Source of the DNA: Thalassotalea fonticola
GTDB lineage: Bacteria > Pseudomonadota > Gammaproteobacteria > Enterobacterales > Alteromonadaceae
Length of the DNA stretch: 64,000 nt
Assembly: GCF_032911225.1 (NCBI RefSeq)
Contig: NZ_CP136600.1
Span: 4,092,001-4,156,000 of the forward strand
Reading direction: 5' to 3'
Shown: piece by piece, positions 1 through 64,000 of the stretch
Numbering within the stretch: position 1 is the first letter of the stretch
Layout: every line of letters starts with the position of its first letter
Notes under the pieces: generated by a model
The model's input: the letters and a program-made list of their open reading frames with translations, nothing else
The model's database searches: none
Told to the model about the DNA's origin: nothing
Program-made: the position numbers and the translations under genes

Positions 1-250
1 GGAACTTGCCAATGGTTTTCACGAACTTACCGATGAATCAGAGCAGAGACTGCGCTTTATAGCTGACAATGAACTTAGAGTTGCTAACCAATTAGAGCCC
101 AAGCCCATCGATGAAAATTTACTTTCTGCTTTGCAGTCTACATTGCCTAATTGTGCAGGGGTAGCTTTAGGTATTGACCGGTTATTAATGCTTGTTTGTG
201 CAGTTAATAGTATTGACGAAGTGATAGCTTTTCCTGTTAACAGAGCGTAA
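1..250 (+). CDS. epmA: EF-P--lysine ligase EpmA, C-terminal end (partial)
   Basis: The reading frame is open from the window edge (frame from base 2) to a TAA at 248-250 and encodes 82 residues. The end contains GVALGIDRLLML, the class II aminoacyl-tRNA synthetase motif 3 (Gly-x-Asp-Arg, ATP-binding arginine), followed by EVIAFPVNRA, as in EpmA/PoxA/GenX. EpmA attaches beta-lysine to a conserved lysine of elongation factor P in the cytoplasm, which helps translation of polyproline stretches. The upstream part of the gene lies outside the window. A lysyl-tRNA synthetase is the alternative, but the short C-terminus and the FPVNRA ending fit EpmA better. Confidence 0.85.
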   Translation, partial: ELANGFHELTDESEQRLRFIADNELRVANQLEPKPIDENLLSALQSTLPNCAGVALGIDRLLMLVCAVNSIDEVIAFPVNRA

Positions 251-275
251 CAAAAAAACTCTGCACTCTAACTTT

Positions 276-296
276 AAATGTGATAATATCACTTTT
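276..296 (+). promoter_or_regulatory. Zur-like operator upstream of the MerC gene
   Basis: A 13-bp perfect odd palindrome GTGATAATATCAC lies at 280-292, flanked by symmetric AAA (276-278) and TTT (294-296). The layout matches the gammaproteobacterial Zur box as I remember it (ATGTTATAnTATAACAT core) at about 17 of 20 informative positions. It ends 31 bp before the MerC start codon, where it would overlap a promoter. The assignment to Zur is inference. Confidence 0.5.
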
Positions 297-326
297 TAAA
301 CGATATTATAGAACAGAGATCCACTT

Positions 327-716
327 ATGCTTGATAGACTTGGTATTACGGCAACATCAATATGTGCATTACATTGCATTTTGCTGCCTGTATTAGTGCC
401 GTTATTATCTTTATTTGGTCTAGAGTTTCTTGGTGATCACGAGTCAGAGCATATCTTTTTGTTTGTGACTTTAATTCTCGGTTCAGTAGCACTATTTTCT
501 GGCTTCAAACGCTATCATCGTAAAATTTACCCTTTTTACTTATTGTTTTTAGGTGGATTTATTTACTGGCATAAACACAGTGTCGATGAAAGTTTGCAAC
601 CAATAATGATTATTGTTGGGGCATGCTTATTAATCGCTGCACATGTAGTGAATTTAAAGCTATGCAATAACTGCAGAACTTGTAGTGATCATGAGTGCGG
701 TGGCGAATTAGAATAG
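327..716 (+). CDS. MerC-domain membrane protein
   Basis: This 129-residue inner-membrane protein has about four predicted membrane segments. The first contains Cys13 and Cys17 (CALHC), the Cys pair typical of the MerC family. The C-terminal tail holds Cys113, 116, 119 and 124 (CxxCxxC-x4-C) and could bind a metal ion. Classical MerC proteins move Hg(II) across the inner membrane, but many marine homologues are not in mer operons; none of merA, merT, merP or merR is near here. The Zur-like box directly upstream suggests regulation by zinc and a role in zinc or general soft-metal handling. The family call is firm; the substrate is unknown. Confidence 0.75.
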   Translation: MLDRLGITATSICALHCILLPVLVPLLSLFGLEFLGDHESEHIFLFVTLILGSVALFSGFKRYHRKIYPFYLLFLGGFIYWHKHSVDESLQPIMIIVGACLLIAAHVVNLKLCNNCRTCSDHECGGELE

Positions 717-734
717 AATATAATTTATTTTTAT

Positions 735-768
735 ACAAAAAGGGGAGCTACAGCTCCCCTTTTTGTGC
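735..768. terminator. Bidirectional rho-independent terminator
   Basis: The stem AGGGGAGCT / AGCTCCCCT (741-749 and 752-760) is flanked by an A-run and a T-run. It can stop transcripts both from the MerC gene (plus) and from glnG (minus), which converge here. Confidence 0.85.
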
Positions 769-778
769 AAATAATAAA

Positions 779-2185
779 TTAATCTTGCAGCTCTTTTAGC
801 TTTCTCGTCAGCGTATTTCGCCCCCAACCAAGCTTTCTTGCAGCTTCCTGCTTATGCCCATGAGTAAAGTTTAGTGCTCTTTCCAAGCAAATCTTTTCAA
901 ATTCAGGAGTAGCAGTAGATAATATATCCGTAGCACCTTGAGTTAATTTATCATCTACCCAGGCCGATAATTGCTCCTGCCAACCACCACTTGTTTGCTC
1001 TGCTATGGTTGTTACTGGATTTTGTGATAACTCTTCTGGCAAATCACTTTCTAGAATTTCTTGGCCACTGGCCATTACTGTTAAATAACGACAGGTATTT
1101 TCTAACTGACGAACATTACCTGGCCAGTCACATCGTTGCATAAATTTGATTGCATCGGTAGAAATTGACTTACATTCCACGCCTAGCTCATTGGCAGCTA
1201 AGTTTAAAAAGTGTTTAGCCAATTGTTCAATATCTTCTTTACGCTCTTTTAAACTCGGAATTTGAATACGAATAACGTTAAGGCGATGAAATAAATCTTC
1301 TCGAAATTCACCTTTATTAACTCTTTCTTCAAGGTTTTGATGAGTCGCCGCTATTATTCTAACATCCACCTTAATTGGGTTGTGACCACCGACTCGGTAA
1401 AATTGACCATCAGCAAGTACACGTAATAATCGAGTTTGTACATCAATTGGCATATCGCCAATTTCGTCTAAAAATAACGTACCACCATGAGCTTGCTCAA
1501 ATCGACCTTGACGGACTGCATTGGCGCCGGTGAATGCGCCCTTTTCATGACCAAATAATTCCGACTCAATTAAATCTTTTGGAATTGCCGCCATGTTAAG
1601 CGGGATAAACGAATTTTTCTTCCTCGGGCTATGCAAATGTAGGGCATGAGCGACTAACTCTTTACCTGTACCCGACTCACCATTAATTAGCACACTAATA
1701 CTTGAACGAGAAAGACGCCCTATGGCTCTGAATACCTCTTGCATTGCTGGCGCTTCGCCAATAATACCAACACCGTCTTCTGTTTTAGTCACTACTGCTT
1801 TCTTGGCATTTTGCTCTTGTGCATGAATTAGCGCTCGCTTAGTTAAATTCAGTGCATCATCTATATCAAAAGGCTTTGGCAAATATTCAAATGCACCACC
1901 TTGATAGGCATTCACTGCGCTGTCTAGATCAGAGTGGGCGGTCATGATGATAACGGGCAGATCAGGAAATTTATCGTTGATAATGCTAAGTAATGTCATG
2001 CCATCCATTTTCGGCATACGAATATCAGAAATAATAACTTCAGGTTGGCTATACTCAAGTGCTGCTAATAAATCATCGGCATTGCTAAAAGAGGCACAGC
2101 TTATGCTTTCTCCTTTGAAGGCTCGCTCTAGAACCCAGCGTATTGAGCTATCATCGTCAACAATCCAAACTTGTTCTGAGTTCAT
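779..2185 (-). CDS. glnG: Nitrogen regulation response regulator NtrC
   Basis: NtrC, 468 residues, is a sigma-54 activator. Residues 5-120 form the receiver domain with the acidic pocket Asp10-12 and phospho-acceptor Asp54 (SDIRMP). Residues 140-370 form the AAA+ domain with Walker A GESGTGKE and the sigma-54 contact loop GAFTGA. Residues 420-465 form a Fis-type helix-turn-helix (QEAARKLGWGRNTLTRKL). When phosphorylated by NtrB under nitrogen limitation it binds enhancer boxes such as those found here before glnL and glnA. It starts at ATG with AAGAGAG upstream and follows glnL after 2 bp, so the two are co-transcribed. Length and order match the enterobacterial NtrC family. Confidence 0.97.
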   Translation of the reverse strand: MNSEQVWIVDDDSSIRWVLERAFKGESISCASFSNADDLLAALEYSQPEVIISDIRMPKMDGMTLLSIINDKFPDLPVIIMTAHSDLDSAVNAYQGGAFEYLPKPFDIDDALNLTKRALIHAQEQNAKKAVVTKTEDGVGIIGEAPAMQEVFRAIGRLSRSSISVLINGESGTGKELVAHALHLHSPRKKNSFIPLNMAAIPKDLIESELFGHEKGAFTGANAVRQGRFEQAHGGTLFLDEIGDMPIDVQTRLLRVLADGQFYRVGGHNPIKVDVRIIAATHQNLEERVNKGEFREDLFHRLNVIRIQIPSLKERKEDIEQLAKHFLNLAANELGVECKSISTDAIKFMQRCDWPGNVRQLENTCRYLTVMASGQEILESDLPEELSQNPVTTIAEQTSGGWQEQLSAWVDDKLTQGATDILSTATPEFEKICLERALNFTHGHKQEAARKLGWGRNTLTRKLKELQD

Positions 2186-2187
2186 GG

Positions 2188-3267
2188 TTATACTCTCTTC
2201 GGTAAAGGTAATAAAATGGTAAATTCGGTACGGCCAGGGTAGCTATGACAAGCTAACTTTCCTTTGTGTTGATGTATTAGTGTTTGCGCAATTGAAAGCC
2301 CCAATCCAGTGCCATCAGCGCGGCCAGAAACCATAGGGTAAAAAATAGTATCTTGAATTTCAGCAGGGATACCTGGGCCGTTATCTATGATTGATATTTT
2401 AACCGCCAACTTCACTTGTTTGCCGTTAATGGTTTGGTTGGTCGCTATTCTGGTTTTTAAGGTGATAACACCGCTTTCATCCAGTATTTGCGTCGCATTG
2501 CGGATGATATTTAGTAAACTTTGTTGCAGTTTTTCAGTATCAATCTCTATGTCAGGGATTGAAGGGTCATAATCCCTTAACATATCAATGTGCTTGGCAT
2601 TATCTAAACTAACTAATTGACGAACCTTTTCCAGAATTTCATGAATGTTGTGTAATTCTAAATTAGGTAATTGATTTGGACCTAATAACCTGTCGACCAA
2701 ATTCGTTAAACGATCTGCCTGCTCAATAATCATTGAGGTAAACTCTTGCTGATCAGGATTTAGTTCTTTATCGAGTAGTTGTGCTGCGCCACGTAAACCA
2801 CCGAGCGGGTTTTTGATCTCGTGGGCTAAACCTCTGATCAAATCTCGAGCGGCTTCCCACTGTTGTTCTTGAAAAACTTCTGCACTGATTTGTTTCTGTT
2901 TATCGATTTGTTTACATTCTAATAAAATGTGATCTCTATCATTAAAAAGTGCTGCAGAGGCAGTCACTTCAATAGTAATATGATAGTTTTCAATGAACTC
3001 CAAAACCACATCTGAATCAGTAAAGTCTTGACCGGTAAGCAGAACTTGCTTTAACCGTTCACCTGTTATGGAACAGTGCGTGAAAATATCTAGAAAAGCT
3101 TTTTGATATAAGCGGTTAAGACTTTTTGAAAATAGTGCTTCAGCGGAAGAGTTTAAATATTGAATATTTAAATTGTCGTCAATTATTACTACCGCGGTTA
3201 CAAGCTGTGGTAATAATTGCTGAGCGTAAGCTGCTCTTATCTCTTTTAAACTAGCGTTGGTGTACAA
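2188..3267 (-). CDS. glnL: Nitrogen regulation sensor histidine kinase NtrB
   Basis: NtrB is a cytoplasmic kinase/phosphatase for NtrC, controlled by PII proteins. An N-terminal PAS domain (VVIIDDNLNIQYLNSSAEALF) is followed by the HisKA phospho-acceptor box HEIKNPLGGLRGAAQLL and the ATPase domain with GTGLGLSIAQTL. There is no membrane segment, as expected. The frame opens at a TTG ending at 3279, but that codon has no Shine-Dalgarno; GGAG sits 6 bases before the TTG ending at 3267, so I place the start there (about 359 residues, close to the usual 350). The NtrC-type box at 3280-3296 lies just upstream, pointing to control of the operon by its own product. Confidence 0.95.
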   Translation of the reverse strand: MYTNASLKEIRAAYAQQLLPQLVTAVVIIDDNLNIQYLNSSAEALFSKSLNRLYQKAFLDIFTHCSITGERLKQVLLTGQDFTDSDVVLEFIENYHITIEVTASAALFNDRDHILLECKQIDKQKQISAEVFQEQQWEAARDLIRGLAHEIKNPLGGLRGAAQLLDKELNPDQQEFTSMIIEQADRLTNLVDRLLGPNQLPNLELHNIHEILEKVRQLVSLDNAKHIDMLRDYDPSIPDIEIDTEKLQQSLLNIIRNATQILDESGVITLKTRIATNQTINGKQVKLAVKISIIDNGPGIPAEIQDTIFYPMVSGRADGTGLGLSIAQTLIHQHKGKLACHSYPGRTEFTILLPLPKRV

Positions 3268-3279
3268 GGTAATCTCCAA

Positions 3280-3296
3280 TGCACCAATTTGGTGCG
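3280..3296 (-). promoter_or_regulatory. NtrC binding box in the ntrBC leader
   Basis: TGCACCAATTTGGTGCG is a near-perfect copy of the known 17-bp NtrC box (TGCACC-N5-GGTGCA). It lies 13 bp upstream of the chosen glnL start. A site this close to the start fits repression of the promoter by NtrC, as in the E. coli glnL promoter. A second dyad, AGGTG-N5-CACCT (about 3325-3339), lies further upstream in the inverse arrangement and is not a normal NtrC box. Confidence 0.8.
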
Positions 3297-3356
3297 ACCA
3301 TTTATAGCAGTGTAATAAATAGTCAGGTGTTTTGCACCTAAACAGAGAAAATTAGT

Positions 3357-3881
3357 TTAATTAACCCTAGCTCGATGCAAGTAAACAGTTCTTTCTTTAG
3401 AAGATGCAATAACCTTGCCTTGATTGTTAAGTAGCTCTAATTTAATTTTATGTTCGCCGCGATCAACATCTCTTAAGATAAATACTGAACGGGTTTGAGG
3501 CTCTCCATGTGCTTTGCCATTCATTAACAAACGTACTTTAAAGCCACGCTTGAAAACAGGTGCAACTCTACCTGAGATGTATATAGAGCCTGAGTTGTCG
3601 CGTATGGTGGCATGATCTTCTGGCTGCGAGATTTGCACTTGGTATTCTTCTTGTACGACCCTGGGACTTATATCTAGCACCGTGGTATTAACCGAAGAGA
3701 TCACAGTTTGTTTATTTTTTATTTCAATTTGCTCGGCAGTTTCTTCAGCACCAGGTTTTGGGCTATCAGAATAAACTAAATCACCATTTGCATTACGCCA
3801 AACGTATATCTTTGAAGACGCCGCTGAAGCTGGTGCTAGTAGTGTAAAAAACAGTATTACAAAAATTGTATACTTTGCCAT
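3357..3881 (-). CDS. DUF4124-domain periplasmic protein
   Basis: The 174-residue product has a signal peptide (FVILFFTLLAPASAAS). The DUF4124 motif follows directly: SKIYVWRNANGDLVYSDSPKPGA. The second half (about 90-165) is beta-rich and resembles an Ig-like fold (GSIYISGRVAPVFKRGFKVRLLMNG). Genes with this domain often sit between glnA and glnL in gammaproteobacteria, but no function is established. AAGGA lies upstream of the ATG. It is probably exported and stays in the periplasm. Confidence 0.8.
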   Translation of the reverse strand: MAKYTIFVILFFTLLAPASAASSKIYVWRNANGDLVYSDSPKPGAEETAEQIEIKNKQTVISSVNTTVLDISPRVVQEEYQVQISQPEDHATIRDNSGSIYISGRVAPVFKRGFKVRLLMNGKAHGEPQTRSVFILRDVDRGEHKIKLELLNNQGKVIASSKERTVYLHRARVN

Positions 3882-4030
3882 CGATTAAAATTTTCCTTTT
3901 CAAACCGTTTACTTAAATAAATTAATAGCCATGCTATTACTAACTAATTTAACGAAATAATCAACATAGTGCTAGTAAATATTTTGGTAGATAATCAAAG
4001 TATAGCCGCATATTTAAACCGTATTAAATA

Positions 4031-4054
4031 AAAAAGCCCGCATAAGCGGGCTTT
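4031..4054 (-). terminator. Terminator of glnA
   Basis: The stem AAAGCCCGC / GCGGGCTTT (4033-4041, 4046-4054) has an ATAA loop. On the minus strand it ends in a T-run, 25 bp after the glnA stop codon. Confidence 0.85.
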
Positions 4055-4078
4055 AATAAGTTTTATAAGCGGTAGCGT

Positions 4079-5485
4079 TTAAACGCTGTAGTACATATCA
4101 AATTCAACTGGGTGAGTAGTAGAGTTCAATAATTCAACTTCTTCACGCTTAAGAGCAATGTATGCATTGATCATATCGATATCCATTACACCACCAGCTG
4201 TTAAGAACTCGTTGTCAGCTTCTAGTGAATCAAGTGCTTCTTCAAAAGAAGAACAAACTTGTGGGATTGCTAAAGCTTCTTCAGCTGGAAGGTCGTATAA
4301 ATCTTTATCCATAGCATCGCCAGGGTGAATTTTGTTTTTGATGCCGTCAAGACCAGCCATTAACATAGCAGTAAATGCTAAGTATGGGTTTGCTGTAGGA
4401 TCAGGGAAACGAACTTCGATACGCATTGCTTTAGGGCTTGGCACAATTGGAATACGAATAGACGCTGAACGGTTACGTGCAGAGTAAGCAAGCATTACTG
4501 GCGCTTCAAAACCAGGTACAAGACGTTTGTACGAGTTAGTTGATGCGTTAGTAAAAGCGTTAAGTGCTTTAGCATGCTTGATAATACCACCGATGTAGTA
4601 AAGAGCATCTTGCGATAGTCCGCCGTATTGATCGCCAGAAAACAAGTTAACACCGTCTTTAGCTAAAGATTGGTGAACGTGCATACCAGTACCATTGTCA
4701 CCAACAAGTGGCTTAGGCATGAAAGTAGCTGTTTTACCGTATGCGTGGGCAACGTTATGGACAACATATTTGTATATTTGTACTTCATCAGCTTTTTTAA
4801 CCATAGTGTTAAAACGACAAGCGATTTCGTTTTGACCGGCCGTTGCTACTTCATGGTGATGTGCTTCAACAACTAAGCCCATTTCTTCCATTACTAAACA
4901 CATTGCTGAACGTAAATCTTGAGATGAATCAACTGGAGAAGTTGGGAAATAACCACCTTTAACACCAGGACGATGTCCCATGTTACCTTCTTCATATTCA
5001 GTACCTGAATTCCATGAAGCTTCTTTATCATCTATTTTGTAAAAAGAACCAGACATGTCAGTGTGGAAACGAACGTCATCAAAAACGAAGAACTCTGGCT
5101 CTGGACCAATTAATACTGTGTCTGCAATACCTGTAGAGCGCATGTACTCTTCTGCGCGGTTAGCAACTGAACGTGGATCACGGCTGTAACCTTGCATAGT
5201 TGCCGGTTCAACGATATCACAACGTAAGTTTAAAGTAGCTTCTTCGGTAAATGGGTCTAATACGGCTGTAGATGCATCTGGCATCATAACCATGTCAGAT
5301 TCATTAATGCCTTTCCAGCCTTCAATTGAAGAACCATCGAACATTTTACCGTCTTCAAAAAAATCTTCATCAACTTGATGATGAGGAATTGAAACGTGTT
5401 GCTCTTTACCTTTTGAATCAGTAAAGCGTAAATCAACGAACTTTACGTCGTTATCTTTGATTAAATCTAATACTGCTTGTGACAT
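4079..5485 (-). CDS. glnA: Glutamine synthetase type I (GSI-beta)
   Basis: GlnA, 468 residues, joins ammonia to glutamate with ATP in the cytoplasm and forms a dodecamer. Clear family motifs are DGSSIEGW, the ATP-binding region [17 protein letters not shown], and NRSASIRIP. The segment [10 protein letters not shown] carries the tyrosine adenylylated by GlnE in the beta subtype (about residue 397). The length equals the enterobacterial enzyme. GGAG sits 9 bases before the ATG. Upstream lie a sigma-54 promoter and NtrC boxes, so expression should rise under nitrogen limitation. Confidence 0.98.
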
Positions 5486-5552
5486 GAACGTCTCCGTAAT
5501 TATTCTGCAGGTTAATTTTGAAATATTTAAAATTTCTACTTGGCAAGTACTA

Positions 5553-5568
5553 AGCTAGAAATGTGCCA
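5553..5568 (-). promoter_or_regulatory. glnA: Sigma-54 promoter of glnA
   Basis: Read on the minus strand the site is TGGCACATTTCTAGCT. It matches the -24/-12 consensus TGGCAC-N5-TTGCW with one mismatch (TAGC for TTGC), and the GG-GC spacing is correct. It would give a leader of roughly 55-60 bases before the glnA ATG. Confidence 0.75.
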
Positions 5569-5603
5569 ACTTTACATGCGCTGAAATATAAGGCTTTTTT
5601 AAA

Positions 5604-5657
5604 TGCACTTAAATTAAATTGCACTTCGTTGGTGCGTTGGTGGATCTTTGTGGTGCA
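5604..5657. promoter_or_regulatory. NtrC enhancer cluster upstream of glnA
   Basis: One strong NtrC box, TGCACTTCGTTGGTGCG, lies at 5620-5636. It is flanked by two half-conserved 17-mers: TGCACTTAAATTAAATT (5604-5620, left half only) and TGGATCTTTGTGGTGCA (5641-5657, right half only). They lie about 50-90 bp upstream of the sigma-54 promoter, a usual enhancer distance. Confidence 0.75.
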
Positions 5658-5697
5658 CTATTGCTGTTTGTATAACTTTCACTATAGCGACTATAAA

Positions 5698-5806
5698 ACA
5701 CTATCTCTGTAAGATGAATCTTTTTAAGGCGATATCGCTAGAATTATTTTCTTGTTGGAATATTACAGGTATGTAAGTAAAGAAACGTAAGTGTCGTTTC
5801 TTTTTT
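5698..5806 (+). ncRNA. Candidate small RNA or attenuated leader between glnA and the Sel1-repeat gene
   Basis: Two overlapping sigma-70-like promoters can be drawn on the plus strand: TTGCTG-16-TATAGC (5661-5688) and TTGTAT-18-TATAAA (5668-5697). A terminator hairpin with a T-run follows at 5779-5806, with no open reading frame of note between them. This would give an RNA of about 105-110 nt. It could be a separate small RNA or a leader that attenuates the gene starting at 5865. The prediction rests on sequence signals alone. Confidence 0.3.
5779..5806 (+). terminator. Orphan intrinsic terminator upstream of the Sel1-repeat gene
   Basis: The stem AAAGAAACG / CGTTTCTTT (5779-5787, 5795-5803) has a 7-base loop and is followed by T residues to 5806. 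No plus-strand gene precedes it, because glnA is transcribed away, so it either ends a short RNA or attenuates the downstream gene. Confidence 0.6.
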
Positions 5807-5864
5807 ATTATTCAAGGATTAACCTGTAGTCAATTTTAAATGAACCTAGTTCTGTGGTGAGTAG

Positions 5865-7373
5865 TTGAAATCTTTACAAAAATATTTAGTGTTTATATCA
5901 ATATTTATCTGTTTTAGCTTGCAAAACTCTTGGGCAAAGAGCATTGAGCAGGCGGATATATATTTTCAGCAACAACAGTATAAATTAGCTATTGATGAAT
6001 ATTTATCACTTGCCGATGCAGGTAATGCTAGAGCCTATTATCAGCTTGGAGCTATTTATTATAATGGTTTTGGAATTGAAAAAAGCGAAGCCCAAGCGCT
6101 CATTTGGTTTGCCTTAGCTGCTGAATATGATTTTGAAAATTCCGCAGAGATTGTAAATGAATTACTTGCTGGTGCGTCAGCAGCAGACCAAGATAAACTT
6201 CTAGGTATCATAGCTCAATTTAAAAAGAACTATGGAAAACAAGGAATTCAAGATAAATACTTTCCTCAATTTAATGAAGCAAACCTTTCTGAAAAAATTA
6301 TCTATTCAAATGGTAAACAGTTAGACGCTTCTTATGAAACGACTGATGAAGGCTTTATTGAAAGCGATGACAGTTCGACAACATTTGAAGAAGAATTATT
6401 TGATGATGAGGAAGGTTTTACAGAGCAAACTTTTCAGTCGTCAAAGGTCTTAGAAAACTTTAACAATAGACCTTATTTGCTGGTCGTTGACTACGATATT
6501 GCTCCTGATGGATCTCGCAGAAACTTTAATCCGGTACAGGTCATTGGCAACCCTAATAAAGGTATATTAGATCTTTCTTATAGCAACTCCTTAAAGCCAA
6601 CGTTTAAAGGGAAAAGTGTGAATTTTGTGCATCGTTCCTATTTAGGTGTTGCTAATTACGGTCCATTTGAGATTCGTCGAGAAATGGGGTTTTTATATTC
6701 TCGCGTAACACGGTATGTGCGCAAACTAGCTGATAGTAAAGTTCCTAAGGAACAATATCAACATGCGGCCGCATTAATGTATTTTACTTGGTTAAAACAA
6801 GAAGAAGGGCAAGTGGAAGCATTGTTAAAAAGTTCATCAGAAGGTGGTTATATCCCGGCACAATTTGAATACGGTTTACTACTTTATAGAGAGCAAAAAA
6901 ATATAAAATTAGCTGTCGAGTTGATCTCAAAAGCCGCGCTACAAGGCTTTACCCAGGCTGAATACCGACTAGGAAGGTTAATCTTAGATAGTCCTTGGAT
7001 TATTCAAGACGATAAGAGGGCGTTATTTTGGTTAGAGTTAGCCGCTCAAAAAGCGCATGTAGGAGCTACTTTAAAAACCAGCGAAGTTAAGCTGTTATCT
7101 AAGAATAAAAAGCTACTTGATGCTTTAGGTGCAATTGATTTATTAGCTAAATTGCCCGAGACAGAAGCAGAAAACCCTGAATATCTTTATTTACAAGCAT
7201 TGGCTCATAACAATATGAGACCACGAAAATTATCCGTAGCTGTTACTTATATACGCGAAGCAATAGAGCTTGGCAATGATCGAGGCTGGGATGTGACTCT
7301 TTGGCAAGATACTTTAAAAAGGTGGACGTCTGGAGGCTCTGTAACCATTGTTGAAATGGCAACAGATGACTAA
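5865..7373 (+). CDS. Sel1-like/TPR repeat exported protein
   Basis: This 502-residue protein has an N-terminal signal peptide (YLVFISIFICFSLQNSWAKS). Sel1-like helical repeats lie at about 45-90 (ARAYYQLGAIYYNGFGIEKSEAQALIWFALAAEY) and at about 330-400 (ALQGFTQAEYRLGRLIL, DDKRALFWLELAAQKAH). The middle part is acidic and of unknown fold. Sel1 repeats usually bind other proteins; no enzymatic motif is seen. The start is a TTG with a weak GGTGAG just upstream; an ATG alternative in frame was not found nearby. It stands alone, with a terminator of its own at 7449-7480. The function is unknown. Confidence 0.75.
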   Translation: MKSLQKYLVFISIFICFSLQNSWAKSIEQADIYFQQQQYKLAIDEYLSLADAGNARAYYQLGAIYYNGFGIEKSEAQALIWFALAAEYDFENSAEIVNELLAGASAADQDKLLGIIAQFKKNYGKQGIQDKYFPQFNEANLSEKIIYSNGKQLDASYETTDEGFIESDDSSTTFEEELFDDEEGFTEQTFQSSKVLENFNNRPYLLVVDYDIAPDGSRRNFNPVQVIGNPNKGILDLSYSNSLKPTFKGKSVNFVHRSYLGVANYGPFEIRREMGFLYSRVTRYVRKLADSKVPKEQYQHAAALMYFTWLKQEEGQVEALLKSSSEGGYIPAQFEYGLLLYREQKNIKLAVELISKAALQGFTQAEYRLGRLILDSPWIIQDDKRALFWLELAAQKAHVGATLKTSEVKLLSKNKKLLDALGAIDLLAKLPETEAENPEYLYLQALAHNNMRPRKLSVAVTYIREAIELGNDRGWDVTLWQDTLKRWTSGGSVTIVEMATDD

Positions 7374-7448
7374 CTTCTATGCTCTTATATTTCTGCAAAT
7401 TAATCACTACATTCCGATGAGTATTTAATAAATAACAACAAATAAATG

Positions 7449-7480
7449 CCGTTAAACCAGAATTTAATAACGGTTTTTTT
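7449..7480 (+). terminator. Terminator of the Sel1-repeat gene
   Basis: CCGTTA / TAACGG (7449-7454, 7468-7473) with A/T pairing inside the loop is followed by seven T residues. Confidence 0.7.
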
Positions 7481-7620
7481 ATTTGTTGCCGTTTAAAAAC
7501 ACAATAACCACACTATTTATTTTCTTTATTGGCCTTACTCCTGTACAATACGCGCCCAAATGTAGTGCTGTGCATAAATGCATGTGCACAGTAGATCTAT
7601 TAAACCTAAAGGCTAATACA

Positions 7621-9438
7621 GTGTTAGACAAATTACGTAACATCGCAATTATTGCGCACGTTGACCATGGTAAAACTACCTTGGTTGATAAACTTCTTGA
7701 TCAATCTGGAACGCTAGATTCTCGAGCTGGTCATGACGAACGAGTAATGGACTCAAACGATATTGAGAAAGAACGTGGTATCACTATCCTTGCTAAAAAC
7801 ACTGCAATCAACTGGGGCGACTACCGTGTAAACATCGTAGATACTCCTGGTCACGCCGATTTTGGTGGTGAAGTTGAGCGTGTTATGTCAATGGTTGACT
7901 CTGTACTTCTTATTGTTGACGCACAAGAAGGTCCTATGCCGCAAACTCGCTTTGTAACTAAAAAAGCGTTTGCTCAAGGTTTAAAGCCAATTGTTGTAAT
8001 CAACAAAATTGACAAGCCAGGCTCTCGTCCAGAATGGGTTATGGATCAAGTTTTCGATTTATTCGACAACTTAGGTGCTACTGATGATCAATTAGACTTT
8101 CAGGTTGTTTACGCTTCAGCGATTAACGGTTGGGCATCTATGGATGCTGATGAAGAAGGCACAGATATGACGCCTTTATTCCAAACAATTGTTGACCAAG
8201 TACCAGCACCTGATGCAGATACTGATGGTTCTTTCCAAATGCAAATCTCGCAGCTTGATTACAGCTCATACTTAGGCGTAATTGGTGTTGGCCGCATTAC
8301 TCGTGGTTCTGTTAAGCCTAATCAACAAGTTACTGTTGAAGGTTCTAACGGTAAAATTCATAACGGTAAAGTAGGTAAAGTATTTGGTTACTTAGGCCTT
8401 GACCGTAATGAAACAGATAAAGCTGAAGCTGGAGATATTATTGCAATTACCGGTTTAGGCGAATTAAAAATCTCTGACACAATTTGTTGTCCAAATGAAG
8501 TTGAAGCATTACCGCCATTGTCAGTAGACGAACCTACTATTAACATGACATTCCAGGTAAACACTTCTCCGTTTTCTGGTAAAGAAGGTAAATTCGTTAC
8601 TTCACGTAACATTAAAGACCGTTTAGACAAAGAGTTAGTTCATAACGTTGCATTACGTGTTGAGCAACTTGACGATCCTGATAAATTTAAAGTTTCAGGT
8701 CGTGGTGAACTTCACTTAGGTATTTTAATTGAAAACATGCGTCGTGAAGGTTTTGAACTAGCCGTATCTCGCCCAGAAGTTATCATGCGCGAAGTTGATG
8801 GCCAAATGGAAGAACCATACGAAACCGTGACTATTGATGTTGAAGAGCAACATCAAGGTACCATTATGGAACGTATGGGTGTTCGTAAAGCCGAATTAAC
8901 TGATATGGCCCCAGATGGAAAAGGCCGTATTCGTATGGACTTTATCATGCCATCACGTGGCTTAATTGGTTTCCAAACTGAGTTTATGACTATTACTTCT
9001 GGTTCTGGTTTAATATACCATACGTTCTTACAGTACGGTCCTCATAAAGGTGGCGAAATTGGTCAACGCTTAAACGGTGTTATGATCGCTAATGCTACTG
9101 GTAAAGCCCTTACTAACGCTATCTTTAACTTACAAGCACGTGGCCGTATGTTAATTGGTCACGGTGTTGATATTTATGAAGGCCAAGTAATTGGTATTCA
9201 TTCACGTGATAACGATTTAACCGTAAATGCCCTTAAAGGTAAGCAGTTAACAAACGTTCGTTCATCAGGTACTGATGAAGCGCAAACCTTAACGCCGCCA
9301 ATTATCATGTCTTTAGAGCAAGCGCTTGAATTCATCGATAACGACGAGTTAGTTGAAGTAACACCTGACAGCATCCGTATACGTAAAAAGTCTTTAAAAG
9401 AAAATGAACGTAAACGTGAAGGTCGTGCAGCTAAATAA
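7621..9438 (+). CDS. typA: Translational GTPase TypA/BipA
   Basis: TypA is a ribosome-binding GTPase of the EF-G type that helps 50S assembly and growth in stress and cold. GTPase motifs are HVDHGKTT (G1), RGITI (G2), DTPGH (G3) and NKID (G4), within the first 140 residues; domains II, III and V and the TypA C-terminal domain follow. I start at the GTG at 7621 (protein [20 protein letters not shown], 605 residues, close to the 607 of E. coli), preceded by AAAGG. The frame stays open upstream to 7483, but the added residues form a stray hydrophobic stretch not found in the family. Confidence 0.97.
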
Positions 9439-9466
9439 ATATATTTAGTGCACTGAATTGATGTTT

Positions 9467-9496
9467 AAAAATGCCAGCTTTTGCTGGCATTTTTTA
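9467..9496 (+). terminator. Terminator of typA
   Basis: The stem AAAAATGCCAGC / GCTGGCATTTTT (9467-9478, 9483-9494) has a TTTT loop and a T-run; it is very strong. Confidence 0.9.
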
Positions 9497-9564
9497 TTTC
9501 AGGGAAGAAATAATGCAAATCGCCATGCATGGCAATAGGTTTGTAATTTCAGGGAAGAAATAAT
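9496..9564 (+). repeat. Two 19-bp direct repeats, 50-bp period
   Basis: ATTTCAGGGAAGAAATAAT occurs at 9496-9514 and again at 9546-9564. Between them is the 12-bp perfect palindrome GCCATGCATGGC (9522-9533). The rest of the 380-bp space up to the next gene (9818) is AT-rich with no gene seen; a TTGACA at 9723-9728 could be part of its promoter. Confidence 0.6.
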
Positions 9565-9817
9565 ACCAAGCTTACAAATACACCATGGATTGCAATAAAC
9601 TTTAGCCTGAGCATATGAAAATACTATATCCATAATTTACATAAGGTTTTATTGCTTTAATAATCAGCAGTTACGCCGTGTTTTGCGGTAAAAAGTTGCT
9701 TATTGACTGCATTAAGGGTATTTTTGACAATGGTAAATACAATAAGAATAAGACGCATTTCAACTTTAATAATATGAAAGCGAACTTATTCATTTAAATC
9801 ATTATTAAGGGTGAATT

Positions 9818-10450
9818 ATGGACATCATGGAAATTATTAATTTCTTGGCTCGCTGGGGCCATTTACTATTCGGTATGACCTGGATAGGACTTTTATACTA
9901 CTTTAACTTTATTCAAGGTGGCTATTTCAAACAAGCTACTCCTGAAGCATTAAGCGACGCGAAAAAACACTTAGCACCTGCTGCTTTGTGGTGGTTCCGT
10001 TGGGGCGCAATGTTCACTTTCCTAACCGGTTTAGTGTTACTAATGGGCGTTACCAAAATGAATGTATTAAATGATTACATCGTTGTTGGTGCTGTTATGG
10101 GTACATTAATGTTTTTAAACGTTTGGTTAATTATCTGGCCGAACCAAAAGATTGCTTTAGGCATGGTTGAAGGCGATGGCCCTGCTGCTGGTGCAAAAGC
10201 TCTTTTAGCATCTCGTACTAACACTTTATTCTCAGGTCCAATGGCATTCTTCATGATGGCTGGTCCACACTTTGGTGGTTACGGTTTAGGTTGGGGTTCT
10301 ACAGCAATGTGGGTTGCCTTAGCTATTGTTGCTGCTTTAGAAGTAAATGCAGTTGCTGGTAAGCAAGGTACTATGACTACAGTTCGAGGTGTTATCACTT
10401 CAAGCTTAGTATTAACTGCAGTATTAGTTGCGGTATTAAAATTAGTTTAA
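9818..10450 (+). CDS. PuuD-like membrane protein (urate oxidase N-terminal domain family)
   Basis: The product has 210 residues with about six or more membrane helices. The N-terminus (FLARWGHLLFGMTWIGLLYYFNF) and the segment ALWWFRWGAMFTFLTGLVLL match the membrane domain of the PuuD/DUF989 family. Full-length PuuD proteins are about 400 residues with a C-terminal cytochrome c domain and oxidise urate; here the protein ends after the membrane part and has no CxxCH. No purine degradation gene is nearby, so urate oxidation cannot be assumed. GGGTGAATT precedes the ATG, and it is monocistronic with its own terminator. The family call is fairly sure, the function open. Confidence 0.65.
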   Translation: MDIMEIINFLARWGHLLFGMTWIGLLYYFNFIQGGYFKQATPEALSDAKKHLAPAALWWFRWGAMFTFLTGLVLLMGVTKMNVLNDYIVVGAVMGTLMFLNVWLIIWPNQKIALGMVEGDGPAAGAKALLASRTNTLFSGPMAFFMMAGPHFGGYGLGWGSTAMWVALAIVAALEVNAVAGKQGTMTTVRGVITSSLVLTAVLVAVLKLV

Positions 10451-10474
10451 TTTTAACTAATTAACTATTCGAAG

Positions 10475-10502
10475 AGCCGAGTTTAATACTCGGCTTTTTT
10501 AT
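10475..10502 (+). terminator. Terminator of the PuuD-like gene
   Basis: The stem AGCCGAGT / ACTCGGCT (10475-10482, 10488-10495) has a 5-base loop followed by a run of T. Confidence 0.85.
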
Positions 10503-10598
10503 TTAAGGGATGATGAAATACGAACCTTATTAATCTAATTAGGTTTGTAAATTTTTTTGGTATACACTTCTTATTAATATCAATCACTTAATCACTCT

Positions 10599-11411
10599 AT
10601 GAAATTACGATTAAATTCTCTTCTTGTTACTGTTGCTGTGATTAGTTTTTCAGGCGAAGGGAGTGAAAAAACCATTGCAATAGATGCCGGCTCTGCGGCA
10701 GGTCAGAAATTGGCAGAACAAAAAAAGCTCGCAGCGCAACAAGAAAAAGCGAAAGGGACGGGGTTAGATCCTACTGAAGTGATTGGCCGAGTTGAATTTA
10801 ACTACACCTATTTAGAGCAGAAAACTGGCACAGAACGCCACAGTGGCGTATTGAAAGTTGATACCGACTTAGATGATAAAACTATTGTTGGTTTTGAAAT
10901 GCCATTATCGTCAGCAAAAATACCTGACGGTAGTGAGCAAAATGGTATTGGTGATATTGGTATAAATATTCGTCGTTCGGTGTATGTAAGCCCATCTTTT
11001 TCAGTGATGGCGGGCGGTGGGATTACTTTTGATACAGCCAGTGATGACCAACTCGGTGAAGGCAGTCATCGTTTAAGTGCAGGTGTATTTACTGCTTGGC
11101 GTCACGGTGAGTGGATGATCGCTAACATAACCTCACTTCGGCTTTATGAAAGCCATGCTGAAGATTTAAATTCATTTAGCTTAGTACCTTTAATTGCATG
11201 GCAACCGATGGGAGAGTATTTAAGTTTTATATCTCTTGGCTTACCATTTTCATATCGCTATGAATCGGAAGAAGAAGTGATGAATGGCTTTTTAAGTTTC
11301 GGTAAAGTCATGTCTAATAAAGATGTTTATTCAATAGGATCAAAATTTAATATTAGCGGCCCAGACAATGATGATTTTGTTTTAACTTTAGGCTATAAAC
11401 GCTTATTTTAA
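10599..11411 (+). CDS. Putative outer-membrane beta-barrel protein
   Basis: The product has 270 residues. A short N-terminal hydrophobic leader (SLLVTVAVISFSG) is followed by a charged helical stretch (AEQKKLAAQQEKAK), then alternating beta-strand segments (GIGDIGINIRRSVYVSPSFSVMAGGGITF). It ends in LTLGYKRLF, with a C-terminal aromatic residue as in outer-membrane barrels. The style fits the transporter-like/phenol-degradation MetA-type barrel families, but I do not recognise a specific one. It stands alone between two unrelated genes. The substrate is unknown. Confidence 0.55.
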   Translation: MKLRLNSLLVTVAVISFSGEGSEKTIAIDAGSAAGQKLAEQKKLAAQQEKAKGTGLDPTEVIGRVEFNYTYLEQKTGTERHSGVLKVDTDLDDKTIVGFEMPLSSAKIPDGSEQNGIGDIGINIRRSVYVSPSFSVMAGGGITFDTASDDQLGEGSHRLSAGVFTAWRHGEWMIANITSLRLYESHAEDLNSFSLVPLIAWQPMGEYLSFISLGLPFSYRYESEEEVMNGFLSFGKVMSNKDVYSIGSKFNISGPDNDDFVLTLGYKRLF

Positions 11412-11435
11412 TATTTAAATCGTTATAGATAGTGC

Positions 11436-11457
11436 AGGGCTATTCTAATAGCCCTGA
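11436..11457. terminator. Hairpin between convergent genes
   Basis: CAGGGCTATT / AATAGCCCTG (11436-11445, 11448-11457) is a perfect 10-bp inverted repeat 25 bp after the barrel gene. It overlaps the last codons of the convergent minus-strand gene. There is no clear T-run, so termination is uncertain. Confidence 0.45.
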
Positions 11458-11667
11458 TAAACTTCTGTACCTTGCGGCATCAATGATTGACCAAAGGTGT
11501 ACAAAAGCACCGGCAATCCATAAAATAAAACTAAAATATAAAACTCCGCTTACAACAAAAAATAGTAAAGCCGCAATAACTCGGCCTTGCACTAATTGCC
11601 CAAGACCGGGGATAAAAATACAACAAATTGCGGCTATCACATTGCCACCTGATCCAGGTTGCGCCAT
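11440..11667 (-). CDS. Small two-helix membrane protein
   Basis: The 75-residue protein (MAQPGSGGNVIAAICCIFIPG...) has two membrane helices joined by a short loop, with a GLGQL(V)QGR turn resembling TM2-type small proteins. The end is WSIIDAARYR. The frame extends to a TTG at 11679, but GGAG lies 6 bases before the ATG ending at 11667, so I use that start. It runs against the barrel gene upstream in map order. I know similar small proteins in related marine bacteria but no function. Confidence 0.65.
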   Translation of the reverse strand: MAQPGSGGNVIAAICCIFIPGLGQLVQGRVIAALLFFVVSGVLYFSFILWIAGAFVHLWSIIDAARYRSLSGLLE

Positions 11668-11750
11668 ACATTTCTCCAAATGATTTATTTAATTAAAACT
11701 AATATATCTAGTATAGTTAATATAACACTAAGAAAACCATAGAATTATTA

Positions 11751-12617
11751 ATGAAATTGTCACAAATTATTGCACGTTATCCAAAAGTGATCCCACTGAT
11801 TCGGTTTGCTCAACATTACGTTAAGCGTTGCAAGCATGATCAAATTCAAGTGTCGGCTGGATATTTGTCTTATGTAACCTTGATGTCATTAGTACCGTTA
11901 ATTTTAGTGATGTTCTCTATTGTTACCGCATTTCCAATTTTTGGCGAGATACACAACGATATTGAACGCTTTATCTTTAGTAATTTTGTACCAACAGCTT
12001 CAGAGCAAATACAAACCCAAATAGATGGTTTTGTTACCAATGCTTCGCAAATGCCAGGCATGGAAATATTCTTCCTGTTTATTCTGGCCATGTTACTTAT
12101 ATCGACAGTAGATAAATCTTTAAACCGTATTTGGCGCATCCACACCCGCCGAAAGCGCATCACTTCGTTTGCGGTTTATTGGATGATACTGACATTAGGT
12201 CCTGTGCTTATTGGTATTAGTATATTGGCAACATCTCATATTATTTCACTTGTTTCTGGTAGCGGTGTTGATGCCACTACTTTAAATGATTTACTACTGC
12301 GGGCCTTACCATTTGTTGCGTCGATGGCCGGTTTTTTAGTGCTTTACATGTTAGTGCCCAATACTGCGGTTAAATTTAAGTATGCGCTTTTTGGTGCAAT
12401 TGTTGCGACGATTTTATTTGAATTGGCAAAAAGAGGTTTTGCTATTTTCGTTACCAAATTGCCTACATACGAAGCAATATATGGTGCTTTGGCGATTATT
12501 CCTATTTTATTTATCTGGGTATATTTATCATGGTTGATTGTATTTTTAGGCGCAGAAATTACCGTTTGTTTGCAAGAAATTAGTGCTGGCAAGCATAAAT
12601 CAGCTAAAATTAATTAG
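11751..12617 (+). CDS. YihY/BrkB family inner-membrane protein
   Basis: The 288-residue protein has about six membrane helices. Family marks are the N-terminal QVSAGYLSYVTLMSLVPLILVMFS, the KSLNRIWRI segment and the C-terminal YGALAIIPILFIWVYLSWLIVFLGAEI. E. coli YihY has 290 residues. Once misread as ribonuclease BN, the family's role is not settled; transport has been proposed. It heads the plus-strand run yihY-pip-dtd-yiiD, which is also found in Shewanella and relatives. Confidence 0.9.
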   Translation: MKLSQIIARYPKVIPLIRFAQHYVKRCKHDQIQVSAGYLSYVTLMSLVPLILVMFSIVTAFPIFGEIHNDIERFIFSNFVPTASEQIQTQIDGFVTNASQMPGMEIFFLFILAMLLISTVDKSLNRIWRIHTRRKRITSFAVYWMILTLGPVLIGISILATSHIISLVSGSGVDATTLNDLLLRALPFVASMAGFLVLYMLVPNTAVKFKYALFGAIVATILFELAKRGFAIFVTKLPTYEAIYGALAIIPILFIWVYLSWLIVFLGAEITVCLQEISAGKHKSAKIN

Positions 12618-12644
12618 TATTAAATTAATATCAGGATCATCGCG

Positions 12645-13601
12645 TTGCATAGTTTATATCCAAAAATTAAACCTAACCAATCACAATACTTAAGTATTGG
12701 AGAGCATAATATTTATATTGAGGAAAGTGGTAATCCTGATGGTATTCCGGTGTTATATCTACATGGTGGGCCTGGGGGCGGCAGTAGTAGTGATCATCGC
12801 CGTTATTTTAACCCGGAAAAATACCGGATTATTATCTTTGATCAACGCGGTTGCGGTAAATCAACTCCCCATGCAAGTACGAGCAATAATACTACTTGGG
12901 ACTTGGTCGATGATATTGAAGAGATCCGAGAGTATTTCTCAATTACAAAATGGCTAATTGCTGGAGGTTCTTGGGGGACAACACTAGCCCTTGCTTATGG
13001 TATTAAACACAGTGATAGGGTCACAGGCTTTATTTTACGTGGTATCTTTTTAGGTACCGAAGAAGAAACACATTGGTTATATGGAAAAGACGGCGCTGGT
13101 GCAATTTATCCTGATCATTACCTAGACTTTATCGCGCCCATTAAGCATCAGCACTTTAGTGATCCGGTTAAAACCTTTCATAAACTATTAACTTCAGATA
13201 ATGAAATTGCCCGAATAGCGGCTGCTAAAGCATGGACACTATGGGAAACTCGCATTTCAGCATTGCAAATTGACAAAGCTGAATTATCGAGCCCAGAGGA
13301 AACCCACGGGGCGATAGCTATGGCATGTTTAGAGAATCATTATTTCATTAATCAATGCTTCTTTGAGCCTGACTTTATTATTAAAAATATTGCTAAAATT
13401 GCTCACATCCCTGGCTTTATCATTCATGGTCGCTACGATATGGTTTGTCAGTTAAAACAAGCGCATATTCTTGCTCAACATTGGCCTAACGCGCAATTAC
13501 AAATCATTCCAAAATCAGGCCATAGCGGCTTTGAAGTCGCAATAATTGATGCCATTTGCCAGGCATCTGATAAAATGGCTGCCTTTATTGAATCGAAGTA
13601 A
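12645..13601 (+). CDS. pip: Proline iminopeptidase
   Basis: This is a cytoplasmic alpha/beta hydrolase (peptidase S33) that releases N-terminal proline from peptides. The oxyanion motif is LHGGPGGGSS (from about residue 39), the nucleophile elbow GGSWGT has Ser109, the acid is in HGRYDMVC and the histidine in PKSGHSGFE. The length of 318 is normal for the family. The start is a TTG 28 bp after the yihY stop, preceded by AGGA; co-transcription is likely. Confidence 0.92.
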   Translation: MHSLYPKIKPNQSQYLSIGEHNIYIEESGNPDGIPVLYLHGGPGGGSSSDHRRYFNPEKYRIIIFDQRGCGKSTPHASTSNNTTWDLVDDIEEIREYFSITKWLIAGGSWGTTLALAYGIKHSDRVTGFILRGIFLGTEEETHWLYGKDGAGAIYPDHYLDFIAPIKHQHFSDPVKTFHKLLTSDNEIARIAAAKAWTLWETRISALQIDKAELSSPEETHGAIAMACLENHYFINQCFFEPDFIIKNIAKIAHIPGFIIHGRYDMVCQLKQAHILAQHWPNAQLQIIPKSGHSGFEVAIIDAICQASDKMAAFIESK

Positions 13602-13625
13602 ACCTAGTAAAGCCTAAGAAGTATT

Positions 13626-14063
13626 ATGATCGCGTTAATTCAAAGAGCAAGCCATGCTCATGTGTCTATTTGTGACAATATCAATGGCGAAATAGGTAAA
13701 GGCCTAGTGGTGTTACTAGGTGTTGAAAAAGACGATGACGAAGCCAAAGCTAAGCGGCTTGCCCAGCGAGTAGCCACATATAGAGTTTTTGAAGATGAGC
13801 AAGGTAAAATGAACCTAGACGTTGGGCAAGTGGGAGGCGATTTATTAGTTATTTCACAATTTACCCTAGCTGCTGATACTAAGCGCGGTAAAAGGCCAAG
13901 CTTTTCAGGCTCCGCAGAGCCTGCTTTAGGTGAGAAACTGTATGAATATTTTTGCCTGCAATTAAGAGAACTTGGTTTTAAAGTGCCAACCGGAGTTTTC
14001 GGCGCCGATATGCAAGTGACCTTAACTAATGATGGTCCTGTCACCTTCACCCTAACCACTTAA
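13626..14063 (+). CDS. dtd: D-aminoacyl-tRNA deacylase
   Basis: Dtd, 145 residues, hydrolyses D-amino acids from mis-charged tRNA in the cytoplasm. The family motifs are complete: [13 protein letters not shown] at the start, SQFTLAAD in the active site and NDGPVTFTL (the Gly-Pro chirality filter) at the end. It lies 24 bp after pip and 18 bp before yiiD, inside the same run. Confidence 0.97.
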
Positions 14064-14081
14064 ACCATCAGAAGTAGCATA

Positions 14082-15011
14082 ATGTCAGAGCCTATATTTA
14101 CTGTAAAACAACCCGTGAGTGAAGATGAGTTCAACGCTTATCATCAAGTTCGATTTGAACAATTAAGACAACCTTGGAAGCAACCGAAAGGATCCGAAGT
14201 TGATGAACTTGAAAATCAATCAGTACACCGTATGGTGGTTGATCAACAAGGTAATGTTGCTGCTGTAGGTCGATTGCATAAGACCAGTTGTTTTGTCGCA
14301 CAGATTCGTTTTATGGCAGTAAGTGATAAATATCAAGGCAGGGGATTGGGTAGAATAATACTGCAAGCTCTTGAACATGAAGCTGCAATTCAAGGCGTTG
14401 AAACGATAGAGCTTAATGCCAGAGAGGTAGCGTTAAATTTTTATCAAGCCTGTGATTATCAGTTACTTAGCCAAGCTCATACTTTATACGGTGAAGTAAA
14501 ACATTTCACCATGGTTAAACAGATAAAGCGCATAGAGAATTGTTCTAGTAGTTGGCTAGCAGAGTTAAAAGAGGTTTGGCATAACACCATCCCGATGTCA
14601 AAACATATGAAGATTCATCCTGCTTCATTAGTCGATGAACAATTTACCGTTTGTGCTAACCGAGAAGCAAATATTAACCTGCACAACACTATGTTTGCCG
14701 GGAGCATTTATACATTAGCAACATTGACTGGTTGGGGCTGGGTGCACCTACTGCTAAAACAGCATGAATTAGCGGGGGATATAGTTTTAGCTGATGCTGA
14801 TATTCGCTATAAACACCCTTTACATGGTCAGCCACTGGCAAAAACTCAACAACGCCTTACTTCCGGTAAAATAGACGTTTTAAGCAAAGGACGTAGAGCC
14901 CGCATACAAGTACAGGTAGATGTTTATGATGGCGATAAAGTTGTGGCAATATTCAATGGTAAGTACGTAGTACTGCCACTTAGTAAACTTGAACAGAGTG
15001 AGGAAAATTAA
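14082..15011 (+). CDS. yiiD: Bifunctional GNAT acetyltransferase / thioesterase-like protein YiiD
   Basis: This 309-residue protein is a fusion of two domains. Residues 1-145 form a GNAT domain with the acetyl-CoA loop KYQGRGLGRIIL. Residues about 160-300 form the YiiD_C hot-dog thioesterase-like domain (HNTMFAGSIYTLATLTGWGWVHLLL, DADIRYKHPL). E. coli YiiD has the same order and size. The substrates are unknown. The neighbour dtd is also conserved next to yiiD in enterobacteria and marine relatives. Confidence 0.9.
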   Translation: MSEPIFTVKQPVSEDEFNAYHQVRFEQLRQPWKQPKGSEVDELENQSVHRMVVDQQGNVAAVGRLHKTSCFVAQIRFMAVSDKYQGRGLGRIILQALEHEAAIQGVETIELNAREVALNFYQACDYQLLSQAHTLYGEVKHFTMVKQIKRIENCSSSWLAELKEVWHNTIPMSKHMKIHPASLVDEQFTVCANREANINLHNTMFAGSIYTLATLTGWGWVHLLLKQHELAGDIVLADADIRYKHPLHGQPLAKTQQRLTSGKIDVLSKGRRARIQVQVDVYDGDKVVAIFNGKYVVLPLSKLEQSEEN

Positions 15012-15878
15012 TTGACCGATTGTACCCATAGTACTGGCAGCGTAGCTATTATTGGCGCCGGTTGGCTTGGCTTACCTTTAGCGTTAACATTACAAGAAAA
15101 GGGCATAAAGGTAATCACTAGTGCAACAAGTTTGGATAGTGTAAATACGCTTGAGCAACTAGGCTTGAATGCTTGTTTGTTAAATTTACCTCATATAGAA
15201 AATGATTCTGCTGTACTGCAATGCCAGCACCTTGTGATATGTATTCCTCCGGGTATTCGCTATGGTAAAAGTGACTATGTTGCCAAGATTTCAGCCATTG
15301 TACATAAAGCTGAACTAGCGTTTAGTGCTGTTGAAAGTATCACCCTATTAAGCTCTACGGCTGTTTACAATGGTTTGGACGGCGAGGTTTATGAAGACAG
15401 CGCACTAAATTTACATGCTGCAAAAGTTGCGATAATACAGCAAGCTGAAATGGCTGTTTTGAATTGCCAGTGCGCTATAAAAACAGTGTTAAGGTTGGGT
15501 GGCTTAATGGGCTATGATCGCCAACCAGGACGATTTTTTAAAAACAATCGCGCAATACCTAATCCAGAGTCGGTTATTAATTTTATTCACCGTGATGATG
15601 TGATTGGCATAATTTGCCAACTACTTGAACATATTCAAAATAAAAACAACTTGCATAACCCAACGAATATATTTAACTGTACTGCACCATATCACCCAAC
15701 TCGGCGCGACTTTTATCAAAAAGCAATAGCCAATTTGGGCCTGCCTGAGGCAAGTTTTAGTAAACAAGAAGAAGTGCAGGGAAAGTTAATTAACAGTTTA
15801 TATATTGGCAATTTACAATATCAATTCAAATATCCTGATATAATAGCTTGCCTTGAAACTCAAACTAACGCGGATTAA
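15012..15878 (+). CDS. NAD(P)-binding epimerase-like protein (YeeZ/SDR type)
   Basis: The 288-residue protein starts with the Rossmann motif GAGWLGLPLA (about residues 16-25) and has LLSSTAVY (SDR-type serine region). The later segment FIHRDDVIGII resembles YeeZ-like extended SDR proteins. The usual YxxxK catalytic pair is not obvious, so enzymatic activity is uncertain. The TTG start directly abuts the TAA of yiiD, so translation is probably coupled. The substrate is unknown. Confidence 0.75.
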   Translation: MTDCTHSTGSVAIIGAGWLGLPLALTLQEKGIKVITSATSLDSVNTLEQLGLNACLLNLPHIENDSAVLQCQHLVICIPPGIRYGKSDYVAKISAIVHKAELAFSAVESITLLSSTAVYNGLDGEVYEDSALNLHAAKVAIIQQAEMAVLNCQCAIKTVLRLGGLMGYDRQPGRFFKNNRAIPNPESVINFIHRDDVIGIICQLLEHIQNKNNLHNPTNIFNCTAPYHPTRRDFYQKAIANLGLPEASFSKQEEVQGKLINSLYIGNLQYQFKYPDIIACLETQTNAD

Positions 15879-15882
15879 GTTT

Positions 15883-16110
15883 TTGTCAACAAAAAGCCCA
15901 TTAACGACTAAAAAATTATTGCAGTTTTTTATCATTATTTTTATCCATATTTCTTTATTAGATCTTTTCATGATCTCGGTTAATGGACCGTTTTTTCTAT
16001 GGCAAGAAAATTTACAAATTACCACAATCTCTGTGCACCTAAGTATTGTCTTGTGCTGTTGTCTTTTGTTATGGGTTTTAAATTCCCTTCATAATAAAAT
16101 AGCCAAATAA
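15883..16110 (+). CDS. Small membrane protein of unknown function
   Basis: The 75-residue frame from a TTG at 15883 (an earlier TTG at 15853 overlaps the upstream gene) encodes two predicted membrane helices: LLQFFIIIFIHISLLDLFMISV and ISVHLSIVLCCCLLLWVL. It fills the space between the SDR gene and the YcxB-like gene with short gaps on both sides, which favours a real gene. The start has only a weak GGA upstream. I do not recognise the family. Confidence 0.5.
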   Translation: MSTKSPLTTKKLLQFFIIIFIHISLLDLFMISVNGPFFLWQENLQITTISVHLSIVLCCCLLLWVLNSLHNKIAK

Positions 16111-16122
16111 AAAGAATGTATT

Positions 16123-16599
16123 ATGCAATTTGAAAGTAAATTTACCCTCAGTAAACGCCATTTTCGTGAATGTTTTGAACAGTCAAGCTCGTTACAGCCA
16201 AAAAGTAAAAAGCGCTACCTAAAAGCCTTAGCCTTATTTTGCTTTGGGTTATTCTTTTACTGGAGCCAAATAGAAGGTATAAGTGCCCATCTTGGCATGT
16301 TCTTTTTTATACTTGCTTGTGTGGACGCGCTAAGTGTTAAGTTTGCAAAAAGTTGGTGGGTTACTCGGCAAATGTTAAGCAAAGCTGCTGGCAATGAAGT
16401 AGTGATCATTTTATCTGATGAGGGTATTAATATTGAATCCGACTTTGCTAAGCAATTACTTGCCTGGTCAGATATAAAATCTCATCAACAAACAGAAAAA
16501 GGCATTATTCTAATGCCTAACAATGGTGCTAATAGCTACATATCAAAAAGCTGCCTTAATGATAATGCTTGGCGTTATTTACTAGAAAAGCTTTCATAA
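16123..16599 (+). CDS. YcxB-like membrane protein
   Basis: The 158-residue protein has an N-terminal soluble beta segment (FESKFTLSKRHFRECFE), two membrane helices around 45-75 and a C-terminal domain with VIILSDEGINIESDFAKQLLAWSDIKSH. This is the YcxB-like pattern, a small PH-like domain. The function is unknown. It is the last gene of the plus-strand run starting at 11751 and ends 27 bp before the convergent small gene. Confidence 0.65.
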   Translation: MQFESKFTLSKRHFRECFEQSSSLQPKSKKRYLKALALFCFGLFFYWSQIEGISAHLGMFFFILACVDALSVKFAKSWWVTRQMLSKAAGNEVVIILSDEGINIESDFAKQLLAWSDIKSHQQTEKGIILMPNNGANSYISKSCLNDNAWRYLLEKLS

Positions 16600-16625
16600 A
16601 ACAAAAAGCTTTGTAGTTCATACAT

Positions 16626-16922
16626 CTATCCAGCCTTTGAGGCTGCAGCGTTTTCCGCTTTCTCTTTGGCATGGTTTAAATCAACCCCATCCATCAATAA
16701 TAACAAATCGGCGAACGCTTCTCGTAATTTAGAGGATAACTTTTGTGGGTAAGGGGTGTGATTTAAAGTCGCTTTTGAATTGCCGATGTAAATTGATTCA
16801 AACACTTTTTCAATAGATTTAACATCCTTAAAATCTATCTGTTTGGGAGTGATCTTTAATGAAGTAACATACTCATCGTATAACTCTGCGACTAGTTTTT
16901 GAGTTTCTTTTATTCTATCCAT
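16626..16922 (-). CDS. Small soluble hypothetical protein
   Basis: The 98-residue product is charged and mostly helical (MDRIKETQKLVAELYDEYVTSL...), with no membrane segment or signal peptide. The end is Ala-rich (ENAAASKAG). I do not recognise the family. It lies downstream of the SPFH operon terminator, so it must have its own promoter, for which the space between 16922 and 16949 is short. It could also be reached by readthrough. Confidence 0.55.
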   Translation of the reverse strand: MDRIKETQKLVAELYDEYVTSLKITPKQIDFKDVKSIEKVFESIYIGNSKATLNHTPYPQKLSSKLREAFADLLLLMDGVDLNHAKEKAENAAASKAG

Positions 16923-16948
16923 GAAGAACCTTAGTTGAATGTTTTATT

Positions 16949-16976
16949 AAAAAAAAGCACCTAAAGTTAGGTGCTT
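16949..16976 (-). terminator. Terminator of the NfeD-SPFH operon
   Basis: The stem AAGCACCTAA / TTAGGTGCTT (16955-16964, 16967-16976) is preceded on the plus strand by an A-run that becomes the T-run of the minus-strand transcript. It lies 143 bp after the last SPFH gene. Confidence 0.8.
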
Positions 16977-17118
16977 ATAATTCAGGACGAGAGATAACGA
17001 ATCAGTTAGTAACGCTGTGTTAACAATTACTTAAGCTGATAGTTGCAACCAAAATGGAATTAACCATTACAAGTTGTACTCGCCGTGTATATATTTACTA
17101 CCTACTTGCTCTATATAG

Positions 17119-18072
17119 TTATACCTTGTTTTTATTAGTATTTGCAAGACCCATACTATTCATCCATTGTTGGTAGTCGAGTAAGTTAGCCGGTAATATC
17201 ACTTTACGGTTCTCTTTACTGAGCCCTTCCATCTGTTTTAAATATTGCTCACTTAATTGCATTTCTAAGGCTTTTTGACCGCCTTCTTGGTCAATTACAT
17301 TCGCAACTTTCTTTATTGATTCTGCCGTTGCTTTCGCTAGCGATAATATTTCACTCGCTTTACCCTCTGCGGCGTTTATACGGCGTTGCTTTTCACCTTC
17401 AGAAATATTAATTGTTTCTCGTTTAATACCTTCAGAGCGATTGATAACACTTTGCTTATCACCTTCACTTTTTGCCATAATTGCTCGGCGTTCGCGTTCG
17501 GCATTGACTTGCATTTCCATCGCTAAACGTACAGTTTGTGGCGGTGTTATGTTTTTGATTTCATAACGATGTACTCTAATACCCCAAGCTTCGCCGGCTT
17601 TATCTAATACATCCACTACCTTGGCACTGATCAGATCACGCTCTTCAAAAGTTCGGTCTAAGTCTAGAGTACCAATAACAGAGCGGGTAGTTGTTTGTGC
17701 CAATTGCATTGCGGCAAAGCGATAATCAACAATACCGTAACTAGATTTAATAGGTTCAGTTACCGAAATATAAATGACCCCGTCAACTTCAACATTTACT
17801 TCATCTTTTGAGAAACATTCTTGCGGCGGCACATCTATGGTTTCTTCTTTTAAATCTTGAATGTATGCCACACGATCAATAAATGGGAGTAACGCATGAA
17901 AACCAGCATCCAATGTTTTGTGATATTTACCTAACCGCTCAATAACGTAAGCTGATTTGGTCGGTACTAAACAAATAGATTGAAATAACTTAACAATGAA
18001 GGTTAAAAAAATTGCCCCCCAAATGATTAGTACGATTAAATCAGCAGGATTAGAATTGTTTAAAAAGTCCAT
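17119..18072 (-). CDS. SPFH/band 7 membrane scaffold protein (QmcA-like), copy 2
   Basis: The 317-residue protein has one N-terminal membrane helix (LIVLIIWGAIFLTFIVKLF) and then the SPFH domain (VPTKSAYVIERLGKYHKTLDAGFHALLPFIDRVAY). A long coiled coil (about 190-260) contains repeated SEG(D/E)KQ units, and the tail is short. Such proteins form ring-like oligomers on the inner membrane and often guard FtsH or shape lipid domains. The ATG overlaps the stop of the upstream SPFH paralogue by one base. Both copies follow an NfeD gene, the usual partner. Confidence 0.9.
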   Translation of the reverse strand: MDFLNNSNPADLIVLIIWGAIFLTFIVKLFQSICLVPTKSAYVIERLGKYHKTLDAGFHALLPFIDRVAYIQDLKEETIDVPPQECFSKDEVNVEVDGVIYISVTEPIKSSYGIVDYRFAAMQLAQTTTRSVIGTLDLDRTFEERDLISAKVVDVLDKAGEAWGIRVHRYEIKNITPPQTVRLAMEMQVNAERERRAIMAKSEGDKQSVINRSEGIKRETINISEGEKQRRINAAEGKASEILSLAKATAESIKKVANVIDQEGGQKALEMQLSEQYLKQMEGLSKENRKVILPANLLDYQQWMNSMGLANTNKNKV

Positions 18073-19028
18073 TATTTAGCTCCTTGTGCCGTGGCGGTTA
18101 CTTTATCCATACCTTCAAAAAAACCTTCAAGTTTGGCTATCTCACTTGGTAAAATTGACACATCTGCGGTATTTAATACGTTGCCAACTTGTTGGATGTA
18201 CTCTTCCATCAGGCGCATCTTTATAGCGTCATCGCCACAAGGTTGGTTTGCCGCGTCGGCAATTAGGCTAATGCCTTGCGCAGTCGCATCGGCAATAATT
18301 TCAATTTCCTTGGCGCGGCCTTCTGCTTCGTTAATTTGTTTTTGTTTATCACCTTCAGAAAGGTTAATGGCTTCTTGGCGATCACCCTCTGATAAATTAA
18401 TCATCGAATCACGAGCAGCGTTTGCTAAGGTGATTTCAGCACGTTTATTACGCTCTGCTTCCATTTGTTTTTCAAGCGTATGAATTACATTTATTGACGG
18501 GGTAATATTACGCACTTCATAGCGCAAAACTTTTATGCCCCAAGGATCTGAAGCTTTATCAATTTCTCTGACAATGGTTTCATTTAAAGTGTCACGCTCA
18601 GAGAAGGTTTGACTTAAATTTAACTTACCAATCTCACTACGCATTGTTGTTTGCGCTAAGTTAACACTCGCCCGGCGATAATCTTCAATACCGTAACTGG
18701 CTTTAGCGCCATCCATCACCTTAATGTATACCAAGCCATCAACATCAATTTGAATGTTATCTTTGGAAATACAGCTTTGTGCAGGTATATCTAGCACCTG
18801 CTCACGTGTTTCGTGTCGGTAGGCAACTCGGTCAAAAAATGGAATTAAAAAGTGCAGTCCCGGGTGCATTACCGCCCTGAACTTGCCTAATCGCTCAATA
18901 ACACAAACTTCGCGCATTTCAACAATGAGCACCAGCTTGAATAAAATAAATAGTATGCCTAATAAGACAAAAGTTAATACTGCAAACACATGACTCTCCT
19001 TAGTTAGAAATTGCTGGTACACAGCCAT
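18072..19028 (-). CDS. SPFH/band 7 membrane scaffold protein (QmcA-like), copy 1
   Basis: The 318-residue protein has the same build as its downstream neighbour: a membrane helix near residues 17-35, the SPFH domain with VCVIERLGKFRAVMHPGLHFLIPFFDRVAY, and a coiled coil with LSEGDRQEAINLSEGDKQKQINEAEG. The two proteins are clearly paralogous by eye. Being adjacent in an operon, they may form mixed oligomers like HflK-HflC, though the sequences look QmcA-like rather than HflK-like. It starts 44 bp after nfeD. Confidence 0.9.
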   Translation of the reverse strand: MAVYQQFLTKESHVFAVLTFVLLGILFILFKLVLIVEMREVCVIERLGKFRAVMHPGLHFLIPFFDRVAYRHETREQVLDIPAQSCISKDNIQIDVDGLVYIKVMDGAKASYGIEDYRRASVNLAQTTMRSEIGKLNLSQTFSERDTLNETIVREIDKASDPWGIKVLRYEVRNITPSINVIHTLEKQMEAERNKRAEITLANAARDSMINLSEGDRQEAINLSEGDKQKQINEAEGRAKEIEIIADATAQGISLIADAANQPCGDDAIKMRLMEEYIQQVGNVLNTADVSILPSEIAKLEGFFEGMDKVTATAQGAK

Positions 19029-19072
19029 TTCTAGGTTTATTTAGTTTGTTAATTTATTGTGTGTGGGTTTTA

Positions 19073-19525
19073 TTAATTTAATTTTTCGACCACATAAGAT
19101 ATGTTTTCTCGGCAAACTATTTTTACCTTTTCGCCTGACTGAATTTCACTGCCATCACCAAGGGCACTCCAATTACTCCCTTGAAATAAGATCCGCCCTT
19201 TTTTATTGCCTGGCCCTATTGTTTCAATGACATCGACTTCATAGCCAAATACATCCAGGTTCTCATCGGTATTTTCAATTCGGCTATCACCTCCGACCAT
19301 TTTTTGGCCAACGTTTCTAAATACAATGAGCAGCACCATAGAAAGAATGAACCACAAGGTAAAAGCGTGCATCCAGCTGGTAATAATGCCAAATTGCAGG
19401 GTAAGCGCTACGGCCAAAGCCGAAGTTCCTAAAAACACTACAATACCACCTGGAATAACCAGCTCAGCCAGCATTAATACAATACCAACACTGCCCCAAG
19501 CGAATACATCATTACTAAAATCCAT
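19073..19525 (-). CDS. NfeD family membrane protein (short type)
   Basis: The 150-residue protein has membrane segments in the first 75 residues (GSVGIVLMLAELVIPGGIVVFLGTSALAVAL) and a C-terminal OB-fold domain (GRILFQGSNWSALGDGSEIQSGEKVKIV). The long form's protease domain is missing, as expected for the short NfeD1b type. It is the first gene of the operon with two SPFH proteins, its normal partners. Confidence 0.9.
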   Translation of the reverse strand: MDFSNDVFAWGSVGIVLMLAELVIPGGIVVFLGTSALAVALTLQFGIITSWMHAFTLWFILSMVLLIVFRNVGQKMVGGDSRIENTDENLDVFGYEVDVIETIGPGNKKGRILFQGSNWSALGDGSEIQSGEKVKIVCRENISYVVEKLN

Positions 19526-19765
19526 AAGGCACCTCTAAATATTATTAACGGCTTTAATTAAGCTTGAATGTGAGAATAAAAACAATCATTTTGTTAATAA
19601 AGCATTAATCAATATAACAGCGTTTTTATTAAAATGCGACATATTATGTCAAAGAGGTTTTATCTGAACGGTAAATAAATATTTGTAAATTCGCTTAACA
19701 CAGGCTTTTGACATGCTAAATTAACTCTATAATTAACATAACGTTTTTATTGAAAGGAATATCGT

Positions 19766-20479
19766 TTGCCGAATTCACCAGAGCAACCAACCCTTAACTC
19801 TTATGAGCCACTTTCACATGCGGTTTTATGGATTATGGGACTATACGTTCCAACCATATTTTTAAGCATTATCATTGTGATGTACGCCGAGTCTAATCCG
19901 CAAATCATTGATACCGCTAAATGGTTAACTGACGGTGATGTAACCACTGTCTTTTCAATTTTAATGGCGATTTTTACTGTGCCTTTATTAGCTTACGGTA
20001 CTAGGAATTTATCAACTAAACAACGGCTTGATTATTTTGCTTTGCAGCATAGATTTAATTTTAATGAGTTTAAACCTTGGTTAATGCTTACACTCGTATA
20101 TATAGTACTGAGTTACTTGATTAACATTCTGCTTGATGTTCGCATGCCACAGTGGATGTTAGATATGAGGGACACCATAGACTATGGCTGGTTAAGCTTG
20201 TTATCCGTCTGCCTTATTGCCCCTATATTTGAAGAGTTAGTGTTTCGCGGTTTTATCTTTAGCAAAATAGAACGAACTCGGTTAAGAAAGTCAGGCGCGG
20301 TTGTTGTTACAGCTATTATTTTTACTCTGATCCATACCCAGTATGACGGCATAGTATTAGCCGATTTATTTGTCCTATCTGTATTGCTATCTTTTATTCG
20401 TTTAAAAACCAACAACCTTAAATATTGTATTGCCGTGCATATGCTAAATAATATGGTGTCTGCACTTTTTCTAATTTAA
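19766..20479 (+). CDS. CPBP family intramembrane glutamic protease
   Basis: The 237-residue protein has about six to eight membrane helices. Motif 1 is EELVFRGF (two glutamates and an arginine), motif 2 holds the histidine of FTLIHTQYD, and the last motif is HMLNNMVS. These are the catalytic residues of the CAAX/Rce1-like ABI family. The substrate is unknown. The TTG start has AAAGGA upstream. A perfect TATAAT lies at 19728-19733, with a TTGACA (19708-19713) at a short 14-bp spacing. Confidence 0.88.
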   Translation: MPNSPEQPTLNSYEPLSHAVLWIMGLYVPTIFLSIIIVMYAESNPQIIDTAKWLTDGDVTTVFSILMAIFTVPLLAYGTRNLSTKQRLDYFALQHRFNFNEFKPWLMLTLVYIVLSYLINILLDVRMPQWMLDMRDTIDYGWLSLLSVCLIAPIFEELVFRGFIFSKIERTRLRKSGAVVVTAIIFTLIHTQYDGIVLADLFVLSVLLSFIRLKTNNLKYCIAVHMLNNMVSALFLI

Positions 20480-20484
20480 AAAAT

Positions 20485-20518
20485 AAAACCGCAGTTGTAT
20501 AAACAACTGCGGTTTTAT
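20485..20518. terminator. Bidirectional terminator between the CPBP gene and hutU
   Basis: This is a 14-bp perfect stem AAAACCGCAGTTGT / ACAACTGCGGTTTT (20485-20498, 20503-20516) with a 4-base loop. Confidence 0.88.
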
Positions 20519-20523
20519 AATTT

Positions 20524-20565
20524 GCTTGTAGCTTGTAGCTTGTAGCTTGTAGCTTGTAGCTTGTA
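20524..20565. repeat. 7-bp tandem repeat, six copies
   Basis: GCTTGTA is repeated six times without a mismatch, directly after the terminator and ending 1 bp before the hutU stop codon. It lies between convergent genes, outside both coding regions. Confidence 0.95.
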
Positions 20566-20566
20566 G

Positions 20567-22579
20567 TTACAGTGATAAGTTATTTAAAACTTCGTCATCA
20601 ACTAAGTTAGCCAAGGTAACTTTTAGCTTAGGCGTTCTTGCCATTTCACGTTTAATGGCAAAATTTGCTTCTTCATTTCGTGCCCAGCTGCGTCTGGCAA
20701 TACCGTTGTTTACATCAAATAACAGCATAGATTTAAGTCTACGCTCTGAGTCTTCGCTGCCGTCGAGCAGCATACCAAAGCCACCGTTGGTCACTTCTCC
20801 CCAGCCAACACCACCACCATTATGGATAGAAACCCATGTTGCACCACGGAAACTGTCACCAATAACGTTGTGGATAGCCATATCTGCGGTAAAGCGACTG
20901 CCATCATAAATGTTAGATGTTTCGCGGAACGGTGAATCTGTACCACTTACATCATGATGATCACGACCTAATACCACAGGGCCAATTTCGCCGCGATTAA
21001 TGGCATCATTGAATGCTTTTGCTATTTCAATTCGACCTTGTGCATCGGCATAAAGAATTCGTGCTTGCGAGCCAACTACTAATTTGTTTTGCTTAGCGTC
21101 TTTAATCCAGGTGATATTGTCCTGCATTTGTTGCTGAATTTCTTCAGGTGATTCTTCTTTGATCTTAGCTAATACACTTGCTGCGATTGCATCGGTTTTA
21201 TCCAGATCTTCAGATTTCCCTGAAGCACATACCCAACGAAATGGTCCAAAGCCATAGTCGAAACACATAGGTCCAAGAATATCTTGAACATAAGAAGGGT
21301 ATTTAAAGTCGATGCCGTTTTCAGCCATTACATCACCACCGGCGCGAGATGCTTCTAACAAGAAAGCGTTGCCGTAATCGAAGAAATAAGTGCCTTTAGC
21401 TGTATGCTTATTCACGGCATCAGCATGACGCTTCAACGTTTCTTGCACTTTAACTTTGAACACTTCTGGCTCTTCACGAATTAGTCGATTCGATTCTTCA
21501 TAGCTGATGTCTACCGGGTAATAACCACCTGACCAAGGGTTATGCAAAGATGTTTGGTCTGAGCCTAAATGAATAAAGATTTCTTGCTCAAAGAAAGATT
21601 CCCAAACGTCAACAATATTACCTATGTAAGCAATAGATACGACTTCTTCATTTGCTTGCGCTTCTTTAACACGATTAATAAGCGCATCCATGTTATCGAT
21701 AAGCTCATCAACCCAACCTTGCTGATGACGCTTAGTCGCAGCTTTCGAGTTCACCTCAGCACATACAGTAATACAGTTAGCTATATTACCGGCTTTTGGT
21801 TGAGCACCACTCATGCCGCCTAAACCTGCGGTTAGGAAAATTTTACCTTTCGAAGTTTCACCTTTGTTTAAGACTTTACGGAACGCGTTCATCACCGTAA
21901 TTGTGGTACCGTGAACAATGCCTTGTGGGCCAATATACATAAATGAACCAGCTGTCATCTGTCCGTATTGGGTAACACCTAAGGCGTTAAACTTTTCCCA
22001 ATCATCAGGTTGTGAGTAATTAGGGATCATCATGCCATTAGTAACAACTACACGCGGCGCATCCTTAGAAGACGGAAACAGTCCCATAGGGTGGCCAGAG
22101 TATAGATGTAACGTTTGGTCACTTTCCATTTCACTCAAATACTTCATGGCTAGCAGGTATTGCGCCCAGTTTTGAAACACTGCACCATTACCACCATAAG
22201 TAATAAGCTCTTCAGGGTGCTGTGCCACGGCTGGATCTAAATTGTTGTCAACCATCAACATGATAGCTGCTGCTTGCTCACATTTGGCCGGGTAATCAGC
22301 AACCGAGCGTGCCTTTAATTCATAGTTCGGCTTGAAGCGGTACATATAGATGCGGCCAAAGTCTTTTAATTCCTGAGCGAACTCTTGCGCTAGTTCCTGA
22401 TGCCACTCTTTTGGGAAGTAACGCAGTGCATTTCTCAGCGCCAGATGTTTTTCGTCGCTATTAAGAATATCTTTACGTTTAGGAGCGCGGTTAGCGTTCT
22501 GCGGATAAGGCTTAGCCACGGGTAATTCAGTTGGAATACCTTGCTTAATTTGTTGTTGAAAATTGATCAAATTTGTCAT
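20567..22579 (-). CDS. hutU: Urocanate hydratase (long form)
   Basis: Urocanase converts urocanate to imidazolone propionate in the second step of histidine breakdown, using tightly bound NAD+. Recognisable regions are YGGNGAVFQNW, GQMTAGSFMYIGPQGIVHGTT, TAGLGGMSGAQPKA and HNGGGVGWGEV. At 670 residues it is about 110 longer than the usual bacterial HutU (about 555), with extra sequence at the N-terminus (about 1-100) and in the middle; the size resembles the animal enzyme. It follows hutH by 17 bp. No hutI or hutG is in the window, so the pathway must be completed elsewhere. Confidence 0.95.
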   Translation of the reverse strand: MTNLINFQQQIKQGIPTELPVAKPYPQNANRAPKRKDILNSDEKHLALRNALRYFPKEWHQELAQEFAQELKDFGRIYMYRFKPNYELKARSVADYPAKCEQAAAIMLMVDNNLDPAVAQHPEELITYGGNGAVFQNWAQYLLAMKYLSEMESDQTLHLYSGHPMGLFPSSKDAPRVVVTNGMMIPNYSQPDDWEKFNALGVTQYGQMTAGSFMYIGPQGIVHGTTITVMNAFRKVLNKGETSKGKIFLTAGLGGMSGAQPKAGNIANCITVCAEVNSKAATKRHQQGWVDELIDNMDALINRVKEAQANEEVVSIAYIGNIVDVWESFFEQEIFIHLGSDQTSLHNPWSGGYYPVDISYEESNRLIREEPEVFKVKVQETLKRHADAVNKHTAKGTYFFDYGNAFLLEASRAGGDVMAENGIDFKYPSYVQDILGPMCFDYGFGPFRWVCASGKSEDLDKTDAIAASVLAKIKEESPEEIQQQMQDNITWIKDAKQNKLVVGSQARILYADAQGRIEIAKAFNDAINRGEIGPVVLGRDHHDVSGTDSPFRETSNIYDGSRFTADMAIHNVIGDSFRGATWVSIHNGGGVGWGEVTNGGFGMLLDGSEDSERRLKSMLLFDVNNGIARRSWARNEEANFAIKREMARTPKLKVTLANLVDDEVLNNLSL

Positions 22580-22596
22580 TGTTAATGGCCCTATAA

Positions 22597-24099
22597 TTAA
22601 TGTTCAACGTTAACGGTAAACGCTTGTGATTTAACCAAGGTTATCATGGCATCAATATCAGGTTTTAATAATCGGTCTTCTTCAAGCTTATCGACTTTAC
22701 TTCTGATCAATGCAAAGTTTTTCTCAATCAAATCTGAACATTTGTTTGGTCGTCTAAACTCAATTGCCTGTGCAGCATACATTAATTCAATGGCAAAAAT
22801 TTTATCCACATTACCTAAAATTTGATTTAGCTTTCTGCCTGAAATACTCCCCATAGATACGTGATCTTCTTGACCCATAGAGGTTGGTACACTGTCAGCC
22901 GAAGGTGGGAAACACAAAGATTTGTTTTCTGTTACTAAGGCTGCTGTTGCATATTGCGGGATCATCATACCTGAATTTAAGCCACCAGCTTTTGTTAACA
23001 AGCGTGGTAAACCGTGCAAGCCTTCCAATAATAAATAACAACGTCTGTCTGAAATATTACCTAATTCAGAAGCTGCAATTGAGGCGTAATCTAACACCAT
23101 AGCAAGAGGTTGACCGTGGAAACTGCCGCCAGAAATGGCTTCTTCACTACTGATAACAATTGGGTTATCAGTTACCGAGTTCATCTCTATTTCAGATAAT
23201 TCCTTTAAGTGATAATAAGCATTGCGCGATGCGCCGTGCACTTGCGGAATACATCTTAATGAATAAGGGTCTTGTACACGATCACATTCTTCGTGATCAG
23301 CCATATTTTGTGAATCTTTAAAAAAGCTTCTCATCCGCGCTGCAACTTCCAAATTACCCTTAAATGCCCGGGTCTGATGGAGCTCTTCTCTAAATGGTGA
23401 TTCACTGCCTTGCATGCCTTCAATACTCATCGCACCGGTTAAGTCTGCTAAGTCCAGTAAGTAACGCATTTTGGTTAATGCAGTGATGGCATGAGATAAA
23501 ATAAATTGCGTACCGTTGATAAGGGCCAAGCCTTCTTTGGCATGCAAGTCTAGTGGTGCTAAACCATGTTTGCTTAACACTTCTGCCGCAGGAACAATTT
23601 TATTGTCTTGCCAAAACTCACCTTCACCAAGTAGCGGTAAGAACAAATGAGAAAGTGGCGCTAAATCGCCGGAAGCGCCTACTGAACCTTGCTCTGGTAC
23701 AACTGGAATTAGGTCTAGTTCGATAAAGGTTAGCATGCGCTCAACAACTTCAAGACGGATACCTGAAAAGCCACGACTTAAAGCATGTACTTTGGTGATC
23801 AGCATTAGTTTTGAAATCGCTTTAGCAATAGGCTCACCTACACCTACCGCGTGGGTAATGAGTAGATTTTTTTGTAACAAATTGGTCTCACTAGGCGAAA
23901 TTTGCGTATCACACAAAGGACCAAAGCCAGTATTTATACCATATACTGGCTTGTCTGAACTCGCCATTTTTTCGACATTTTGGCGACTTTTATTGATTTG
24001 ATCTAATGCTTCTTGGCAAAGCTCTGCCTTGATACTACCGTCGGCTATGCCGTTTACAATATCAAGTTCTAGGCGGTCAACACCATATTTAAACGTCAC
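22597..24099 (-). CDS. hutH: Histidine ammonia-lyase
   Basis: HutH, 500 residues, removes ammonia from histidine to give urocanate. The ASG triad that forms the MIO cofactor is in GSVGASGDLAPLSH (about residues 140-150). Other family segments are YGINTGFGPL and SVPTSMGQEDHVSMG. The start is a GTG with AGGAG 6 bases upstream. It stands between hutC (19 bp before) and hutU (17 bp after) and should be induced by urocanate through HutC. Confidence 0.97.
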   Translation of the reverse strand: MTFKYGVDRLELDIVNGIADGSIKAELCQEALDQINKSRQNVEKMASSDKPVYGINTGFGPLCDTQISPSETNLLQKNLLITHAVGVGEPIAKAISKLMLITKVHALSRGFSGIRLEVVERMLTFIELDLIPVVPEQGSVGASGDLAPLSHLFLPLLGEGEFWQDNKIVPAAEVLSKHGLAPLDLHAKEGLALINGTQFILSHAITALTKMRYLLDLADLTGAMSIEGMQGSESPFREELHQTRAFKGNLEVAARMRSFFKDSQNMADHEECDRVQDPYSLRCIPQVHGASRNAYYHLKELSEIEMNSVTDNPIVISSEEAISGGSFHGQPLAMVLDYASIAASELGNISDRRCYLLLEGLHGLPRLLTKAGGLNSGMMIPQYATAALVTENKSLCFPPSADSVPTSMGQEDHVSMGSISGRKLNQILGNVDKIFAIELMYAAQAIEFRRPNKCSDLIEKNFALIRSKVDKLEEDRLLKPDIDAMITLVKSQAFTVNVEH

Positions 24100-24118
24100 A
24101 TTGTTCTCCTAAATATTT

Positions 24119-24823
24119 TTAAAGTTTTAAATGCCCACCAAGGCGATACTTATCACCCGGTGAGGTTAAAATAGCTAAGCTCACCACACCGGTTCTTGAC
24201 CAAGTGCGACGCTTTACTTGTAAACAAGGTTGTTGGCTTTCAATTGCCAATAACTCAGAAATTTTTGCTTCAGCAATTATTGCTTCAATTTGATGAGTTG
24301 CTTCGGTAAGCGGTGCTTCTTTGCTTAAATACTCATGTGAAGTGATAACGCTAAAGTCTTGATTGATATACTCAGAAACTAATGCAGCATTCACAAATCG
24401 TTGCTCTAACTGAATTGCAACGTCATTTTGCTTGTGCAATATTTTTGATAAATACACAGTATCGCCAAGGGCAATATCAAGCTCTAAGGCCAATTCGGCA
24501 TTTGCTTTAATTTGTTCTAAACTGATTACCTTCGCGGTATATTGATGACCCGCTTCTCTGATCTCATCGGCAATGTTGCGAATTTCCATCAGAGATGATT
24601 GCGACTTTAAACATGCTACAAATGTACCTGAACCTTTTGAGCGGTTTAAAACACCTTCATCGGTTAACTCTTGTAATGCCCTGCGAGCAGTCATTCGTGA
24701 CACCTCAAATTGTTCAGCTAACTCATTTTCAGAAGGCACGCGTTGATGCTCGGCCCACTTACCAGACTCAATCTGTTCAAAAATAAACTGTTTAATTTGT
24801 GTAAATTTAGCGGGTGCCATCAT
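24119..24823 (-). CDS. hutC: Histidine utilization repressor HutC (GntR family)
   Basis: The 234-residue regulator has an N-terminal winged helix (residues 5-75: QRVPSENELAEQFEVSRMTARRALQELTDEGVLNRSKGSGTFVA) and a C-terminal UTRA effector domain. HutC proteins release DNA on binding urocanate. As first gene of hutC-hutH-hutU it would control its own operon through the TGTATATACA sites upstream. A second ATG directly follows the first, so either may be the start. Confidence 0.93.
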   Translation of the reverse strand: MMAPAKFTQIKQFIFEQIESGKWAEHQRVPSENELAEQFEVSRMTARRALQELTDEGVLNRSKGSGTFVACLKSQSSLMEIRNIADEIREAGHQYTAKVISLEQIKANAELALELDIALGDTVYLSKILHKQNDVAIQLEQRFVNAALVSEYINQDFSVITSHEYLSKEAPLTEATHQIEAIIAEAKISELLAIESQQPCLQVKRRTWSRTGVVSLAILTSPGDKYRLGGHLKL

Positions 24824-24849
24824 AATCCTTAGAAATAACCAAGCTTAAG

Positions 24850-24904
24850 TTGTATATACAATTAAGTGCGATGGCTAATATCGCATAAAAAATCTGTATA
24901 TACA
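24850..24904. promoter_or_regulatory. HutC-type operators, two copies
   Basis: TTGTATATACAA at 24850-24861 is a perfect 12-bp palindrome, and TGTATATACA recurs at 24895-24904, followed by a further half-site TTGTAT (24907-24912). This matches the TTGTATATACAA type of box known for HutC. The first copy ends 27 bp upstream of the hutC start; centres are 44 bp apart (about four helical turns). Confidence 0.75.
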
Positions 24905-24960
24905 AGTTGTATGATTAAGTTAAGCCTTATTCTTGTGTCGTGTGTGTTGGTTCTAGCTCG

Positions 24961-25004
24961 TGGCGAGTTCTTTTCATGAACGACGAACTCTTCAATTTCG
25001 CCAT
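24961..25004 (-). terminator. Nested hairpin after the antiporter operon
   Basis: GAGTTC / GAACTC (24965-24970, 24985-24990) lies inside a wider TGGCGA / TCGCCA pair (24961-24966, 24999-25004). It follows the last antiporter gene by 18 bp on the minus strand. There is no T-run, so its role as a terminator is uncertain. Confidence 0.35.
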
Positions 25005-25021
25005 GTCCATTACTGAATATA

Positions 25022-26722
25022 TTATTGAATAAAACTAAGAAATAAATATGTCGCTAGCATTATTGCGACCCACATAGCCATACTTCCTGACGGATAATTT
25101 CGCGAAAGCAAGTTGCTCAGTCGATTATTTTTTTCTGCGATATAAGTTAAGCAAATAGTTAACTTTAGCTTAACCTCTTGTCGTAATGTGCGATCTATTT
25201 GCCAAATGATGGTAAACATATTTTGCAACACTGTTGGCAACGCACGGCGATAAATCCAATCGAAATCTAAATTGGTTGCGCGAAGCTCAGGAGGGTACAG
25301 CCCTTTGAGGTTAAGCCAGACAAAAGCTAAAGCTGAAAAAAACAATAACTGAGTCTGCGCTAGCACATGACTTGCATCATAAGGGTTGTATCCTGTGTCA
25401 TACGGCAATAAGGCATATAATCCTTGCGGATAGATACCAATGGCAATGCAAAGACTAGCAGCTATCGCCATTGCCAATAACATATTTTTAGGGGGATCGT
25501 TTGCTCGAATGCCGCAGTCGTGGGCGAAGAAGGCGAAATAGGGAATTTTTATCCCGGCATGATGAAATACACCTGCAGAGGCAAACAGTAATATAAGCCA
25601 GATCCAATCAAACCCTTCTTCAATAGCCGCAGACATAATCATTGATTTACTCACAAAACCGCTAAACAGGGGAAAAGCTGAAATTGAAGCTGCACCGATA
25701 ATGCAGAGTATCGTTGTTTTAGGCATGGTTTTGTATAAACCACCGAGTTCAGAGCCATTTATCCGTCCTGTCATGTGCAATACCGCCCCCATCGACATAA
25801 ATAGCAAGCCCTTAAAAATTACATCATTAAAGGCATGAGATACTGCGCCATTAATAGCAAGCGCAGTGCCAATACCGATGCCGACCACCATGAATCCCAC
25901 TTGGTTTATCAGGCTATAGGCCAATACCCGGCGTAAATCATTTTCAATGACAGCAAAAAATATTGGGAAACAGGTCATGGCAGCACCAATATATACCAGC
26001 AACTCAGTCCCAGGGAATGCACGGGCAAGTGCGTAAACAGCGACTTTTGTAGTAAATGCACTGAGAAATACTGTTCCGGTCACGGTTGCTTCAGCATAGG
26101 CATCAGTTAACCAGTTATGGACCATAGGAAAAGCACACTTGATACCAAAAGCAATGAAAACAAGCCATCCTGCTACACTATCTAAACCAATATAACCAAA
26201 CTCTAATGTGTTGTTTTCAGTGAAGTAAAAAAGAGTACCGGCAAGAAGAATTACACCAGATAAAACTTGAATAACGAGATAACGCATCCCTGAGGCATAT
26301 GAACGCTGTGTTCTGCGTGCCCAAATAAGAAACACTGAAGTAAGAGCTAACAACTCCCAGAAAATGAATAAAGTTAACAAGTCGCCGGCAAAAACAGCGC
26401 CCAAACCGCTGCCAATATACATCATTGCTGCCACTTGTTGCATGGAATCGCGCAGATGTAACGAGTAAATAATGCCCATGAGTGCAGCAAGATGAAATAC
26501 ATAGCCAAACATTAGACTTAACTTATCGACACGGTAAGGAATAAGATGATAGTCAAATAAGGAAAACTGCAGATGAATACTTTCTGGTATCATCCATAGA
26601 TGTACTGCACTGGCTATGGGGATCACTATCATTATCACGCCACGCAACATGCCGCGAGTGAGCGCTACAAGTAATGCACCGATAAAAAAGGGAACAAAAG
26701 CAGGGATCTCAATCATCCACAT
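25022..26722 (-). CDS. MnhD/NuoL-like proton-conducting antiporter subunit (third copy)
   Basis: The 566-residue protein with about 14 membrane helices belongs to the proton-conducting transporter family shared by Mrp antiporters and complex I. The helix with the key glutamate reads LFIFWELLALTSVFLIW; lysines and histidines follow in CAFPMVHNWLTDAY and AVSHAFNDVIFKGLLF. It is the last gene of the nine-gene operon and overlaps the small upstream gene by 14 bp. It is more divergent from the other two MnhD-like proteins than they are from each other. It likely forms an extra ion channel module in the complex. Confidence 0.85.
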   Translation of the reverse strand: MWMIEIPAFVPFFIGALLVALTRGMLRGVIMIVIPIASAVHLWMIPESIHLQFSLFDYHLIPYRVDKLSLMFGYVFHLAALMGIIYSLHLRDSMQQVAAMMYIGSGLGAVFAGDLLTLFIFWELLALTSVFLIWARRTQRSYASGMRYLVIQVLSGVILLAGTLFYFTENNTLEFGYIGLDSVAGWLVFIAFGIKCAFPMVHNWLTDAYAEATVTGTVFLSAFTTKVAVYALARAFPGTELLVYIGAAMTCFPIFFAVIENDLRRVLAYSLINQVGFMVVGIGIGTALAINGAVSHAFNDVIFKGLLFMSMGAVLHMTGRINGSELGGLYKTMPKTTILCIIGAASISAFPLFSGFVSKSMIMSAAIEEGFDWIWLILLFASAGVFHHAGIKIPYFAFFAHDCGIRANDPPKNMLLAMAIAASLCIAIGIYPQGLYALLPYDTGYNPYDASHVLAQTQLLFFSALAFVWLNLKGLYPPELRATNLDFDWIYRRALPTVLQNMFTIIWQIDRTLRQEVKLKLTICLTYIAEKNNRLSNLLSRNYPSGSMAMWVAIMLATYLFLSFIQ

Positions 26723-27038
26723 GGTGATCCCCTATGTCTTTGCTATTTTTTACATCATCATTATGGGATATTGCGCCATCATCCATACCTTCATTATCAT
26801 AATAGTCTTCTTCTCGCCTAAGAAACGTTCGCATCCAGGTAGCAACACGTACGAGAACAACGCAACTAATAAAACCATAAATGGGGTAAAATCCCCATAA
26901 ACTTTCCCAGCCATGACTAACATCACGAGGAATAACAAAATCTAAAATAAACAATAAAATACAGCAGCTATAAAGCAAGTATAAAGCTCGCTTTATGTTT
27001 TTAGGATGATCAAATAGGTACTTTTTCTTATCTTCCAT
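26709..27038 (-). CDS. Small membrane protein of the antiporter operon
   Basis: The 109-residue product has two predicted membrane helices (ALYLLYSCCILLFILDFVI; YPIYGFISCVVLVRVATWM) and a strongly acidic C-terminal tail with His pairs (DDGAISHNDDVKNSKDIGDHHVDD). It starts 4 bp after the preceding MnhD-like gene and overlaps the next by 14 bp, so it is certainly part of the operon. It is none of the standard MnhA-G subunits. I do not recognise a named family; an accessory subunit is the natural reading. Confidence 0.7.
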   Translation of the reverse strand: MEDKKKYLFDHPKNIKRALYLLYSCCILLFILDFVIPRDVSHGWESLWGFYPIYGFISCVVLVRVATWMRTFLRREEDYYDNEGMDDGAISHNDDVKNSKDIGDHHVDD

Positions 27039-27041
27039 TAA

Positions 27042-28565
27042 TTATTCCCTACTGCTTAAAACATTTGATGCCAACTCAAACAAAGGCTGAGGATAAATAA
27101 ATAACGTTAAGCAACCTAGAGTGGTAATAACAATGGCAATTAGTAATGTTAAAGGTGCTTCTTTTATTGGTATTGTTGTTAACATACTGCTCGAAGATGT
27201 CGCTTTTTTAGAATATTTATTCGACTCTCTATTGGTGATGAGAACGGGGAAAAATGCGTGAAAGGGGATAGGTAACAAGTAAGCAATGTTAACTAAAGAG
27301 CTAAGCATTAACACCACCATTAATAGCCATTGCTCGGTTTCAACTGTAGCCATCATTAAAAACCACTTGCTCCATGTTCCCCCTGTAGGCGGAACCCCAA
27401 TAATACTGAGACTGGCAATAAAAAATGCAACCATTGTCAGCGGCATTTGTCGGCCTATACCGCGCATTTCGCTTATTTTTGATTTATTTAGGGTGACTAA
27501 AATAGCCCCTGCACAAAAGAACAAGGTGATTTTGCCAAACGCATGCATGGCAATATGCATGGAACTGCCAATAATACCTGACGAAGTCGCCAACAAAGCG
27601 CCAATAGTGACATAACCTAATTGACTGACGGTAGAATACGCCAACCTTGCTTTTAAATTATCTTGTTTCATCGCAACAAGTGAAGCAAGCAACACAGAGG
27701 CAGCTACGAGATAGAGTAAAAATTGGGTGGTTGATAATACCGACAGTAAATCCAGTCCAAAAATAAGCACGCATATTTTTACAATGCTAAATACACCGGC
27801 CTTCACCACGGCAACCGCATGTAAAAGGGCACTCACTGGAGTTGGTGCAATCATAGCTGCGGGTAACCAGCGATGAAAAGGCATAATAGCAGCCTTACCA
27901 ATACCAAAAATGAACAACACTAGCAGAGTTCCAGCTATGGTTTTGTCAACATCTGCATCAAATATACCGCCAAGTTTAAAATCTAATGTGCCAGCGACAA
28001 ACCAGGTACTGACGATAGCTAACAGAAAAAACACGATTGAAGTGCTAAGTAGAATGCCGAGATAGGTTCGACCAGCTCTTTTGGCTTTAGCGGTACCTGC
28101 ATGCGTAACTAAAGGATAAGTAGATAAGGTCAATACTTCATAAAAAATAAATAAAGTAAACAGATTCGCTGAAAAAGCAAGGCCGATCACTGCACCAATG
28201 GCAATGGCAAAACAACTATAAAAACGGGTTTGATTATGCTCTTGATGAGAGCGCATATAACCAATGGCGTAACATGCAGTGACTGGCCAGAGGAAGCTAG
28301 CCGTTAAAGCGAACAACATGCCGAGTGGCTCAACATCAAAACTTACTGTTAAACCGGGTAAAAGTTCCCACCAGAAAACACCGATTGTTGCTCCTAAAGA
28401 GAGTCCTTGGTATAGATTAACAACCAAATAAACCAATATTAAACTGCTAGTGATGGTCACAGCTTCTCGAAGATTTGGTTTATTTCCAGCCGCTACAATA
28501 ATGAGTGGTGTCAACAATGGGACAATAATAGATAGTTGTAGCATCAGCTCTAAAGAAAGTTTCAT
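27042..28565 (-). CDS. MnhD/NuoN-like proton-conducting antiporter subunit (second copy)
   Basis: The 507-residue protein has about 14 membrane helices. The conserved glutamate is in LFIFYEVLTLSTYPLV, and the family lysine and histidine region is in GKAAIMPFHRWLPAAMIAPTPVSALLHAVAVVKAG, a hallmark of MrpD/NuoM/NuoN. Its first codon overlaps the end of the first MnhD gene by 4 bp (ATGA type). It is a cation/proton pathway of an Mrp-like complex in the inner membrane. Confidence 0.88.
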   Translation of the reverse strand: MKLSLELMLQLSIIVPLLTPLIIVAAGNKPNLREAVTITSSLILVYLVVNLYQGLSLGATIGVFWWELLPGLTVSFDVEPLGMLFALTASFLWPVTACYAIGYMRSHQEHNQTRFYSCFAIAIGAVIGLAFSANLFTLFIFYEVLTLSTYPLVTHAGTAKAKRAGRTYLGILLSTSIVFFLLAIVSTWFVAGTLDFKLGGIFDADVDKTIAGTLLVLFIFGIGKAAIMPFHRWLPAAMIAPTPVSALLHAVAVVKAGVFSIVKICVLIFGLDLLSVLSTTQFLLYLVAASVLLASLVAMKQDNLKARLAYSTVSQLGYVTIGALLATSSGIIGSSMHIAMHAFGKITLFFCAGAILVTLNKSKISEMRGIGRQMPLTMVAFFIASLSIIGVPPTGGTWSKWFLMMATVETEQWLLMVVLMLSSLVNIAYLLPIPFHAFFPVLITNRESNKYSKKATSSSSMLTTIPIKEAPLTLLIAIVITTLGCLTLFIYPQPLFELASNVLSSRE

Positions 28566-30040
28566 GGGGTTATTCCAAACAAACTCTGAGCCGCCGCCTG
28601 CGCCACCTGTACACTAAGGCGAGTATCAATACCAAAATAAAAGTTGGCGATTGTTAGTGTCCATATGGGGACTAGAAACAGCATTGGCGCTTCTTTTACT
28701 GCTGCGTTATTAACGGGTGGCTCCTTAAAATAAGCGACTTCGATGATTCGCCAGACATAAATAACAGCTAATATTGCCGCTAACAGAATAAGCACAGCAA
28801 CTGGCCACCACCCCTGTGCCAACAATGCGGTTAGCAGATACCATTTGCTGACAAAACCAACGGTTAATGGCATACCAATTAAACTTAAGCCACCAATTAC
28901 GATAGCAGCCATAGTCAGTGGCATCTGGCGGCCTAAACCGTGAAAGTTATTGAGCTGAACATTACCCAACCGATACATCACAGCAGCTAAGGCTAAAAAA
29001 ATCGCGCTTTTCATCAACGCGTGATTAAACACGTGCAATAGAGTGGCGGTTAAACCGGTTACTGTACTGATGCTAAAACCAACAATCATATAGCCAATTT
29101 GAGCTATGCTCGAATAGGCAAACAGGTGTTTAATATTTTTTTGATAAATTGCCGAAATTGAGGCAATAAAAATGCCGATTAGGCCAAGTGCCATAAACAA
29201 AGTTTGTAAAGGCATGGTGGTGAAAGAAAAAGACAGGCCAAAAACCGAGAACGTAAAACGAACAAGTAAATAAATAGCAACTTTTGTTGCTGTTGCGGCG
29301 AAGAAGGCGGTGACAATTGAAGGCGCGTAAGCGTATGCATTAGGTAACCACTGGTGAAGGGGGAACAGTGCAAGCTTCAAACATACGCCGACAATAATAA
29401 AAGCAAAAGCAGTAAATACGGTACGTGTTTGTGCAACTTCAGGTAGGCGCTGGGAGAGATCCTGCATGTTCAGTGTTCCCGTCATTTGATACATCAAGCC
29501 AACACCAATTAAGATAAAAGTTGCACCGATAGTTCCCATAACCAGGTATTGATAAGAGGCCCAAAGCGCGCGTCTGTCTTTACCCATAGCGATTAAAGCA
29601 TAAGTAGAAAGTGAAGATACTTCTAAAAAGACAAAAACATTAAATGCATCACCAGTAACGACAATACCCAACATACCGGTGAGTGATAACAGATATAAAA
29701 CATAAAAGAGTGTGTGTTTGTTTTTATCTATTTCTTTTTCAATGCTAGTTTGAGCGGCGAATAAAACCGTGGTACTTATTGCTGAAACAATCAGTAAAAC
29801 AAAGGCATTAAGCTTATCAATTCGGTATTCAATTCCCCAAGGTGGCTGCCAGCCGCCTAATTCGTAACTCAGCACTCCAGACGTCATTACTTGTTGTAAT
29901 AACAAAATACTGATCAAAAATGTCAAGCTACTCACCAATAGAGAAAACAGCCAGACCAGCTGAGCACGCTTTAATAGCAGGCAAATCGGTGCAGCCATGA
30001 GCGGGACAATCACTTGCAAAACCGGAAGATGTGCTATCAC
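28562..30040 (-). CDS. mnhD: Na+/H+ antiporter subunit D (MnhD/MrpD)
   Basis: The 492-residue protein has about 14 membrane helices. The glutamate helix is VFVFLEVSSLSTYALIA, and the lysine/histidine region is LKLALFPLHQWLPNAYAYAPSIVTAFFAATATKVAIY. It follows mnhC with a 4-bp overlap, the normal Mrp order. MnhD is one of the two antiporter-type subunits in ordinary Mrp systems. It works in the inner membrane to extrude Na+ (or K+) against protons. Confidence 0.92.
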   Translation of the reverse strand: MIAHLPVLQVIVPLMAAPICLLLKRAQLVWLFSLLVSSLTFLISILLLQQVMTSGVLSYELGGWQPPWGIEYRIDKLNAFVLLIVSAISTTVLFAAQTSIEKEIDKNKHTLFYVLYLLSLTGMLGIVVTGDAFNVFVFLEVSSLSTYALIAMGKDRRALWASYQYLVMGTIGATFILIGVGLMYQMTGTLNMQDLSQRLPEVAQTRTVFTAFAFIIVGVCLKLALFPLHQWLPNAYAYAPSIVTAFFAATATKVAIYLLVRFTFSVFGLSFSFTTMPLQTLFMALGLIGIFIASISAIYQKNIKHLFAYSSIAQIGYMIVGFSISTVTGLTATLLHVFNHALMKSAIFLALAAVMYRLGNVQLNNFHGLGRQMPLTMAAIVIGGLSLIGMPLTVGFVSKWYLLTALLAQGWWPVAVLILLAAILAVIYVWRIIEVAYFKEPPVNNAAVKEAPMLFLVPIWTLTIANFYFGIDTRLSVQVAQAAAQSLFGITP

Positions 30041-30417
30041 TCTTCTTTTCTCACTTTTTTGTCTGCCTCGAATTGATTATCTTGTTGTTGAATTTCGTCT
30101 TCTTCAATGCTGCCATAAGCTGCTTTTATGCGAACCACTAATGACAGCGCCAAAGCGACGGTGGCAATACCGACCACAATAGCAGTAAGAATTAAAGCAT
30201 GCGGTAAAGGGTTAGAATAGTGCATGATATCGTCTGCTAATATAGGTGCTGTACCACCATCAACTTTTGCCATACTGATATAAAATATGAATACAGAGGT
30301 TTGGAAAATAGTCAGCCCAACGATCTTTTTAATTAAGTTGCCATGAGCAATCACGACATATAGTCCGCTCATCATCAGCATTACCACAATCCAATAATTA
30401 AAAAGCCCGGTTAACAT
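30037..30417 (-). CDS. mnhC: Na+/H+ antiporter subunit C (MnhC/NuoK-like)
   Basis: The 126-residue protein has three membrane helices. The central part KKIVGLTIFQTSVFIFYISMA and PLPHALILTAIVVGIATVALALSLVVRI match MnhC/MrpC and NuoK. A charged tail of about 25 residues follows. It overlaps mnhD by 4 bp and the fused MnhB gene by 1 bp. Confidence 0.92.
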   Translation of the reverse strand: MLTGLFNYWIVVMLMMSGLYVVIAHGNLIKKIVGLTIFQTSVFIFYISMAKVDGGTAPILADDIMHYSNPLPHALILTAIVVGIATVALALSLVVRIKAAYGSIEEDEIQQQDNQFEADKKVRKEE

Positions 30418-31430
30418 TAAGATGACTCCTGATTATATTTGTGTTTATTACTCTGTAGCATCTCCCTATAGTCGGCAAAGTTGAAAAAAATAATGATCAT
30501 GACTGAAGCTACAGTACAGCCAACGGCCCACTCGATTAAAAGAATGCCCAAATGCTGACCAGCAATGGGATCATTGGATAAGAAATTATAGTCAAAGAAA
30601 TTCCCTCCGTTGAGTAAAGAGACGAGACCAACGCAGCTATATAGCAAAACACCAGCAGCAGAAATTAACTGGATAAAAGGTTGATTAATGACAATACGTG
30701 CGCTGCTCAAACCAAATAACATCGCATACAGAATAATAGCCGCAGCGAAGATCACCCCTGCCTGAAAACCACCACCAGGGCCGAAATCGCCATGAAATTG
30801 AACATAAAGGGCAAACAACAGAATAAACGGGATCAACATTTTAGTAACAATGCGGACAACAAGGTGCTGCTCATGCATTGAATAATTGATGCACGCAATT
30901 TTGTCATCATCAACTGGACGGCGAACGATGGACAACAATGCCAACACCCCAATACCAGCAGTAAAGATGACAACCAGTTCACCGAAAGTGTCAAACGCTC
31001 TATAGCTTGCCAGTATAGACGTTACGATATTGACGATACCAATCTCTTGCATTGAATCGTTAATATACCTAGGTGCAACATGGTTGTGGATCGGTGCATC
31101 GGCAGAGCCAAAATATGGCATATCTAACGTGCCATAGATCAACAAGCCACCTGTTATGATTATAATAAGTAGTGCCGGAAAAGGGTTATGTCGTGTTGTC
31201 TTCTCACTGCGTCCGGTTATCGTAATGACCACTAACATTAGCAAGGTAGATATACCCGCTCCCACTGCGGCTTCAGTAAAGGCGACATCGACTGCATCCA
31301 TAGCAACAAAAAAGCTAGCGGACAATAAACCATAAATACCTGAGAGCATAACGACTGCAAACAGGTCTTTCATTCTAATTATGGCAATAGCAACAGCCGA
31401 CAATAAGGTTAATAATACGATATCAATCAC
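30417..31430 (-). CDS. Fused DUF4040 (MbhD-like) and MnhB antiporter subunit
   Basis: The 337-residue protein has about ten membrane helices. Residues 1-75 form a DUF4040/MbhD-type domain (AVVMLSGIYGLLSASFFVAMDAVDVAFTEAAVGAG). Residues about 190-330 are MnhB (FILLFALYVQFHGDFGPGGGFQAGVIFAAAIILYA). In standard Mrp the DUF4040 part is the C-terminus of the large MnhA subunit; here it is joined to MnhB instead, as in archaeal Mbh-type arrangements. There is a 1-bp overlap with mnhC and a 4-bp overlap with mnhG. Confidence 0.88.
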   Translation of the reverse strand: MIDIVLLTLLSAVAIAIIRMKDLFAVVMLSGIYGLLSASFFVAMDAVDVAFTEAAVGAGISTLLMLVVITITGRSEKTTRHNPFPALLIIIITGGLLIYGTLDMPYFGSADAPIHNHVAPRYINDSMQEIGIVNIVTSILASYRAFDTFGELVVIFTAGIGVLALLSIVRRPVDDDKIACINYSMHEQHLVVRIVTKMLIPFILLFALYVQFHGDFGPGGGFQAGVIFAAAIILYAMLFGLSSARIVINQPFIQLISAAGVLLYSCVGLVSLLNGGNFFDYNFLSNDPIAGQHLGILLIEWAVGCTVASVMIIIFFNFADYREMLQSNKHKYNQESS

Positions 31431-31792
31431 GATTTCGATGAGGTAGTCTCCTTACTTTCTAAATCAAGAGAACTTTGCTCAACACCGTTATGGTTAAGTT
31501 TTGGCATCAGCCCATTATGCAAAGCTGCTTTAGCTAATACATGGCTTGTGGTAGGGCTAATCAACAAGGTCAGTAATAAGATCATTACTAACTTGGCAAA
31601 CACTAAAAGATCGGTACTGTGCATCATCAGACCGAGCAAAATCATGCCCGTACCAAGGGTATCTGTGACGCCAACTGCATGCATACGAGTATAGAAATCG
31701 GGAAAGCGTAAAATGCCAACACCACCTGAAACACAGAGAAAGCTACCGATAAATAAACACACGCCACTACTGATATCTAAAAAAGCATCCAT
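31427..31792 (-). CDS. mnhG: Na+/H+ antiporter subunit G (MnhG)
   Basis: The 121-residue protein has three membrane helices. GVGILRFPDFYTRMHAVGVTDTLGTGMILLGLM is the MnhG signature. The C-terminal 35 residues are charged. It abuts mnhF. Confidence 0.93.
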   Translation of the reverse strand: MDAFLDISSGVCLFIGSFLCVSGGVGILRFPDFYTRMHAVGVTDTLGTGMILLGLMMHSTDLLVFAKLVMILLLTLLISPTTSHVLAKAALHNGLMPKLNHNGVEQSSLDLESKETTSSKS

Positions 31793-32116
31793 TTAGCGCT
31801 CCTTTTCTGTCGATTCATTATTGGATGTTTCTGCGCTAGGCGTATGCTTGAATTGATTAGAATCTGAATAACGTAATACACCAATTACACTGATAAAGTT
31901 GATCAGTGCATAGACAATCGCGATATCCAAGAATTGCGGTCGCCCCATGACAAAGCCTAATAAAGAAATCAGCAGTACCGTTTTAGTGCCAAACATATTG
32001 ACGGCCAAGATTCGATCATAAAGTGTTGGCCCGACCATACCTCTGATGGTTGCTAAAATCATGGCGATAAAAATGGCAAGTGTGGCAGCAACTAACATTA
32101 GTGTTCCAACAGGCAT
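31793..32116 (-). CDS. mnhF: Na+/H+ antiporter subunit F (MnhF)
   Basis: The 107-residue protein has three membrane helices. RGMVGPTLYDRILAVNMFGTKTVLLI is the MnhF signature. Its start overlaps the end of mnhE by 19 bp. Confidence 0.93.
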   Translation of the reverse strand: MPVGTLMLVAATLAIFIAMILATIRGMVGPTLYDRILAVNMFGTKTVLLISLLGFVMGRPQFLDIAIVYALINFISVIGVLRYSDSNQFKHTPSAETSNNESTEKER

Positions 32117-32571
32117 ACTCGGCGATCCATCTCACCGGCTTGTAAGGATTCAATATCCATAGAGAGTAGGGCATGCACTATAATTTCGTCGTCTACCAGA
32201 TCGATTGTTACCGTTCCTGGGGTTAAGGTAATGGAGTTTGCATAAATGACTTTTCCCATATCAGTTTTTTGATTGATTTTAATTTTTTTTAGTGTCGGTG
32301 ATATGCTTTCCTTACCAAGCCAAATGTGCTTTACCACTTTGATATTGGCTTGAATAATCTCTTTGATAAGCCACAAATAGTAACCAAATATATTACGCGT
32401 TAAATATAGCGGTTGAGATTCATGATCAACAACATCCATTTGATGTGAAATAATTAACACTAAGATAATAGAAGCAGCCGCAAGCAACAAAATGAGTGCG
32501 CTATAGTGACCTGAATTGAGTAACCAAAATGCAGCTAATGTCACAAACAAACTGATGGTATGTCGTTTCAT
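32098..32571 (-). CDS. mnhE: Na+/H+ antiporter subunit E (MnhE)
   Basis: The 157-residue protein has two N-terminal membrane helices and a cytoplasmic domain with VIYANSITLTPGTVTIDLVDDEIIVHAL, the MnhE signature. It is the first gene of the nine-gene operon (E-F-G-DUF4040/B-C-D-D-x-D). AGGTTAGGA lies upstream of the ATG. Confidence 0.93.
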   Translation of the reverse strand: MKRHTISLFVTLAAFWLLNSGHYSALILLLAAASIILVLIISHQMDVVDHESQPLYLTRNIFGYYLWLIKEIIQANIKVVKHIWLGKESISPTLKKIKINQKTDMGKVIYANSITLTPGTVTIDLVDDEIIVHALLSMDIESLQAGEMDRRVCLLEH

Positions 32572-32982
32572 GAATCCTAACCTCTAGTTATTTAAAAAAA
32601 ATTACATAATTACCATTGTGGCTAGCAAAATCAGATATGTTAAATGCGATGAAAAGGTATTCTATTGGGAGTAATTCAAGTCTATATCTTCGCTGAATAT
32701 ACGCCTTTACTGTTTGCTCGAGTTCAACTTAACAACTTTAACTATGAGCACCTCTAACTCTCCCTCTGTGAACAAAACAGAGTTTTAGCTTTATCTGAAT
32801 TGGTTTTGAAAGCGATACAAGGTTCATTTAAGAATTGATCACCATCGAGCCATTTTGTAATCTGTAATAATCTGTTCCTCATTTGAAAAATATAATGTCG
32901 TCAGCTGGAATTTTTTGCTTATAAATACAAATTAGAGTGACATCAATTTGACTACGTTTTTGAAATTATTTTGTGAGATTAT
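32572..32982. other. Intergenic region upstream of the antiporter operon
   Basis: This 411-bp AT-rich region shows no gene. The only structure noted is CTCTGT / ACAGAG (32764-32769, 32777-32782). It must contain the promoter of the antiporter operon; no clear consensus was found. Confidence 0.5.
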
Positions 32983-33843
32983 TTAATTTTGTGCTGGTTT
33001 AATTATCAAACAATCGGTGCGTAAATGATGCATCACCTTTTCGGCAAGATTACCCAAAAAGAAGCCACTAACGCCTTCTCGGCCAACGCAGCCTATAATT
33101 ACCAAATCACTATTTAATTCGTTGGCCTGATGAGGAATGGTTCTATCCGGTGGTCCTGCGGTGATATGATTGGTCACATAACTCATATCAAAGTCAGCGA
33201 GCAGTTGCTGCATTTTTTCAGTCGCAGCGGGTGCTTTTTTTTGTTTGACTGAATGTTTATTCACCACGTCAAATTCCAGCAGCGGTTTGGCAATGGGAAT
33301 ACTATACATTGCGTGTAATTGGTTGTGGGTAACTCCAGACAAGGCTTTTCCCCAGCCTAGTATTAAAGAGTTTAGTTGTTGATGAGTTTTTTCATCAGTT
33401 GATAAGTCTAAAGCTAATAAAATATTGGTTTTACTGTTCCACTTAACGTGGCTGGCGATTAATATTGGACAGGGTAAGTGACGTGTTAATGTCCAGTCGG
33501 AAGGGGTGTGAAACAACGATTCACTACGGTGCCCGCCCTTAATCACTAGATCTACAGGCTGTTGAACACAGCGATTAACCACCCAGTCAGCAATATTATC
33601 ACTAATAATCACTTCGCTAGTGATTTTTGATTCCCCATCAAAAATGCTCTTAATATTTGAATTAAGTGACTGTTTAGCCTGTTCTATATGTTGTTCGAGG
33701 GTGATATCTGAGTCGTTGCTGGGATGAATAAATTTGATTATTTCTACCGTCGCTCGCATAGGTAGGGTAATATCACGAGCCTTTTCTAATGATAGTATAT
33801 CGTCGTCTTCTATATCAGCAATAACCAATACCAGTTTACTCAT
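32983..33843 (-). CDS. Universal stress protein with two UspA domains (UspE-like)
   Basis: The 286-residue protein has two tandem UspA domains. The second ends with the ATP-binding pattern GCVGREGVSGFFLGNLAEKVMHH...DCLIIKP, the first with PVDLVIKGGH...LPCPILIASH. The start is the ATG ending at 33843 (MSKLVLVIADI), preceded by AGGAG; the frame continues 12 codons upstream without a ribosome site. UspE-type proteins protect cells in stress and stationary phase. It lies upstream of the antiporter operon on the same strand but 411 bp away. Confidence 0.85.
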   Translation of the reverse strand: MSKLVLVIADIEDDDILSLEKARDITLPMRATVEIIKFIHPSNDSDITLEQHIEQAKQSLNSNIKSIFDGESKITSEVIISDNIADWVVNRCVQQPVDLVIKGGHRSESLFHTPSDWTLTRHLPCPILIASHVKWNSKTNILLALDLSTDEKTHQQLNSLILGWGKALSGVTHNQLHAMYSIPIAKPLLEFDVVNKHSVKQKKAPAATEKMQQLLADFDMSYVTNHITAGPPDRTIPHQANELNSDLVIIGCVGREGVSGFFLGNLAEKVMHHLRTDCLIIKPAQN

Positions 33844-33879
33844 GGATTTCACTCCTGTTGTACTACTATATGAGAGCAT

Positions 33880-34359
33880 AATCTAGGCTTTAGCAATTAT
33901 AGATTGATTGCTCTGTAACACATTGCTCTTAAATAAACAGCAAGTTCATAACCAATAAGTATAATCCATGAATACAAAAGGTGTGAGTGAATGTAGCTCG
34001 CTCAATATAGATGATTATTGGACTACTTAGTCTTCCTACTTTGCATAACATTATTTATAGCAACGTTCAGGTTGTCAGCTATACATTAAAATGATATTAA
34101 CCGCTTTAATGTATAGTCCTTTTTATCTTGTTTATGTATTTATCTGACTTAAAGATGTTTCAAAAGTTCATCCCACTTCACTAGAGAGCTCTAATACAGA
34201 TGGCTTTGAGTATTTTAACGATTATAGAAGTTCACAAGTTGTTGCTTCGAAAAATGCCCGTTAGGTTGTTTAATAACCTAATGGCGAATTCATTGCACGA
34301 ACAATAGCCTGAAGCACAAGCAAACTTATCAAATGGCATTGCAGCATTATTAGTTAGTA
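33880..34359. repeat. Gene-free region with two perfect inverted repeats
   Basis: CTATACATTAAA / TTTAATGTATAG (34079-34090, 34105-34116) is a 12-bp perfect inverted repeat with a 14-base spacer. TTAGGTT / AACCTAA (34261-34267, 34275-34281) is a second one with a 7-base loop. No coding region, tRNA or T-run terminator was seen in the remaining sequence. Confidence 0.6.
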
Positions 34360-34620
34360 TTAGTGACCAAATAACGCGGCATAACTGCGAATGCGCTGGC
34401 CATGCCAGTACCGTCCATCGAATTTGTTAGCTAATGCAACTGCAGCTTCTCTGCTAATGTTCAACCTGACCCACGCCTCGCTATTATTTGTTTCAGCCCT
34501 ATGAACAATTATTATCTGTTCTATACTGCTTCGCTGAAAATGTAACAACAGGCGAAGCTCTTCTTCATAGACCTTTAGCGGCAGGTTAGAAAATTGTAAT
34601 TCCCATGATTTTATCATCAT
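34360..34620 (-). CDS. Small RRM-like RNA-binding protein
   Basis: About 86 residues form one domain with the order beta-alpha-beta-beta-alpha-beta. WELQFSNLPL corresponds to RNP2, AWVRLNISREAAVALANKFDGRYWHGQRI to the RNP1 strand, helix 2 and last strand of an RRM. RNP1 is degenerate (no K/R-G-F/Y-G/A-F/Y). The frame runs 4 codons further upstream to a TTG; I use the first ATG. The likely role is RNA binding, but this is inference from fold pattern. It stands alone. Confidence 0.5.
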   Translation of the reverse strand: MMIKSWELQFSNLPLKVYEEELRLLLHFQRSSIEQIIIVHRAETNNSEAWVRLNISREAAVALANKFDGRYWHGQRIRSYAALFGH

Positions 34621-34937
34621 TAACAATACCAAACTTAATACTTATTTATCGCCCTATAGATTATAGACGATGGCGTTGTTAATTTAGCGCCTGCCTTAGG
34701 ATTATGTGATGATTTTGATATAAAAATGCAAATGTTTATTTTGAACATCGTTTCAATAGTCGTATATGACTTTAATGTAATTGTATAGTGATATTGGTTA
34801 ATCTTTCTTTACTTACCGTGCGACGAAATCTTGTAATAGACAGTTACATTTTTAAAGTAGCTGATAACAAAGATTTCTGTATCCTTACATCATTGCAACG
34901 AATGTAACATCTAATCGATTTGATTAAGGGATAAACT
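34621..34937. other. Divergent intergenic region before the RND operon
   Basis: This 317-bp AT-rich region lies between the RRM-like gene (minus) and the RND operon (plus). Promoters for both are expected, but no convincing operator or repeat was found. Confidence 0.4.
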
Positions 34938-36146
34938 GTGACACGTAAAAAGCAAATTATTGTACCGATCGTCATTTTAGCAACTGGGATTTTGTTGTTT
35001 GTTGGCTTTTCAAGCATGAAAAAGCCACCGGAAGAAAAGGCTGATGTTGATATTACACCAATTGTCGCAGTTGAAGCCGTTACGGTTGCACCAATGACTC
35101 TGCAAGTAAGCTCGTACGGTATTGTGAAGCCTAAATATGAAACAGCATTAGTCGCGCAAGTTAGTGGTCAAATAGTTGCGCTGTCTGAAGACTTTGTTCG
35201 TGGTAAATTTGTTAACAAAGGGACATTACTCGCTCGTATCGACCCCAATGATTATGAAGCAGCCCTTATTGAAGCTCAAGCCAATATGGCATCTGCTCGT
35301 GCCGCACTAGAAACCGAACGTGCGCAAGGCAAGGTAGCCGAGAGTGAATGGAAACGCATTACTAATACTTCACCAACAGAATTAAGCTTACGTAAACCTC
35401 AACTTGCTCAGGAAATTGCTCGAGTTAAATCAGCTCAAGCTTCAATTTTAAGAGCTCAGCGTAATTTAGAGCGTACAGAAATACGCGCGCCGTATGATGC
35501 GATGATTGACAGCAGAACTATAGGTTTAGGATCGTTTGTTGGGGTTGGTACAAATATTGGGAAACTACTCGGTACAGCTCTAGCAGAAGTTCGATTGCCT
35601 GTTGCAGATAACCAATTACAATATTTGACCAATCAAGGTAATGGTGCAGTTGTTAACTTATTAGGTGCTTTTGCTGGTGTGGATGTGCAATGGAGCGCAG
35701 TCGTTGCCCGTAGTGAAGGCATTGTCGATAACAATAGCCGGATGACTTATCTAGTCGCTGAGGTAAAAGACCCATACGCCTTGATTGAAGGTGAAACTAC
35801 GCAAAAGACAGCGTTACGTTTTGGCTCTTATGTTAATGCCGAAATTGTCGGCGTTAAAATAGCTCAGGCTAGTTTGGTACCTCGTTATTTGGTTGAAAAT
35901 GGCCGTGTGGCGGTATTAGATGCTGAGTCAAAGCTACATTATGTAGATATTGAAATTGCCCGCCAAGAGGGAGGTAATGTAGTTGTTTCTAATGGCTTGT
36001 CTGATGGTGACCAACTTATTATCTCTGCCTTAGATTACCCTGTTAATGGCATGAAATTAGCTGTATCGAGCACCTCAGAAGAAAACGAAGTTGAGCAAGA
36101 TGTCGAAACATCAGCTGTCACTGTGGCGAGTGTAGGAGTTAACTAA
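34938..36146 (+). CDS. RND efflux periplasmic adaptor (membrane fusion protein)
   Basis: The 402-residue protein has an N-terminal membrane anchor or signal (IIVPIVILATGILLFVGFS). It then has the lipoyl halves (YETALVAQVSGQIVALSEDFVRGKFVNKGTLLARIDPNDY and RNLERTEIRAPYDAMI), an alpha-helical hairpin and a beta-barrel domain. It links the inner-membrane RND pump to an outer-membrane channel. The stop overlaps the start of the permease gene by 1 bp. No TolC-type gene is in the window. The substrate is unknown; AcrA/MexA-type drug efflux is the usual role. Confidence 0.92.
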   Translation: MTRKKQIIVPIVILATGILLFVGFSSMKKPPEEKADVDITPIVAVEAVTVAPMTLQVSSYGIVKPKYETALVAQVSGQIVALSEDFVRGKFVNKGTLLARIDPNDYEAALIEAQANMASARAALETERAQGKVAESEWKRITNTSPTELSLRKPQLAQEIARVKSAQASILRAQRNLERTEIRAPYDAMIDSRTIGLGSFVGVGTNIGKLLGTALAEVRLPVADNQLQYLTNQGNGAVVNLLGAFAGVDVQWSAVVARSEGIVDNNSRMTYLVAEVKDPYALIEGETTQKTALRFGSYVNAEIVGVKIAQASLVPRYLVENGRVAVLDAESKLHYVDIEIARQEGGNVVVSNGLSDGDQLIISALDYPVNGMKLAVSSTSEENEVEQDVETSAVTVASVGVN

Positions 36147-39100
36147 TGGAAGAGACTAACAAAGGCTTAATTGCTTGGTTTGCCCGCAATAGCGTAGCAG
36201 CGAATTTGTTGATGATCTTTATATTAGTGGGTGGCTTTTTAACCATTCAGACGATTAACAAACAGATGTTTCCACAAGTAAAAATCAATTGGATTTCTTA
36301 TGCCGCGCCTTATCCGGGTGCTGCCCCGCAAGAAGTTGAAGAAGGCATCACTATTAAGATCGAGGAAGCCCTCGAAACCGTGCAAGGCCTTAAACGAGTG
36401 ATTACTTACTCAAATCGAAATTATTCAAATGGCTGGTTCGAGGTAGAGCTAGACTATGATCCACAAGTGGTTTTAGAGGAAGTTAAATCAGCGATTGATT
36501 CAATTTCCAGTTTTCCAGCTGGTATGGAAAGAATCAAAGTTGAACGAGAAAAATTTCGCCAAGAAGTGATGTACATGAGCTTATATGGCGATCTAACCAA
36601 TGCAGAATTAAAAGAGTTAGGCCGTAAAATTCATACCGAAATACAGCAACTCCCCTTAGTCAATGTGTCGGAATTTTTCAGTGGCTTAAATTATGAAATT
36701 TCAATTGAAGTCAGTAAAGATAAACTACGCGAATACGGAATAAGTTTTAGGGATGTTGCGCAAGCAGTACGTAATTATTCAAGAAACATGTCAGCAGGGC
36801 AAATTCGTGCTGAAAATGGCTATATAAACTTACGCGTTGAAAACCAAGCTTATCGTGGTCATGAGTTTGAATTAATTCCCGTTATTACCTTAGAAGATGG
36901 CACTAAGATTTTACTTGGCGATCTGGCTACTATCATTGATGGCTTCGAAGAAGGCCTACAGTATTCTAAATTTAATGGTAAGAATTCTGCGACCATTTTC
37001 ATTGGTGCCGCAGACAATCAAAGTATTACTGATGTTGCTGGCGCAGTGAAAAACTATGTCGAAGAAAAACAAGAGGAGTTACCTGAAGGCGTTCAGTTAG
37101 AAACATGGGTAGACATGACTTATTACCTTGAAGGCCGCTTAAACATGATGTTAGACAATATGAAAAGTGGCGCGGTATTAGTTTTTTTAATGTTGGCGAT
37201 ATTTCTTCGTGTTCGTTTGGCCTTTTGGGTGATGATGGGATTGCCGGTCTGTTTTTTAGGCACGCTTTTAGTGATGCCGATGGAATTTGTCAATGTAACC
37301 ATTAACGTGATCAGCTTATTCGCCTTTATCTTAGTCTTAGGTATTGTCGTCGATGATGCCATTGTTATGGGCGAAAGTGCCCATGATGAAATAGAGGAGC
37401 ATGGCCATACCACTGAAAACGTGATTAGAGGGGTGAAGCGAGTTGCTATGCCTGCAACCTTTGGCGTGCTGACAACTATCGCGGTATTTGTGCCCTTTCT
37501 TTTTGGTGAGGGGCCGTCATCAGCCTTTGGCAAAGCCATAGGCGCAGTGGTTGTCTTATGTTTAATTTTCTCTTTGATTGAATCTAAATTAATCCTGCCT
37601 GCGCACTTAGTGAAAATGAAAGTGAAGGAATTTAATCCTAAAAACCCATTGGATAGAATTCGCCGTGTGGTTGATGTGAAGTTGAAAAGCTTTATCGAGA
37701 ATGTGTATCGCCCAGCGCTGGTTATATGTATTGAGTATCGTTATGCGGTATTAATGTTCTTTATTAGTTTGATGTTAATTAGTGCCGGTTTATTTTCTGG
37801 TGGTTTTGTTCGCTTTATCGGCCAGCCTAAAATACCTCATGATTTCCCACGTATTAATGTTGAGATGAATGTCGACGCCTCTGAGAAAGCAACACTGAAC
37901 ACCTTATTAAATATTCAACGTATTATTTATCAAATTGATGAGAAAATTGAAGCCGAGCATGGCACTTCAATGATTTCTGATATGCAAGTCGATCTACGCA
38001 GCCGTACCAGTGGTCAGGTTATGGTTAAATTGGTTGTGCCTAAACTAAGAGTAATGAACACCTTTGAATTAGCCGACTTGTGGCGTAACGCCATTCCTGA
38101 TTATCCAGGTGTTAAATCGTTAACGATTGGTGATAACTTTTTTGGTGGTGGCCGCGATGATGGTGACATTGCCTTTCGACTAGAAAGTTTGAATGACGCA
38201 CAATTATTAGCTGCGGCCCAAGAGCTGAAAGTGAAACTGAATACCCTTAAAGGTGTTGGTGATGTCAATGACAGTCGACAAACCAGCGCCAAAGAAGTAC
38301 AGCTTGAATTGAAACCTCTAGCCAATAGTCTAGGTTTGACACTGGCGGAAATAGCTTCACAAGTGAGTTACAGCTTTTATGGTTTAGAAGCACAGCGAAT
38401 TTTACGTGACAGTGAAGAAATAAAAGTTATGGTGCGTTATCCACTTGAGCAACGCAGTAGTGTTGGCCATGTCGATGATGTCATGATCCAAGCTCCGAAT
38501 GGCGCTGAGCTACCCTTGTCAGAATTAGCAGACATCGTGTTAACTGACGGCGTTACCCGCATTCGTCGAGAAAATGGTAATCGTACTATCAATGTCTGGG
38601 CTAGTGTTGATGCTGAACAAGTAGAACCTTTTGAAATTGCTAAAGACATTCGCGATAATTTTATTCCACAATTGTTAAGACAATATCCGCAAGTGCAAAG
38701 TGAAGTGTCAGGTAGTATCCAGGAAGAAATGGAAAGTGCCGATTCACAATTACGTGACTTTGTGATTTCGTTAATGGTGATCTTCTCACTTTTAGCTATT
38801 CCATTAAAATCTTACTCACAAGCCGTGATGATTATGGTGGTGATCCCCTTTGGTGTCATCGGTGCAGTATTTGGACACTTCATTTTAGGCATGGATTTAA
38901 GCGCGCTATCTGTGATGGGGATTCTCGCAGCAGCTGGCGTGGTGGTGAATGATTCTCTAGTGATGGTCGATTACGTCAACAATTCTCGTAAAGCAGGTGT
39001 GCCTTTGAAAGAGGCGGTTACTCATGCGGGTACGAAACGTTTTCGGGCCATTATGTTAACCTCGATAACGACCTTTATTGGTTTGGTACCGATCATCTTC

Positions 39101-39295
39101 TTTGAAACCAGTGCCCAAGCTCAAATTGTGATCCCAATGGCTGTTTCATTATCATTCGGCGTACTGTTTGCCACGATAGTGACCTTAATCTTCATTCCAA
39201 GTTTGTATGCCATAATTGAAGATTTGAAGAAGCTGTTTCCTCGTAAAAAATCAGCGTTGAATGTTGCTGCTGATCAGCTAGAAACAGCGAATTAA
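36146..39295 (+). CDS. RND efflux permease (AcrB-like)
   Basis: The 1049-residue inner-membrane trimeric pump has 12 helices. The N-terminal helix is followed by the periplasmic pore domain. The proton-relay acid pair is in helix 4 (VLGIVVDDAIVMGESAHDEIE), and the second helical half has GILAAAGVVVNDSLVMVDYVN. The length is normal for the HAE family. It is co-transcribed with the adaptor. The next genes on the same strand are a Cys-rich metallothionein-like gene and an ECF sigma factor; whether they are functionally linked is unknown. Confidence 0.93.
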   Translation: MEETNKGLIAWFARNSVAANLLMIFILVGGFLTIQTINKQMFPQVKINWISYAAPYPGAAPQEVEEGITIKIEEALETVQGLKRVITYSNRNYSNGWFEVELDYDPQVVLEEVKSAIDSISSFPAGMERIKVEREKFRQEVMYMSLYGDLTNAELKELGRKIHTEIQQLPLVNVSEFFSGLNYEISIEVSKDKLREYGISFRDVAQAVRNYSRNMSAGQIRAENGYINLRVENQAYRGHEFELIPVITLEDGTKILLGDLATIIDGFEEGLQYSKFNGKNSATIFIGAADNQSITDVAGAVKNYVEEKQEELPEGVQLETWVDMTYYLEGRLNMMLDNMKSGAVLVFLMLAIFLRVRLAFWVMMGLPVCFLGTLLVMPMEFVNVTINVISLFAFILVLGIVVDDAIVMGESAHDEIEEHGHTTENVIRGVKRVAMPATFGVLTTIAVFVPFLFGEGPSSAFGKAIGAVVVLCLIFSLIESKLILPAHLVKMKVKEFNPKNPLDRIRRVVDVKLKSFIENVYRPALVICIEYRYAVLMFFISLMLISAGLFSGGFVRFIGQPKIPHDFPRINVEMNVDASEKATLNTLLNIQRIIYQIDEKIEAEHGTSMISDMQVDLRSRTSGQVMVKLVVPKLRVMNTFELADLWRNAIPDYPGVKSLTIGDNFFGGGRDDGDIAFRLESLNDAQLLAAAQELKVKLNTLKGVGDVNDSRQTSAKEVQLELKPLANSLGLTLAEIASQVSYSFYGLEAQRILRDSEEIKVMVRYPLEQRSSVGHVDDVMIQAPNGAELPLSELADIVLTDGVTRIRRENGNRTINVWASVDAEQVEPFEIAKDIRDNFIPQLLRQYPQVQSEVSGSIQEEMESADSQLRDFVISLMVIFSLLAIPLKSYSQAVMIMVVIPFGVIGAVFGHFILGMDLSALSVMGILAAAGVVVNDSLVMVDYVNNSRKAGVPLKEAVTHAGTKRFRAIMLTSITTFIGLVPIIFFETSAQAQIVIPMAVSLSFGVLFATIVTLIFIPSLYAIIEDLKKLFPRKKSALNVAADQLETAN

Positions 39296-39618
39296 GTTAC
39301 GAGACGTGTAAAATAAAATCGTTAGGTGAGTTACTCAAATAAGTCGCGTGCTGTTGGGTAGCTCATTAACCTCACTTAACAAGAATCCCTTTGTATTGAT
39401 TTCTCAGCTTAAAGGTTCACGGCAAGCCATGTTGATATCGGCTCTCTAAACTCGTAGTTAACGCCTAAATATGCCAACCCATTATCAATGATCGCTATAT
39501 ATCAAATGGTACAATCCCAAAAAACTACAAAAATATTTAGAAAACAGCATCCTTTTTATAAGTTGTCCGTCTTTAGAGCTGAACATACATTTTTTACTAG
39601 CAATAAAGAGGTGCTAAA
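39296..39618. other. Region between the RND operon and the Cys-rich gene
   Basis: In this 323-bp region no gene was seen and no terminator hairpin with T-run after the RND permease. A sigma-70-like promoter is described separately at its end. Confidence 0.4.
39563..39591 (+). promoter_or_regulatory. Possible promoter of the metallothionein-like gene
   Basis: TTGTCC (39563-39568) and TACATT (39586-39591) are separated by 17 bp and lie 28 bp before the start codon. Each matches 4 of 6 consensus bases. An ECF-type promoter recognised by the sigma factor encoded next door is an alternative (TTGTCCGTC as the -35). Confidence 0.3.
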
Positions 39619-39786
39619 ATGAATTATCCTAACAATGAAAATCAAACTAAACTGATAACTTGTGGTTGTTGTAACTGTAAGTGCAATGATACGCAGTGTC
39701 ATTGCAGTGGTGATAGTCAAACAGATCAGTCAATATGTGAATGCAATAACTGTACATGTACATCTCATAACAGTTGTTGTGACTGA
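39619..39786 (+). CDS. Metallothionein-like small Cys-rich protein
   Basis: This is a short frame of 55 residues. Thirteen residues are cysteine (positions 15, 17, 18, 20, 22, 27, 29, 40, 42, 45, 47, 53, 54) and two are histidine (28, 50). The clusters CGCCNCKC, CHC and CECNNCTC follow the CxC/CxxCxC pattern of metallothioneins and recall bacterial SmtA (CACEPCLC). There are no signal peptide and no aromatic residues apart from Tyr3. AGAGG sits 6 bases before the ATG. It would bind Zn, Cd or Cu in the cytoplasm. It is followed after 61 bp by an ECF sigma factor with a Cys-rich tail. Assignment to a named family is uncertain. Confidence 0.7.
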   Translation: MNYPNNENQTKLITCGCCNCKCNDTQCHCSGDSQTDQSICECNNCTCTSHNSCCD

Positions 39787-39847
39787 TCTTTTGAATCTAA
39801 AATAAGGTAATAGTCGCTTTAATAAGCGGCTATTAATACAGTAGAAG

Positions 39848-40384
39848 ATGATAGAAACAATTTGGAAAACCTTTCACCAACAACTATTCAATTTTATAAA
39901 TAGCAAAGTTAATGACCCCGCAACTGCAGAAGATATACTGCAAGAAGTATTCATTAAAGTTCATAAAAATATTGAAAATTTAACTTCAAAAGATAAATTG
40001 CAACCTTGGCTATACCAAATATGCCGAAATACAATTATTGATTTTTATCGAGTTAAAAAACTAGATACAAATAGTGAAGATTTAGAGCTAATTGCCGATG
40101 AACAGCAAGATGAAAGTGATCAAGTACAACTGAGTCGTTGCATACGAACGTTAATTTCAGATTTACCAGACGGCATAAGCAGTATTTTATTCGATAGTGA
40201 ATTACAGCAAGTTAAACAACAAAACATAGCCGATAAACATCAATTAAGCTTGGCGGCGGTTAAATCTAGAATAAAACGAGGCAGGGTACAGTTGAGAAAT
40301 AAGCTTCAAGCTTGTTGTGACTTTGAGTTCAAAGAAAGTGGACCTGAAGCTGACTGTAAGAATAACTGTGGTTGCGAAGGCTGA
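39848..40384 (+). CDS. ECF sigma factor (SigZ-like) with Cys-rich C-terminal tail
   Basis: The 178-residue protein has sigma region 2 at about 10-75 (FINSKVNDPATAEDILQEVFIKVHKNI, QPWLYQICRNTIIDFYR) and region 4 at about 105-155 (QQNIADKHQLSLAAVKSRIKRGRVQLRNKL). The tail after region 4 contains Cys156, 157, 170, 174 and 176. A CC-x-FEF tail of this kind occurs in SigZ-type sigma factors, and a C-terminal cysteine domain acts as metal sensor in the CorE group. No anti-sigma gene follows. Together with the metallothionein-like gene just upstream, control by a metal is plausible. Confidence 0.85.
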   Translation: MIETIWKTFHQQLFNFINSKVNDPATAEDILQEVFIKVHKNIENLTSKDKLQPWLYQICRNTIIDFYRVKKLDTNSEDLELIADEQQDESDQVQLSRCIRTLISDLPDGISSILFDSELQQVKQQNIADKHQLSLAAVKSRIKRGRVQLRNKLQACCDFEFKESGPEADCKNNCGCEG

Positions 40385-40506
40385 GAAGGATTAATATTTT
40401 ATTGGGAGGCTGCAACCAATTGTATTTAGTTGATGTTAATTTTAACGTTTTAGCCTAATCTCCAGTCGTTCATCGAGGCTCTATTTATAGCAGCTAACAG
40501 TTCTGT

Positions 40507-42267
40507 TTAAATATATTTGTTTGCCATAAGTTTATTACACGCGGCATTAGGGTGAATCACGGCTTTGGTAATTTTTCCGTGCTGGTGTGTAATAATAGGC
40601 TTGTTAATGTAGCCATTAAATTTTCGTGATTTCCACTGGGATGATAGGGCAAAGTCGGTGCTTAAATTGGCAATTAACCCTGTAGATTTATGAACTTTTT
40701 GTTTGTTTTTACTATAAATATTGTCGCTTTCGTTAACGCTAGACAACTCATCGATAAAGGTTTTCTCACGACTTGCGGCAACAATGCAGATCCTATTTTC
40801 AGCTGCGCGAGATAACAAACTATATTCAACCTCGCACGACTCTTGAATATCAAAAGGCACAAGTAACAAGTGGATGTCATTCAAAGCCGCCACTTTGACT
40901 ATTGCAGGTATGTTAGCATCATCAGCTGTTAGCATAGCGACGTTTATGGTTCCTTTCTCTAAGGGCAACTCAATAATGTTTAAATCGTTACCTAGCACAG
41001 CCCATTGATATCTTCGACAAAAATGTAATTGTTGCTGTGTTGCAAATAAACCATGTTCACTTATCAAAACCGCCTGGTGCACTCCCTCAACCACTACACT
41101 CGTGCACACGTATTGAAACGGTCTCAGCACTGTGCTGACTTGTGAAATTAGCTGCTTACTCAAACAGGCTATTTGGCTAAGTTGTTCAGGATCATTGGTG
41201 ATTGTTTTATCCGCGACAAAGAATAGTTCAGGTAACTGGATTATGTCACTGAGGTTATTTTCAATATAATGACATACATCTTCAATGGCTTGTTCATTAG
41301 ATTTATAAGTTGCAAAGATAGCAACATTAGTGGTCTCTGGAGCGTTATTATCATGGTCAGATGTTTGTTTTTGCTTGGCGAGTATTTGCTCTTGGTAAAG
41401 TTCAGGACGCAGCTGTTTACTCAACTCAGTACCATCAGGTCGAAATTTATTGTTGATACTTAAGCCTGAACATTTCATCTCTATGTCAGCAAACACAAAA
41501 CCTTCTTCATTGTTCACTATTTGGGCTAGTACCTTACCATCAGGTGAAACTATTTGGCTTTGACCAACCCCAACGAGATATTTTGGGGGAATAAAACTTT
41601 GCGCTGAAAAAATGTCACTTTGCTGTTGTGGCATAAGAGGTCCAATTTTATTTGCAGTAGCTAAAAATACCTTATTTTCATGCGCTCTTGCTGGATCATG
41701 TAAACCACTTTGATCTAATGCGTATGAATTCATCGAATTACATAATAATTTTGCACCACGTATGGCCAATTCGTTCGGGATCTCAAAGGAAGCACCATCG
41801 CTATCGATTAAAAAACCAAGCTCACCAAATGGCGTTGCTACAACTTCCTGTACTTTATTCGCGCAAATAAAAAAGTCATTTTCATGTTCAGTCAATGTTG
41901 GTTTATCCACTTGATGAATAAGTTCTCCAGCCGGTGAAAATAAGCATGAGGTCACACTAATATTTGATTTAATTAAGCCGTTTTGATGATCTCGCAATAG
42001 ACCTCTTTGCACCGTTACATTGATCACGATATAGCAGGCATGTTTTTTTGCTTGCTGCGCTATACGCTGTAAAAAAGTACCATTAATCGCTAAGGCTTGC
42101 TCCCATGCATGATTATGATCGACGTACCAAGGCTGAGTATTACAAAATTCAGGAAGAACGATTAATGATGGTTTACACACGGCTGCTGCATTTATCACAC
42201 GAATACAAGTTGCTAGGTTTTCTTGAGTATTTAATGATGTGGCAAATTGAGAAACGGCTACTCGCAT
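40507..42267 (-). CDS. Tandem nitrilase-superfamily protein lacking catalytic cysteines
   Basis: The 586-residue protein has two carbon-nitrogen hydrolase domains. Domain 1 (1-265) keeps Glu40 (VLPEF) and Lys122 (DKPTLTEHE), but the position of the nucleophile reads LIDSDG, with Asp155 where the family has Cys. Domain 2 (about 315-580) keeps Glu347 (LPELFF), but the corresponding segment is MLTADDA (Thr447) and the lysine is not clear. The downstream LLCNSMNSYALDQSGLHDPARAHENKVF is typical for nitrilase-like amidases. It is probably inactive as a normal amidase or works otherwise. It is a single gene with its own promoter. Confidence 0.75.
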   Translation of the reverse strand: MRVAVSQFATSLNTQENLATCIRVINAAAVCKPSLIVLPEFCNTQPWYVDHNHAWEQALAINGTFLQRIAQQAKKHACYIVINVTVQRGLLRDHQNGLIKSNISVTSCLFSPAGELIHQVDKPTLTEHENDFFICANKVQEVVATPFGELGFLIDSDGASFEIPNELAIRGAKLLCNSMNSYALDQSGLHDPARAHENKVFLATANKIGPLMPQQQSDIFSAQSFIPPKYLVGVGQSQIVSPDGKVLAQIVNNEEGFVFADIEMKCSGLSINNKFRPDGTELSKQLRPELYQEQILAKQKQTSDHDNNAPETTNVAIFATYKSNEQAIEDVCHYIENNLSDIIQLPELFFVADKTITNDPEQLSQIACLSKQLISQVSTVLRPFQYVCTSVVVEGVHQAVLISEHGLFATQQQLHFCRRYQWAVLGNDLNIIELPLEKGTINVAMLTADDANIPAIVKVAALNDIHLLLVPFDIQESCEVEYSLLSRAAENRICIVAASREKTFIDELSSVNESDNIYSKNKQKVHKSTGLIANLSTDFALSSQWKSRKFNGYINKPIITHQHGKITKAVIHPNAACNKLMANKYI

Positions 42268-42431
42268 GATTTATAATTTCCATCTAACTAATAAATGTTT
42301 GAATTTTGACTTATGAAAGCATTAGGCTTTATCGACGAGATTTTACATTAAAAAGTTATCGTTGCGGGTATTATTACTACTTTAACTAAAGTTAGCTTTA
42401 ACCTGTAGGTTATCTTTAAAGAATTAAACCT

Positions 42432-42457
42432 AAAATCCCAGCAAAAGCTGGGATTTT
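42432..42457 (-). terminator. Terminator of the second RND operon
   Basis: AAAATCCCAGC / GCTGGGATTTT (42432-42442, 42447-42457) has an AAAA loop. It lies 31 bp after the RND permease stop on the minus strand. Confidence 0.85.
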
Positions 42458-42487
42458 ATCTAAAGAAAATTGAAGTTCAACAATAAG

Positions 42488-45400
42488 TTAAGCTGCTTCT
42501 AGAAACCTTTGTTGTTCAGAACTTGTGTCTCGTTCCGGCTCAGTGATCATAAAGCTTAATATGATTGGCACTAAAATCAGAGTGAACACAGTTGAAACTA
42601 CAAGGCCGCCAACTACTACTGCACCTAAGCCTCGATACAGTTCACTTCCCGCGCCTGGCATTAACACCAGTGGCAACATGCCACCGACTGAAGTTAATGT
42701 AGACATCATAATAGGGCGAACACGGCTTTCAACCGACTCTCTAATTGCTTGGCGAGGACTGATCGCTTTCTCTTTTAAAATGTTCAACGTTTGATGCACA
42801 ATTAAGATAGCATTGTTTACCACTACACCAGCTAAAATTACGAAGCCTAAAATAGTAAGTACATCTAAATTTTGAATAGGTGTGTAGCGGTCCATTACAC
42901 TGGCCCAATGCACACCCGCCAGACCAATAAAACCGCCTAGAGTTGCCAGTGGCACCGTCACTAGAATAACCAATGGGTATTTCCAGTTTTGAAATAATAC
43001 CACCATAACTAAATAGATCACTAACATCGCTAAAAAGAAGCTGGAAGCTAACATGCCAGTTATTGAACCATCACCAAGTAAAGCTGTTTTAATATCGTTA
43101 AGTTTGCCCGCACTGCCTGCAAGGTTAACCTCAACTAATGGTGATATAGCACCTGCACTGCGCAATTCATCTACCATGCTGTTGATTGACACAATTGCTT
43201 GTTCTAAAGGCATGCCTGCTGGCGGTGTAAACTGCAAAGTTACCGCTCGTTGGCGAGCTACATGCTTGATTTGGTCCGCACTTTGAGTACGTTCTAATAA
43301 TGCTAATGACTGTATATCGACAACCTGTCCTTGTGGCGTCGCTAAAGGCGTTTGCAATAATTCATCAATAGGGAAGTCACCTTGCTGAGCATTACTAACA
43401 ATTTTAATGTCTTTAAGTTCGCCACCAATTTCAAAGCCATTCATTAAAATAATGCCATCGCCATTCGCTTGTACGGCTAAGCCTAAATCACGACGTGTCA
43501 TGTCTAATTCAGCCAGCCTTTCATCTATTGGAGCAATGGCTAATTCTGGTGTCGGCAATAGAAAGTTAGCTGGCTCAGGCAACGTTGCATAAGGGCCGTA
43601 ATTACCGATCAATTTAAATAATAATGCCATTGCACCTTGGGTAATTTGCGGTAAATCATCACCGACTAAATCAATTTGAATGGCTGACCCGGTTGTACCG
43701 CCAGTATTAAATAATGGAAACTGAAAGGCAAAACCGATAACATCTGGGGCATTTACCCCCATTAATGTTTGATTAAGCAAATCGACTGCGTCGACAGTTT
43801 TTTCAGCATCCATCGGGATCAAACCGTGCAGCACTTGTCCGCCCATAGCGACTAAAAAGTAATGGTCAATTGCTGGCGCAGTAATTACTGAACCATCGCG
43901 TAAACGTACGTCTGGGCGATTGTCTTCGGTCGGAAGTGGACCATTGCGCAACTTAGTTTCTGCAGTAAATCGGTCGCCTGAAATTTCCCATGCTGGTCGT
44001 AACTTATCTTCAATGCGATCGCCTATTTCAGAAATTTGATCTAAATTATAACCAGGTGGTGGCACCATAAAACCAAAAGCGAAATTACGATTGCCCTTTG
44101 GCAAGTAGTCCATTGGTGGGATTAATAGTGCAATGCCGACCAACGTTAATACGGCAAAGCTGGCAATTACCATTACACGCTGTTTTGTACTGCCCGATAT
44201 TTTATAAACCAGACCGGCTATTTGTTTAGGTACCTTGCTCGCTTTTGCTGAAAGTCGGTTTAATAATCGGTTATTTATGTTTACCTGCTTACTGTCAGTT
44301 TTAGCTCTTAATAAATGGGCACCAGCAACTGGGATCACTAACACTGAAACAATAAAACTGATAAGTACTGCGGCCATAATTGCTAAGGATATATCTCTAA
44401 ATAACTGACCTGCGCTATCTTGAATGGTTAATATTGGAATAAACACCACTAGCGTTGTTAACGTTGACGCAAAAACTGCACCGGCAACTTCTTGTGTACC
44501 TTCAACACTAGCTTTTAGAGCGCTTTTGCCCTTTTCTAAATGACGAAATATATTCTCAATTACCACAATGGCATTATCAACCACCATGCCTACGGCAAAA
44601 GCCATTCCGGCTAAAGAAACAATATTAATTGAACGGCCTAATGCCACCAAAACAACAATTGATCCAACCATAGAAATGGGAATAGCAATGGCAATAACAC
44701 CAATTGTGCGTAAAGAGCGTAAGAATAATAACAAAGTAAATACTGCAAGAAGGCCACCAATTAATATATTGCTTTGTACCAAATCAATGGCATTTTCTAC
44801 ATAATTTGAAGAGTCCCAGGTCTGCACCAGTTCAAAGGTACCTGCAAGACCAAGTTTTTTGGCATGTTGTTCAAGTAAGCCTCCAGAGGCATTAAGCTTG
44901 CTAAATTCAGCCTTCAGTTCATCCATTGTTTCCAGTAAATTAGCGCCATTAGCTAATTGGAAATTGAAAAAGGGCATCTTCACACCACGCGCTCGCACCC
45001 AATCAGTCATTTCTTTATAGGTTTCAACAACTTCCCCTATATCTTTAAGGTAAACTGGTCCGTTTTCATCACGACGAATAACCGTATTCGCTACGGTCTG
45101 TGCATCGCTAAATCGGCCCATGGCACGCACCCGAATATCATTTTTGCCATCAGGTAATTTACCGCCGGAGTAGTTGCTATTAGTAAGTTGAATTGCATCC
45201 ACTAATTGACTGTAACTGATGCCATAGTTGGCTAGACGAATAGGGTCAAAACGAATTTGTAACTCCCGTTCACGAGCTCCCAAAATGCCAACTTTTGAGA
45301 TCCCTTCAATGTTTTCCAAACGTGGTCGTAACCGGCGCTCCATAAAATCATAAAGCGTTGTATTATCAAAATTGGGATCTGTTGCTGCTAATCCTACCCA

Positions 45401-45817
45401 AGCTATGTAGTCAACCGACATAGGATCAACACCTTCAACGGTTGGCTCACTTACACCGTTAGGGTAAGCCGGTACCTCATTCAGTTTTTGCACGACTTCA
45501 GCTTGGGCTTTACTAATATCAGTGCCTGTAGCAAATTCTAACCGTAATTGTGCTGCAGATGTTTGGCTGATACTGGTCATTGAAATTAAACCGGTTAAAT
45601 CAGACAGCACCTTTTCTTGTTCTGCCACCACATCCGATTCAATTTCTTCTGGTGAGGCGTTTTCCCAAAAAGTTCGTACACTAACAACAACAGAGTCAAC
45701 GGTTGGTGTCATTTGCACCGGCACTTGGTTAAAGGCCAATATACCAGCGAGTATTGATAAAATAACGCCGACAATAACGCTTATTGGTTGATTTACTGCG
45801 GTTTCTACCATTTTCAT
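42488..45817 (-). CDS. RND efflux permease, second system
   Basis: The 1109-residue inner-membrane pump is of the HAE type. The N-terminus is TAVNQPISVIVGVILSILAGILAF. Helix 4 reads GMAFAVGMVVDNAIVVIENIFRHLEKG, where the acid pair of AcrB (Asp-Asp) is Asp-Asn, a variant common in this subfamily. Large periplasmic loops and a second half with ILGFVILAGVVVNNAILIVHQ follow. It is slightly longer than AcrB (1049). It overlaps its adaptor gene by 1 bp. Expression is likely under the TetR regulator encoded upstream. Confidence 0.92.
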   Translation of the reverse strand: MKMVETAVNQPISVIVGVILSILAGILAFNQVPVQMTPTVDSVVVSVRTFWENASPEEIESDVVAEQEKVLSDLTGLISMTSISQTSAAQLRLEFATGTDISKAQAEVVQKLNEVPAYPNGVSEPTVEGVDPMSVDYIAWVGLAATDPNFDNTTLYDFMERRLRPRLENIEGISKVGILGARERELQIRFDPIRLANYGISYSQLVDAIQLTNSNYSGGKLPDGKNDIRVRAMGRFSDAQTVANTVIRRDENGPVYLKDIGEVVETYKEMTDWVRARGVKMPFFNFQLANGANLLETMDELKAEFSKLNASGGLLEQHAKKLGLAGTFELVQTWDSSNYVENAIDLVQSNILIGGLLAVFTLLLFLRSLRTIGVIAIAIPISMVGSIVVLVALGRSINIVSLAGMAFAVGMVVDNAIVVIENIFRHLEKGKSALKASVEGTQEVAGAVFASTLTTLVVFIPILTIQDSAGQLFRDISLAIMAAVLISFIVSVLVIPVAGAHLLRAKTDSKQVNINNRLLNRLSAKASKVPKQIAGLVYKISGSTKQRVMVIASFAVLTLVGIALLIPPMDYLPKGNRNFAFGFMVPPPGYNLDQISEIGDRIEDKLRPAWEISGDRFTAETKLRNGPLPTEDNRPDVRLRDGSVITAPAIDHYFLVAMGGQVLHGLIPMDAEKTVDAVDLLNQTLMGVNAPDVIGFAFQFPLFNTGGTTGSAIQIDLVGDDLPQITQGAMALLFKLIGNYGPYATLPEPANFLLPTPELAIAPIDERLAELDMTRRDLGLAVQANGDGIILMNGFEIGGELKDIKIVSNAQQGDFPIDELLQTPLATPQGQVVDIQSLALLERTQSADQIKHVARQRAVTLQFTPPAGMPLEQAIVSINSMVDELRSAGAISPLVEVNLAGSAGKLNDIKTALLGDGSITGMLASSFFLAMLVIYLVMVVLFQNWKYPLVILVTVPLATLGGFIGLAGVHWASVMDRYTPIQNLDVLTILGFVILAGVVVNNAILIVHQTLNILKEKAISPRQAIRESVESRVRPIMMSTLTSVGGMLPLVLMPGAGSELYRGLGAVVVGGLVVSTVFTLILVPIILSFMITEPERDTSSEQQRFLEAA

Positions 45818-46974
45818 TATAGAGCCCCGCGCGCTACTGAATTATTCGTTGTGTCAGCTACAGCAACAACCGGTCCTGGCATTAAGCGTTCATTGCCTTC
45901 GGTGATCACCTTATCATTTGCTTTTAAGACAGGGCTCATCACTGCTGCTATTTTACCTTGATGAAATAGCACTGAAACAGGCACTGGCTCGGCAGTTTGT
46001 TTATCGTCTGCGGTATGAACCTTGTAAACTAACGTATTGCTACCACGGCGAACAATAGAGTCTTTAGGAACGGTTAAATAGCGAGATTTCATCCCTTCAG
46101 GTATCCAGCCGGCAACTGACATTCCTGGCATTAAACCAAAAGACTCAACTTGAGTTACTAACTTAAATGTACGAGCTCGTGCGTCCACATTACGTAATAC
46201 TTTACTGTTATAGCCGCTAAGCATTTTGCCACCAACATTCAAGCCCAAACTCTCTGGCGCCGTGTTAAGGTGCTGAGCAAAACGCTCTGGCACGTCCAGC
46301 CAAGCTTCAAGCTTGCCTTCTGAGGTTAATGTTAGAGCGCTGTCGCCTGCACCTAACCATTGCCCTGGCTCTGCCAGTCTTTGCGTAATTTGGCCATTAA
46401 ATGGAGCTTTAATAGACATGTCATCTAAACGCACTTCAACAATACGTAATTGCGCCTGCAAAGCTTTAACTGCTTCATGCGCCGCAAGCACTTGAGCTTG
46501 TGTGATTAAGGCGGCAGCTTTGCTTTGACGTAATCTCTGCTCTGAAATAGCATTTTTAGTTGCCGATTGCTTATAGGCAACAAAGTCTTCTTCGGCTAAG
46601 TCAAACTCGGCTAAGGCTAACGTATGCTGCGCTTTTGCTAGAGCCAGTTCTGAAGTTAATCGAGATTTTTCTGCTAACATCTTACGGTCATCAATTTGTA
46701 GCAATGCTTGCCCGGCTTTAATCGTGTCACCTTCATTAACAAATACCTTAATAACAATACCAGCTTCAGCAGAAGCAACACTTGTTTGGGTAACTGCTTT
46801 TAAAGTGCCTGTTACACGTTTATGCGCTTGCAGTTCTTGTTCAGTAACTGTAGAAAAGCGCACCACTTGATTGGCCGATGCCGCCGTAGAGAAAAACACC
46901 GAAGTAACAGTGCTAATAAAAAGAAAAGATAATGCAGATGCTTTAATTAAATTTAAAAATGAATATGGACGCAA
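45817..46974 (-). CDS. RND efflux periplasmic adaptor, second system
   Basis: The 385-residue protein has a signal peptide (ASALSFLFISTVTSVFFSTAASA). The lipoyl halves are VTQTSVASAEAGIVIKVFVNEGDTIKAGQALLQIDDRK and IVEVRLDDMSIKAPFNGQITQRLAEPGQWL, separated by a helical hairpin; a beta-barrel and membrane-proximal domain follow. It is the first gene of the two-gene operon adaptor-permease. A TetR-type operator lies about 30 bp upstream of its start. Confidence 0.9.
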   Translation of the reverse strand: MRPYSFLNLIKASALSFLFISTVTSVFFSTAASANQVVRFSTVTEQELQAHKRVTGTLKAVTQTSVASAEAGIVIKVFVNEGDTIKAGQALLQIDDRKMLAEKSRLTSELALAKAQHTLALAEFDLAEEDFVAYKQSATKNAISEQRLRQSKAAALITQAQVLAAHEAVKALQAQLRIVEVRLDDMSIKAPFNGQITQRLAEPGQWLGAGDSALTLTSEGKLEAWLDVPERFAQHLNTAPESLGLNVGGKMLSGYNSKVLRNVDARARTFKLVTQVESFGLMPGMSVAGWIPEGMKSRYLTVPKDSIVRRGSNTLVYKVHTADDKQTAEPVPVSVLFHQGKIAAVMSPVLKANDKVITEGNERLMPGPVVAVADTTNNSVARGAL

Positions 46975-47343
46975 GTTATTCCCCTGATAATATTATATAT
47001 ATTAGACCAGTCGTCTAGTGGGCGCATTTTTGATCTTTTTAAGCTTAGATGCAAGTCATTCACTATGCTTTTTTGCTATGGATATGTTTTTTTAGTTATA
47101 AAGAATTCGTTAATAGAGTGCTAAATTATTGTAAATAACGGAAGGGTAAGGCTTTTCCTGGCTATATAAGGTTGTCGACTTTGTATTTGATGATGTGCTT
47201 TTTGCTGATTTTAAAATGTTACTAATTATGAATAAATCACAATTTAAATAACCGTTATAAAGATAACGGTTGTAATAAATTTAATGTTTTTAAGGAGAAA
47301 CGGTTGGGGATTTGAAACTGAGTAATAGCAGAATTTGGACAGT
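46975..47343. other. Intergenic region between the RND adaptor and its TetR gene
   Basis: This 369-bp region contains the operator at 47003-47017 and the RND promoter. The remainder is AT-rich, with no gene, tRNA or terminator seen. Confidence 0.5.
47003..47017. promoter_or_regulatory. TetR-type operator in the RND promoter
   Basis: TAGAC-CAGTC-GTCTA is an inverted repeat with a 5-base centre, 29 bp before the adaptor start. Its core GACCAGTCGTCT (47005-47016) is identical to 47980-47991 upstream of the tetR gene. Confidence 0.75.
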
Positions 47344-47931
47344 TTATTGTTTAACTAATAGAAAGTTAAAGATGATCTCAACAAAATTATCATAGGCTTG
47401 AGTACTATTTTCTACTTGCATTTGAATTGACGCGCCATTACTGGCATTAAATAAAAAACTGGCCATTTTAGCGGCATCAATATTATCACCAAGTTCTTTC
47501 TCTGCTTGAGCTTCGTTGATCACTTGCGCAAGTTGTGCATTCATAGAGTCTTGCGAACATTTTAAAGCGCCACGCATCGATTCACTTAGCTTTGACTGTT
47601 CAAGTGCGAGCTTGGGTATCAAACATTGACAGTCTATGCCTTCTTCTTCATGAAACTGTTGGATACGAGCAAAAAAGTTTTTTATTCGTGTTAGTGGACT
47701 GTATTTTCGGTCACGAAATATCTCTCGAAAGAACTCACTGTTTTCATCAGTAGCTCTTTCGATTAATGCCATGCCAAAGTCTTCTTTAGACTTGAAGTAG
47801 TGATAAAATGACCCTTTAGGCACGCCAGCGCTGTCTAATATTTCTTTTAGACCACAGCCGTTATAGCTTTTTTCAATAATGAGACTATGACCTGCAGCCA
47901 GTATCATTTCACGGGTATCTTGTTTAACCAT
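47344..47931 (-). CDS. TetR family regulator of the RND pump
   Basis: The 195-residue protein has the N-terminal TetR helix-turn-helix CGLKEILDSAGVPKGSFYHYFKSKEDFG (about residues 23-50) and a C-terminal ligand-binding domain of the TetR_C type. An identical 12-bp motif in its own promoter and in the RND promoter indicates that it represses both. The inducer is unknown, probably a pump substrate. Confidence 0.9.
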   Translation of the reverse strand: MVKQDTREMILAAGHSLIIEKSYNGCGLKEILDSAGVPKGSFYHYFKSKEDFGMALIERATDENSEFFREIFRDRKYSPLTRIKNFFARIQQFHEEEGIDCQCLIPKLALEQSKLSESMRGALKCSQDSMNAQLAQVINEAQAEKELGDNIDAAKMASFLFNASNGASIQMQVENSTQAYDNFVEIIFNFLLVKQ

Positions 47932-47979
47932 TTTCTATCTCAAGTATTATTAAAAACGTTATATAATTGATTATTATTG

Positions 47980-47991
47980 GACCAGTCGTCT
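47980..47991. promoter_or_regulatory. TetR-type operator upstream of the tetR gene
   Basis: GACCAGTCGTCT is identical to the core of the RND operator; the outer base pairs of the dyad are less conserved (GG...TT). It lies 49 bp before the tetR start on the minus strand and fits autoregulation. Confidence 0.7.
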
Positions 47992-48082
47992 TGAATGTCA
48001 ATTACTACGTGTATATTTTTAATCGATGCTGCAGAAAGAGATAAAATATTGGTCATATTAATTAACTTTTATAAAAATAGCC

Positions 48083-48319
48083 TTACTGAGCTACTTTTAC
48101 TCGGATTTTATTCTTGGCAATGCGTTTTTCATGCAAGCTTTTTAATGCTACTGCAGCTTCTTTTTCATCAGGCATTTCTACAAAAGCAAAGCCTTTAGAT
48201 TTTCCTGTAGCTTGGTCTAACACTAAGGTGCATTCTGTGACGTAGCCATGTGCAGTGAATAGTTGGCGGATTTCTTGTTCTGTTGTCGAGCGTGAAAGGT
48301 TACGAACTAAAAGTTTCAT
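48083..48319 (-). CDS. RRM domain RNA-binding protein
   Basis: The 78-residue protein is one complete RRM. RNP2 is KLLVRNL, RNP1 is KGFAFVEM with both aromatic residues. Bacterial single-RRM proteins of this kind (as in cyanobacteria and marine gammaproteobacteria) bind RNA and are often cold-related. It stands alone, 151 bp from the tetR gene. Confidence 0.93.
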   Translation of the reverse strand: MKLLVRNLSRSTTEQEIRQLFTAHGYVTECTLVLDQATGKSKGFAFVEMPDEKEAAVALKSLHEKRIAKNKIRVKVAQ

Positions 48320-48645
48320 AATGATCCAGGTGATAAGTAAATATAATCTGAATTATCGCAATAATTTCTACATTTACCAAGTTATTGTTTAAATATAGTA
48401 TGTTCGTCAATATGCCAAGGTTATAACATACATATTGTTAAATTATATGATTTCCACATCCCTGCATCGCCAGTGTAAGTTACCGTAAGGAAAGGTAAAG
48501 AAAGGTAAATCCCCGCTCTGTTTGTGAACAAAATGTAAAAACACAACTCTACAAATTGCAACAATTTCCACGCTACTTTGAACGTCTGTTCAAGCAATTG
48601 ACAGGTTTTCAAATAGCAGCATTTTAATTTTTTATGGTGCCCAAA
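48320..48645. other. Intergenic region before the DUF4397 gene
   Basis: This 326-bp AT-rich region contains a short repeat GAAAGGTAAA (two copies near 48490-48510). No gene or clear promoter was recognised. Confidence 0.4.
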
Positions 48646-50169
48646 ATGAGTTACAAACAAAACAATTTCTTTTCCCAAGTAGTAAAATCAATACTATGTA
48701 CAGGTATTTTTCTATTCACCATCACCGGTTGTGAATCTGATGACGACAGTGATGACACCTTAGGCTCAGTTCGTTTATACAACGCTTCCGCAAATGCTCC
48801 TGAAATATTCTTAACTGTAGATGAAAATATTGATGAATACGATGATGACGAAGCAGATGATTTTGAAAAAACATTTTCAAGCATTGAACTTGGTGAATCT
48901 ACCGGTAACTTTGAGTTAGAAGCCAAAGAATACTACGTTGAACTTGCATGGCAGGACGATGATAGCTCTTACCGGGACGATTTAGAGGTTATTTATCAAA
49001 CTGAGCATAAAATAACGAAAGACAACATACATCTCATCGTCATCGCTGAAGATATTCAATCACCTACGGTATTATCTTATGATATTGCTGAAATAGATGA
49101 CGATGATGACGCAGATGATGAACTGTTTAATCTCAGTTTATTAAATATGCACCCTTGGTCTGATGGTATCGATATTTATCTATCAAAATCGGATGAATCA
49201 TTTAACCAAGCCAAGTTATTGGGGGAGTATAATTACACCGAACTATCCGACAATCAAAAGCTTGAAATAGATGAATATGTCTTTTACATTACCTCGGCTG
49301 GAAGTGAAGAAGTATTGTATCAGTCAAGTGAAATCGATTATCAGTATACGAACCAATACGTTATGGTAATTCGAGAAAATCCAGGTGTTGGCGATTCACC
49401 TTTTGTTATTGACCGGGTTTCATCATCAAATGTTGAACTTTACCAGCACGAAGGAGACAGCGCTCAATTTCGTACGTTTAATGCGATTGTAAATCACGAT
49501 TTGCTGCCAAATTATCAAGGCGAATTTGCGTTATCGTTAAATTCTGTTGATGACTCAATAGAAATTTCAGCTACTGAGTTTGGCGAATTTAGTAATTCAG
49601 TGGGTACCGCTGAGGGTGACTACAGTGCTGATTTGAGCATACCTGATACTGGCGAAATCATTTTGCAAAATCATTTAATTACTTTAGCCGAAAACACCGA
49701 TAAAACAATATTCTTTTACCTCGAAGAAGATGATGTTGATTTAGACGGTGACGGCGATGTTGATGAAGATGGCGATGGTTATGTGGACGAAGTTGAGATC
49801 ACCGTAAAGTCATTAGTCGTAGATAACAGTACCAGTGCGAGTATTTATAATCATGAAATTAAAATTATCAATTTCGTTGATAATGATGATTTTAATGCCG
49901 TTGGTTTTTATTTCGTCAGAAGTGATGAATTGATTGAAACAGCAAGCCTATACCAAAACGTATCATATTCATCTCCGGCAGCGATTACGTTAGTGAACAA
50001 TACTTACAGCATTTATGCGGTAGCACAAGATGGTAGTAGTGATGTTATTCTGGTTAGCACGCAATTGACCCTTGATGAAAACAGTGAAGCAATGTTTCTG
50101 ATTTTAGAAGAAAACATAGATGCACCGAGCGGTTATAATGTAAAGTTTGCTAACCAAAAAGGTTATTAA
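48646..50169 (+). CDS. DUF4397-domain lipoprotein, Asp-rich
   Basis: About 507 residues start with a lipoprotein signal (ILCTGIFLFTITGC); the Cys would be lipidated. The mature start is very acidic (ESDDDSDDT). The DUF4397 pattern follows as VRLYNASANAPEIFLTVDEN and recurs in part further on (LSLLNMHPWSDGIDIYLSKS). An Asp/Gly-rich calcium-binding-like loop (DLDGDGDVDEDGDGYVDE) lies at about 370. DUF4397 proteins are cell-surface proteins of unknown role. The start may also be the ATG at 48634; neither has a good ribosome site. Confidence 0.75.
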   Translation: MSYKQNNFFSQVVKSILCTGIFLFTITGCESDDDSDDTLGSVRLYNASANAPEIFLTVDENIDEYDDDEADDFEKTFSSIELGESTGNFELEAKEYYVELAWQDDDSSYRDDLEVIYQTEHKITKDNIHLIVIAEDIQSPTVLSYDIAEIDDDDDADDELFNLSLLNMHPWSDGIDIYLSKSDESFNQAKLLGEYNYTELSDNQKLEIDEYVFYITSAGSEEVLYQSSEIDYQYTNQYVMVIRENPGVGDSPFVIDRVSSSNVELYQHEGDSAQFRTFNAIVNHDLLPNYQGEFALSLNSVDDSIEISATEFGEFSNSVGTAEGDYSADLSIPDTGEIILQNHLITLAENTDKTIFFYLEEDDVDLDGDGDVDEDGDGYVDEVEITVKSLVVDNSTSASIYNHEIKIINFVDNDDFNAVGFYFVRSDELIETASLYQNVSYSSPAAITLVNNTYSIYAVAQDGSSDVILVSTQLTLDENSEAMFLILEENIDAPSGYNVKFANQKGY

Positions 50170-50191
50170 CTTTAAAAAATCCGATTAATTG

Positions 50192-50245
50192 ATTTGTGGC
50201 GACGTAAGACTTTCTCAAGCTGTATAGTGTAATATCGCCACAAAT
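50192..50245. repeat. 11-bp perfect inverted repeat
   Basis: ATTTGTGGCGA / TCGCCACAAAT (50192-50202, 50235-50245) has a 32-base spacer. It is located between the DUF4397 and C15-like genes, ending 28 bp before the next start. It could be an operator pair or a weak terminator. Confidence 0.5.
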
Positions 50246-50273
50246 AAAACCATTTTGTAAATGTTGGATCTTT

Positions 50274-51443
50274 ATGCATAAAATTAACTATGGGCTAGCG
50301 TTAATCTTCACCGTAATATTTAGTGGTTATTCGCTGGCAAATACAAATACATACGTAACAGTTGAAGAAGTTAAAATTACTAAAGCCAAAACCGAGCTGC
50401 CAAAGATCACCAGTCAGTTTGAATTGCTAATTAGCCAATTTACTGCTGAATTAGAAAAACCTGCTATAGAGAGCCGTCTAAGCACTGTAGCCACGCAATT
50501 TGCCAATAGCTTATGGCAGCAAGCAACTGCTTATATGCAAACCAATAAAACCTTTGATGACAGAGCGCTTTATTGGGGCCGATTACAAATGGCGAAACAG
50601 CTAAGAATATCAGCTGCATTTTATCAACTGTCTCTGGCTGAGCAGTCAACGTTGATGAGCGATTTTGAATTAGCCAGTCGCGGTTTAAGTGATGTGAAAT
50701 TCACTAAAAATACAGATAAAAAAATATTGGTTACCGGCTTTGACCCGTTTTATCTGCATCGAAATATTGCGCAAAGTAATCCATCGGGTATTGCGGCAAT
50801 AAACTTAGATGGTGTGGTTATTGAACATAATGGCGTAACCGCTGAAATCCAAACGCTGATTGTGCCGGTGCGCTTTAGCGACTTTGATCAAGGCATGATT
50901 GAAACCATGCTGACGCCTTACATTAAATCAGGTGAGGTTGATATGGTAACTACTATAAGTATGGGCCGCAAAGAGTTTGACTTAGACCGTTTCCCTGGCC
51001 TTCGCCGTAGCTCGGTAGCGCCAGGCAATTTAGGTGTTTATACCGGCGCTACTAGTAAAAATCCGTTAATCCCTTTTTATTTAGGTAAACCATTAACTGG
51101 CCCTGAGTTTGTTGAATTTAGTCTACCAGTTGCGGCAATGCAAAAAGCCAAGGGTAAATACCAAGTGATAGATAATGGCGCGATTAAAACTATACAAAAA
51201 GGCAAATTTTCAGCGACATCTTTAGCTGAGTTAGCTAACGAAACAGCAGTGCAGGGCTCTGGTGGTGGCTATCTTTCTAATGAAATTTCGTATCGTAGTA
51301 TTTTAATTCGCAATCAATTTAATCCAAAATTGCCGGTTGGTCATATTCATACGCCGAGAATCAAAGACTGGGTTAAAGGTGAAGTAAAAGTCATTGTTGA
51401 GCAAATTCAGCAAATGTTTACTCAGGCAGTCACTGCCATTTAA
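50274..51443 (+). CDS. Exported pyroglutamyl peptidase-like (C15) protein with Cys to Ser change
   Basis: The 389-residue protein has a signal peptide (YGLALIFTVIFSGYSLAN). Residues about 150-380 resemble peptidase family C15: ILVTGFDPFYLHRNIAQSNPSG, and a C-terminal part GGGYLSNEISYRSILIRN...VGHIHTPRI. C15 enzymes have AGxYLCNH with the catalytic Cys; here the residue is Ser335, while the histidine (His359, IHTP) is kept. The N-terminal 130 residues are helical and extra compared with the about 215-residue classic enzyme. It may be an inactive or altered periplasmic relative. It starts 105 bp after the DUF4397 gene. Confidence 0.7.
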   Translation: MHKINYGLALIFTVIFSGYSLANTNTYVTVEEVKITKAKTELPKITSQFELLISQFTAELEKPAIESRLSTVATQFANSLWQQATAYMQTNKTFDDRALYWGRLQMAKQLRISAAFYQLSLAEQSTLMSDFELASRGLSDVKFTKNTDKKILVTGFDPFYLHRNIAQSNPSGIAAINLDGVVIEHNGVTAEIQTLIVPVRFSDFDQGMIETMLTPYIKSGEVDMVTTISMGRKEFDLDRFPGLRRSSVAPGNLGVYTGATSKNPLIPFYLGKPLTGPEFVEFSLPVAAMQKAKGKYQVIDNGAIKTIQKGKFSATSLAELANETAVQGSGGGYLSNEISYRSILIRNQFNPKLPVGHIHTPRIKDWVKGEVKVIVEQIQQMFTQAVTAI

Positions 51444-51480
51444 ATATTGCTTAGGAAAAATTATAGGACTAGGTATGAGA

Positions 51481-51533
51481 ATAGATTGGACAAATATGGC
51501 TATTATTTGCCATTTCAAGTTTGTCCAATCTAT
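51481..51533. terminator. Large nested hairpin between convergent genes
   Basis: ATAGATTGGACAAA / TTTGTCCAATCTAT (51481-51494, 51520-51533) is a perfect 14-bp stem enclosing a second small stem TGGC / GCCA (51497-51500, 51509-51512). There is no T-run directly after. It may be a terminator for the C15-like and GH16 genes, or a mobile repeat. Confidence 0.5.
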
Positions 51534-51562
51534 GAATAAAAGATATGTTTTTTTGTCTATAT

Positions 51563-53125
51563 TTAAACGCTTATATTATCTTTGCGGCTAGCAAAAAACC
51601 TCATCGGTAATGCCAAGGTTAATAAGATTAAATAACCAAAGCTGCCACTGCCACCACTACTGTCACTTTCATCAGAAGCAGTCTCTATATTATTTGCCGT
51701 TTCTTCTACAACAGGGAAAATATCCAGTGTAGTTACCGCACTATTGGTTAACTCGCCATCGGTTACTTCAACTGTAAAAGAAAAGCTCGTTTTTGAAGTT
51801 ACCTCTGGTGCTTTAAAAGTTGGTGAGATACTGGTGATGTTTAGCAAGTTTACTTCTGGTCCCGCGGTTTGACTCCATGAGTATTGCAGAGTATCACTGT
51901 CAGGATCAGCTGAGCCATCTGCCGATAACTGTACATAGTCACCAACATAAATTGTATCTGTAGGACCAGATGCTACGGCCACGGGAGCTTGATTTGGCTG
52001 TTCAGGCTCTTCAGGTTGCTCCGGCTCTTCAATGACAATACAGCCGTCGCTATCAACAATACTATTTATTGGTGTATCAGGACATAAATCTAGATCATTA
52101 CTTACGCCATCTTGATCATTATCCAGTACTGGTGGTACTGTGAGAACGCAGCCATCGCTATCTACAACACTGTTTAACGGTGTGTTTGGGCATAAATCGA
52201 GATCATTGTTTACACCATCCTGGTCATCATCAAGTATCACAGTATTATTTGGCGTAGCTTCGTCACAATAAGCAGATGAATTAGATGGATCTGGACTGCA
52301 GTGAGCAACATAATCTACTTCCATTGTTGCTGTGTTCAGACTTGAGTCAATACTGCCACCTAAGTTGCCACCCATGGCGACATTTAGCAAAACGAACATC
52401 GGCTCTTTGTATTGAGCACAAGTGCTTACATCTTGCGTGGTGACCAGGGTGTCATCAATATAAAAACTAATATTGTTTGCATCCCATTCCATCGCGTATT
52501 TATGCCACTGTAAAACATCGTTGCCACCATTTGGGTAGGTATACCTCACTTCACTGGCACAACCATTGGTATTGAAAAAGTTGGTGATATATGTGTTTGG
52601 CTGATTGGAAAACCATTCCCAGACGTCTATTTCACCTGCACCCGGTTGTGGCCAGGAGCTAAAATCATCATCATTTTTAATGGGCTGTTGGTTGATACGA
52701 TTTTCCAGCATCCAAAAGGCCGGCCAGGTGCCACCTTCTAAATTGTGAAATTTTATTCTAGCTTCAATGCGCCCGTATAAGAATTCAGCCTTGTCTTTGC
52801 TGTTCAGTCTGCCGGAGGTCCAACTTTTTTGTGACCCACCTAAGCCTGGACAACTTATAGATTGCTTTCTGGCGATGATTTTAAGAGTACCGTCAGATAC
52901 TTGGTAGTTTTGATTGGCCGTGCTGTCATCGTCGGTATAACATTGTACTTCGTTGTTATAATTCGCATTGGTTTGCGCAGTCCAGTTATTCCAGTTAACG
53001 CCATCATTATCGAACTTGTCAATCCACTCTACTTGCCAGCCAGCCTGTGCGCTTGCGGTTAACATAAGAAATGAAAATGTAGTTGCAATGTATTTAAACT
53101 TTTTTGAAGCAGTATTTAACTGCAT
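51563..53125 (-). CDS. Secreted GH16 beta-glucanase (laminarinase type) with GlyGly-CTERM
   Basis: The 520-residue protein has a signal peptide (YIATTFSFLMLTASAQA). The GH16 catalytic domain (about 25-280) has the catalytic EIDVWEW (ExDxxE). Two nearly identical thrombospondin-3-like calcium repeats follow (DQDGVNNDLDLCPNTP and DQDGVSNDLDLCPDTP), then a Glu/Pro linker and a PKD/REJ-like domain (about 385-475). The end is GGSGSFGYLILLTLALPMRFFASRK: Gly-rich, helix, basic cluster, the GlyGly-CTERM signal processed by rhombosortase. It should cut internal beta-1,3-glucan bonds at the cell surface. It is the last gene of the GH3-GH3-GH16 operon. Confidence 0.9.
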   Translation of the reverse strand: MQLNTASKKFKYIATTFSFLMLTASAQAGWQVEWIDKFDNDGVNWNNWTAQTNANYNNEVQCYTDDDSTANQNYQVSDGTLKIIARKQSISCPGLGGSQKSWTSGRLNSKDKAEFLYGRIEARIKFHNLEGGTWPAFWMLENRINQQPIKNDDDFSSWPQPGAGEIDVWEWFSNQPNTYITNFFNTNGCASEVRYTYPNGGNDVLQWHKYAMEWDANNISFYIDDTLVTTQDVSTCAQYKEPMFVLLNVAMGGNLGGSIDSSLNTATMEVDYVAHCSPDPSNSSAYCDEATPNNTVILDDDQDGVNNDLDLCPNTPLNSVVDSDGCVLTVPPVLDNDQDGVSNDLDLCPDTPINSIVDSDGCIVIEEPEQPEEPEQPNQAPVAVASGPTDTIYVGDYVQLSADGSADPDSDTLQYSWSQTAGPEVNLLNITSISPTFKAPEVTSKTSFSFTVEVTDGELTNSAVTTLDIFPVVEETANNIETASDESDSSGGSGSFGYLILLTLALPMRFFASRKDNISV

Positions 53126-53166
53126 AAATGAAAAGGTTTTGATAATGTGTACTCCTGATACATAAA

Positions 53167-54993
53167 TTAATAGCTTAAGCCAAAGCCGTAACTGAATAGC
53201 GGGCAGTAGGGACTATCGCCAATACTGCTCGTAGAATGTGCTTTTTTGGGCCAACTGAATGACAGTTTGCCTTGAAAATTATAATCACCAAATAGCACGT
53301 CACTGATGCCTTGACCTTCTGAACCAGGTAGCCAGGCTGAAACAAATGCATTAGATGCAGCAAGTTCCTTATTGACGACTAACGGCCGGCCAGAGATTAA
53401 AACGGTAATAATTGGGATGTTTTTAGCGTTAAGGGTTTTGATTGTTTGGTAGTCTTCCGGGTGCAAGTTTGCCAACTCTAAAGAATCGCCGTAAGGTTTA
53501 ATGATATTTATTTCACCGTTAATCAACGAACCGGTTTGAACAATAATATCGTTACCATTTCGTATATCGCCCATCCCTTCGGCATAAGAGCATTCACCAA
53601 TAACAACAATTGCCGCATCAAACTCAGCTGAATTAACCGTGTCGGCAGAGACGTCACTAAGCAATGTGGCATTCGGTGCAACCTTTTCAACTCCCTGCCA
53701 AATAGAGGTACCACCTTCAATAAATTCATTTCCCGTTACGCCTTGCCAGTCGATGGTAAAACCACCACATTGATGGCCTAAATTATTGGCGTTTTTACCA
53801 GTAACCAAAATTTTCTGTTTTTTATCTAACGGTAATATCCCGTTCTGATTCTTTAACAAGACTAAAGATTTTCTCACCGCTTCCCTGGCTACTTCGCGAT
53901 GAGCTAAGGAGCCAAAATCATCGTGGTTTGCCCATGTTCGGTGTTTTGGTCGTGGCATATCAAATAAACCACAATGAATTTTTACACTAAGAATTCGTCG
54001 AACCGCATCATTAACTCTTTCAATGGTTACAGTTCCCAGCTCAATATGGCTAATTAAGTGCTCAATAAATTCACGCCAATTTTGTGGCAACATAAACATG
54101 TCAATTCCGGCGTTGACACTAATACCGATAGATTGATAAAAATCACTGGATAAATAATCTATTGCATCCATATCGGACAGAACGAAACCAGAAAATTGCA
54201 TTTTGTTCTTCAACACATCGGTGAGTAAGTATTTGTGACCATGGCATTTATCGCCATTCCAACTGCTGAACGAGGCCATCACAGTAAGTGCGCCAGCATC
54301 AAGAGCGGACTGAAAAGGTGGGATATGAGTTTTTGCCAACTCACTCCAACTGGCAACAGTATCACCTTGGTCAACACCATGAGCTGTACCGCCATCGCCT
54401 ACCCAGTGTTTAAGGCAAGCAATAATAGAATGCTCGGCAACGTTATTTTGCATCCCCTTGATTATTCTCGGAGCATACTGAGTAGTAATTTTAGGGGTTT
54501 CAGCGAAACTTTCGTAAGTCCTGCCCCAATGATGATTTTGAGCAACGGCTAAATTAGGTGCAAAAACCCAATCTATGCCGCTGGCCAGAACTTCTTTAGC
54601 GGTTACGCTCGCGACTCGTTCAATGAGTTCGGCATCATTCATTGCGCCTAAGCCGATGTTATGGGGAAATATTGTTGCCCCTTTTACATTGTTATGGCCA
54701 TGAATAGCGTCTGCACCATAAATGATTGGGATCGCTAAATGGTCTTTATCTGCGCTTATAGATGCACACCAATAATCATCAACCATGTTTAACCAGTCAA
54801 TTGGTGAATTATCTTCAGGCAAGGATCCTGCACCACTTAATACAGAGCCTATGTGATATTTTTTCACATCTGCAGGGGAACAGGTTAAACGTTCAACCTG
54901 AACCATTTGACCAATTTTTTGCTCAATGTTCATGCTTGAAATCAGCTTTTCTACTTTCTCTTTTATGGTTTTGCTGAATTTAATCTGAGTCAT
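53167..54993 (-). CDS. GH3 beta-glucosidase, 608 residues
   Basis: This glycoside hydrolase family 3 enzyme has no signal peptide and is therefore probably cytoplasmic. The N-terminal barrel has the nucleophile aspartate in FSGFVLSDMDAID and KHWVGDGGTAHGVDQGDT; the C-terminal alpha/beta domain ends with FSYGFGLSY. The length fits enzymes without a fibronectin-like domain (ExoP type). It would split glucose from beta-glucan oligosaccharides. Its start codon directly follows the stop of the other GH3 gene, so translation is coupled. Confidence 0.92.
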   Translation of the reverse strand: MTQIKFSKTIKEKVEKLISSMNIEQKIGQMVQVERLTCSPADVKKYHIGSVLSGAGSLPEDNSPIDWLNMVDDYWCASISADKDHLAIPIIYGADAIHGHNNVKGATIFPHNIGLGAMNDAELIERVASVTAKEVLASGIDWVFAPNLAVAQNHHWGRTYESFAETPKITTQYAPRIIKGMQNNVAEHSIIACLKHWVGDGGTAHGVDQGDTVASWSELAKTHIPPFQSALDAGALTVMASFSSWNGDKCHGHKYLLTDVLKNKMQFSGFVLSDMDAIDYLSSDFYQSIGISVNAGIDMFMLPQNWREFIEHLISHIELGTVTIERVNDAVRRILSVKIHCGLFDMPRPKHRTWANHDDFGSLAHREVAREAVRKSLVLLKNQNGILPLDKKQKILVTGKNANNLGHQCGGFTIDWQGVTGNEFIEGGTSIWQGVEKVAPNATLLSDVSADTVNSAEFDAAIVVIGECSYAEGMGDIRNGNDIIVQTGSLINGEINIIKPYGDSLELANLHPEDYQTIKTLNAKNIPIITVLISGRPLVVNKELAASNAFVSAWLPGSEGQGISDVLFGDYNFQGKLSFSWPKKAHSTSSIGDSPYCPLFSYGFGLSY

Positions 54994-57222
54994 TTATAGA
55001 ACATCCGAAATATAAAATTCAGTTCTAAGTGTCGCCTCTGAGCTGCCACCTACCCATAAATGAAATTGCCCTGGTTCAGCATTTAATTGCATTTTCCGAT
55101 CATAGAATGCTAAATCATCGGTAGATAATTCAAAGGTGATTGTTGTCGTTTCGCCAGCAGTTAAGTGTACTCGTTGAAAGCCCTTTAGTTCTTTTATCGG
55201 GCGGGTAACGCTACCGACCAAGTCTCTAATATAGAGTTGCGCTATTTCTTCGGCTGCAAATTCACCGGTGTTGGTTAACTGCGCTGAAATAGTTAATGTT
55301 TCGCCGAGAGAAATATTAGCATCACTTAGAGTAATGTTACTGTATGCAAATTGGCTGTAAGACAAACCAAAGCCGAAATGAAATAACGGCGAAAAATGCG
55401 TATCTAAATGCGTGGCCGCCATGCCTAAAGAGGTTTGTGCTGCTCTTTCGGGCACATCATTCATATGCACGAAAGAGGCTTCGGTGGCCGGCTTGCCAGT
55501 ATGCTTTTGCGCGTAATATAACGGGATTTGGCCAACCGTACGTGGAAACGTAACGGGTAATTTTCCAGAAGGGGACTCAACCCCAAAGATTAAATCAGCA
55601 ATAGCCGGGCCGCCCATAGTGCCAGGGTGCCATGCATAAAGAATGCTATCTACTTTATCAACGATGTTGGTTAGCGTTAACGGTCTGCCCGCCATAACAA
55701 CTAGCACAATTGGCGTACCGGTCTTGCTAATAGCTGAAATTAACTGTTCCTGACAACCGGGTAAATCGATAGTAGAACGACAATGCGCTTCACCTGACAA
55801 TATCGATTCTTCACCTAAAAATAGCATTGCTACATCAGCAGAAGTGGCGATTGCTACCGCGCGCTCAAATTCATCTTGGTTGTGGCTACGAGAGTTTGTT
55901 AATGCTTTTTCATAGTTAACTTCAACAGATTCACCAACAAAGTCTTTTATTGCCTGTAAGCAAGTTTGACTGTGCTGCGCTTCGCCATCAAATATCCAGG
56001 TACCAAGTTGTTCATAACCATCGTCCGCCAGAGGACCAATAACGGCTAAAGAGTTAACGGTGTTGGTAGAAATCGGCAGCAGGCTATTCGAGTTTTGTAA
56101 CAATACACAACTTTTAACCGCAGCTTGTTTAGCCGCGGCCAAATTTTCTTTATTTAGAATGGTTGGTAAAGAGGCTGGGTCGGTATAGGGATTATCGAAT
56201 AAGCCAAGATCATATTTTAACGTTAAAATTCGGCCAACCATAAGATCAATTTTTTCGAGGTCTATTTTTCCTTCCGATACTAGGGCTTGTAGATGGTCAT
56301 GATAAGTTGAACTAACCATTTCCATATTTATGCCAGCATTCGCTGCTTCAAAAGCCGCTGCTTTATCGTTAGCTGTAAAGCCATGTATGGTAAGTTGGCG
56401 AATAGAATCCCAATCGCTAACAACAAAGCCCGGATAATTCCATTCTTCTCGTAATACTTCCTTCATTAGCCACTCATTGCCTGACGCTGGTACACCATTT
56501 AGATCGCTAAACGATGCCATAAATGTTGCAACACCTGCATCTGCCGCGGCTTTAAAAGGTGGCAAATATACATTTCTTAATTCATTTTCTGGAATATTGG
56601 CGGTGTTATAATCTCTGCCGCTTTCGCTAGCACCATAGCCGGCAAAGTGCTTTGCGCAGGATGCAATAGAGCCAATATCTTTTAAATCTTTGCCCTGAAA
56701 GCCATTTACCATAGCAACGCCAAGAGCTGAGCATAAATATGGATCTTCACCTAAACTTTCAGCAATTCGGCCCCAGCGCGGGTCGCGGCTAATATCTATC
56801 ATTGGCGCAAAAGTCCAATTTACGCCACAAGTAGAAGATTCTAATGCGCTTATTCTGGCGCCTTGCTCTATTACTTTGGGGGACCAACTTGCCGCTTGTC
56901 CTAAAGGGATTGGAAATATGGTTTTAAAGCCATGAATTACATCTCGGCCAATTAACAGTGGTATCCCTAAACGGCTTTCTTCAACGGCAATTCTTTGTAG
57001 TTCATTTACTGTGGGTAAATCTACTTCATTTAATACTGAGCCAACCTTGCCAGCTCGTAGCGCAGCAGATAAATTCTCGGGTATCCAACCTTCATGGCCT
57101 GCTAATTGGCTCATTTGACCAATTTTTTCTTCAATGCTCATTTGCGAGAGCAGCTGTGAAACCGGCAAGTCAAAATGGGAATTAAGCTCAGTCATAATTT
57201 TTAAACAACTATTTGCAGACAT
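54994..57222 (-). CDS. GH3 beta-glucosidase, 742 residues (BglX-like)
   Basis: The protein has the GH3 N-terminal barrel (NLSAALRAGKVGSVLNEV, GRDVIHGFKTIFP, nucleophile in YPGFVVSDWDSI) and the C-terminal sandwich. A fibronectin type III-like domain lies at the end (about 660-740: LGETLTISAQLTNTGEFAAEEIAQLYIRD), as in E. coli BglX. There is no signal peptide, unlike BglX, so it is likely cytoplasmic. The ATG has AAGG 6 bases upstream. It is the first gene of the operon and divergent from the sugar symporter, separated by 416 bp. Confidence 0.92.
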   Translation of the reverse strand: MSANSCLKIMTELNSHFDLPVSQLLSQMSIEEKIGQMSQLAGHEGWIPENLSAALRAGKVGSVLNEVDLPTVNELQRIAVEESRLGIPLLIGRDVIHGFKTIFPIPLGQAASWSPKVIEQGARISALESSTCGVNWTFAPMIDISRDPRWGRIAESLGEDPYLCSALGVAMVNGFQGKDLKDIGSIASCAKHFAGYGASESGRDYNTANIPENELRNVYLPPFKAAADAGVATFMASFSDLNGVPASGNEWLMKEVLREEWNYPGFVVSDWDSIRQLTIHGFTANDKAAAFEAANAGINMEMVSSTYHDHLQALVSEGKIDLEKIDLMVGRILTLKYDLGLFDNPYTDPASLPTILNKENLAAAKQAAVKSCVLLQNSNSLLPISTNTVNSLAVIGPLADDGYEQLGTWIFDGEAQHSQTCLQAIKDFVGESVEVNYEKALTNSRSHNQDEFERAVAIATSADVAMLFLGEESILSGEAHCRSTIDLPGCQEQLISAISKTGTPIVLVVMAGRPLTLTNIVDKVDSILYAWHPGTMGGPAIADLIFGVESPSGKLPVTFPRTVGQIPLYYAQKHTGKPATEASFVHMNDVPERAAQTSLGMAATHLDTHFSPLFHFGFGLSYSQFAYSNITLSDANISLGETLTISAQLTNTGEFAAEEIAQLYIRDLVGSVTRPIKELKGFQRVHLTAGETTTITFELSTDDLAFYDRKMQLNAEPGQFHLWVGGSSEATLRTEFYISDVL

Positions 57223-57638
57223 GGGTGTACCTTAATGAAGACAGTGAAATAATCATTAGCGGTAACGGAAAGTCATTATTTGTACCGCATAAATTATTAA
57301 GTCTTATATTCAATAAAAAATTTTTATGAATCTAAGACTATAACGACTCATGAAAGAAACAATGCAAACACGTTAAAGCGGACTCAGCTTGAGATGACTT
57401 GGTTTTTCAAGCATATTTCATCTCAAATAACAAATTATTGACGCCTCTCACGACTGATTTTCCATTGCTGTCCTATTCACCGTTGATTAATCCCCAACTC
57501 ATCGTTTATCTATTGTTTTGCCAGCATTTATATATAAGGTCAGGGTTACCTTTTATTTGGTAGTTTCTATAACAAGCGATGAATTAACCACGTAGTTGTG
57601 AAAATATCTTCGAACAGAATTTGCAAGGGAACAGTTAG
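57223..57638. promoter_or_regulatory. Divergent control region of the glucan locus
   Basis: This 416-bp region separates the GH3 operon (minus) and the sugar symporter (plus). It holds GCGGTA / TACCGC (57259-57264, 57283-57288) and a larger dyad TTGAGATGA / TCATCTCAA (57389-57397, 57418-57426) with nested CTTG / CAAG (57398-57401, 57408-57411). These are candidate operators; no regulator gene for the locus is in the window. Confidence 0.4.
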
Positions 57639-59144
57639 ATGAGTACAAATGGACACTATGAAACCGCTGCGGCAGATAAAGTTTCTCTTGCACAAAAATT
57701 TGTTTATGGTTTAGGGGCGTTAACCAATAATTTACTTGGCGCTGCTATTGGCAGCATGTTAATTGTGTTAAACCTTGGCTTAGGGATGAACCCTGCTTTG
57801 GTTGGTTTACTCGCCTCCCTTCCTCGTTTAACTGATGCAATAACCGACCCGTTAATGGGCTATATATCTGATCACACAAAATCAAGGTGGGGCAGACGTC
57901 GGCCTTACATTTTTTGTGGTGCAATTGCATCTGCCATAATTTTTACCTTACTTTGGCAACTGCCAACCGATCAAAGTGAAACGTTTTTATTTTGGTTTTT
58001 TCTGCTTGGCTCTATTATTTTTTATCTGGCTTATACTATGTACGCCACACCATGGGTTGCCTTAGGCTATGAGTTGACCCCGGATTATCATGAACGAACG
58101 CGAGTAATGGCGGTGCAAAATTTCATGGGCCAATTTGCCTGGTTAATTGCGCCTTGGTTCTTATGGTTTATGCAATCGGATATGTTTTTTGAGGACATGA
58201 TTGAAGGAGCTAGCTGGCTAGCTTTGCTTATCGGTTTGTTTACCATTACGGTGGGAATTTTACCGGCAATCTTTTTAAGAGAACGTTTCGGCAAAGAAGC
58301 TGAAGCCAAAGCCGAGATTAAGTCGAACAAAAAAGATGATGCAGAGGAGTTTCCGGCAAGTATAGGTAATTTTGTCAAAGGTTTTATCACCACTATCAAG
58401 TTCAAACCATTCTTGTATTTATGTGTAGCAACCTTTTTGGTGTTTAATGGCTTTATGTTGGTAGCGTCATTTCAAACCTATGTCATTATTTACTATGTTT
58501 TCGGCGGTGATCAATCACTGGGGGCAGAATACGCCGGGTGGTCAGGAACAGTTTCGGCAATTGCGACGTTTTGTGTGATATTTTTAATTTCGAAAGTTTC
58601 GACTATTGTGGGCAAACGTAGGGCATTTTTTATTGGTACTGGTATTTCAATTATTGGTTTCGGCTTAAAATGGTTTTGTTACACGCCTGAGCAACCATTG
58701 CTGTTATTAATACCGCCCGTATTAATCGCGTTTGGCTTAGGTGGCTTGTTTACTATAATGCCGTCTATGGTTGCCGATGTTTGTGATATGGATGAACTGG
58801 AAACAAGTCAGCGCCGTGAAGGCATGTTTGGCTCTATTTATTGGTGGGTGGTTAAATTGGGTATGGCACTTGCGTTAGCAGCTGGCGGTTTCTTATTGAA
58901 TGCCACTGGCTTTGATGTTGATTTAGGTGGTCAACAATCAACCGATACCATATTCTTAATGCGTATATTTGACGTTGTTATTCCTATGATCACCTCTGCT
59001 ATTGCTATCTGGATGATCACAAAATATCCAATAACGGAAAGCTTGGCACACGATGTGCGCGAAAAACTTGAACTTAAGCGGGGCAAGTCTGTGCCAATAG
59101 ATGATGATTATTCTGAACGTGACGCAAGTTTGGTGACAAGTTAA
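57639..59144 (+). CDS. GPH-family sugar symporter (MFS, MelB-like)
   Basis: The 501-residue protein has 12 membrane helices. DAITDPLMGYISDHTKSRWGRRRPYIF is the signature of the glycoside-pentoside-hexuronide cation symporters, including the aspartates and the RWGRRRP loop. The middle loop is charged (FGKEAEAKAEIKSNKKDDAEE). It likely imports glucose or beta-1,3-gluco-oligosaccharides with a cation for the GH3 enzymes encoded divergently. AAGGGAAC lies upstream of the ATG. Confidence 0.9.
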   Translation: MSTNGHYETAAADKVSLAQKFVYGLGALTNNLLGAAIGSMLIVLNLGLGMNPALVGLLASLPRLTDAITDPLMGYISDHTKSRWGRRRPYIFCGAIASAIIFTLLWQLPTDQSETFLFWFFLLGSIIFYLAYTMYATPWVALGYELTPDYHERTRVMAVQNFMGQFAWLIAPWFLWFMQSDMFFEDMIEGASWLALLIGLFTITVGILPAIFLRERFGKEAEAKAEIKSNKKDDAEEFPASIGNFVKGFITTIKFKPFLYLCVATFLVFNGFMLVASFQTYVIIYYVFGGDQSLGAEYAGWSGTVSAIATFCVIFLISKVSTIVGKRRAFFIGTGISIIGFGLKWFCYTPEQPLLLLIPPVLIAFGLGGLFTIMPSMVADVCDMDELETSQRREGMFGSIYWWVVKLGMALALAAGGFLLNATGFDVDLGGQQSTDTIFLMRIFDVVIPMITSAIAIWMITKYPITESLAHDVREKLELKRGKSVPIDDDYSERDASLVTS

Positions 59145-59193
59145 CATTTACAGAAATAGATGAATGTGAAATCGACCTGTTGGTTGAGCAGAT

Positions 59194-59226
59194 AAAAAGG
59201 GATCTAGCTAGCTAGATCCCTTTTTT
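59194..59226. terminator. Bidirectional terminator
   Basis: AAAAAGGGATCTAG / CTAGATCCCTTTTT (59194-59207, 59212-59225) has a 4-base loop between the symporter gene and the convergent MlaC-like gene. Confidence 0.9.
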
Positions 59227-59258
59227 ATAAGTTATTTATTAATTGCTATAAAGTACGG

Positions 59259-59861
59259 CTAGTCGCCAACTGCGGCTAATTCAAGAGTAACTTGTTCGAT
59301 ACCATTTTTGGCTATGCGACTATCAATTTCCGCTCGTTTGCTGGTTAACAAAGAAATACCTTCTACTATCATGTCATAAGCTTTCCACTGCTTAGATTTT
59401 CTGTTTTGGCGCATTTGAAAAGTAATCGTGATATTTGGCGCATTGGCAGCTGAAATAATCGCATCTACCGAAACAATTCTGGCACCATTAATTGGCCGCT
59501 CTGGCTCAAAAGTAACTTGTTGATTTTTATATTGTTTAAGCGCCGTGGCGTAGGTTTTAACCAAATAACTACGCATAGAAACAATAAAATTTTGTTTTTG
59601 AGTTCTATTCATTGTTTTCAAATGTTTGCCTAAAATTTTGAATGCGGCATATTTATAGTCGATTGCCGGCATTAATTCTTGTTCAACAATATCACGCATT
59701 AGTTGTGGCGATGTTTTCAACAGTTGTTGGTCATCTGCTATGCGAGTAAATAATTGCTCACCCGTATTGGCTATTACCTTATAAGGAGATATTTCCTGCT
59801 CAACAGCGGTACTGTTAAAGCTGAACATGATAAATAGGATGATTGCAAAAAAACGCTTCAT
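59259..59861 (-). CDS. MlaC/Ttg2D-family periplasmic lipid-binding protein
   Basis: The 200-residue protein has a signal peptide (FAIILFIMFSFNSTAV). The MlaC fold region includes MRDIVEQELMPAIDYKYAAFKILGKHLKTMNRTQKQNFIVSMRSYLVKTYATAL, typical for PF05494 proteins that shuttle phospholipids between membranes. No mlaA, B, D, E or F is nearby, so it is an orphan. A TetR-type operator lies upstream and the TetR gene follows further upstream on the same strand, which suggests it is that regulator's target. Confidence 0.88.
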   Translation of the reverse strand: MKRFFAIILFIMFSFNSTAVEQEISPYKVIANTGEQLFTRIADDQQLLKTSPQLMRDIVEQELMPAIDYKYAAFKILGKHLKTMNRTQKQNFIVSMRSYLVKTYATALKQYKNQQVTFEPERPINGARIVSVDAIISAANAPNITITFQMRQNRKSKQWKAYDMIVEGISLLTSKRAEIDSRIAKNGIEQVTLELAAVGD

Positions 59862-59934
59862 GGTCGTTCCTTATTTTATGTGAGTCAATAATTAATAAAT
59901 TAAAGGACTTGGCTTAATATGGTGCTCAGTATAC

Positions 59935-59956
59935 ATACCGACCGGGCGGTCTGTAA
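59935..59956. promoter_or_regulatory. TetR-type operator before the MlaC-like gene
   Basis: ACCGACCG-GG-CGGTCTGT (59937-59954) is an inverted repeat with one mismatch, resembling the operator type of AcrR/FadR-like TetR proteins. It shares ACCGACC...GTC with the site upstream of the tetR gene (60639-60658). Confidence 0.65.
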
Positions 59957-60009
59957 ATGGTTAATTAATATTACTTATGCAATTAAGTGCTATGAGCAGT
60001 TATTTTTAT

Positions 60010-60606
60010 TTAAGAAAGCTGATTGTGGCGCAAATTAGTAATATATAGGCAGAGCTCGTTGATCACTTTGCTAAACAGTTCTTTGTTTTGTGAACTCTTG
60101 CTCAAACTCGATGCACCATGAAAACTGGCAGTGATGAAATAAGCCACTTGGCTGAAATCAAGGTCGGGGCGTAATTGCGCGGAAATTCGTTGTAAATTTA
60201 TCGCGATGAGTTGATTGAGTTGTTGCTGCATATTGAGAATTCTCAATCTGAAACCCTCATCAATGCCAGACATTTCTTGGCAAAGGTTGTTCAGCGGGCA
60301 ACCGCAAACAATATCATCACAGCTAGAGTCTGTGCTCATCAAAGTAAAAAACTGACATAATCCTGCAATCGGGTCATCAACCTCTACGGCAGGTTTCCAA
60401 GTTTCTAAAAACATTGGCGTATAAATTTCTTCAAATACCGCGTACCCCAACTCCATTTTATTGGGGAAATAGTGATACAAAGCGCCTTTGGAAACTTTGC
60501 AACGTTTGAGAATTGAGGACAAACTGGTTGCAGTGAAACCATGTTTATGGATTTCATCAGCACTAATTTCTAATATTGTTTGACGAGTTTGCTCTGCATC
60601 TCTCAT
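60010..60606 (-). CDS. TetR family regulator
   Basis: The 198-residue protein has the N-terminal helix-turn-helix FTATSLSSILKRCKVSKGALYHYFPNKMELGYA (about residues 23-56). The C-terminal domain is of the type seen in multidrug or fatty-acid responsive TetR proteins. It has two related operators: one before its own gene, one before the MlaC-like gene. It probably represses both. Confidence 0.9.
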   Translation of the reverse strand: MRDAEQTRQTILEISADEIHKHGFTATSLSSILKRCKVSKGALYHYFPNKMELGYAVFEEIYTPMFLETWKPAVEVDDPIAGLCQFFTLMSTDSSCDDIVCGCPLNNLCQEMSGIDEGFRLRILNMQQQLNQLIAINLQRISAQLRPDLDFSQVAYFITASFHGASSLSKSSQNKELFSKVINELCLYITNLRHNQLS

Positions 60607-60638
60607 AGACTACTACCTTAGGTTAACTATTTTATTGT

Positions 60639-60658
60639 AACCGACCAAAGGGTCGGTT
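60639..60658. promoter_or_regulatory. TetR-type operator before its own gene
   Basis: AACCGACC-AAAG-GGTCGGTT is a perfect 8-bp inverted repeat with a 4-base centre, 33 bp upstream of the TetR start codon on the minus strand. Confidence 0.75.
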
Positions 60659-60721
60659 GTAAAATGGTAGTTTTGAGCCGATTAAAATTAACTAGCCGAG
60701 AAAATAGCCCCTGTTGATGAT

Positions 60722-60747
60722 AAAAAACCGGCCGAAGCCGGTTTTTT
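60722..60747 (-). terminator. Terminator of the second GH16 gene
   Basis: AAAAAACCGGC / GCCGGTTTTTT (60722-60732, 60737-60747) has a CGAA loop, 20 bp after the GH16 stop on the minus strand. Confidence 0.9.
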
Positions 60748-60766
60748 ACTTTATTGCTTAGCAATA

Positions 60767-62896
60767 TTACGGACAAATATCTGAGCTAGCAGCGCTATCC
60801 AGTGGTAGTGCTGCAGAAACACTGCTTACACAGAAATTAACGCTAACACCGCCTGATACTGATGTGCTGGTAAGGATATCGACCACACCACTGGCATTTG
60901 TTAATGCTGAGGCTGATTCTTCCCAGGTACCACTGAAGTTACCGGTCACCGTTGCTCCTGCCACTGGTACGCCAAGATCATCCAAAACGGTTACCGTTGC
61001 CTTACCGTATTTCTTACCTTTACCTGCACTCTGAGTTCCCGTTACCACAGAGCTCACTACAGTGCTGGTGGCTTCACCGCCGCTTCCCGAAGTTACAGAA
61101 ACCAAGGTTGAGCTAGCATCGGTTGCACCTTCGTTATCCGTTACCGTGAGAGTCACCGTATAGTCTCCGGCGGCGATAAAGCTGTGGTTGGCCGTTGCAC
61201 CTGAGTCAATGTTGCCATCACCATAATCCCAGTCGTAGCTGACGATAGAGCCATCGCTGTCTGAACTGGCTGAGCCATCAAAACTGCAGGCAAGATCGGT
61301 ACAATTGTTGGTAAAAGATGCTGTCGGTGAACTGTTGCCAGAAGTCCCGTCTGCGCCCAAGATCTCGATGTTATCAATAATATAGGTATCGTTGGTAAAT
61401 GCATCCGGGTCAATCAGGAAGATGATTGAGTCAACTGCGGTGTCTGCAGTAGCGGCATCGAGACGATCCAACATTTGAAAACGAAGAGTCTGCCAGCCAT
61501 TGGCATGTTCGATGAAGGCTTCAAATTTACTGTGACGACCACCAGGGTAGTTATTTGGTGTTGCTACACTGCTGTTTTCCAACTGGATCAGCACTTGTTT
61601 ACCAACCAGTGCAGGATTTGTGTTGTTGAAATCCATACTAATGGCTTTTGAACCGATAACAAAACCGCTGGCATCTGCAATTGCACTGGTACTTGCGGCT
61701 ATTACATCCCATTGGCTGGCCGCATCGCGGGTATAAGTCAATTCGCCAGCATTTATATTGTAAATGCCAGTACTCGAGGTAATGGTCATATTGGCCGTGC
61801 CGTCATAATTTTCAAGCACTGTTTCAGTAGACAAGTTTGGTCCCACAAAAACAGATGTTGGCACCGAGCAGGTGCTGGTTACCGCTGTCAATGTATGATT
61901 ACTGCTGGCACTACTTTGATGCCACTGAACATCAGCAGAGGTTGCGCTGGAAGCTACTATGGAACCGCCAGTAACCGTCCAGTTAGAGGCAACACCATTG
62001 GCTAGAGTGTAAGTCTCTGTAGCGCCAGGATTAACCAAATGATCACCTAACAGAGTAGGCTGGCTATCACCGTAAACCCGTACATAATCTACTTGCAGCG
62101 TTTGTGGCAGTGCGCCATTATCAACTGTTCCTCCCCAAGTGCCACCGACAGCCAGATTCAACAAAATATGAAAATTATTCCTGCCATCAAATGGCCAATC
62201 TTCAGGGATAAGATCTGTTGCCGTTTTTACCGAGTAAAGCATGTTGTCAACGTACCAGCGGATCTCATCTGCTTGCCATTCAATGGCGTAGGTATGAAAA
62301 TCATCAGACCATCGGTCTGGTTGCTTCAACATACCTCCTCCGGTATGTTGGTTATTCGGATAGGGTTGCCCGTAATGAAGCGTGCCGTAGGCAAACATAG
62401 ACGACTGTCCTGTTGATTCGAAAATGTCTATTTCTCCGCTTACTGGCCATACCTCGGTAGGATCCGTTGGCAGCATCCAAAATGCTGGCCACATTCCTTG
62501 TCCGCCGGGAACCTTCATTCTTGCCTCAACACGACCAAATGCCCATTCACCACTGCCTGGCATATTCGCTGTACGTATGCGGCCTGATGTATATTGGGTT
62601 GCTTTGACCCGCTGTTTTTTGGCGGTGATTGTTAATTGTCCGTTCGCAACGACAGCATTCTCGGCCTTGTAGTACTGAAGCTCACTGTTGCCCCAGCCGC
62701 ACATCCCCGCCCCCTGATCACAGCCATCACCTAACTGGGCTTCCCAGTTGAGCTGGTCAAGAGCAGAACCATTAAATTCATCACTCCATATCGGAATTTG
62801 GCACTGTTGCGCAACGGCCGTGGTGGAGATAATAGAGAGTGTGGAAGCCAACAATAAACGTTTTACCCCCATTGGTGCAATCATAGTGTTTTTCAT
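60767..62896 (-). CDS. Secreted multidomain GH16 laminarinase
   Basis: The protein of about 709 residues has a signal peptide (KRLLLASTLSIISTTAVAQ). The GH16 catalytic domain (about 20-275) has WSDEFNG, the catalytic GEIDIFES (ExDxxE) and the lid WPAFWMLP. It is followed by a small beta domain (about 280-345), a carbohydrate-binding-like domain (about 360-515), a PKD domain (about 525-605, ending TVTLTVTDNEGATD) and a C-terminal Ig-like domain. It should bind and cut laminarin outside the cell. The frame opens 4 codons earlier at 62908 without a ribosome site; I use the second ATG, preceded by GGA. Confidence 0.9.
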   Translation of the reverse strand: MKNTMIAPMGVKRLLLASTLSIISTTAVAQQCQIPIWSDEFNGSALDQLNWEAQLGDGCDQGAGMCGWGNSELQYYKAENAVVANGQLTITAKKQRVKATQYTSGRIRTANMPGSGEWAFGRVEARMKVPGGQGMWPAFWMLPTDPTEVWPVSGEIDIFESTGQSSMFAYGTLHYGQPYPNNQHTGGGMLKQPDRWSDDFHTYAIEWQADEIRWYVDNMLYSVKTATDLIPEDWPFDGRNNFHILLNLAVGGTWGGTVDNGALPQTLQVDYVRVYGDSQPTLLGDHLVNPGATETYTLANGVASNWTVTGGSIVASSATSADVQWHQSSASSNHTLTAVTSTCSVPTSVFVGPNLSTETVLENYDGTANMTITSSTGIYNINAGELTYTRDAASQWDVIAASTSAIADASGFVIGSKAISMDFNNTNPALVGKQVLIQLENSSVATPNNYPGGRHSKFEAFIEHANGWQTLRFQMLDRLDAATADTAVDSIIFLIDPDAFTNDTYIIDNIEILGADGTSGNSSPTASFTNNCTDLACSFDGSASSDSDGSIVSYDWDYGDGNIDSGATANHSFIAAGDYTVTLTVTDNEGATDASSTLVSVTSGSGGEATSTVVSSVVTGTQSAGKGKKYGKATVTVLDDLGVPVAGATVTGNFSGTWEESASALTNASGVVDILTSTSVSGGVSVNFCVSSVSAALPLDSAASSDICP

Positions 62897-62908
62897 CTTT
62901 TCATCCAT

Positions 62909-63405
62909 TTTTTTTAGTTATTATGCAATGTCTTTTATTTGTGCTCGTTTTTGCCACAATGAATTCTAAGATTCGTTTTATAAAATCAATGAGTGACTAA
63001 ATTCTGAACAGCAATATTTAATAGAACGAAAAATAATCACCCGGTCAATACGGTTTACGGCGAGATGGACTGTCAAGGAGACGGGTTGGGTAAGCTAATA
63101 TTGCTTTACGTTGAGCAAGGCGTAACATAGCGCTTTGATCTAGAACGTAAAAATCATTTTTATCTGTTTTGGGGTTATATCAATATAAATTTAGCTTGTG
63201 GTGGGCGCGTCTAAGATCGCTTCACCTATCAAACAAAGTTAATAGGGTAGCTTTTTGCAGCATAGCTAGTTTACATCTAAACTGTGATCTTATTCAGTAT
63301 TAATCAAGTGAACTGTTTGTATCAAATGGCAGAAAAGTTGCTGAGCGTTTAAGTTAGCTCATTTACCATTTCTGTTTTTTATTTAAATGTAAATAAGGAA
63401 TTACG
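62909..63405. other. Divergent region between GH16 and the acyltransferase
   Basis: This 497-bp region must hold both promoters. It is AT-rich; no repeat, terminator, RNA gene or recognisable operator was seen. Confidence 0.4.
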
Positions 63406-64000
63406 GTGAAAGCACCGGATATGGATCATAGTCGAACCACGAAATTGGCTACCACTAAAACGTTTCACCGACATCTACACATATTTCGTGCGCTAACCAT
63501 TATTCTTATTGTTGCTGCACATAGTTGGTCTACGCCGATATTTTATTACACCCCTGATTTTAGTATTGAGCCAAAGCTAAAATTATTATCCAGTGTCACA
63601 GAAACCTTGTTTCATGATGGCACTATTATATTCGCCCTTATCTCGGGTTTGTTGTTTTCATTAGTGTTAAGAGGCAAAGGCTGGCACAGGTTTTATGCAA
63701 GTAAAATTAAAAATGTGTTATTCCCTTATGTGATAATGACATTTATCTATACCTTTATACATTGGAAAGTAACCTTTATCGGTTTCTACGAAATTAAGCC
63801 CGATACTATTATGGGGTATTTAACCGCTGGTTTAGCCAATATCCCATCAGGTTTAGCTGGTTTTCATTTATGGTATATCCCGGTCTTATTGATATTATTT
63901 ATAGTTACGCCAGTTGTCAGCGTTATAATAAACAAAAAGTCCTGGTTGCTACTCTATCTTATTGTGTTCGCTCCATTTGTGGCATCCCGTGTTTGGCCTG
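63406..64000 (+). CDS. Acyltransferase family 3 membrane protein (partial, N-terminus)
   Basis: The frame is open from a GTG at 63406 (AAGGA 6-7 bases before it) to the window edge, 198 residues. An ATG at 63421 is an alternative start. Several membrane helices are seen: IFRALTIILIVAAHSW near residue 30, then ALISGLLFSLVL and LWYIPVLLILFIVTPVV. The pattern RALTIILIVAAHS resembles the histidine-bearing first helix of acyltransferase-3 proteins, which acetylate sugars or glycans at the membrane. The C-terminal part lies outside. The neighbour glucan genes may be unrelated. Confidence 0.7.
   Translation, partial: MKAPDMDHSRTTKLATTKTFHRHLHIFRALTIILIVAAHSWSTPIFYYTPDFSIEPKLKLLSSVTETLFHDGTIIFALISGLLFSLVLRGKGWHRFYASKIKNVLFPYVIMTFIYTFIHWKVTFIGFYEIKPDTIMGYLTAGLANIPSGLAGFHLWYIPVLLILFIVTPVVSVIINKKSWLLLYLIVFAPFVASRVWP

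Follow-up and report, generated by a model that had tools for sequence, protein, structure and literature searches.

A metallothionein-like gene paired with a SigZ-family sigma factor in Thalassotalea fonticola as a candidate self-regulated metal(loid) detoxification operon

The ECF sigma factor SigZ was described in 1997. The role of SigZ in Bacillus subtilis is given as 'Not yet determined' in the table of a 2020 review (PMC7522486), and a 2023 table lists no function for it beyond 'ECF' (PMC10141391). A 2025 survey of the Acidithiobacillia finds SigZ there and mentions neither 'arsenic' nor 'metallothionein' (PMC12194929). A close described parallel is CorE of Myxococcus xanthus, an ECF sigma factor that is controlled by its own Cys-rich C-terminus and has no known anti-sigma factor (PMC3107203, PMC8999054). 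Like the SigZ reported here, CorE and CorE2 (ECF44, now ECF238) combine a C-terminal Cys motif with the lack of an adjacent anti-sigma gene and a link to metal defence, and we propose that they also work alike (PMC3107203, PMC8999054). Groups ECF287 and ECF288 have Cys-rich C-termini as well, and a CorE-like mechanism has been suggested for them (PMC8999054); the likeness to SigZ drawn here is that of the C-terminal extension. Metallothionein genes under metal-dependent control, as we propose for this locus, are known from SmtA with SmtB and MymT with RicR, but those regulators are repressors, whereas the regulator here would be a sigma factor (PMC10141476). The literature searched gave no metallothionein partner or promoter for SigZ, although an earlier mention in ECF classification or CorE2 work is possible. 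The titles and abstract openings found indicate no metallothionein–ECF sigma pair of this kind, a search combining bacterial metallothionein, sigma factor and arsenic found none, and the passages found on ECF sigma factors and arsenite or arsenic resistance do not mention SigZ.

Here, we describe such a pair in a 64,000-nucleotide stretch of the T. fonticola genome (contig NZ_CP136600.1, positions 4,092,001 to 4,156,000; hereafter the window). The pair is probably a compact, self-regulated operon for the detoxification of soft metal(loid)s, with arsenite as the leading candidate. Its relatives and their gene partners lead us to infer that SigZ acts as a sigma factor for soft-metal(loid) stress, arsenite being the foremost candidate inducer, and that the effector, which binds the metal, is the small protein.

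The gene pair in the window

The locus comprises the following features, all on the forward strand.

39547-39575, +: conserved ECF-type promoter-like element GCATCCTTTTTATAAGTTGTC-CGTCTTTA, the proposed SigZ promoter (from conservation)
39607-39613, +: ribosome-binding site AGAGGTG of the small gene, 5 nt before the ATG (from the sequence)
39619-39786, +: metallothionein-like 55-aa protein with 13 Cys (24%) (from ORF translation, Cys content and conservation)
39808-39835, +: 12-bp hairpin between the small gene and sigZ that lacks a T run; may stabilise the mRNA or mark a site of its processing (from folding)
39848-40384, +: sigZ, an ECF sigma factor of the SigZ family, 178 aa (from NCBIfam and Pfam matches and relatives)
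40313-40381, +: Cys tail at the C-terminus of SigZ (residues 156-178, CCDFEFKESGPEADCKNNCGCEG), which may sense the metal(loid) (from invariant Cys)

The initial annotation had described a 55-residue protein with 13 Cys and a good ribosome site, 61 bp before an ECF sigma gene, and the ORF coordinates agree on every point: the stop codon ends at 39786, leaving 61 bp to the sigma ORF on the same strand. Its statement that no anti-sigma gene follows is also borne out, as the next long ORF (40507-42267) lies on the opposite strand and encodes a 586-aa protein with a carbon-nitrogen hydrolase domain; the match to that domain spans residues 1-263 only. The promoter-like element, the Cys tail of the sigma factor and the intergenic hairpin are three features beyond that annotation. 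Two RND-type efflux systems on opposite strands (34938-39295 and 42488-46974) flank the pair; they were discarded as a clue to the ligand, since such pumps do not adjoin the pair in the relatives compared. A phage or plasmid origin was likewise rejected: there is no phage match in the DNA, and the 32 plasmid records that carry SigZ relatives are all below 60% identity.

Of the 814 window ORFs of 20-100 aa, none but the small ORF combines at least 7 Cys with a Cys content of at least 17%, and the second-highest Cys fraction among window ORFs of at least 30 aa is 15%. The protein has the form of a metallothionein, being small, very Cys-rich and furnished with CC and CxC motifs, and on these grounds it is probably metal-binding. 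Neither it nor its 10 SigZ-linked counterparts matched any Pfam or NCBIfam family, metallothionein models included for the 55-mer, at E up to 1. A homology search with the 55-mer as a single sequence found one relative, and an 11-row profile found the same one; because word-based searches miss Cys-rich proteins, we used linkage to find the relatives of the small gene instead.

The sigma protein scores 176.4 bits against the NCBIfam SigZ model TIGR02959 (cut-off 168.65), the family to which SigZ of B. subtilis also belongs, B. subtilis being one of two control genomes above the family cut-off. Against the second SigZ model, NF007215, it reaches 191.8 bits and stays below the cut-off of 212; judged by these scores, it is a divergent SigZ. 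The Pfam domains are Sigma70_r2 (54.3 bits, cut-off 24) and, barely, Sigma70_r4_2 (25.8 bits, cut-off 25.7). The protein ends in CCDFEFKESGPEADCKNNCGCEG, with Cys at positions 156, 157, 170, 174 and 176 of 178. In an alignment of 32 near relatives, its own sequence included (32 of the 38 nearest among 69 proteins), C59, C98, C157, C170, C174 and C176 are invariant. A CC pair within the last 45 residues is found in 129 of 145 SigZ-like proteins (two of the 147 have no intact frame) and in 0 of 55 other ECF proteins, and the last 40 residues hold on average 3.9 Cys in SigZ-like proteins versus 0.2 in the others. The window's SigZ thus has a Cys-rich C-terminal extension of the CorE kind. The CxC motif that CorE-type proteins carry between sigma2 and sigma4 is absent from it (residues 61-110). 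That linker motif is not kept by most ECF238 members either (PMC8999054). We do not file this sigma factor as a CorE-like member: it lacks the linker CxC, matches the SigZ family and has a metallothionein-like gene as its partner. Sensing of metal by the sigma factor itself, through the conserved C-terminal Cys motif, is plausible, and by analogy with CorE we infer that SigZ senses through its Cys tail. The tail varies between branches of SigZ, so the ligand may vary too.

Linkage of the small gene to SigZ and a shared promoter-like element

Loci came from the genomes of the window's family, from named genome contigs and from searches of the class, the order, the genus, a further family draw, another order and the Bacteroidota, and the 227 loci examined encode 202 distinct sigma proteins. 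We called a locus SigZ-like if its best tblastn score to six queries was at least 100 bits, and counted as a small gene any ORF of 20-100 aa that lies within 300 bp of the sigma gene on its strand and has 7 Cys or more, making up at least 17% of its residues. The sample leans towards relatives of the window, because most searches were run with its sigma factor, or with an alignment headed by that protein, as the query. By these definitions, 25 of 147 SigZ-like loci have a small gene (19 upstream, 6 downstream) and 122 have none detected, versus 0 of 55 other ECF loci, which are by-products of the same searches and not a matched sample. No small gene was found on the opposite strand or at a distance of 300-1400 bp. 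Where the tail reads CxxxC(G/S)C (in full CC...CxxxC(G/S)C), the linkage is complete, all 10 distinct gammaproteobacterial loci having a Cys-rich ORF upstream. Fisher tests give p = 2e-4 for 25/147 versus 0/55 and p = 3e-9 for the 10/10 loci with this tail, with loci taken as independent, which is not quite the case.

The 10 gammaproteobacterial loci comprise seven from the window's own family, one from Pseudoalteromonas lipolytica (L036), one from an Oceanospirillaceae MAG (L075) and one (L195) whose genome belongs to the order of L075. Within the family, 28 of 196 genomes have a match to the sigma factor at E up to 1e-25. Of the 30 family loci fetched, the seven top-scoring ones (L001, L007-L012) all carry a Cys-rich ORF of 46-60 aa upstream, and the other 23 (L013-L035) have different tails and no Cys-rich ORF there, some ORFs of at least 11% Cys that overlap the sigma gene or lie on the opposite strand not being counted alike. 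Among the 369 genomes drawn from the class and the 394 from the order, the window's own is alone in having the CxxxC(G/S)C tail, so the gammaproteobacterial pair is sparse. Looser pairs, below the 17% rule, are found in Marinifilum (L037), Chlorobiota (L061) and Paenibacillus (L079). Across the regions compared (the window, L238-L244, L036 and L075), no ORF of at least 90 aa recurs besides the sigma gene, except between L242 and L243, which belong to one genus; L239 and L244 are short contigs. As its neighbours are otherwise unrelated, the pair moves as a unit.

A quickly built tree, which covers 143 of the 147 SigZ-like proteins, includes the tail columns and has 58 weak branches among 140 inner ones, places the gammaproteobacterial pairs in one clade (SH-aLRT 99), adjoined by a Flammeovirga locus with its small gene downstream (support 93). 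The tree leaves out L020, L027, L032 and L074, the last of which is a pair locus. Most other pairs belong with them to one region of 36 rows, itself weakly supported (86), and the five labels can be placed on the tree with 8 changes, whereas shuffled labels take 25 on average. The link between small gene and SigZ thus looks old, and the gene order has changed.

When 11 sequences of the small protein are aligned, that of the window among them, six Cys columns show no variation and a seventh almost none. With two congeners, the window's gene shares 13 and 11 Cys columns, with 3 and 5 switches between TGT and TGC, and the third pairing among the three congeners adds 13 shared columns with 6 switches. 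Over the whole gene, non-synonymous codon differences exceed synonymous ones (26 versus 9 to L007, and 29 versus 14 to the other congener), and no clear purifying selection is seen outside the Cys codons; the constraint seen is therefore on the cysteines and not on the remainder. On this comparison, the small protein is one that evolves fast while its cysteines are kept. The sigma factor of congener G052, for comparison, is 82% identical to that of the window. Two expectations of the initial annotation can be judged from these data: conserved linkage, whose absence it had named as a refutation, holds at 10 of 10 loci in the closest clade, and conservation of the Cys positions is seen in the six invariant columns, with exact positions kept only in part.

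Upstream of the pair lies a promoter-like element whose proposed −35 is GCATCC (39547-39552) and whose proposed −10 is CGTC(TTTA) from 39568. As GCATC(C/T)-N15-CGTC, it occupies 39547-39571, with some 50 bp left to the ATG of the small gene, and the same arrangement, with a spacing of exactly 15 nt, stands upstream of the small gene at 10 of 10 gammaproteobacterial loci. The window holds one match, and only 1 of 100 window shuffles has any. The 4.9-Mb single-contig genome to which the window belongs has a single match to the exact patterns, located at the pair, and six congeners without this SigZ have none to the exact pattern. We also searched the 400 bp upstream of sigZ for a plainer pattern, GC(A/G)TC(C/T)T-N13-15-CGTC, for which the shuffled rate is 0.0003-0.001. 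It is present at 10/10 gammaproteobacterial pairs, 10/15 other pairs (6/6 with the small gene after sigZ and 4/9 with it before), 20/122 SigZ loci without a small gene and 0/55 other ECF loci, and hence missing at 5/15 and 102/122 of the second and third groups. The 10 gammaproteobacterial pairs both suggested this pattern and trained a promoter PWM, and so are not independent support. Sites above the 99% null of the PWM were found at 14 of 17 non-gammaproteobacterial loci with a small gene (among the 17 are two looser pairs, L037 and L079, neither of which has a site), at 19 of 120 SigZ loci without one and at 1 of 55 other ECF loci. Where found, the site precedes the first gene of the unit, whether small gene or sigZ (at L041 with an internal Met start assumed). 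The conserved element supports the view that the sigma factor drives the metallothionein-like gene and that the operon is autoregulated; its conservation and position are the grounds for proposing that SigZ transcribes both genes.

The regulon may consist of this one operon, with weaker sites possible. With the A/G and C/T alternatives allowed, 8 of the 10 gammaproteobacterial genomes have no site other than that of the pair, and no convincing target goes with the additional sites of the remaining two. Allowing one mismatch in the window's own genome adds one match, within a coding sequence; a backward control pattern matches twice. A wider regulon through sites at L251 and L252 (one mismatch) and L253, L255 and L259 (exact) was not accepted, because these lie inside genes, between irrelevant-looking genes or at apparent repeated contig ends. 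Searches for a housekeeping promoter or terminator showed no clear excess over shuffles, and the leader has no Rfam match at E up to 1. The stretch between the two genes folds better than 100 mononucleotide shuffles at p < 0.05 in 7 of 10 gammaproteobacterial loci and at p of 0.05-0.07 in the other 3, and the folded stretches differ in sequence between loci. The hairpin would fit an element that stabilises or processes the mRNA and so keeps the small-gene message in excess of the sigma message.

Gene partners of SigZ and the likely signal

A same-strand ORF of at least 100 aa follows within 500 bp at 89 of the 147 SigZ-like loci. At E up to 1e-10, the matches among these 89 genes include arsenite methyltransferase (14), ArsI/CadI (5) and glutathione synthase (10), and most of the 89 are other or unnamed neighbours. 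The methyltransferase matches are to NF008823. Four of these putative ArsM genes are above the cut-off (L044, L049, L053 and L227), and the others were assigned from sequence and identity to L044 (L047, L056, L057, L058, L063, L064, L069, L118, L120 and L122). The excess of ArsM over a small control is modest (p = 0.005), and SigZ–arsM operons in several phyla are possible. ArsI/CadI-type genes follow SigZ at L030, L204 and L206, where they are above the cut-off when scanned singly, and at L203 and L205, where they were assigned from sequence. The glutathione synthase matches (model glut_syn_euk) come from closely related loci in genomes akin to the window's at the level of the order, where the gene stands directly after SigZ (L127-L130, L133, L134 and L136-L139); scanned singly, L134 is below the cut-off, and the others were assigned from sequence. 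An ArsH gene lies downstream at L023 (above the cut-off), with a match below the cut-off at L020. Single sightings among the partners scanned singly are a GST-like protein (L018) and a PhzF protein; a PhzF-family gene, 4 of the 89, follows SigZ relatives with a reduced tail that lacks the CC (L068, scanned singly, and L076, L219 and L223, assigned from sequence). In Paenibacillus sp. Soil750 (L079:2251-5780), arsenic genes and a Cys-rich ORF meet at one SigZ locus: the ORF follows SigZ beside divergent MarR-like, ArsI/CadI and ArsN1 genes, the latter two both above the cut-off. For 40 genes downstream of other ECF loci, the families listed (25 of 32) include anti-sigma factors and none of ArsM, ArsI/CadI, glutathione synthase or ArsH.

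What these partners have in common is that they deal with arsenite and further metal(loid)s that seek thiols. Together with the pairing behind a conserved promoter-like element, this suggests that SigZ turns on a defence directed at metals that seek sulfur, arsenic-like ones among them. The gammaproteobacterial loci with a small gene share no adjoining arsenic gene, so arsenite is proposed for them from their cousins. The initial annotation had read the pair as a possible metal-response unit, to be probed with Zn, Cd, Cu and Hg. The metal signal is kept and the reading gains from the conserved linkage and promoter-like element, but the likely signal shifts, arsenite or similar soft metal(loid)s being put first because the partners of SigZ elsewhere are often arsenic and thiol-detoxification genes.

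That the operon is instead induced by one of the classical transition metals (Cu, Cd, Zn or Hg), with the small protein as an ordinary buffering metallothionein, is a serious possibility, albeit one we think does not have the better chances. CorE responds to copper through its Cys-rich C-terminus (PMC3107203), the name of the ArsI/CadI family spans heavy metals generally, and two SigZ-adjacent permeases (L051 and L052) score with SaoE and a Cu/Zn efflux family, all below the cut-off. The curated models, however, name mostly arsenic or thiol enzymes as partners, and no copper, zinc or cadmium regulator or ATPase is among the families listed (25 of 186) for the 89 downstream genes. The glutathione synthase matches (10/89) and the GST-like protein at L018 would also suit a response to thiol or disulfide stress, in which SigZ is a redox switch whose CC and CxxxCxC can be oxidised, disulfides between the tail cysteines being possible, and the small protein acts as a thiol buffer or a store of zinc. 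We regard this as unlikely, since ArsM, ArsI, ArsH and ArsN1 are arsenic-related partners and not general thiol-stress genes. Somewhat more doubtful still is a regulatory role for the small protein, as a metal-dependent antagonist that replaces the missing anti-sigma factor. Its gene occupies an operon position frequent for anti-sigma genes and stays beside sigZ despite its sequence drift; yet it is upstream in some clades and downstream in others, and the many SigZ genes without a detected small gene argue that SigZ can work alone. A chance adjacency of a spurious Cys-rich ORF and a sigma gene, which the lone relative of the 55-mer and the mostly non-synonymous differences between congeners might suggest, is ruled out for practical purposes by the 10/10 linkage, the common promoter-like element and the Cys columns shared despite TGT/TGC switches.

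Proposed working of the operon and its significance

For the preferred reading, a self-regulated detoxification operon, we envisage that an entering metal(loid) would bind the Cys tail of the few SigZ molecules present and thereby switch sigma activity. SigZ would then bring RNA polymerase to the GCATCC-N15-CGTC element ahead of the small gene, so that the metallothionein-like gene is transcribed together with sigZ itself. As the first gene of the operon, with a strong ribosome site, the small gene would be expressed in bulk, and its product would chelate the soft, thiol-seeking metal or metalloid. As the free metal(loid) drops through the small protein, SigZ would be switched off again. We hold only tentatively, and rather doubt, a bolder version in which SigZ is a cross-phylum arsenite sensor through its own Cys tail, and the regulon of one branch has shrunk to a single portable operon whose metallothionein-like protein is both effector and off-switch, stripping the ligand in place of an anti-sigma factor.

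Through its linkage, promoter-like element and arsenic partners, SigZ acquires a specific, cheaply testable role and a sequence to seek, and bacterial metallothionein-like proteins that existing models miss gain a genomic handle for discovery. As a self-contained two-gene unit, the pair is a natural candidate for metal(loid) biosensors. If the proposal is true, a sigma-factor route to metallothionein control would join the known repressors.
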